Positions 1 through 26,303 of a stretch of DNA of 26,303 bases are shown in pieces; positions within the stretch are counted from its first letter, which is position 1, and the number at the start of each line of letters is the position of its first letter. Under the pieces are notes generated by a model. It was not told where the DNA came from, did not search any database, and was given only the letters and a program-made list of their open reading frames with translations. Origin of the DNA: a virus; the IMG/VR virus record IMGVR_UViG_3300009506_000168, positions 1 through 26,303 of that record. One strand, written 5' to 3'. A program made the position numbers and the translations under genes.

Positions 1-70
1 ATTTATTATAAAATTGTAATATAAATATTATAAATTTATAACATAATGTATTCTCGTTGTGAATACAGTG

Positions 71-86
71 CGTTTCACGTGAAACG
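71..86. promoter_or_regulatory. parS-like palindrome
   Basis: The sequence CGTTTCACGTGAAACG is a perfect 16-bp palindrome. Its inner 14 bases are identical to the core of the bacterial chromosomal parS consensus TGTTTCACGTGAAACA; only the outermost base pair differs. ParB loads at such sites as a CTP-dependent clamp. No parA or parB gene lies in the window, so any binding protein would come from the host or from elsewhere on the element. Function is inferred from the motif only. Confidence 0.6.
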
Positions 87-99
87 GATGTATATTATT

Positions 100-108
100 T
101 GTGGAAAA
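100..108 (-). promoter_or_regulatory. DnaA-box-like 9-mer
   Basis: On the minus strand this reads TTTTCCACA, which fits the relaxed DnaA box TTWTNCACA and differs from TTATCCACA at one base. It lies beside the parS-like site, after a very AT-rich stretch at 1-60, and overlaps the first of two tandem repeats. That arrangement resembles a replication origin. A single box is weak evidence on its own. Confidence 0.35.
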
Positions 109-143
109 CGCTTTTCCAAAAACGGAAAACGCTTTTCCAAAAA
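103..143. repeat. Two tandem repeats with internal dyad (iteron- or operator-like)
   Basis: A 20-bp unit, GGAAAACGCTTTTCC followed by five A, occurs at 103-122 and again at 124-143, a period of 21 bp or two helical turns. Each unit is an inverted repeat of GGAAAA and TTTTCC around CGC. Two identical dyads on the same helical face suit a dimeric DNA-binding protein, either an initiator (iterons) or a repressor (operators). Confidence 0.6.
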
Positions 144-175
144 TAAAAAGTTGAAGTGAAAAGGGAAGCATGGAT

Positions 176-212
176 AAGGCGGTCAGCCGTTATGCGACTG
201 ACCCGCCTTTTT
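176..212 (+). terminator. Intrinsic terminator
   Basis: The arms AAGGCGGTCAG and CTGACCCGCCTT pair with one bulged base across an 11-nt loop, and the 3' arm runs into a short U tract. This would end transcription entering from the left of the window. No gene lies between the window start and this hairpin, so its parent transcript is not visible. Confidence 0.65.
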
Positions 213-214
213 AC

Positions 215-359
215 ATCCGCCTGGGGGACCGCTAAGGGAAACCATAATCCCCCCATGGGCGGATCATTAAAATATATGAGATTCCACGGGCCATAAGGTG
301 CAGGAAAACCGCGTGAATTATACTAAAATCGCCACTATTTGACTTTGGTTTCGGTCAAA
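215..359 (+). other. Non-coding stretch with several hairpins
   Basis: Three stems can be drawn. ATCCGCC at 215-221 plus TGGGGG at 222-227 pair with CCCCCA at 250-255 and GGCGGAT at 258-264, giving 13 bp with a 2-nt bulge and a 22-nt loop and no U tract. ATTCCACG at 281-288 pairs with CGTGAAT at 312-318 with one bulge. TTTGAC at 338-343 pairs with GTCAAA at 354-359. I do not recognise a riboswitch or known ncRNA family. A small RNA or a packaging site next to the terminase genes are possibilities. The rest of 360-440 shows nothing I can name. Confidence 0.35.
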
Positions 360-439
360 ACTAATTTCATATCCAAAGCCCCACTGCAAAAAACGACGAC
401 CCGTTTCAATACCATTCGATAGCTGATTCCATCAAAAAG

Positions 440-468
440 TTGATTTCTGTACTCCTTTAGGGTATAAT
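440..468 (+). promoter_or_regulatory. Sigma70-type promoter for the late operon
   Basis: TTGATT at 440-445 (four of six matches to the -35 consensus) is followed after exactly 17 bp by a perfect TATAAT at 463-468. It is the only good promoter I see upstream of the terminase genes, and genes run on the same strand for 25 kb after it. Transcription would start near 475. Confidence 0.6.
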
Positions 469-503
469 TACTACTATACGTAGCAACTACTGTTTGTAGT
501 AAT
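467..503. repeat. Inverted repeat overlapping the promoter -10 and start region
   Basis: ATTACTAC at 467-474 and GTAGTAAT at 496-503 are perfect complements separated by 21 nt. The left arm begins at the last bases of the -10 box. It may be an operator, or a 5'-UTR hairpin ending just before the Shine-Dalgarno sequence at 514-519. Confidence 0.4.
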
Positions 504-524
504 TTACCACAGTGAGGAGAAATT

Positions 525-578
525 ATGAATTCTAAATGTGGAAAAGGTAAGGACGGCAAAAAAGGGAAAGGCCGCTGA
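525..578 (+). CDS. 17-aa Lys/Gly-rich mini-peptide
   Basis: The peptide is MNSKCGKGKDGKKGKGR. It has a very good Shine-Dalgarno sequence (GAGGAG at 514-519) about 5 nt before the ATG, and it is the first start codon after the promoter. Its stop at 576-578 lies 2 nt before the GTG of the small terminase gene, and the purine-rich end of this ORF could serve as that gene's ribosome binding site. It may be a translated leader that couples ribosomes to the terminase gene, or a small basic nucleic-acid-binding peptide. Function is unknown; the strong ribosome binding site is the main reason to call it. Confidence 0.45.
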   Translation: MNSKCGKGKDGKKGKGR

Positions 579-580
579 TC

Positions 581-1030
581 GTGCCGATTACTCAGGAACA
601 GTATGATGCTGTTTGTGGTCTCATGGAGGAGACATCGCTTGGATTGGTTCACCTTTGTAAACATGTTGGTATTTCAAAGAGATCGTTCTTTGAATACATG
701 AAATCATCAGAAGAACATGAAAACCAGTACGCGCGATCTAAAAATATCCAACTAGATTATATCGCCGAGGAAATGGTTGACATCTCTGATGACGGGACAA
801 ACGACCTAATGACGATTGTCAAAGGTTATGAGGAATACGAAGTTGAGAACAAGGAAGTTACGAATCGATCACGCCTTAGAGTAGATACCCGCAAATGGCT
901 TCTCTCTAAATTGAATCCCAAAAAATACGGCGACAAACTCGACCTCACCAGCGGCGGCGACAAACTCCCGATTCCTCCGCAGACTTTGACCGTAGTTTTG
1001 GCAAAGGAAAATAAAGATGCCGTTGATTGA
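581..1030 (+). CDS. terS: Terminase small subunit (Sf6-like)
   Basis: This 149-aa protein would recognise phage DNA and deliver it to the packaging motor. A helix-turn-helix occupies about residues 18-41 (HVGISKRSFFEYM). After it come the segment QYARSKNIQLDYIAEEMVDI and, near residues 98-118, RSRLRVDTRKWLLSKLNPKK followed by YGDKL. That block is characteristic of the Sf6 gp1-type small terminase family. The GTG start follows the mini-peptide stop by 2 nt, with GGGAAAGG upstream. The gene overlaps the large subunit by 14 nt, the usual terS-terL order. Identification rests on motif memory and is strong. Confidence 0.88.
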   Translation: MPITQEQYDAVCGLMEETSLGLVHLCKHVGISKRSFFEYMKSSEEHENQYARSKNIQLDYIAEEMVDISDDGTNDLMTIVKGYEEYEVENKEVTNRSRLRVDTRKWLLSKLNPKKYGDKLDLTSGGDKLPIPPQTLTVVLAKENKDAVD

Positions 1031-2543
1031 CGGAAGGTTCTGTAATCCTGAGATGCCGAGCGAGAAGCATCGACAGGTAATATTTTCTCCTGGCAGGATT
1101 CTCCGAGATGGATCAATAAAACCCTGGCGCGAACGATGGCTGTACGGCGGGAGAAATGGGTATAAAGATTGGTCGTTTGCTGCTGCTGCTATTGAAATAG
1201 GTGTCCGTATTCCAAAGCGGTTACTATTCACCCGCGAGGTACAGCTCACGATTAAAGACTCCGCGCATCAGCTCCTATGTGATACTGTCAAGCGCCTCGG
1301 GTATGATCGTTACTACAAGATCACCGATCAGTATATTGAAACATCAGCAGAGTATCGGAAGCAAACCGGAATTGAAACCAAGATAATTTTCCGTGGACTT
1401 AACGACCTGGTTTCCGATGATGTAAAATCTATGGAGGGAATCGATATCTGCGTTATCTGTGAAGCTCAGAACCTGGAAGAAAAATCCTGGAATGATTTAA
1501 ACCCCACCATCCGGAAGCCGGGCTCTGAAATCTGGGGAATGTTTAATGTGCAGTATGAGGATGATTTCGTCTATCAGCATGTAGTCGAACATCCGCACGA
1601 TGGACTCATTGCAGCAAAAGTAAACTATACCGATACCGACGCCCCGAAGAAAATGATATCTCAAGTTATCCTGGATCAGGCCGAACTCATGAAGAGGCAA
1701 GATCCCGATGGATACGAACATATCTGGTTAGGTGATGTCAAGAAGGCCGGAGGAAGGTTCTACCCCGGTTTTACCAAAGAGGTTCATTGCACACCGCACG
1801 AATGCAACGAGCAGCTATTCAGCTTCAAGTTCCTGGCCCGGCATGCTCAGTTGTTCATGGCTATGGACCCGCACACGGTTTATTATCCGTTCTGCCTATG
1901 GATTGCCCGGATTAAGCTCGGGGAGGAGTTTTTCTATGTTGTTTATAACGAGTTTCCGACACTCTCATTTTTTAATAGCGAACATTATTACAAGGTCAGG
2001 AAGACAACTCAATGCACATTGACCATGAACGACTTGGCGACGATGTTCCGGATACTGGATTGTACGGTCGGAGACGAGCAGTATAATGTCTCAGTAGTCG
2101 AGAGGTATGTTGATACGCGGTTCGCAAAGGCGTCAGGAGCGAAATCATGGAGCACGAACACTGAGGGATTAATAACCGAGTTTGCGAAACCGGAGAACGG
2201 CGGCATAAATCTCAAACAGCCCGAGGAATGTATCATCGATGTGCAGAAGGATATCATGCGTGAAGCGATCAAAATCAACGATGTGATTCCTGTTTGCTCG
2301 ATCAATCAAAGCAGGCTTCTTGTCATGCCACACTGTCACAATTTTATTGATTCCGCGATTAACCATCGTTTCGACCGGGACAACACGACCGAAGACGAGA
2401 AGCGAAAAGATCCCTCCGACGCGGCGCGTATATGCTTCGCCGGAATGAGTAAATACCCATGGCGCGATCCGGTCGAAAAAGAAGAAGAAAAACCCTTTCT
2501 GCTCGAAAGGCAGAAGATTGATTTAAACTACAGTTTAGCGTGA
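1017..2543 (+). CDS. terL: Terminase large subunit with divergent ATPase motifs
   Basis: This 508-aa protein is the packaging ATPase and nuclease. The N-terminal ATPase is recognisable from DDVKSMEGIDICVICEAQ followed by WNDLNPTIRKPGSEIWGMFN (about residues 134-176). The usual Walker A GGRGSGKS is replaced by GGRNGYKD (44-51), the Walker B block reads ICVICEA (144-150) where the family has two acidic residues, and FNP reads FNV. Lys50 and Glu149 remain. The C-terminal RNase-H-like nuclease retains likely metal ligands in MAMDPH (Asp284), YNEFP (Glu312) and DPSDAAR (Asp465/Asp468). AAGGA about 9 nt upstream supports the ATG. Length is normal for the family. Confidence 0.9.
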   Translation: MPLIDGRFCNPEMPSEKHRQVIFSPGRILRDGSIKPWRERWLYGGRNGYKDWSFAAAAIEIGVRIPKRLLFTREVQLTIKDSAHQLLCDTVKRLGYDRYYKITDQYIETSAEYRKQTGIETKIIFRGLNDLVSDDVKSMEGIDICVICEAQNLEEKSWNDLNPTIRKPGSEIWGMFNVQYEDDFVYQHVVEHPHDGLIAAKVNYTDTDAPKKMISQVILDQAELMKRQDPDGYEHIWLGDVKKAGGRFYPGFTKEVHCTPHECNEQLFSFKFLARHAQLFMAMDPHTVYYPFCLWIARIKLGEEFFYVVYNEFPTLSFFNSEHYYKVRKTTQCTLTMNDLATMFRILDCTVGDEQYNVSVVERYVDTRFAKASGAKSWSTNTEGLITEFAKPENGGINLKQPEECIIDVQKDIMREAIKINDVIPVCSINQSRLLVMPHCHNFIDSAINHRFDRDNTTEDEKRKDPSDAARICFAGMSKYPWRDPVEKEEEKPFLLERQKIDLNYSLA

Positions 2544-2550
2544 GGTAATT

Positions 2551-3111
2551 ATGAAATCGATTCTATTAGTTCTACTGATTGCCGGAATAGTGGCGGCACA
2601 ATTTAATTATTCAGGATATCGCGACACTGTTGCCGTTACCGCGTTCAATGCGGACAGTTCCGGAGTCACAAGAGCATTCGAGTTGTCACAGTTCGAGAAT
2701 CTTCGTGTTCATGCAATGGCTAACGATACGTCATCCGCTGGATACGACGGGGATTCGATTCAATTTCAATGGGGCATTCAGCTCGGGGATATTGTGATTA
2801 ATTCCTCAGCAAAGCGAGATACGACATGGCTTGAGAAGATCCTTGTTGACACGTTCGACATAATGACAGCAGGAAATCTCGTCGCACCGGTTAAAACTAC
2901 GGACAGTCTCGGGTTCGTCGGGCAGGCGCGATTGTTTATAGATACATCAAATGTTACCGGGTATGCCATACAGAGTCGGGCGGTAGTACCGTATTGGGCA
3001 CCAATATTCCGCTTCTGGTATGCCGGTATCGGTGACAATATCACTGGTTCATACGTCCGCCTGATATTCGGGCAGACACGACGGCAGTATTCAGTTGTCC
3101 ACAATCAATAA
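2551..3111 (+). CDS. Exported protein of unknown function
   Basis: This 186-aa protein starts with a clear Sec signal peptide: MKS, a hydrophobic core (ILLVLLIAGIV) and a probable cleavage after VAA near residue 16. The mature part is Ser/Thr/Asp-rich, has alternating polar and hydrophobic strands, contains no Cys, and ends with the basic stretch YVRLIFGQTRRQYSVVHNQ. GAGG overlaps the terL stop 5-8 nt upstream of the ATG, so it is translated with the late operon. It sits between terminase and portal, where tailed phages do not normally encode exported proteins. The overall size and strand-rich C terminus resemble the exported gene at 8812, but homology is not established. No function can be named. 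Confidence 0.8.
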   Translation: MKSILLVLLIAGIVAAQFNYSGYRDTVAVTAFNADSSGVTRAFELSQFENLRVHAMANDTSSAGYDGDSIQFQWGIQLGDIVINSSAKRDTTWLEKILVDTFDIMTAGNLVAPVKTTDSLGFVGQARLFIDTSNVTGYAIQSRAVVPYWAPIFRFWYAGIGDNITGSYVRLIFGQTRRQYSVVHNQ

Positions 3112-3124
3112 CGAGGAGGCGTTT

Positions 3125-3427
3125 ATGAGTAATTTCCCAACGCTCGGAGGTTTAGGGGAACCTGCTGGAAGAGTATGCGCTCAGTCAAAATTCAGCATGC
3201 TGGCCGATGAGGTAAGGAAGGCTTTGTCGCACCTTAATGAATCGGTCCATCAAGTAAAAGATCAATTTGCACCTGTGCTAGTACCGGGTACACCACAGCC
3301 GATAAATGAAACACCCCCCGAACCGCCATCAACGAGTGAATTCGAGGGGTTTATCTCTGCTGTTTGTTCTTTGATTTACAAAGAATCAGACGAACTGAAG
3401 AAACTATGTGAGAGATCGGTAATTTGA
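3125..3427 (+). CDS. Small protein upstream of portal, unknown
   Basis: This 100-aa soluble protein begins MSNFPTLGGL. An in-frame upstream start exists at 3095, but AGGAGG at 3114-3119 stands 5 nt before the ATG at 3125, which decides the start. A helical N-terminal half (about residues 22-47) is followed by a Pro-rich linker (VPGTPQPINETPPEPP) and a short charged helix. It overlaps the next small gene by one base (TGATG). I do not recognise the family; position suggests a minor virion or assembly protein. Confidence 0.7.
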   Translation: MSNFPTLGGLGEPAGRVCAQSKFSMLADEVRKALSHLNESVHQVKDQFAPVLVPGTPQPINETPPEPPSTSEFEGFISAVCSLIYKESDELKKLCERSVI

Positions 3428-3555
3428 TGCAGGCAAAAAATGAAGAACGTCGGAATAGAAGAGAATTGATGCTCAGGTACAAAGTTTCCGGTAAGCAGGT
3501 GCGAAGGCTTGAGAGACAGGCGAGGAAAGAGATAAAGGAAGAATTGAATGCCTGA
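3427..3555 (+). CDS. 42-aa highly charged protein
   Basis: ATG at 3427 overlaps the previous stop by one base, and the ORF's TGA at 3553-3555 lies inside the portal start region. The product begins MQAKNEERRNRRELMLRYKV and continues as an Arg/Lys/Glu-rich helix ending KEIKEELNA. It bridges two coupled genes with no gap, which argues for real translation. Function is unknown; its 3' end also supplies the AAGGA ribosome binding site of the portal gene, so it may act partly as a coupling ORF. Confidence 0.55.
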   Translation: MQAKNEERRNRRELMLRYKVSGKQVRRLERQARKEIKEELNA

Positions 3556-5383
3556 CAAATACGTCATAGACCTTGTCTCAGAGTTCGGGCGGCATGAGCT
3601 TGAAATTGCTCAATACTGGAAAGCTCGGGTCAACGGCTATTTCGATTCTGATTGCTATAAACTGCTGGAGAAGAAACTCAAAACTATGCAGGATTGTTCT
3701 GATCTGATTCCGGCAGCTTCGAAGTACAACGAATGGCAATCTAATGTTGTCTTTCCTATTGTCAAAGAGCGTATGCTTTTACGCCGGGCAATAATATCAG
3801 CGAATTACCGGGCACCGGAGATTTATTCACTATCCCCTATCGGGGGAACTCCATATGAGAATGCCGCCCGAGGGCAATTGGTCCTTAATCTCAACATGAA
3901 ACACACGCGATACCGGGAGCTGGCACTCAAGCCAGGAGTCGATACCGCTTCGAAATTCGGGTTCTTTGTTTCTTACACCTACTGGAAGCGGTCGGGAGAA
4001 ACAGAGCTGCGCACTGTCTACAATCCAAAAATTGAACAGTATTCCCGACAGCGAGTTCAAACCGGATACGAGAACGCTTATACTTGCCAGATAAAGCCGA
4101 CCGACTATTTCCAGAATCCTGATATTCCTTTCCCGGAAGATAGCGATTTCCAGGGGCACGTCCGGCGCGTTCATTTAAGCGAACTGGTACCAATGATCGA
4201 GGATCAGACATACATTTCCGAGAATGTCAAAAAAGTGCTTGAAGAGGCTCGAAATGGGGTTATCCGGGGAATGGCCGGGAAGCGGGAAGGGCTCGACCAT
4301 TCGAAATATGACGAGCGTCGGCACTATGTCGATATCTACCGCATTGAGGGAAAAATAAACATTAAGGGCAACGAGGAAGATGGCGAAACATACGTCACTG
4401 AAATGATCGGAGATACAATCATTCGCCTTTCCCGCGAGGATTACGACAGGGGTATCCGCTCATACACTGTTGTCTGTCTCGACCGCAGCTCAAAGTATTG
4501 GTTCGGCGTCACCGATGCCGAGTATGTCGTCACCCATGAAAACTACCTCAATACCCTACTCGGAATGAATCTCGATAACGCGATGCGATCTATCCAGCAG
4601 TACATTTTCTTTAACCAGAAATCTATTTCATCAGGAAATATTTCCAACGTTCACCGAAATAGCGGATTCGTTCCAGTGGATGCGAACGACATCCCCATTG
4701 ATCGCCTTGTAAGTGTTTTCCAGCCTGGGCGTATCGATCTTTCTCCGGCCCAATTCGCTCTCAATCAGGTACAGCAGAGCATACAGCAAATGGGGACAAA
4801 GGTTGATCTGTCGCGAAAAGGCGACGAGGGCGGACTCAATAACAAAACTGCGACTGCCGCGAATATCATCGCCGGGCAGGGGGATCTCCTCGAAGCTGAT
4901 CTGCTCGAAAACTTCGATTTCGGAGTTATTCGGATCGGATACCTTTCTCTCGTCATGCTTCAGCAATTCCTCCCGCAGCTGTTCTACGTTCGTGCGAAGG
5001 CTCGGGAACGAGAACTCGAATTGCAGAAATACGAAATTCTCGGGGATTTCGATGTCGATATTCAATCGACCATGCAGAAAAACAAGGCAAATGAGTTGTT
5101 GCGCCTTCAAAATCTCATGACATGGTGGCTGAACATTTCAGCAAACCCTCAACTACAGCAGGCGAGTGTCAATATTCTTCCGCTTTTGAAAGACATCTGG
5201 AACAAGGCCGATATTCCGAGCGATGAAATTATGCCTGATGAACAGGCTCAACTCGGAGCCCCTGGAATGGTTCCAAGTAATCAAGTTCCTGCGATGCAGG
5301 GCGGCGGCATGGTGCCGATGTCTCCTCAACCCACAACACAAGCGGCACCAATGCCAGCCCCTAACATGGCGGGGGTATTATGA
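3548..5383 (+). CDS. Portal protein
   Basis: This 611-aa protein would form the dodecameric ring at the capsid vertex through which DNA passes. It follows the terminases, and length, all-helical middle and gene order match portals of short-tailed phages. Supporting segments include the N-terminal WQSNVVFPIVKERMLLRRA (about residues 62-80), the mixed region ending VVTHENYLNTLLGMNLDNAM (around 325-345), and NKTATAANIIAGQGDLLEAD near 435-455, the usual position of the Thr-Ala-Thr helix. The last 45 residues are Pro/Met/Gln/Gly-rich, like the disordered tails of many portals. AAGGA precedes the ATG, and the gene overlaps the next by four bases (ATGA). Confidence 0.85.
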   Translation: MPDKYVIDLVSEFGRHELEIAQYWKARVNGYFDSDCYKLLEKKLKTMQDCSDLIPAASKYNEWQSNVVFPIVKERMLLRRAIISANYRAPEIYSLSPIGGTPYENAARGQLVLNLNMKHTRYRELALKPGVDTASKFGFFVSYTYWKRSGETELRTVYNPKIEQYSRQRVQTGYENAYTCQIKPTDYFQNPDIPFPEDSDFQGHVRRVHLSELVPMIEDQTYISENVKKVLEEARNGVIRGMAGKREGLDHSKYDERRHYVDIYRIEGKINIKGNEEDGETYVTEMIGDTIIRLSREDYDRGIRSYTVVCLDRSSKYWFGVTDAEYVVTHENYLNTLLGMNLDNAMRSIQQYIFFNQKSISSGNISNVHRNSGFVPVDANDIPIDRLVSVFQPGRIDLSPAQFALNQVQQSIQQMGTKVDLSRKGDEGGLNNKTATAANIIAGQGDLLEADLLENFDFGVIRIGYLSLVMLQQFLPQLFYVRAKARERELELQKYEILGDFDVDIQSTMQKNKANELLRLQNLMTWWLNISANPQLQQASVNILPLLKDIWNKADIPSDEIMPDEQAQLGAPGMVPSNQVPAMQGGGMVPMSPQPTTQAAPMPAPNMAGVL

Positions 5384-5745
5384 AGTGGCTTTTTAACCTC
5401 CTTTTTCGGTCCCGCGTCGAAGAACTGAAGCGCATTGAAGAGGCGTTAAATGCAAAGTTGGAACAGCAGAACACGGTTTATACAACTATTCGCAGCTTTA
5501 AGGGATTGAATAAACAGTATTATAACTGGATTTGTGAACTGATTGCCCGAGAAGAATATGCATATATGCTCTTCGATTTGCGGGAAAATATCATCCGTCA
5601 AATGTCTTTGTCAGATGACAAAGAGAAAGCTGCTCGATATCTTGGACGCCTCGATATGCTTAATGTGATTGACAACTACCTCAAACAATACAAGAGGGAA
5701 TATGAGGATCAGATTCGAAGAAATTCGAAAAATACCGAAAAATGA
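5380..5745 (+). CDS. Coiled-coil protein downstream of portal, unknown
   Basis: This 121-aa protein starts MKWLFNLLFRSRVEELKRIE. It is predicted almost wholly helical, with heptad-like spacing around residues 12-35 and a charged C-terminal helix (YLKQYKREYEDQIRR). A short aromatic/hydrophobic N terminus could touch membrane or the portal. The ATGA overlap with the portal gene implies coupled translation and related stoichiometry. No family recognised; a head-assembly or head-vertex accessory is the likeliest role. Confidence 0.7.
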   Translation: MKWLFNLLFRSRVEELKRIEEALNAKLEQQNTVYTTIRSFKGLNKQYYNWICELIAREEYAYMLFDLRENIIRQMSLSDDKEKAARYLGRLDMLNVIDNYLKQYKREYEDQIRRNSKNTEK

Positions 5746-6019
5746 ACCGATGCCGAGGGAGGCGAATTCGTTTATCCGTAATTCGATTCCAGAAGCGATG
5801 TATGCCGATGGTGTCGGGCAGCTACTTGCAAAGATCGAGGATAGAAGATGGTTTGGAAAGCTGATATATCCGAAGAACAACCCGAAATTCGAATTCACTT
5901 TCCGGTTCGGGGTGTGCCAATGCTTCACAACCTTGTTCGAGGATGGAAACGCGGAATTCCACATGAATACGAACAATCAGAACGTTGATTTCGGAAGGAA
6001 AAAGGATGAAGGAAATTAA
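5702..6019 (+). CDS. Small soluble protein, unknown
   Basis: This 105-aa protein begins MRIRFEEIRKIPKNEPMPRE. A longer in-frame start at 5669 exists inside the previous gene, but the ATG at 5702 has AGAGGGA directly upstream, though closely spaced. The C-terminal half contains a strand-rich stretch with PKNNPKFEFTFRFGVCQCF. It overlaps its neighbour by 44 bases. I do not recognise the family. Confidence 0.6.
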   Translation: MRIRFEEIRKIPKNEPMPREANSFIRNSIPEAMYADGVGQLLAKIEDRRWFGKLIYPKNNPKFEFTFRFGVCQCFTTLFEDGNAEFHMNTNNQNVDFGRKKDEGN

Positions 6020-6347
6020 GCTCATTCAGAACGACGACGGAACCATTACGATCGAAAGTATGGATGCCGAAGGAAATCCGGTGCAGACTGTTGCCGACAG
6101 TGCCGCGTCAGCAATAGAACAGCTTCAGGCTGATTTTATGGGAAAAGCTGAAGCGATGGCATCCGACGAGATGGCAGAGCGGGAAACGGGCGTTGCGGGA
6201 TCGCCGGAAGTGCCGGAAGTTGAAAATATACCGATGTCTGCATCAAAGGGTAAGCGCCTTGAAGACAATCTTCCGATCATCGAGGAAAAGAAGAGGGGTG
6301 CCAATGCGAAGAAAAAAGCGGACTGGTCGGATTACGGGGCAATGTAA
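6006..6347 (+). CDS. Small acidic protein upstream of scaffold, unknown
   Basis: This 113-aa protein begins MKEIKLIQNDDGTITIESMD. GGAAGGA at 5994-6000 favours ATG 6006 over the TTG at 5985. The first 25 residues look like a beta hairpin; the rest is helical, then low-complexity (SPEVPEVENIPM) and ends with a basic stretch (KKRGANAKKKADW). It lies between portal and scaffold, so a role in procapsid assembly is plausible but unproven. Confidence 0.6.
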   Translation: MKEIKLIQNDDGTITIESMDAEGNPVQTVADSAASAIEQLQADFMGKAEAMASDEMAERETGVAGSPEVPEVENIPMSASKGKRLEDNLPIIEEKKRGANAKKKADWSDYGAM

Positions 6348-6374
6348 TATAAACAAACCTAAAAGGGGAAAGCA

Positions 6375-7517
6375 ATGGAAACACCAGCGACAACGGTTGA
6401 ATCTCAAGGCGGAAGCACCGCAACTGTAGAAGCTCCGGCAACGGAAGTAAGCCAAAGCGATTACATCAACGATGCATTCAGCGATTATTTCGTTGATCCG
6501 ACAGAGGACAAAACCACAACACAGGCAGAAGAGCCGAAAACGGATGATAAAACCAAGGCACAACCGCCGAAAGACGAAAACACAGAGGGAAAAACCCCGA
6601 ATGGTGGCGAAAAGACACCGCCAAAACCTGAAGACAAGCCGGACCCGTTCACATCGGCATTCGTTAATGGTGAAACGGGCGATTTCGATCTCGAAAAGCT
6701 GACCGGAATTTCCTTTGAAGGAATCAATTTTCAAGGGGAAGATAAGCCAGCCGAACCGGGTGGGCAGAGCGCGAAAAGTGATATTCCTGAATGGAAACAG
6801 GCTTATGAAGCCGATAAGGTTTTCAAGCAGAATATCCACAACTCACGCCTCGGACCTATCGAGTCGGTTTTCAATCAGGTACAGCAAAGCCAGATTCCTG
6901 ATGAATACAAGGACATTGTTCTAAGTGCATTGCGCCAGGAATACGCCAAAGTTCAACAGGAAAACGAGCAGTTTTTCCGCGAACGTGACGAGCAGAACGC
7001 CTACCGGAAGCGGCAGGATGAACTCGAAGCGATACGTGAGGAAACCCGTTCCTCGAAATTGCCGGAACTCGCCAGAACAAACGCCACTGCTATTATCAGT
7101 AAGCTTCCTGGCGATGATTCAAAAGCGAAAATCGACCTCTACAACCGGATTATGTTCGGTCCAGGAGCAGGAGGGGAACTGCTCGAAGATATGTTTCAGG
7201 TTCGGTATCCTGATTTTCAAAAGAAACCGAAGGCTGAACAGGATCGTATGAAATTTTGCTTTGTTAACGAACTTCAGGCAGATGGCGGAAGGCTTCAGCG
7301 CCATTTTAATCGGGCTTACAGATATTTAATTGCCGATCCGGAGAACCTTAAAAAGATCATGGGGCAGGTGTCGCGGAATACCGATGCAAACAACAGGAGT
7401 AACGCCGCTGCCGCTCAAAAGAGCCCCACCGGATCAGTGGCAAGACAACCGCAAGCGGGAACCTCGAAATGGGACGGTTATTTTGCCGATCCCGAAGGAG
7501 CAAAAATCAGAATTTAA
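6375..7517 (+). CDS. Capsid scaffolding protein (probable)
   Basis: This 380-aa protein lies immediately upstream of the capsid gene and has the composition of a scaffold. Residues 1-140 are a disordered Thr/Glu/Pro/Lys-rich tail (for example EEPKTDDKTKAQPPKDENTE), and about 140-240 contains a long charged helix with QEYAKVQQENEQFFRERDEQ. A helical C-terminal segment and a low-complexity end (ARQPQAGTSKW) follow. AAAAGGGGAAAG precedes the ATG. Scaffolds diverge too fast for motif-based assignment, so the call rests on position, length and composition. No protease gene or protease domain is visible nearby. Confidence 0.7.
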   Translation: METPATTVESQGGSTATVEAPATEVSQSDYINDAFSDYFVDPTEDKTTTQAEEPKTDDKTKAQPPKDENTEGKTPNGGEKTPPKPEDKPDPFTSAFVNGETGDFDLEKLTGISFEGINFQGEDKPAEPGGQSAKSDIPEWKQAYEADKVFKQNIHNSRLGPIESVFNQVQQSQIPDEYKDIVLSALRQEYAKVQQENEQFFRERDEQNAYRKRQDELEAIREETRSSKLPELARTNATAIISKLPGDDSKAKIDLYNRIMFGPGAGGELLEDMFQVRYPDFQKKPKAEQDRMKFCFVNELQADGGRLQRHFNRAYRYLIADPENLKKIMGQVSRNTDANNRSNAAAAQKSPTGSVARQPQAGTSKWDGYFADPEGAKIRI

Positions 7518-7529
7518 GGAAGGTAAAAT

Positions 7530-8771
7530 ATGACAGTCTACAGAGGTACCGTGTCATCGCCGACCCCTCAAACGGTTCCGGCGTTCAGTTCTACTCAGCA
7601 GAACAAGCGCGACGTTCTGCCGTGGATTGCATTGAATTACGCGCAAAACCTGAAACTTATCGCCTTACTCGAAGATATTAACGTCGGCAAAGGAGATGCA
7701 TCAGTTTCGAAAGGTCGAATCAAAAAGGCCGAAGTTTCTCAGCAGCGGTTCGAGTGCTTCAATTTTACCGATTGGAGCAAAACGGTTACCGTTGCCAGCT
7801 TTTCTGGTACAACGCTTGTGGTGAATTCTACCGCACAGCTAAAGATTTATGATACGCTGTATTACTTCAATCCGACCAGCGGTAAAACCCTTACCGCACG
7901 TATCGACAGTATTACCGATACGACCACATGTGAAATTACCAGTTTTGGCGCAACCGCCTTTGCGCCTGTTCAGGGTGATATCCTCGGTATCAGCGCAACC
8001 GCCTACCCGGAAAACAGCAGCAACCCGTCGATGATATCGAAGGACTTCGACAATGTTTACAACTGTACCCAGATTGTGCGGGAACCGGTTGCTATCAGCA
8101 ATACCCTATTGAAATCGGAGTTCTATGCAACCCAGGACTATTTCAAACTGCTCAAGATGATTAACCTCGTTCGATTCTACGAAAAAATCGAGCGCGGTTG
8201 GCTGTTCGGGAACCGGGCGTCTTCCGGTAATACAACCTCCGGTGGCGCAGCTCTTACCGCTTCGTTCTCCTCTTCCCAGGGGCTTTTGAACTGGGCGGCG
8301 AACTCCTACGATATGGGAGGGAGCATGTCATCCTTCAAGCTCAAAACCGAGATTTCCCGCATGATGTCGGTTTCCAGCGAAGGTGATCCGATTATCGCCC
8401 TTGCCGGGTACGATATCTGTGGCCGCATCGATGATATGGTATCGGATAAGACTGTGTACAACATCAATGTCGGTGACGCGAAAACCCGCCTGCGGGAATT
8501 CGGCGTCAATACGAAAATGATTCGCACACAGACTTTCGCCTTTGAACTGGTGAACCACAAAGCCTTTAACGAAGGCGAATTGGCGCACTGCATGTTGCTG
8601 TTCAACCCGAACAATGTCGAATTCGTCCACCTTCCGGATCGCGATATTCATCCGAATGTTTCCATTCAGGAAAATGATCGCGATGGAAAAATCGACGAAG
8701 TTCTGGCGGAATTCGGTTGCCGGGTAAATGACGGCGGACAGTCGGCAGGCCTTGTTCAGAATTGTTGGTAA
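7530..8771 (+). CDS. Major capsid protein, HK97 fold (SU10/DUF5309-like)
   Basis: This 413-aa protein would form the icosahedral shell. Its N-terminal helix-rich arm ends around KRDVLPWIALNYAQNLKLIA. A beta-rich insertion (about residues 85-165) carries the pattern LKIYDTLYYFNPTSGKTLTA, then GDILGISATAYPENSS. It is followed by NVYNCTQIVREPVAISNTLL, which closely resembles the SU10 major-capsid family. The C-terminal part includes HLPDRDIH and EFGCRVNDGG. AAGGAAGG lies just upstream. Family length and position fit well. A GC-rich hairpin follows the stop. Confidence 0.85.
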   Translation: MTVYRGTVSSPTPQTVPAFSSTQQNKRDVLPWIALNYAQNLKLIALLEDINVGKGDASVSKGRIKKAEVSQQRFECFNFTDWSKTVTVASFSGTTLVVNSTAQLKIYDTLYYFNPTSGKTLTARIDSITDTTTCEITSFGATAFAPVQGDILGISATAYPENSSNPSMISKDFDNVYNCTQIVREPVAISNTLLKSEFYATQDYFKLLKMINLVRFYEKIERGWLFGNRASSGNTTSGGAALTASFSSSQGLLNWAANSYDMGGSMSSFKLKTEISRMMSVSSEGDPIIALAGYDICGRIDDMVSDKTVYNINVGDAKTRLREFGVNTKMIRTQTFAFELVNHKAFNEGELAHCMLLFNPNNVEFVHLPDRDIHPNVSIQENDRDGKIDEVLAEFGCRVNDGGQSAGLVQNCW

Positions 8772-8777
8772 TAAAAC

Positions 8778-8795
8778 GGAGGGGTAAAACCCTCC
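8778..8795 (+). terminator. Hairpin after capsid gene
   Basis: GGAGGG (8778-8783) pairs with CCCTCC (8790-8795) across a 6-nt loop. There is no long U tract, so it is more likely an RNA-stabilising or partial-termination element than a full terminator. It begins 6 nt after the capsid stop codon. Confidence 0.45.
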
Positions 8796-8811
8796 TCTTC
8801 GAAAGGTAGTT

Positions 8812-9306
8812 ATGAAAAAAATTATCGTTTTTTTAATCGTAATCTGGGCCGTTGCAGTGTCTACGGCTGGCGTGCCGACTCTTGCCACATTGGAAAACAT
8901 GGAATACCAACTCGTAGAATCGAACGAGGTAGGCGGGGTGGTTGACACCATGAGGCTTACCGGGGCGACTTCCGATACCGTGATAAAAAAGCATAATATC
9001 GAGCCCGGTTGGTCCTATGTTATTGTATCAACCGACTCGATAAATGCGGTTACCGACAGTATCCAGCTTCGGTGTATTATGTATGGTTCCAACCGTACAA
9101 CGGTAATGGGAAATCACCTTGTTGGAACCGATTCGACCACGGCAATTTACACACACCTTTTGCCAATAGGGGTAACCGCTTTCGGAAGCTGCTTTAGCCT
9201 TCGATATACCCGTGCTGCGGCAACCACCAAGACGGCAATATATCGGTGGGAGCTATACAGAGTAAGGAAAAACACGATTAATCAGAACTGGAATCAACGA
9301 CGATAA
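8812..9306 (+). CDS. Exported protein directly after the capsid gene
   Basis: This 164-aa protein has a strong Sec signal peptide (MKK, then IIVFLIVIWAVAV, with probable cleavage near STAG at residues 17-20). The mature region is beta-rich and Thr/Asp/Ser-rich, with two Cys (QLRCIMY and FGSCFSLRY) and a basic C terminus (YRWELYRVRKN). AAAGG precedes the ATG. Head decoration proteins often sit at this locus, but a cleavable signal peptide would send the product to the periplasm. The gene is bracketed by two hairpins. No family recognised. Confidence 0.8.
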   Translation: MKKIIVFLIVIWAVAVSTAGVPTLATLENMEYQLVESNEVGGVVDTMRLTGATSDTVIKKHNIEPGWSYVIVSTDSINAVTDSIQLRCIMYGSNRTTVMGNHLVGTDSTTAIYTHLLPIGVTAFGSCFSLRYTRAAATTKTAIYRWELYRVRKNTINQNWNQRR

Positions 9307-9307
9307 T

Positions 9308-9332
9308 AAGGGGGTTAACTCCCCCTTTATTC
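9308..9332 (+). terminator. Terminator-like hairpin
   Basis: AAGGGGG (9308-9314) pairs with CCCCCTT (9321-9327), with TTAACT as loop, followed by TATTCT. The stem is strong but the U tract is imperfect. With the hairpin at 8778 it isolates the exported gene at 8812 within the operon. No new promoter is obvious before the next gene, so partial read-through is likely. Confidence 0.55.
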
Positions 9333-9356
9333 TAAACCTACTCAGAAGAGGAATAC

Positions 9357-9866
9357 ATGGGTGCAGAACTGGCAAAACTCGGGACATACCCGAAATCAGA
9401 CAAGAAAAACAAGGTTTATTACGTCAACCGTCTCGATTACGGGTTTTCTGTTCCGAAGGTTGATGGAGATGGAAAGAAAATTCAGCGAACAAATACGGCA
9501 ACTGGTCTTCCTATAACCAATGGACGAGGAGAACCGGAGTTTTTCGAAGAGCCTGTAATGTTTCAGAGGTGGCAGGACCGTTTCACGGAAACCGGATACT
9601 GGAGCGTTTACGAGGTCACCAGCAACACTCCGAAAGTGATCGCTGAAAAGCTCGAAGAGATGGCGAAGTCTCCGAAAGCCCAAGTCATGAGTGAAAAGGC
9701 CTTTATTGAGTTCACCAACCCGGCACTTGCTAAACATATCGCCGAAACTTCAGACCTCGAAGAAGAAAAGAAGATGCTCAACGAGGACGTGGCGAAAGCA
9801 AAGGCCGAAAAGAGCAAACTTGAGGAAGAAATCGCACGACTTAAACAGAAGGCAGGAGTCAAATAG
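9357..9866 (+). CDS. Putative minor head protein with C-terminal coiled coil
   Basis: This 169-aa protein begins MGAELAKLGTYPKSDKKNKV. A compact N-terminal domain (to about residue 95, containing FQRWQDRFTETGYWSVYEV) is followed by a long charged coiled coil (about 133-167, SDLEEEKKMLNEDVAKAKAE). AGAGGA lies upstream of the ATG. It lies between the capsid region and the adaptor gene, and its TAG overlaps the next GTG by one base. The family is not recognised; head-associated is inferred from position. Confidence 0.65.
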   Translation: MGAELAKLGTYPKSDKKNKVYYVNRLDYGFSVPKVDGDGKKIQRTNTATGLPITNGRGEPEFFEEPVMFQRWQDRFTETGYWSVYEVTSNTPKVIAEKLEEMAKSPKAQVMSEKAFIEFTNPALAKHIAETSDLEEEKKMLNEDVAKAKAEKSKLEEEIARLKQKAGVK

Positions 9867-10582
9867 TGTTCGCCGACCTCTATTCCGATCTGGCAAATGT
9901 ATTCAACGAATGGCTGGAGAATTCCCCGACCGGTGGAGATTATGTCACCAACTTAACGGTAGACTATGCCAACAGGGCACAGGATTCTATCTGGAGTGAT
10001 CCGCCTACCGGGTGGACCCTGTTAACTCGTTCCGCTCAGTTGACCATTTCCAGCCTCGTTGCAACCCTCCCCACTGGTGACGGAATGCTCATTCATGTTT
10101 ATTCCGACGACGACCAGGACGGGAAGCCGGATCGGTATTATTTCAAGGATGGTCGCCTGATAGACGGCTTCAAGTTTCTTGCGGGATTCGCTAAAGCTAC
10201 CGGCCACACCCGGCAGATACAGTTTTATCAATCTCCGGTTGAGCCGGTTTATTGCGATTACCAAGTAAAACTCGATGCATTCACCGGAAGCGGGGACGAG
10301 TATCTGTTTTTCCCAAAAAACATCATGCTCGGGAAGATGCAATATTTACGGTGTATCGATAAAGGGCTGCTCAAAGAGGCCGAAGCGATCGGAATTAATT
10401 TCGAGCGAGAGCTTTCGAGATTCAAGGGGCAGCACCAGAACACAACTGAAAACCCAGGGATATCGGTGAATGATTTTGCCGGGAGAGAGGTATACATTCC
10501 CCGCCATAATTTAAGTCAGGGAATGGGCGGAGGTAAATTAGTAGGATCAACGAACGATCAGGATGTTTACCGACATGGCTGA
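9866..10582 (+). CDS. Head-to-tail adaptor-like protein (probable)
   Basis: This 238-aa protein starts with GTG overlapping the previous TAG; CAGGAG lies about 7 nt upstream. The N-terminal segment (FADLYSDLANVFNEWLE, then VDYANRAQDSIWSDPPTGWT) resembles adaptor proteins that bind under the portal in short-tailed phages, where a helix is followed by N-x-A...IW and a Trp motif. A DDDQDGKPDRYYF turn follows near residue 76, and a beta-rich middle ends in a helical segment with LLKEAEAIGINFERELSRFK. It precedes the nozzle-like gene, as expected for an adaptor. This is a fold-level guess from motifs and order. Confidence 0.5.
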   Translation: MFADLYSDLANVFNEWLENSPTGGDYVTNLTVDYANRAQDSIWSDPPTGWTLLTRSAQLTISSLVATLPTGDGMLIHVYSDDDQDGKPDRYYFKDGRLIDGFKFLAGFAKATGHTRQIQFYQSPVEPVYCDYQVKLDAFTGSGDEYLFFPKNIMLGKMQYLRCIDKGLLKEAEAIGINFERELSRFKGQHQNTTENPGISVNDFAGREVYIPRHNLSQGMGGGKLVGSTNDQDVYRHG

Positions 10583-12485
10583 AGCAAGTAGAAAGCCGAT
10601 AGCTATAGATTTCGCCGACTGCTCCGGGGGGTGCGTCTCCGAAGAAGTGGAACACCCGACGAGGTTTTTCCGGAATCAGATAAGCGATGAATCGATCGGA
10701 TTCGTTTTAAGGAAATCAGGGCTTTCAAAGCAACCCGGAGCGGTTGGTCTCAGTTCTGGGACAACCTTTACCACCTTTCTGCGCGGCATGTTTTCACACC
10801 GGCAGTTTTCCGGGACAGAGAGCCTATACGGGATATCCAACGGTGAACTTTCCCAGATATCTACCTCTGACGGCTCGCTTACCTCAAAGTATTCCCTTGG
10901 GGGTCCGGTAAATGAGGCATGGGCCTGCGATGCATTCGGAAAGAAATTCATTTGCAACGGTAATTCTGTTGTGAAAATTGAGGGAACAACCGCCTATCAG
11001 GTGGGTATCACCGCCCCTTCGGGGGGTACTGCGGCGGCGGCGTCCGGAGCCGGGCTGTCCGATGGAGTGTACAGCGTCTATGTCGGATATGCCAGAAAAG
11101 TGGACGGTGTGAACGTTCTATACAGTTCCGGTGAAAGCCTCGGGGAAATCACGCTAGGAACCGGTAGCAACCGGATATCGATAACTGTTCCGAATAGCGG
11201 CGACCCCCAGGTAAATAATAAAGTTGTCTGGATAAAATCACCCGACGAACTGATCCATTACTTTTTCTATGAAACCGATGATAATACCACAACTTCAATA
11301 ACGATCAGCGCGGATACCCAGAAGGAAACGGCGATCGTTTATGAATATTCATCCGCCGACAACGGACTTCCTCCTGCCATCACCTTCATTTTTTCGTTCG
11401 CTGGTCGTCTCTGGGGAATCATCAACAACGTTATCTACTACAGCAATGACGGTACATTCTCCGCGTATGATGTCGAGCGATGGGGGGCTGCGAACTTCCG
11501 GACTACACAGTATAAGCTGACCGGAATTTTCTCTGTAGGTTTGAATCTGTATTTCAATACCGACAACGGAATCCTGATTCTTCCATATGGAGATATCAAT
11601 CAAAAAGAATACCTTATTGATCCGCGATGGCGTTTTTACGATATGCGCACGGTTGCGAACTGGAACGGCGGGGTGATCGGGCTTACCAACCAGGGTGTAA
11701 AGATGTTCGACGGGGAGCGGTTCACGTCTTTTGATTTCGGGTACCCGATACGGGAAAAAATAGATGTAATCTATCAATCGCAGAACAATTTCCGACCCTG
11801 TGGATTCGTTTATCGTAAAAAATTCCGGGATGAATATCATTTGCTTTGGCAAGATCCGTCTGTCTCGGTTTCGGTGAATAACATTCATGCAGTGCTTAAC
11901 CTTTCCAGCGCACTATGGGCAGATTTCAACAATTACAATCTTTCGTGGGAGTTCCAGCCGGTGAGCGGGAATTATCCGGTGATATTCGAGAGTAACAACG
12001 CTCTTTACATAGGACAGTCTCACACTTACGCAAGCAAAGTGTATGCCGAATCACTTACCACATCGCGTATATCGAATGTGTACGACTCTTCTGGAACTCT
12101 GATTTCATCGGCAACCGATAAGCAGTCATATATGAAGAGCAGGCATCACCTTGAGGCGGTAAACGGAAGAATGAGAATTGACAAAATATATTGTCATTCT
12201 CAGAATGAAAAATCTTTTGATATACGAGTATGCTCGGGAACCGACAGGTCAAAAAAATCGGCATGGATTACGGTGAATTCAACCGCTACCGCCCCGCTGG
12301 TATTCCCCGTCGTTTTCCCTGCCATATTCTCTTCGAACGACGGAGATATAAACAGAAAAAAAATGCCGTCTCACTTCTGGTGTAAAACCGTTTACACTGA
12401 GGTGCGACAAAACGCTGACGATATTGGTTTTAGGCTTCTTCAGCTCTCGCTTATTGGAGAGGTAGAAACGAATAATTATATATGA
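10563..12485 (+). CDS. Tail nozzle / packaged-DNA stabilisation-type protein (P22 gp10-like role)
   Basis: This 640-aa protein is nearly all beta. The N-terminal PTRFFRNQISDESIGFVLRK followed by SGLSKQPGAV resembles the opening of stabilisation/nozzle proteins, where the polypeptide winds around the adaptor. The middle has propeller-like repeats, for example FAGRLWGIINNVIYYSNDG, LNLYFNTDNGILILPYGD and WNGGVIGLTNQGVKMFDGE, and the length suits the P22 gp10/T7 gp12 class. The overlap with the adaptor gene is 20 nt. ATG 10575 is an alternative start; neither has an ideal ribosome binding site. Confidence 0.55.
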   Translation: MFTDMAEASRKPIAIDFADCSGGCVSEEVEHPTRFFRNQISDESIGFVLRKSGLSKQPGAVGLSSGTTFTTFLRGMFSHRQFSGTESLYGISNGELSQISTSDGSLTSKYSLGGPVNEAWACDAFGKKFICNGNSVVKIEGTTAYQVGITAPSGGTAAAASGAGLSDGVYSVYVGYARKVDGVNVLYSSGESLGEITLGTGSNRISITVPNSGDPQVNNKVVWIKSPDELIHYFFYETDDNTTTSITISADTQKETAIVYEYSSADNGLPPAITFIFSFAGRLWGIINNVIYYSNDGTFSAYDVERWGAANFRTTQYKLTGIFSVGLNLYFNTDNGILILPYGDINQKEYLIDPRWRFYDMRTVANWNGGVIGLTNQGVKMFDGERFTSFDFGYPIREKIDVIYQSQNNFRPCGFVYRKKFRDEYHLLWQDPSVSVSVNNIHAVLNLSSALWADFNNYNLSWEFQPVSGNYPVIFESNNALYIGQSHTYASKVYAESLTTSRISNVYDSSGTLISSATDKQSYMKSRHHLEAVNGRMRIDKIYCHSQNEKSFDIRVCSGTDRSKKSAWITVNSTATAPLVFPVVFPAIFSSNDGDINRKKMPSHFWCKTVYTEVRQNADDIGFRLLQLSLIGEVETNNYI

Positions 12486-13288
12486 AAAAATCATTATTAT
12501 CACTATTTTTATTAGCCTTTAGCGCGTATTCACTTGATAAATACACTATTCCTTATGCTGCTACCGATACGATGACGAAAGCTAATTTCGATTCGAATCA
12601 TGATACCACAAAGGCGTATATTGACAAAGTAATCGATACGGTCAATCTTAACGTACCACGATATACTCAAAACACTTACACCCACGACCTAATAATGCCG
12701 TTTCTCCGTGTCGATACGATTCGAAGCAATACGAACATCGATTCTATTTGCGGAAGCCCGAGGATAGACACATTATCAAGCGATTCGGCTTATGCTTATA
12801 AATCGACCTCTCACTATACAAATGCGGATTCTGCAACAATAGGAGTAATTACAAACACAAGAATAAATTCCGATTACTCGGTAATTACTCATGAAAATTC
12901 TGATACTGTTACCTCTTTGTACAGTAGAATGAGAAGGCTTACGGCGTACAGTGGAGATTATAACGGAGGTATGGCAATAGGTCAGGCTCTTATTGACGAC
13001 GACGACACCGCGACCCTGAACGATATATTTCAATTAGGATCTCAAAATTTCGGCGGATTTTTAAATGTTGTCAGCCATGCTGGAGACCTGGTTTATGGAC
13101 AAATAGTAATAGACGAAACAGGCGATATTGTTGAAATATACGACAAAAATAATAATGTATCTGTAACCGACGCGGATGGATATCTTTGCTTTGTGGCAAC
13201 CGGTACGTCGTTCAGGACAAATGTAATAAACAGGACTGGAGCACAGACAAGATTCTATTTCCAGTTTTTCGGTGATTTTAACCCTTAA
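12482..13288 (+). CDS. Exported fibre-like protein
   Basis: This 268-aa protein begins with a signal peptide (MKKSLLSLFLLAFSAYS, A-Y-S cleavage near residue 17). The mature chain is Asp/Thr/Ser/Asn-rich and fibre-like: ANFDSNHDTTKAYIDKVIDT recalls the repeated N-D-N segments at fibre N termini, and the last 100 residues look like a compact beta domain (GDLVYGQIVIDETGDIVEIY through TRFYFQFFGDF). It has two Cys. The start overlaps the nozzle gene stop (ATGA), but the nearest SD-like sequence (GGAGAGG) is about 19 nt away, so translation probably depends on coupling. The gene is AT-richer than its neighbours. Confidence 0.75.
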   Translation: MKKSLLSLFLLAFSAYSLDKYTIPYAATDTMTKANFDSNHDTTKAYIDKVIDTVNLNVPRYTQNTYTHDLIMPFLRVDTIRSNTNIDSICGSPRIDTLSSDSAYAYKSTSHYTNADSATIGVITNTRINSDYSVITHENSDTVTSLYSRMRRLTAYSGDYNGGMAIGQALIDDDDTATLNDIFQLGSQNFGGFLNVVSHAGDLVYGQIVIDETGDIVEIYDKNNNVSVTDADGYLCFVATGTSFRTNVINRTGAQTRFYFQFFGDFNP

Positions 13289-13301
13289 TATATTGATTTT
13301 T

Positions 13302-13706
13302 ATGGCAAACCAGATAATAAACATATCGCCAAAAACCTCAAATATTCAGGGGCTTTTCCGTGAAGATGAAATAATCATTGTGTGTGATACAACCCTCGGT
13401 GACTTCTCAACCAGCATGCCGGAGGGATATCTTTCAAAATGCCATAAAGTGAGCTTTTATAATATTGGAACGAACGATTTAACGATAAGTTTCAATCCTG
13501 TTTCCCTCCTCTATTTCACGACCGGAAGTGTTTCAAATGTAGTAATCGGTGGGGGAAATTCGGTTGAGATGTTCAACGAACCGACAAGCGGGAAATGGAG
13601 GAGTATTACCGATCCCTCGGTGCGCCTCATTTGGGAGGACAACCGGCTGAAGGGGCAGGTCTATCAGGATGGAGAATGGCACACCTGTATTAAAGGCGGC
13701 TATTGA
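13302..13706 (+). CDS. Small beta-rich virion-type protein, unknown
   Basis: From ATG 13302 the product is 134 aa, starting MANQIINISPKTSNIQGLFR. A GTG at 13272 would add ten hydrophobic residues (MILTLNILIF), which might act as a short anchor; neither start has a visible Shine-Dalgarno sequence. The chain is beta-rich, with CHKVSFYNIGTNDLTISFNP and EMFNEPTSGKWRSITD, a pattern common in distal fibre or tail-tip domains. It overlaps the next gene by one base. Function is not known. Confidence 0.6.
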   Translation: MANQIINISPKTSNIQGLFREDEIIIVCDTTLGDFSTSMPEGYLSKCHKVSFYNIGTNDLTISFNPVSLLYFTTGSVSNVVIGGGNSVEMFNEPTSGKWRSITDPSVRLIWEDNRLKGQVYQDGEWHTCIKGGY

Positions 13707-15793
13707 TGGCTACAGATTTTACCAATATGGTATACGACCCGCAGACCGGGACGACGAAGAAGAAACAGAATCCTTATCTCAACCCGAACGAGACGAGTCA
13801 AGGATATCTCCCGTACACCGGACAGGATTACACCCCCCAGAATCTTGAGCAGGGCAACCAGAATGTAATGGGAACCGCTCAACAGGCCGCGCTTTCTCAG
13901 CCTCAGAATACCGCCATTCAGGATCAAACCACCCAGATGACTCAGAAACTCATGGCCGATCCCAATATGGGCAGGGATTGGACAGGGTACAATAAGGCTC
14001 AGATGTCTAAATTTGACGCCGACCGCGCTTCCGGGGTGAAGGCGTTTAAAGAGACGAATGCGGGAATGGGAGGGGCTGGACAGGTTCAGGATAATCTCAT
14101 TCGGATGGCGCTTACCCAAAATACCGACCGGGGACTCCTCGAAAACGAACTTGAGCAACAGGCGTATGAAAAAGGCATGCAGAATTATATCACCGCACTC
14201 GGCCAGGGACGCGAACAAGGACAATACCTCGATGAATCGCAGCAGAACTACATCAATAACCTTTTGAATGTTCGCGGGGCTTATGAGGGGGAAAGGGCTC
14301 AAACGAGTGCTGAAGCGTTGCAGCGGGAACTCACGGCGGCAAACATAATGTCATCTGAAAAAATAGCCGGAATGGACATCGCCAGCAGTGAGCGAATAGC
14401 GCAGGATAGAAACGTCCTCGATAAATACGGAATCGATGTTCAGAAAGCACAATATGAAGGGTATGACCTCCCGAATGGGCAACACGTCTACGGGCAGGGC
14501 GAACTTGCTGGAATGAAATTCGGTCTTGAGAGTAAGGATCTCGAAAACCAGACCATTGAATTGTTCGGTGGAATGATCGATACCAACGGTGACGGTGTAC
14601 CAGATAAGCAGGTTTTCGGTAAATACGATCTCCTGAATGCAGCCGATAAACGCGATGCTGATCAATTGTATGGTTATGATGTAAGGGATGCTGCTGGAAA
14701 CGTAATCGGGCACGTAAATGGATCTCTACAGCTTGAAAATGATCGTACCGCTATCGAGGCTCAAGGACTCGCTCTCGACCGTGCAAAAATAATGGGGTAC
14801 GACAAAGATACGAACGGTGACGGGGTACCGGATACCCATATTGACGGAGAACTCGATCTCGCCATGAAACAGCAGGGTATCGACCTCCAGAGGCTCGGGC
14901 TGGATAAAGATGCGGCTTACGGGTATATTCAAACCGATGCAGACGGGAACCCGGTCATGGATGAAAACGGGAATCCTGTTCGAGTAAAAGGATCGCTTGA
15001 ATTAAAAGTTGAGGAACTTGGTGTTGAAAGAATGCTGGCAGAACTTCAAAGGAGGAGCGTTGATACTGCGGAAATTGAGTCGATTTATGGCTTCATCAAT
15101 AACGAAATTGATGCTGGTCGCGCTTCTCCCGATGATGCGCTTGATTATCTTAATTTCGTATTTGAGAAAAATGGCGTTTCCCTCACCGAAGCGGATAAAA
15201 ACGCCATTTACGGAGAAATAGCGCAGGATTTCAAAGCGCAGGAATATCAATTCGCCCTCGCTAACCCTGAGCTGGCCAACTTTGACGACCAAGGCAACTT
15301 TATCGATTTTACCGAAGAGGGAAAACGGGTATTCAGTAATTATGCAAACAGCACCCTTTACGGTGGGGCCGCCCCGACAGTAGGCGGTGGAAATGTTGCA
15401 CCGTACTACATAGCGGCAGGCAAAATATATGACAGCGAAAACAAGAAAGAGGTGTCTGCTTCTGATTTGGCAATTGCCTTCAGGAACGCCGATAATCCGG
15501 ATAATCAGAATAATGAAAAATATCAGCAATTTGTTGCCAACGCAAAAACGTTCAGCCCGAGAATAAGCAGCACAGGAAGCAATACGATTGGGTATGGTGA
15601 TGTCGGGCTCGGTGATGTTGTGAACGTCGGAGGAAGACTTATGGTCATCACCAGCAAGAAGAGGAACGGACGCGTGGACAATTTCACCATTATGGATGTC
15701 GCAAGCGGAGAGTCAAAATATTTCGACGGTTTCAGCTCCTCGGATGATACGGTGAGGAACTTTGATGCATGGGCAGCAAAATTTAACACATAG
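13706..15793 (+). CDS. Ejection/internal virion-type protein with Asp-Gly calcium-loop repeats
   Basis: This 695-aa protein starts ATG within TGATG, with AAAGGCGG upstream; a TTG three bases earlier is less likely. Residues 1-250 are Gln/Asn/Ala-rich and helical (TEFMA-like low complexity, e.g. ESQQNYINNLLNVRGAYEGE), as in DNA-ejection proteins of short-tailed phages. Residues about 250-445 contain roughly five degenerate 40-residue repeats. Each pairs an Asp/Gly turn with a G-x-L-x-L strand and a helix ending L-D-x-A...GY. Two repeats contain DTNGDGVPD, a textbook EF-hand/thrombospondin-type Ca2+ loop; another has DADGNPVMDENGNPV. The C-terminal 130 residues look like a small globular domain. 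No enzymatic domain is visible. Confidence 0.65.
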   Translation: MATDFTNMVYDPQTGTTKKKQNPYLNPNETSQGYLPYTGQDYTPQNLEQGNQNVMGTAQQAALSQPQNTAIQDQTTQMTQKLMADPNMGRDWTGYNKAQMSKFDADRASGVKAFKETNAGMGGAGQVQDNLIRMALTQNTDRGLLENELEQQAYEKGMQNYITALGQGREQGQYLDESQQNYINNLLNVRGAYEGERAQTSAEALQRELTAANIMSSEKIAGMDIASSERIAQDRNVLDKYGIDVQKAQYEGYDLPNGQHVYGQGELAGMKFGLESKDLENQTIELFGGMIDTNGDGVPDKQVFGKYDLLNAADKRDADQLYGYDVRDAAGNVIGHVNGSLQLENDRTAIEAQGLALDRAKIMGYDKDTNGDGVPDTHIDGELDLAMKQQGIDLQRLGLDKDAAYGYIQTDADGNPVMDENGNPVRVKGSLELKVEELGVERMLAELQRRSVDTAEIESIYGFINNEIDAGRASPDDALDYLNFVFEKNGVSLTEADKNAIYGEIAQDFKAQEYQFALANPELANFDDQGNFIDFTEEGKRVFSNYANSTLYGGAAPTVGGGNVAPYYIAAGKIYDSENKKEVSASDLAIAFRNADNPDNQNNEKYQQFVANAKTFSPRISSTGSNTIGYGDVGLGDVVNVGGRLMVITSKKRNGRVDNFTIMDVASGESKYFDGFSSSDDTVRNFDAWAAKFNT

Positions 15794-15801
15794 GAATTTA
15801 T

Positions 15802-16236
15802 ATGAACTATCGCGACTATCTCACATCGTTAGACGAAATGGAAAGAGGCAAAACGGCCTATTCCACTTCTACGGTTGCCCCGACATCCTCTGGAAGCTCT
15901 ACCATAACATCAAGAGAGCTTGAGTTGCCGGATTCAGGGGGCGGAGGAGGAATGGGCATGATGGATTCTTTCACAAATCTTGGCGACAAGATACAAAAAA
16001 ATTCCATGGCAACCATGCAGATGTTCTACGACTGGCAAAAAGAAGATGCCGACCGGAGAAGGCAGGCAATTCAGGATGCCGAGGCGAAACGGCAATTTAA
16101 TGAAAATATGAACCTTTCACAGCGCGGGGTAAATTTGAACGCGATGGATTATCTTGCCGGAATAAGAAACTCAGCTCAACAGAGGGCGAGTCGTCGGCTT
16201 CCCTTCCGTTCCGCAGTCGGTAGCCTTGTGAGGTAA
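15802..16236 (+). CDS. Small ejection-cluster protein, unknown
   Basis: This 144-aa protein begins MNYRDYLTSLDEMERGKTAY. It has a Ser/Thr/Gly-rich region (PTSSGSSTITS, then DSGGGGGMGMM), a charged helix (YDWQKEDADRRRQAIQDAEA) and a basic C terminus (RASRRLPFRS). TAGGAA overlaps the previous stop and acts as ribosome binding site. Located between two ejection-type proteins, it is plausibly a virion protein packaged in the head. No family recognised. Confidence 0.65.
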   Translation: MNYRDYLTSLDEMERGKTAYSTSTVAPTSSGSSTITSRELELPDSGGGGGMGMMDSFTNLGDKIQKNSMATMQMFYDWQKEDADRRRQAIQDAEAKRQFNENMNLSQRGVNLNAMDYLAGIRNSAQQRASRRLPFRSAVGSLVR

Positions 16237-16238
16237 AA

Positions 16239-17417
16239 ATGGCAAAGAAAACGATATATGAAAGCAAGCGCCTTCCCGGCGTCACCTTCAATTCCTACGA
16301 CGAGGCGTTAAGGGCTGAACAGGATCTCGACCGGCGCGAAAACGAATCGTCGGCAATGGAGGCCATCGGGAAATTCAACCGTTCGGAACCAATGGCCGCA
16401 ATGGCAGAAAAGGCCGGTCCTGATGCATGGGAGACGGCTCCGAAAGAGGACTTGCAGAAGATATCCGAGGGGCAGGTACTCAACGAGATGTACGGCAGCC
16501 CTATGGGGCTTGCTCGCGGTTATGGCTTAACTTCGAACACGTCCGAACCGGCTCAGAAATTCGTAAGCAATCTGAAGGATGAATCGAAGGCAAATGAGGA
16601 AAATCTGAGGTTTAAGGCTCAGATGGAAAAAGACACCCATGAAACAAAATCGAATGAGGAAACCACAAGTGTATACGATAAAAAAATAGCCGAACTTAGG
16701 AGGATTCGGAAAATGCCGGAAGGTCCAGAAAAGGAAGCTGCATACAGCGACTTCGTAATGAGTTCAGCGCCGGGAACGTATTACGGCCTGTCTAATGAAG
16801 GAATAAACAGGGCGGGGAAACGCGCCTACATAACAGAATGGAGTAAAATACCTGCCAAGGAAGAGGGTACGAGGAGGACCACTGTCGCAAAGATCGAAGA
16901 GGAATCGAATACCCCTCAAGGAAAATTCGAGGATGCAACAGAGTTGAGGAAGGAATTCAACAATCAGTCGAAAACGTTCAACGATGTTCGAGACAGCTAC
17001 AACAAAATAGTTGCTTCCGGTAAGAATTCGAGTGCTGCAGGAGACCTTGCATTACTCTTCAATTACATGAAAATTCTCGATCCGGGATCGGTAGTGAGGG
17101 AGAGTGAATTCGCCAATGCTGCTTCAACCGGAGCCTTCGGAGACAGGATGCAGGCGTTAGTTCAGAAGATTATTAAGGGTGAACGGCTTAACGAAAACAT
17201 GAGGAAAGATTTCCTCGATCGTGCAAAAATGCTGTATGACGAGCAGGTTCAGGTACAGCAGGGCCGAATCAATAAGTATACGAACATTGCCCAGAAAAGA
17301 GGGCTGTCGGTTGAAGATGTCATCACACAAGTACCGAATGAAACCAAAACAATACCGAGCGGGCCAAGGGCTGGAACATGGGAAAAGCGGGAAGATGGAT
17401 GGCACAAAATAAAATAA
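16239..17417 (+). CDS. Ejection/internal virion-type protein
   Basis: This 392-aa largely helical protein contains AGDLALLFNYMKILDPGSVV followed by RESEFANA (about residues 267-294). I know that signature from many phage virion proteins of the DNA-ejection cluster. The adjoining segments are FNDVRDSYNKIVASGK upstream and KIIKGERLNENMRKDFLDRA downstream, which belong to the same conserved block. The C terminus, GTWEKREDGWHKIK, resembles the short W-x3-G-W motif that closes such proteins. GAGG lies upstream of the ATG. Precise role is unknown. Confidence 0.7.
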   Translation: MAKKTIYESKRLPGVTFNSYDEALRAEQDLDRRENESSAMEAIGKFNRSEPMAAMAEKAGPDAWETAPKEDLQKISEGQVLNEMYGSPMGLARGYGLTSNTSEPAQKFVSNLKDESKANEENLRFKAQMEKDTHETKSNEETTSVYDKKIAELRRIRKMPEGPEKEAAYSDFVMSSAPGTYYGLSNEGINRAGKRAYITEWSKIPAKEEGTRRTTVAKIEEESNTPQGKFEDATELRKEFNNQSKTFNDVRDSYNKIVASGKNSSAAGDLALLFNYMKILDPGSVVRESEFANAASTGAFGDRMQALVQKIIKGERLNENMRKDFLDRAKMLYDEQVQVQQGRINKYTNIAQKRGLSVEDVITQVPNETKTIPSGPRAGTWEKREDGWHKIK

Positions 17418-18856
17418 CCGAAGATTTTATGACCGATGAAGAGATGGCCGAACTCGAAGCCTCTTTTTCTCCTGAAAACGCTCCGGATGTTCTTTCCGAT
17501 GAAGAGATGGCACAGCTTGAGCAGTCGGTTGCATCGCAAGAAAAAGAGCCCGCAGGAGCGAGCCGGAGCTTTGAAAACAAACTTGGCACACAGCGTATTA
17601 CTTCTTACGGATCGTATTCTGTCCCCGCTTTAGATTTCGGTCCATCTTATAGAGAGCGTGTAAAATCAGATATTGAAGAACAGGCCCAAAAGGATGTTAA
17701 TCGTCAAAACTTAGGGGGAAACGCCCCACTCTCAAGAACTGCTGGAATTATTCAATCAATGGCAGCTCCGATAAGGCAGGCTCCAGGGTCCTATGAAATT
17801 GGAAATATCATCGGAGGAGGCATGAAAAAACTTGCCCCCAAAACACCGCCTCCAGCCTCAAATATGCAGTTTCCTTCGTATGGAACTTATTCTCTTCCGA
17901 AGCAAAACATCGGTGAAATGTATGAAAAATCACCGAATTTTCAAAGCATTGTCGATATAGGTACCGGATCGGCAGAAATACTACCCCCTGCAACCGCTGC
18001 TGCAAAGATAGGAGCCCCCATTATTGGAAAGGCTTTGCCTGCAACAAGCAAGGGATTCAAATCCGCTGCGGGAAGGGTGCAGGGGACAAAAGTAAAAATA
18101 AACACACCTGAATTTAATAAAGGCGCTGCGAACGAACTCTATACAAAGTATAACGTTTTCGGAAACGCAAAGAGCGTTAAAAAGCAATGGCAAACAAAAA
18201 TCAGCGATACATACAAACAGGTTAAAGACAAGATTTTAAACAGTGAAACAATGCTTGATCCTGACAATTACACTTTTGTCGATGACATCTTTTCTCAGGC
18301 TGAAAGATCGGCGGAAAAATTCGGGAAAAGCAAAACCGCTGTAATCGATATAAAAAAAGAACTCAATAAAATGAGAGAATCTTTTGACGAGGCTTATCCG
18401 GAAGGAAAAATTAACCTCCTTGAAACACAAATGGAGAAACAGGTAATCGGTAAAAAGGGAGATTGGATTGCCGAGGCAGGAAGCAGAAGCGGAAACCCGA
18501 GCGCTCCGGTAAGTGCACAGGCGCACAATGCCCTATACGATGCAATGAAAACAGTAGTTGAGAATAAGGGTTCTCCAGGAATTAAGGAACTCAATAAGCA
18601 GTTATCTGAGATGATACCAATGGAAAGGGCGGCGTCAAGACAGGTGCTCGTTTCAAATAGAAAAAACCTGATACCGCTTGATGATTATATCGGAGGTCTC
18701 GCCGCTGTATCGTCTGCTGCCCATGGAAACCCCCTGCCAGCAATGTTGGTGGGTGCAAATATTTTATCTAAGAGCCCAACGACTGCAAGCCTGTTAAACA
18801 AAACGGGAACCGCTCTCGAATGGCTTGACGAACTTGGAAAAACAAAAATCAGATGA
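17399..18856 (+). CDS. Ejection/internal virion-type protein with duplicated N-terminal motifs
   Basis: This 485-aa protein (a 492-aa form from ATG 17378 is possible) begins MAQNKITEDFMTDEEMAELE. A near-copy, SDEEMAQLEQ, follows about 25 residues later. A second duplicated motif is SYGSYSVPALDFG, then PSYGTYSLPKQNIG about 90 residues on. Similar short motifs act as docking peptides in other assemblies, but that is inference. The rest is helical with an Ala/Gly-rich amphipathic stretch (TAAAKIGAPIIGKALPATSK). The C-terminal block, IPLDDYIGGLAAVSSAAHGN with KSPTTASLLN, resembles the end of other phage virion proteins. Confidence 0.65.
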   Translation: MAQNKITEDFMTDEEMAELEASFSPENAPDVLSDEEMAQLEQSVASQEKEPAGASRSFENKLGTQRITSYGSYSVPALDFGPSYRERVKSDIEEQAQKDVNRQNLGGNAPLSRTAGIIQSMAAPIRQAPGSYEIGNIIGGGMKKLAPKTPPPASNMQFPSYGTYSLPKQNIGEMYEKSPNFQSIVDIGTGSAEILPPATAAAKIGAPIIGKALPATSKGFKSAAGRVQGTKVKINTPEFNKGAANELYTKYNVFGNAKSVKKQWQTKISDTYKQVKDKILNSETMLDPDNYTFVDDIFSQAERSAEKFGKSKTAVIDIKKELNKMRESFDEAYPEGKINLLETQMEKQVIGKKGDWIAEAGSRSGNPSAPVSAQAHNALYDAMKTVVENKGSPGIKELNKQLSEMIPMERAASRQVLVSNRKNLIPLDDYIGGLAAVSSAAHGNPLPAMLVGANILSKSPTTASLLNKTGTALEWLDELGKTKIR

Positions 18857-18866
18857 AAGGTTTTAT

Positions 18867-19325
18867 ATGTTAAGAGTTTTTTTTACAGCGTTGGTTTTAA
18901 CCATTATTTCCTGCTCAAAGAAAGTGATAACCACCGAGGTGTTGCCGGAACCTCAGAAAGATAAAGCAATGATGGTTTTCCCGGTTGAAGAATCTCCAAA
19001 GGTTGAAGCACCTGCCGTTCCGATGGAAACGTTCAAGCAAACAGTTATCGTCTATTTTAAATTCGATTCTGACGAATTACAGGACAGCGAACGGTGGAAG
19101 ATAGTTAATATTGACAAACCAGTTGAACTCGTCGGAGGCACCTGTCCTATCGGTGGCGATGATTACAATTATACTCTAGGTCTTCGCCGAGCATATTCAG
19201 TAAAAAAGTTGTTCGACCAAAATTACGTAAAAGTTGAATCGGTTAAATCGGTGGGTGAGAAAGAATTGGTAACGACGGATAAAAGTGAATACCGCCTAAA
19301 CCGAAGGTGTGAGATAAAATACTGA
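18867..19325 (+). CDS. OmpA-like outer-membrane lipoprotein
   Basis: This 152-aa protein has a lipoprotein signal (MLRVFFTALVLTIIS followed by Cys16; the +2 Ser predicts outer-membrane sorting). A Pro/Glu-rich linker (about 22-55) follows, then an OmpA C-terminal domain (57-152): VIVYFKFDSDEL, VGGTCPIGGDDYN, LGLRRAYSVKKLF, VGEKEL and LNRRCEIKY. This domain normally binds diaminopimelate in peptidoglycan. The Arg of RRA is kept, but the Asp of the usual HTD motif is replaced by Cys93, and NRRVEI reads NRRCEI. AAAGG precedes ATG 18867; an in-frame upstream start would destroy the signal peptide. It sits immediately upstream of the exported tail fibre, overlapping it by one base. Confidence 0.8.
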   Translation: MLRVFFTALVLTIISCSKKVITTEVLPEPQKDKAMMVFPVEESPKVEAPAVPMETFKQTVIVYFKFDSDELQDSERWKIVNIDKPVELVGGTCPIGGDDYNYTLGLRRAYSVKKLFDQNYVKVESVKSVGEKELVTTDKSEYRLNRRCEIKY

Positions 19326-21529
19326 TGCGCGTTTTATTGGCAGTATTATTATTTGTGTCGATAGCCTTTTCCGAGTTTCTTGAAACTGACAGCATTCTCG
19401 GAAACAGTAATCGATTACAGATAAATGACACCCTGGTAACACAGGTAAAGCCTACTTCTTCATCGCCGATTACTATCGCCTGCTTTGACAGCGGGAGCAA
19501 TGTTGTTCGGGAGTGTTCTTTATCGGTAATAAGTGTCGGGTATGTTGACTCCGCAGCCGGTGCCGATCGCTTGGATGGGATGCATAAATCGTATTATGAT
19601 ACCGTTGGTGACGGAAGAACGTTCTGCGACACTCCGTATGTCCCTTACGCTTTAACCGATACCTCTTATTCAAAAACAATAATGAAACAGAGAACGAATT
19701 ACCTTGAAATCGAGGCGCTTGATACCGATTATGTTGCTTTAGAAATGCCGGATAATTACTATCAATCAATGGCAGCCGATACAGCAGGGTATATATATAC
19801 AATTCATTATTTTGGCACCCCTGAATTGTTAAGGATGACAGGCGAGGTAGGCGTTCATGATGATTTTACTATAAAAAGCAGAACCTGGTCAGAAATATAT
19901 TGCGACCCTTCTACCAACATTCTTTATGCTACTGCAACCTATTCCTTAGGAAACCAGGGGCTTTATATATGGGATGCCGATTCCGTCGATTTTATTTTTT
20001 ACGATTCGGTTTATTATGGAGCATCATCGAGAACGTTCAACGGCATAACCATAAATGAATCTGGAGATATATTCGTTTCTGCTTTTGACAATTACATTTA
20101 TGAGCAAACCAGTGGAAGCGGTCCTTTTTCACCGTATGCGGATAGACGATACTGGACTTCGGTAACGAATATTGGAGATACTATATGGGCTTTTACGAGT
20201 AATGCCGGAGTGTATATGAAAACTCCTCTCGGATCATCGTTTGCTTCATACGATGCAACGGTGAGGGGGTATGGTCAATCGTGGACGGATAGCAGCGGAA
20301 ATATTTATGTGTTATGCGCTTCTGCACCTTCAGGAGTTTATCGCCGTGCTTACGGTACAACAACTTTTGAATTGTACCATGCATACAGCCTCACAAGCGT
20401 TCTGGGTGGAACATATTTAAACGGTAGTAATTATATATGTGATAATGTTGCAGCGGGAGATGTTTATAAATATGATGCCGATTATTCTTATACTGTAAAC
20501 AGATTTACGGTAAATGGATCTCAGACAATAAACGGCGTTCTTTCTCTTCCGATGAACATAGGAACAAAACCGATCGACCTGTATTCCACGGTAATGAATG
20601 ATAATTTAAATGCTGACTTATTAGACGGGTACCACTCAACAAATTTTTTGTTTTCCGGTAGTGTAGACTCTGGAACGATCCCTGTATCTGATGGCGATCA
20701 ATTAAATAATTCTTCAGCTACCGATACTGGGAATACTTTTCGTATAAGAGAAGATTTATATCTTGATAGTAGTTTAACAGTTGATGGCTTTGTTGGTTTA
20801 GGGATCACTCCGTCTGCAGACGACCTTTTTCTTGCGTACTATGATCCTTTAAATACAACCAATGCAAATCTTTTTTCTTGTCAATATTATCCTTCATGCA
20901 CGTCTACTGGTTCATATGTATATTACGGTTTCAATTTTAATTGTAAACAAACCGTTGGGACCGGTGCAACCAATTCAGGTTTTTACGCGGCCATGAATGC
21001 TGTTGCTTATAAAAATGGTGCCGGAACACTTTCATGGCTACTTGGAAATCAAATAAATTATGGGATGTATACTGATGGTGCCGGAACTGTTACAAATGCA
21101 ATAGGGAACTATTTAAGATTAAGATGTAATGCCGGGGTAATTACAAACGGATATGATCTTTATATCGCTGCTCCAGGGTTGGTTGGTGGCACTGTCACAA
21201 ATGAATGGGCTATTTATTCCTTGCATGATGCTCCGAGTTCATTTATCGGAAATATGCATATCGATGCTGATGATAGGTACATTAAATTTGGTGAGGCTCA
21301 GGATGCAACCATAGGATACGAAAGCGATGGAGATCTTCATTACAATTCTCAAGCGGTTGGATCAGGAAACCATGTTTTCGAAGGTGGTGAAATAGAAACC
21401 GATTCTATAAAAGTAGGTTCTTCGGGTACTTCGTTTACTGAGTTAAAAATGTATGATGGCACTAACGACACTTTATTTATTTCGGCAGGAGGTAAAACTT
21501 GGACATTTCTACCAATTGCAGATCAATAG
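19325..21529 (+). CDS. Tail fibre with Sec signal peptide
   Basis: This 734-aa protein begins MRVLLAVLLFVSIAFS with A-F-S cleavage near residue 16. The next in-frame ATG lies over 200 bases inside, so the leader is integral. Two fibre signatures occur: ADRLDGMHKSYYDT (about 80-93) and ADLLDGYHSTNF (about 431-442). Between them is a propeller-like region with repeated strands such as AADTAGYIYTIHYFG and INESGDIFVSAFDNYIYE. The C-terminal part has HIDADDRYIKFGEAQDATIG and GDLHYNSQAV, common in fibre tips. It has ten Cys, unusual for a cytoplasmically assembled fibre. Likely receptor binding; the export signal is the anomaly. Confidence 0.8.
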   Translation: MRVLLAVLLFVSIAFSEFLETDSILGNSNRLQINDTLVTQVKPTSSSPITIACFDSGSNVVRECSLSVISVGYVDSAAGADRLDGMHKSYYDTVGDGRTFCDTPYVPYALTDTSYSKTIMKQRTNYLEIEALDTDYVALEMPDNYYQSMAADTAGYIYTIHYFGTPELLRMTGEVGVHDDFTIKSRTWSEIYCDPSTNILYATATYSLGNQGLYIWDADSVDFIFYDSVYYGASSRTFNGITINESGDIFVSAFDNYIYEQTSGSGPFSPYADRRYWTSVTNIGDTIWAFTSNAGVYMKTPLGSSFASYDATVRGYGQSWTDSSGNIYVLCASAPSGVYRRAYGTTTFELYHAYSLTSVLGGTYLNGSNYICDNVAAGDVYKYDADYSYTVNRFTVNGSQTINGVLSLPMNIGTKPIDLYSTVMNDNLNADLLDGYHSTNFLFSGSVDSGTIPVSDGDQLNNSSATDTGNTFRIREDLYLDSSLTVDGFVGLGITPSADDLFLAYYDPLNTTNANLFSCQYYPSCTSTGSYVYYGFNFNCKQTVGTGATNSGFYAAMNAVAYKNGAGTLSWLLGNQINYGMYTDGAGTVTNAIGNYLRLRCNAGVITNGYDLYIAAPGLVGGTVTNEWAIYSLHDAPSSFIGNMHIDADDRYIKFGEAQDATIGYESDGDLHYNSQAVGSGNHVFEGGEIETDSIKVGSSGTSFTELKMYDGTNDTLFISAGGKTWTFLPIADQ

Positions 21530-21822
21530 CAATTATTATTTTGTTTGGTTTTATTGGACTTCTTGATACTGAAGCGGCAAATATTACATTTACAATTAAT
21601 GATTCTGCTATTGCCAATGTAGTTGATGCAATGAAGGGGTTGTACCCGATACCTTACGATACGAACGGTGTTCCTGAATTTTCGGATAATGCATGGGCAA
21701 AGGAATGTATACGGGTATGGATAAAAAGACAGGTTTCACGATGGAATGACAAATCTGCCATTGATTCAATAAAAGCGTATAATGATTCTTTGAAAAACGC
21801 AGAGGAAGAGTGGATTCAATAA
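21499..21822 (+). CDS. Small phage protein with an added signal peptide
   Basis: This 107-aa protein starts at TTG 21499, with a consensus AGGAGGT at 21487-21493, inside the end of the fibre gene. Residues 1-27 form a signal peptide (hydrophobic core IAIIILFGFIGLL, cleavage after EAA). Residues 28-107 (ITFTINDSAIANVVDAMKGL, then YPIPYDTNGVPEFSDNAWAK) match, from memory, a widespread small phage protein family whose members begin directly with this domain and have no leader. The role of that family is not established. The next ATG is inside the domain, so the leader cannot be skipped. Confidence 0.75.
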   Translation: MDISTNCRSIAIIILFGFIGLLDTEAANITFTINDSAIANVVDAMKGLYPIPYDTNGVPEFSDNAWAKECIRVWIKRQVSRWNDKSAIDSIKAYNDSLKNAEEEWIQ

Positions 21823-21983
21823 TGGAACTTAAAGAGCTGGAAGAATTAAGAAAGACGCTTTGCACCGATGCTCACAAAAGAATAGAGAAGGTTGAAAAAC
21901 AAATTTCTTCTCTTATTACCCTTTTAATATCAACCTTAGTGGCTTTATTGCTTAATATTCTGAAGGAGATATTTATTAAATGA
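21822..21983 (+). CDS. XhlA-like membrane protein (lysis accessory)
   Basis: The 53-aa product begins MELKELEELRKTLCTDAHKR. A charged N-terminal coiled coil (about 1-28, ending RIEKVEKQISS) leads into one C-terminal transmembrane helix (LITLLISTLVALLLNIL) and a short basic tail. That layout is that of XhlA/haemolysin-type proteins, which work with holins in phage lysis. ATG overlaps the previous TAA by one base, and its stop overlaps the next ATG. It opens the lysis/membrane region. Confidence 0.65.
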   Translation: MELKELEELRKTLCTDAHKRIEKVEKQISSLITLLISTLVALLLNILKEIFIK

Positions 21984-22108
21984 AAATCATGGAAAAATTC
22001 AAAGAGCTTCCACTTTATCTAAAAATAACCTTTGCCTTCTGGGGACCGGCATTATTAATATGGGTGGGATGTATGGTTATTGACACTGTGGCGGCGGTAG
22101 TAAAATGA
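21980..22108 (+). CDS. 42-aa single-TM protein
   Basis: The product begins MKIMEKFKELPLYLKITFAF. A basic amphipathic N terminus precedes one transmembrane segment (about residues 15-40, ending GCMVIDTVAAVVK). Both ends overlap neighbours by four bases (ATGA), and AAGGAGAT lies upstream, so translation is well supported. It could be a small holin, antiholin or spanin-like partner of the adjacent proteins. No specific family recognised. Confidence 0.6.
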   Translation: MKIMEKFKELPLYLKITFAFWGPALLIWVGCMVIDTVAAVVK

Positions 22109-22455
22109 AAGACAAGTTCCTCCTTTTTTTTATCTGCCTGTCACTTACCATTACCCAGTATTACATGGCAAGGATGGCAGTATTTTCAGGAGCGCATCTT
22201 GACTACAAAGTGAATACCTTTATCGGTAAAAACATGGGTGATGAATATTACCGAAAAAACATTCATCTGCCGGCATGGCGTGGAAGAATAGGGTCGAACT
22301 GGTTTGCCGCATATTTTGTCGGAATGAAGGATATTGTCAAAGACAAAAAGATAAGTAAAAAAAATATGAACGAATTTGCAAATAAAGTGGCAACGTGGCA
22401 TTCGATTTGGATTTTTTCAACATTTTTAATACTGGCGTTTTCCCGTGAGAAATAA
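22105..22455 (+). CDS. Membrane protein, possible N-terminal part of a split GT-C-like protein
   Basis: This 116-aa protein has a hydrophobic segment at each end (about 5-21 and 97-111) and a loop between them with YYRKNIHLPAWRGRIGSNWF. In many multi-pass GT-C-type glycosyltransferases an R-x-R-(I/L) motif appears between the first two membrane helices at this point. The following gene overlaps in the +1 frame and continues as a polytopic membrane protein, so the two may be halves of one protein. The GT-C link is a tentative pattern match, not an assignment. Confidence 0.6.
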   Translation: MKDKFLLFFICLSLTITQYYMARMAVFSGAHLDYKVNTFIGKNMGDEYYRKNIHLPAWRGRIGSNWFAAYFVGMKDIVKDKKISKKNMNEFANKVATWHSIWIFSTFLILAFSREK

Positions 22456-23095
22456 ACTGCTAATGATATTTGGGTATGCCGCCTGTCTTGGTTATGCCTG
22501 GACGCCATCCGAGCGCCCTACCAGCGACTTTCTCTTGATGCCATGGGATGCCCCCCTCCTGTTCTTCTGGACGTTTATTCTCACCATGAGGGATAAGGAA
22601 TGGCGTTTTCTTCTTCCTTCGGTTATAGGGATGGCAACGGCATTCACCGAGACGGCAATACTTCTTTCCGTTATCCCGCTATTCTATGAGAAGATGGATT
22701 TTAAAAAACGCTTAACTTTTTCGGTTATGTGTTTTTCTGCAGGGGTGGCGGTTAAAATGTGTTGCGATATTCTTGCCGGAAACAGTATTCCTTTTTTCAC
22801 TATTGCGACTCATTACACGGCTGTGAATCAGGCTGGGCATTATTGGTGTGTTGCTCAAAATATTGACCTGCTCTTGCGTCCATGGCTGAACCATGTTCTT
22901 TTTGCCGTTGGCGGAATATGGCTGGCAATAATATTTCTTCCGAAAAAGGCATTAATGTTCAAGGTGGTAGCAGCAGAATACGCCTTGTTTTTATTTTTCA
23001 GCGGAATACTTTCCGAATTCAGACTATGGCAGGAATTTATCCCTATATTTTTTATCGGATACTCGAACGTGGTAGGTGAACATGATAAACTTTGA
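22445..23095 (+). CDS. Polytopic membrane protein, possible C-terminal part of a split GT-C-like protein
   Basis: This 216-aa protein starts GTG (MRNKLLMIFGYAACLGYAWT) inside the end of the previous gene. About six hydrophobic segments are visible. The loop segment PTSDFLLMPWDAPLLFFWTF and the C-terminal ILSEFRLWQEFIPIFFIGY resemble the conserved charged positions of multi-pass sugar-transferase-like proteins. The stretch upstream of the GTG in this frame is closed by a stop at 22427. If functional, the pair might modify a cell-surface glycan; this is inference. No other enzyme of a glycan-modification cluster is nearby. Confidence 0.6.
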   Translation: MRNKLLMIFGYAACLGYAWTPSERPTSDFLLMPWDAPLLFFWTFILTMRDKEWRFLLPSVIGMATAFTETAILLSVIPLFYEKMDFKKRLTFSVMCFSAGVAVKMCCDILAGNSIPFFTIATHYTAVNQAGHYWCVAQNIDLLLRPWLNHVLFAVGGIWLAIIFLPKKALMFKVVAAEYALFLFFSGILSEFRLWQEFIPIFFIGYSNVVGEHDKL

Positions 23096-23774
23096 AAAGT
23101 ACATCGATGAGAAGTTTCAGCCGCTCGACGTTATCGGTACAACCAACCTCAGTTTTATCGCCAGAGAGATATGGCGCAATACGTGGGAGCGAGGGAATCC
23201 ACTTGCTCTTTTTAAGTGGTACCCGAAACGAAAAAATTTATCAACACATACCGCCGTAACGTTTCTCGGATTAGATGGAAGAAAATGGCTGCTTGAAATG
23301 ACGAACACCGGAAGTCGTGTTCGTTTCGTAAACACTGAAAACGGAAGAATTATTTTACCACAGGAATACGTCGCGCTTAAAGATGGTGAACAGTCGATGT
23401 ATAAGAAGGTGAAAATATTGTCCGGGCTTAAGATGTCTCAACCCGATAAGTATTTTGCCGACAACGAAAACCGAGCTCACGTGTGCTGCATAAAGCGGTA
23501 TATCAATATTGATAAGACGGATGTCGGACGGGGCAACGAATGGCTTTATAAAAAATACAAATTCGGTGTTCAGTATGATTATCGTGACATTGTTGCGTTA
23601 TGGGATTTTGCAGAGAAGCTCGGAATAAACGTAATTGGATCGAAAGATATATATGTCTGTTCTGAATTGCCGCAAAAGCTTTTTGAGTTCCTTGGAATAT
23701 TACAGGAAAGTTTTATTCCGATGACTCCGATGGATTGGCAAAGGTTAAAAATAATGCAGGAGGTGAAGGTATGA
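23082..23774 (+). CDS. Permuted papain-like (YiiX/C92-type) cysteine amidase/peptidase
   Basis: This 230-aa protein begins MINFEKYIDEKFQPLDVIGT; a GTG six bases upstream is an alternative start. The permuted NlpC/P60-like order is visible. The catalytic His is in STHTAVTFLG (His56), with LEMTNTGSRV after it, and the Cys comes late, in KDIYVCSELPQKLFEFLG (Cys193), preceded by FGVQYDYRDIVALW. The CSEL motif with an upstream YDY is typical of the YiiX/C92 group. Such enzymes cleave amide or isopeptide bonds. Position in the lysis region suggests peptidoglycan as substrate, but there is no signal peptide. Confidence 0.6.
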   Translation: MINFEKYIDEKFQPLDVIGTTNLSFIAREIWRNTWERGNPLALFKWYPKRKNLSTHTAVTFLGLDGRKWLLEMTNTGSRVRFVNTENGRIILPQEYVALKDGEQSMYKKVKILSGLKMSQPDKYFADNENRAHVCCIKRYINIDKTDVGRGNEWLYKKYKFGVQYDYRDIVALWDFAEKLGINVIGSKDIYVCSELPQKLFEFLGILQESFIPMTPMDWQRLKIMQEVKV

Positions 23775-23995
23775 AGTCCAAGTTTTTAAGTTTAGGCGTG
23801 AGAGATTTATTGTGGGGAATGTTTTATGCTCTTACCCCCATTGCCATTCCTCTCGGGAAAATATTTTCGTCCGGGCATTTCCCTTTAGGCGCTCAATGGT
23901 ATACCGCCTTGATGCAGTCGGTGCCGGTGGTGGTCGTATATCTCATCGTTCATTTTTTCAAAAATTCAAAGGGAAACATCGGGGCTGAAAAATGA
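23771..23995 (+). CDS. Holin
   Basis: This 74-aa protein begins MKSKFLSLGVRDLLWGMFYA. AGGAGGTGAAGG stands before ATG 23771, which decides the start over an in-frame ATG at 23735. Two transmembrane segments (about 11-30 and 45-63) are joined by a short loop, and the C-terminal HFFKNSKGNIG matches the end of a common small phage holin type (hydrophobic helix, then F-x-x-N-S-x-G). It would form lesions in the inner membrane at lysis. It overlaps both neighbours by four bases. Confidence 0.75.
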   Translation: MKSKFLSLGVRDLLWGMFYALTPIAIPLGKIFSSGHFPLGAQWYTALMQSVPVVVVYLIVHFFKNSKGNIGAEK

Positions 23996-24387
23996 TTATT
24001 GATTTTCACAGGGGAATATGGAGAACTGAAAATTCGTTTATCGGTTTAATATACCCTCCTGGAATTGAGCCTCTTTTTGTCCTTGAATTGCCATGGAGGA
24101 ACAACCAGAAGCGGGTATCATGTATCCCGGCTGGAATTTATACTTGCAGGAGAGAACCGTCTTCAAAAAATAAGGATTGGAAGGAAGCTTTTTTTGTTCT
24201 TGATGTTCCCGGAAGAAGCGATATTATATGTGGACACATAGCAAATAAACCCGAAGAGCTTTTGGGATGCATGGCTTTTGGAATGTATTATGATTCATAT
24301 GACCATATCGCAAAATCAACCGATGCTATCTATAAATGGCGTGACGCCATGAAAGAATACAATGAATTCGAGCTGAGAATTTTGTAA
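23992..24387 (+). CDS. DUF5675 family protein (lysis-region)
   Basis: This 131-aa protein has the family pattern. It begins with a strand pair (IIDFHRGIWRTENSFIG), then FVLELPWRNNQKRVSCIPAG followed by IYTC, VLDVPGRSDIICGHIANKPE and LGCMAFG, and ends with EFELRIL. I recognise this as DUF5675, often found next to holins in phage lysis cassettes. The conserved GH-x-x-N and GC segments are present. An enzymatic role in cell-wall lysis has been suggested by position but I cannot confirm it. The gene overlaps the holin stop by four bases. Confidence 0.75.
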   Translation: MIIDFHRGIWRTENSFIGLIYPPGIEPLFVLELPWRNNQKRVSCIPAGIYTCRREPSSKNKDWKEAFFVLDVPGRSDIICGHIANKPEELLGCMAFGMYYDSYDHIAKSTDAIYKWRDAMKEYNEFELRIL

Positions 24388-24414
24388 AATGTTTCGTTCG
24401 ATTGTTGAGGATTT

Positions 24415-26103
24415 ATGAAAAATTTATTATTTATTTTATTGTTTGTATCGTTTGCCCGATCAGCCATTACAACCGTAGGGCAATCAGGGACATCTCAGGA
24501 TTTAAGTGGTGCGCTTGCCGCTTGCGGAAATAACGATACGGTAATGTTGGTTGCCGCTGCCGATTCGGTATTTACATTATCTGCATCCCGCGCAGGAATG
24601 AACGCCGGTATGATGTTTATGTCTGAGCCTGGATTTTATCATAAAGTCGCCGCCACTATAACATATGGCGGAACCCATATGAGAGTTGAGGGAACAGGGG
24701 TAAGATTTAAGGATATATTTTTTTATTATCCTTCTGGTGCCGCATCCGGATATAATTATTTCATTACTGCATGGAATCCATTTACAGTTGAAAACTGCAT
24801 TTTCAAAAGCGATTCATCGGCTAGATCTACGTTGCTGCGCGGTTTCATCTTGAATGATATAGGTATTAGTTCGGCATCAATAAAACGCTCTATTTTTTGG
24901 AACATTTACTCGGGGTTGGCATGTAATTCAGATTCCTCGAATTCCGCTTCCCATGTAGTTGTTGACTCGTGCCTTTTTTACGAGTCAAACGCAGGGTTTG
25001 GGCATGGATGGCAATTTAAAAATACCATAATAATTGAGGGTGGAGAAATAAGCGTCCAGGCGGTAGGGATTGACAGCGTGCAGTTCTATAAATGTTGGTT
25101 CGACCAGAAAAATAGGGGAAATGGAGAGTTTTGTACATGGGATGGAGTAGAAAGAAACACCTATGGAAACTCAGTAAAACAGTGTATTTTCATTAATGAC
25201 GACCACGTTTTTTTGATGTGGGACGCCTGGATATCTGGAACTGTGCAAAACTGTTTGTTTTTTACGATGGCTGCATCTACCCATAATATTTTTAACCATA
25301 GAGGGTTTAATCTGCCTGGGGTAGATTACGCTGCTCGCTACGTACAATTCATAAATAATACAGTTTATGGATTGACTAATTCATCGTCTGCATTTTATCT
25401 TGCATCAAGTGATCCACAGGATTCTGTATGCGATATTTCGTTAGAACATATATGGTTTGGTGGGTTAGGCCCTATAGATACGTGCTGGGAAATGGCGCGG
25501 GATACTATACGGTATTCAATATGGCAAAACAATCCGGTTAATGGGCCATTTCCGACTATGCACGATAATACTATTAGTGCAGGAGTTTCCTATTTGATAG
25601 ACACTACAGTCAATCGATGGTGGCACAAACAGACATCAGTATATGATACAGTCGGGGCGAGAGGAAAATTATTCGTGGTGGGAAACACATCCGCCATTAC
25701 TGACTCTTCTATAACGTGGGAATGTACACTCGATTCCATGTTTCGGCATGACAACGAGATATATGATACTACATTTATAGGTGGAATGTTAGGATTTTTG
25801 ACTAAGAATTCATGGATCACAGGAGATACGGCAACGTTTTATATTGACACATCTACCGATGCCGCAACGTGGGGGGAGGCGGGAAATTCTGAAATTATTG
25901 CCGGGGAAACAGTTGCATTACAAACAGATAATTTGCCGCCATCCACATTATTTTATATTCGTCAGCGAGTAGAAAATTCAACCATAGGTGTTTATGATAC
26001 CTCGGCAATTGATTCGTTCACTACGTTCGCCGCTTCGATTGCCAATAAAAAAGGTCATATCTGGGGCAGTTTTAGGCAGTGGCTTAGGTCCGCGCTTAGA
26101 TGA
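24415..26103 (+). CDS. Tailspike-like right-handed beta-helix protein with signal peptide
   Basis: This 562-aa protein starts MKNLLFILLFVSFARS (cleavage near A-R-S, residue 16), with GAGGA upstream. Residues about 25-330 show the coil pattern of parallel beta-helices: VRFKDIFFYYP, VENCIFKSD, VDSCLFYES, YKCWFDQ, VKQCIFIND, VQNCLFFT and VQFINNTVYG. Cys stacks at the same place in five coils (128, 186, 227, 257, 280). The rest is a beta-rich C-terminal region with a basic end (FRQWLRSALR). Such folds include polysaccharide lyases and tailspikes; I see no catalytic residues I can name. A receptor- or polysaccharide-binding role is the best guess. Confidence 0.7.
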   Translation: MKNLLFILLFVSFARSAITTVGQSGTSQDLSGALAACGNNDTVMLVAAADSVFTLSASRAGMNAGMMFMSEPGFYHKVAATITYGGTHMRVEGTGVRFKDIFFYYPSGAASGYNYFITAWNPFTVENCIFKSDSSARSTLLRGFILNDIGISSASIKRSIFWNIYSGLACNSDSSNSASHVVVDSCLFYESNAGFGHGWQFKNTIIIEGGEISVQAVGIDSVQFYKCWFDQKNRGNGEFCTWDGVERNTYGNSVKQCIFINDDHVFLMWDAWISGTVQNCLFFTMAASTHNIFNHRGFNLPGVDYAARYVQFINNTVYGLTNSSSAFYLASSDPQDSVCDISLEHIWFGGLGPIDTCWEMARDTIRYSIWQNNPVNGPFPTMHDNTISAGVSYLIDTTVNRWWHKQTSVYDTVGARGKLFVVGNTSAITDSSITWECTLDSMFRHDNEIYDTTFIGGMLGFLTKNSWITGDTATFYIDTSTDAATWGEAGNSEIIAGETVALQTDNLPPSTLFYIRQRVENSTIGVYDTSAIDSFTTFAASIANKKGHIWGSFRQWLRSALR

Positions 26104-26303
26104 CAACGTCCGATGCTAAAAGAAGTGGCTTCAGCCATTTGGCGTAGCCCAAGGAGGCTTTGCGAACGCAGCGTATAGCTGTTGTTGTGTGATGTGTAAA
26201 TTGTTTCCAAAGCGTTTCGCCGCGCCTGTTAATTGTTAAACCGTATGAGTACCTTCGACCTGCCGACGCTCTCTGTCGACAGTACGTTTGTTGAGCCACA
26301 TAA
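26104..26303. other. 3' non-coding end of window
   Basis: No supported gene. Small dyads are present: TGGC-TTCA-GCCA at 26126-26137, CAGC/GCTG around 26172-26184, and the perfect 10-bp palindrome CTGTCGACAG at 26273-26282. An open minus-strand frame (26096-26299) has no ribosome binding site and no recognisable product. No terminator with a U tract follows the last gene. Confidence 0.4.

Follow-up and report, generated by a model that had tools for sequence, protein, structure and literature searches.

A phage protein of 695 residues carries in its middle five tandem hairpin-helix units, and among relatives this middle part is swapped as a module, being either a hairpin array or an all-helical one. 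We put at about one in two the chance that the protein heads the ejection cluster of a short-tailed phage, with the array as an exchangeable spacer or scaffold in which two hairpins are braced by Ca2+. The gene was found in a 26.3-kb virus record (IMGVR_UViG_3300009506_000168; the whole of this stretch is called the window below), which also encodes a terminase (PF04466, E 1.2e-22) and a capsid protein of the SU10_MCP type (PF17236, E 7.3e-13). It occupies 13706-15793 on the plus strand, counted from the ATG at 13706 (the ORF list starts it at the TTG at 13703); its parts, the nozzle-position gene and the cluster genes described below lie on the same strand.

According to this reading, the protein would be the first gene product of the ejection-protein cluster and would probably be injected with the DNA. 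The array, placed either in the head or in a channel built across the host envelope, would set the reach or the packing surface; its size, its exchange and its predicted fold suggest such a role. Two of the five hairpins would have acquired a Ca2+-binding Dx[DN]xDG loop, and the ion would stiffen these hairpins wherever calcium is plentiful, as in the released virion or in the envelope. Since there are relatives that lack some or all of the loops, a role for calcium as an optional brace is more probable than one as a motor of DNA entry.

Tandem units and exchange of array types

The array covers 14459-15046 and consists of five units of 35-42 residues, each with a beta-hairpin followed by helices, on a rough plan of G-Y, a turn, V-x-G-x-L-x-L and then the helices. 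Units 2 (14567-14671) and 4 (14795-14920) carry the stretch DTNGDGVPD, at 14579-14605 and 14807-14833, respectively. The sequence-only reading had described calcium loops as part of the repeat in general; this holds for these two units, while units 1 (14459-14566, turn LPNGQHV) and 3 (14672-14794, turn DAAGNVIG) lack a calcium pattern and unit 5 (14921-15046) has a double turn, DADGNPVMDENGNPV, without Dx[DN]xDG. The periodicity itself, also claimed from the letters alone, was borne out at the place indicated. The best ungapped self-match of the protein scored 87 at an offset of 76, equal to two units; shuffling gave at most 62 in one set of 300 and at most 57 in one of 200. When the ten pairs of units were compared, pairs 2-4, 3-4, 3-5 and 4-5 were equalled by 0, 0, 0 and 1 of 300 shuffles, and pair 2-5 by 5 of 300; pair 2-3 was indistinguishable from chance in this self-comparison (104 of 300). 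Unit 1 is the weakest, with 5 to 117 of 300 shuffles equalling its match to the other units, yet it is clear in the homologues. The repeats are therefore real.

Two near orthologues of the protein were found: L095 (IMG/VR 3300026026_000059, 65% identical) and L096 (contig JAFGMP010000421.1, titled as a Latescibacterota MAG and phage-like in gene content, 66% identical). Identity of the array to these two is 0.74 and 0.69, with a third-codon identity of 0.43 and 0.39, so the array is kept by selection; it is conserved about as well as the N-terminal domain (aa 1-211, 13706-14338), for which the values are 73% and 81%. The C-terminal segment (aa 561-695, 15386-15790) is 47-55% identical in the orthologues. 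A more distant homologous array (E 1e-18 and 3.7e-18) lies in a 754-aa open frame of the record G009 (IMG/VR 3300032053_007138). It has seven units: an A-B-C block of about 103 residues occurs twice and is joined by one further unit. Their turns (DPATGQHV, DAQGVHH, NPVTGAKI, DDQGNVV, DKQTGRYI, DANTGVLV and KPDGTW) contain no Dx[DN]xDG. The hairpin array is thus seen in four contigs in total, the window included.

Two further homologues, L028 and G002, share with the window a related N-terminal domain (42% and 29% identical), the same gene place and a tandem array; the array, however, is long and all-helical, with an offset of 77, and contains neither hairpin units nor Dx[DN]xDG. A comparison of L028 with G002 places a sharp junction at residue 204 of the homologue: up to that point 68 of 196 residues are identical, and from there on 537 of 588, which indicates that the array and the C-terminus were exchanged as a block. 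This junction, with the genes given as 8001-10388 of L028 and 1267-3681 of L021, is a likely recombination point inside the gene. The homologues are few and all uncultured: two near ones, one with a distant array and two with another array type. Since the unit-4 loop is missing in one orthologue, the G009 array is free of loops and those of L028 and G002 are helical, it can be concluded that the array is an exchangeable middle segment, to which calcium is an optional addition.

Predicted structure and searches for relatives

Structure prediction, which the sequence-only reading had proposed as a check, modelled the array as a chain of successive strand-turn-strand-helix elements. The AlphaFold2 input for window 14339-15094 was a five-row alignment in which G009 supplied three overlapping rows and the window and L095 one each, and the model reached a mean pLDDT of 80.6 and a pTM of 0.75, the pLDDT of the five models being spread from 80.6 to 39.7. 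The array on its own is thus predicted to be an ordered chain of hairpin-helix units. The full-length model was poor (pLDDT 51, pTM 0.28); it contains a long helix at 124-198, of low confidence, and its C-terminal segment is better than the rest, with pLDDT blocks mostly of 66-87.

No match to the array model was obtained with Foldseek at E 0.001 in PDB or BFVD, and none with VIA-align at a Z of at least 2 among 932 chains. The best BFVD match (E 0.0095) pointed to phage vB_DshS-R5C, whose 147-aa ORF (taken by its length to be the matched protein) has a similar double turn without Dx[DN]xDG. A match to heparinase I (24 residues, probability 0.96, E 0.36) may reflect a common loop shape and was not counted as evidence.

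Nothing in Pfam, PHROGs, PDB sequences or a set of 50,697 phage records matched the hairpin array significantly either, so that a hairpin-helix repeat outside the Pfam and PHROG families would stand in a probable ejection gene cluster. Searches for close relatives were empty but for four records at E 0.8-9, judged to be chance matches, among them one in a 154-codon Caulobacter phage gene and two in pilot proteins of Microviridae. In viral_contigs, a set from which the window's own record was possibly left out, nothing fitted a strict DNA pattern for the calcium hairpin. The broader pattern YGY.D..GN.V.G gave 56 loci there, one of them a true array homologue (L064, in record G009); by eye, 43 of the loci belonged to one unrelated nozzle-type protein, matched by chance, and 12 to other proteins.

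Profile searches gave a similar picture. The array profile found no relative among 90 candidate stretches of genome_contigs, and the full-length profile found one, L096, among 189. Against 14 records, a list that did not include G009, the array profile matched L095 and L096, with no match in SU10, Mx8, CRP-901, Kapi1, MW202867 and seven other virus records. A profile built from single units of G009 found L095 (E 4.7e-9) and L096 (E 4e-5), and its match to the window was weak (E 0.22; 2 of 300 shuffles score higher). Among 64 genomes of the phylum given for the L096 MAG, the array profile matched one, the MAG contig itself, and L096 therefore gives no firm host. A look at glycine-rich stretches had raised the idea that the N-terminal domain is kin to the same-placed proteins of CRP-901, Mx8, MW202867, Kapi1 and G009; this failed by hhalign.

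Calcium-type loops and their possible role

The DTNGDGVPD stretches of units 2 and 4 fit the Dx[DN]xDG motif and have D at position 9; two such motifs in a protein of this kind were attained by 70 of 20,000 shuffles. The unit-2 loop is kept in both orthologues, as DTNGDGVPD in L095 and DSNGDGVPD in L096, whereas the unit-4 loop reads DTNGDGAAD in L096 and is missing in L095. In all five loops of the three proteins, a small number, D1, N3, D5, G6 and D9 are invariant, while positions 2, 7, 8, 11 and 12 vary. The sequence-only reading had named loops without Ca2+ ligands in homologues as what would speak against it, and the outcome is divided, as the ligands are kept wherever the loop exists, and the loop itself is absent from unit 4 of L095 and from G009.

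Both window loops sit between two predicted strands. In PMC3123361, Dx[DN]xDG loops are described in strand-loop-strand settings, with Ca2+ bound in the cases seen there; grafting one between two CD2 strands created a Ca2+ site, and the loops are biased toward periplasmic, surface and secreted proteins. Given this account and the kept ligand positions, we consider it likely that the loops of units 2 and 4 bind Ca2+.

Membership of known calcium-repeat families was also considered for the array and rejected. An EF-hand would have a helix-loop-helix and an acid at position 12; here the loops are flanked by strands and position 12 is V or I in all five, with no acid. Pfam EF-hand_5 matched the array protein at E 6.2, under the family cut-off. 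RTX nonapeptides (GGxGxD) do not occur in the array protein, and the Pfam scans gave no FG-GAP match; with helices separating the hairpins, an integrin-type FG-GAP propeller does not fit either.

The missing acid at position 12 and the EF-hand_5 score would also suit an array that is purely a structural repeat, both DTNGDGVPD stretches being long turns without useful Ca2+ binding. The loss of the unit-4 loop in an orthologue that is 65% identical, and the short turns that suffice in the other units and in G009, point the same way. Against plain turns, the ligand positions stay constant in five of five loops, few as these are, while others vary, and we regard this explanation as a serious one that is nevertheless rather unlikely.

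A D-rich loop of like style, SDDDQDGKPDRYYF, is present in the adaptor-position protein (window 9866-10582). In L095 it reads SDCDSDGKPDFYYF; the L096 version, SDEDQDKKPNRYYF, breaks the pattern.

The sequence-only reading had gone further and proposed that calcium loops in each repeat could let the array fold only after ejection into the periplasm, as a possible ratchet for DNA entry. In such a mechanism the array would leave the head unfolded and fold on periplasmic Ca2+, which would stop back-sliding and help to pull in the protein or the DNA, in the manner of RTX domains in type I secretion. Agreeing with this are the two probable Ca2+ loops of the window and the periplasmic and surface bias of such loops (PMC3123361), as well as the accounts of T7 gp16 as able to refold once through the portal channel (PMC8954989) and of RTX secretion as a Brownian ratchet (PMC8486122). 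For a ratchet, however, calcium loops would be expected through most of the array and its homologues, yet they are found in two of five units in the window, one of five in L095 and none of seven in G009, and L028 and G002, with their helical arrays, have none. This distribution bears out neither calcium loops as the defining feature of the array nor calcium-driven folding or entry, and the array protein has no RTX motif. AlphaFold2 also models the loop-free units of the array, a weak indication in the same direction. The capsids of released virions admit ions, and thus the periplasm would not be the first place where the array meets calcium. We therefore hold this mechanism to be highly improbable; for the window's lineage alone it is possible. 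Equally doubtful to us is an arrangement, in some short-tailed phages, in which Ca2+ would lock the hairpin array of an injected protein once it reaches the envelope. Channel assembly or DNA entry would then include a step that depends on calcium, and phages would exchange array types to match the host's calcium level or the width of its envelope. The natural series of two, one and no calcium loops offers a test bed for a role of calcium in ejection. In the open-access literature we found no report of calcium-binding ejection or internal virion proteins and, judged by titles and abstracts, nothing evidently related on tandem repeats in such proteins.

Gene cluster and comparison with known systems

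Ejection of the array protein is suggested by the order of genes, as it has no detectable relation to the ejection-position proteins compared. Upstream lies the nozzle-position protein (10563-12485; phrog_8040, head closure Hc3, E 2.6e-6); at E 1e-3 it has relatives in L095, L096 and L028, and the same-place frame of G009 is not among them. Downstream follow a small gene of 144 aa (15802-16236), a 392-aa protein (16239-17417, phrog_13634) and a 492-aa protein (17378-18856), the last of the presumed cluster. The same succession follows the gene in six contigs, the window among them: a small gene of 134-165 codons, one of about 390-460 and then one of 320-660. The C-terminal half of the 392-aa protein matches 10 phage records (E 1e-20 to 2e-6), including P22-like DNA-transfer proteins and virion proteins of Mx8 and CRP-901. 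Among the five contigs compared, blastp at a cut-off of E 1e-3 links the small protein and the 392-aa one only to L095 and L096, and the 392-aa protein is matched over residues 1-137 and 1-120. The 492-aa protein has weak relatives (21%) in G002 and L028, and none at E 1e-3 in L095, L096 or G009. Judged at the sequence level, the cluster is mosaic, its other genes being unrelated in part between contigs.

In the 400-codon gene (16239-17417 in the window, 9760-10998 in L095, 10563-11768 in L096) the first 120-137 residues are kept at 63-65% identity and the remainder is replaced in the orthologues; in the window, that remainder is the part with kinship to P22-type DNA-transfer proteins. No PHROG was hit at E 0.1 by the corresponding proteins of L095 and L096. 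Just past the cluster, the ORF at window 18825-19325 resembles a lipoprotein and matches the OmpA family weakly (PF00691 at E 5.6e-5, under the cut-off; phrog_7897 at E 7.6e-7); judged by eye, L095 and L096 have ORFs like it behind their clusters. Also by eye, several ORFs of the structural region, at 2551-3111, 8812-9306, 12482-13288, 19325-21529 and 24415-26103, start with a hydrophobic, signal-peptide-like stretch, which is unusual for virion proteins. The contig L006 (IMGVR_UViG_3300010413_002554) has a terminase identical to that of the window (508 of 508 residues) and stops before the array gene.

The label "ejection-type" given to the array protein from its letters thus holds as far as its neighbourhood goes, that is, a cluster of four genes of which one is related to P22-type DNA-transfer proteins; it does not extend to the protein's own sequence, in which tblastn and hhalign found no relation to the known ejection proteins compared, a weak test given how fast ejection proteins diverge. 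This lack of relation would also fit a protein of the virion or of host interaction that stays behind at ejection, such as an outer component of the tail or neck, as would the similar loop in the adaptor-position protein of the same phage and the usual occurrence of calcium-type loops in exported or surface proteins (PMC3123361). The gene follows that of the nozzle and immediately precedes the small gene and the relative of P22-type DNA-transfer proteins, a position that argues against it. So do the variable size and mosaic make-up, which PMC8954989 describes for ejection proteins. We find a non-ejected protein unlikely and prefer an ejection-cluster protein, presumably present in the virion, with an exchangeable array.

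Among known systems, such a protein would stand closest to the P22-type cluster (gp7, gp20, gp16) and to gp20-24 of SU10, which were named ejection proteins since they are missing from a release intermediate (PMC9509320). The likeness consists in a cluster after the tail-nozzle region, a gene two places downstream related to P22-like DNA-transfer proteins, an SU10_MCP-type capsid, and mosaic proteins of variable size (PMC8954989, PMC9509320). The array protein differs in having no sequence relation to the proteins compared; for SU10 the sole comparison was the array profile, which gave no match, and the portion of the SU10 account at hand describes no hairpin repeats for its ejection proteins. 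With the Dx[DN]xDG calcium-binding loops of strand-loop-strand settings and calcium blades, units 2 and 4 share the motif, D9 and the predicted place between two strands; the Ca2+ site is a predicted one, and the loops are set in a chain of hairpins and helices for which Foldseek (E 0.001) and VIA-align (Z 2) gave no PDB counterpart. With the RTX domains of type I secretion, the array has in common the notion of an exported protein whose repeats depend on calcium, and differs from them in the absence of GGxGxD, in loops confined to two of five units and in the helices between its hairpins.
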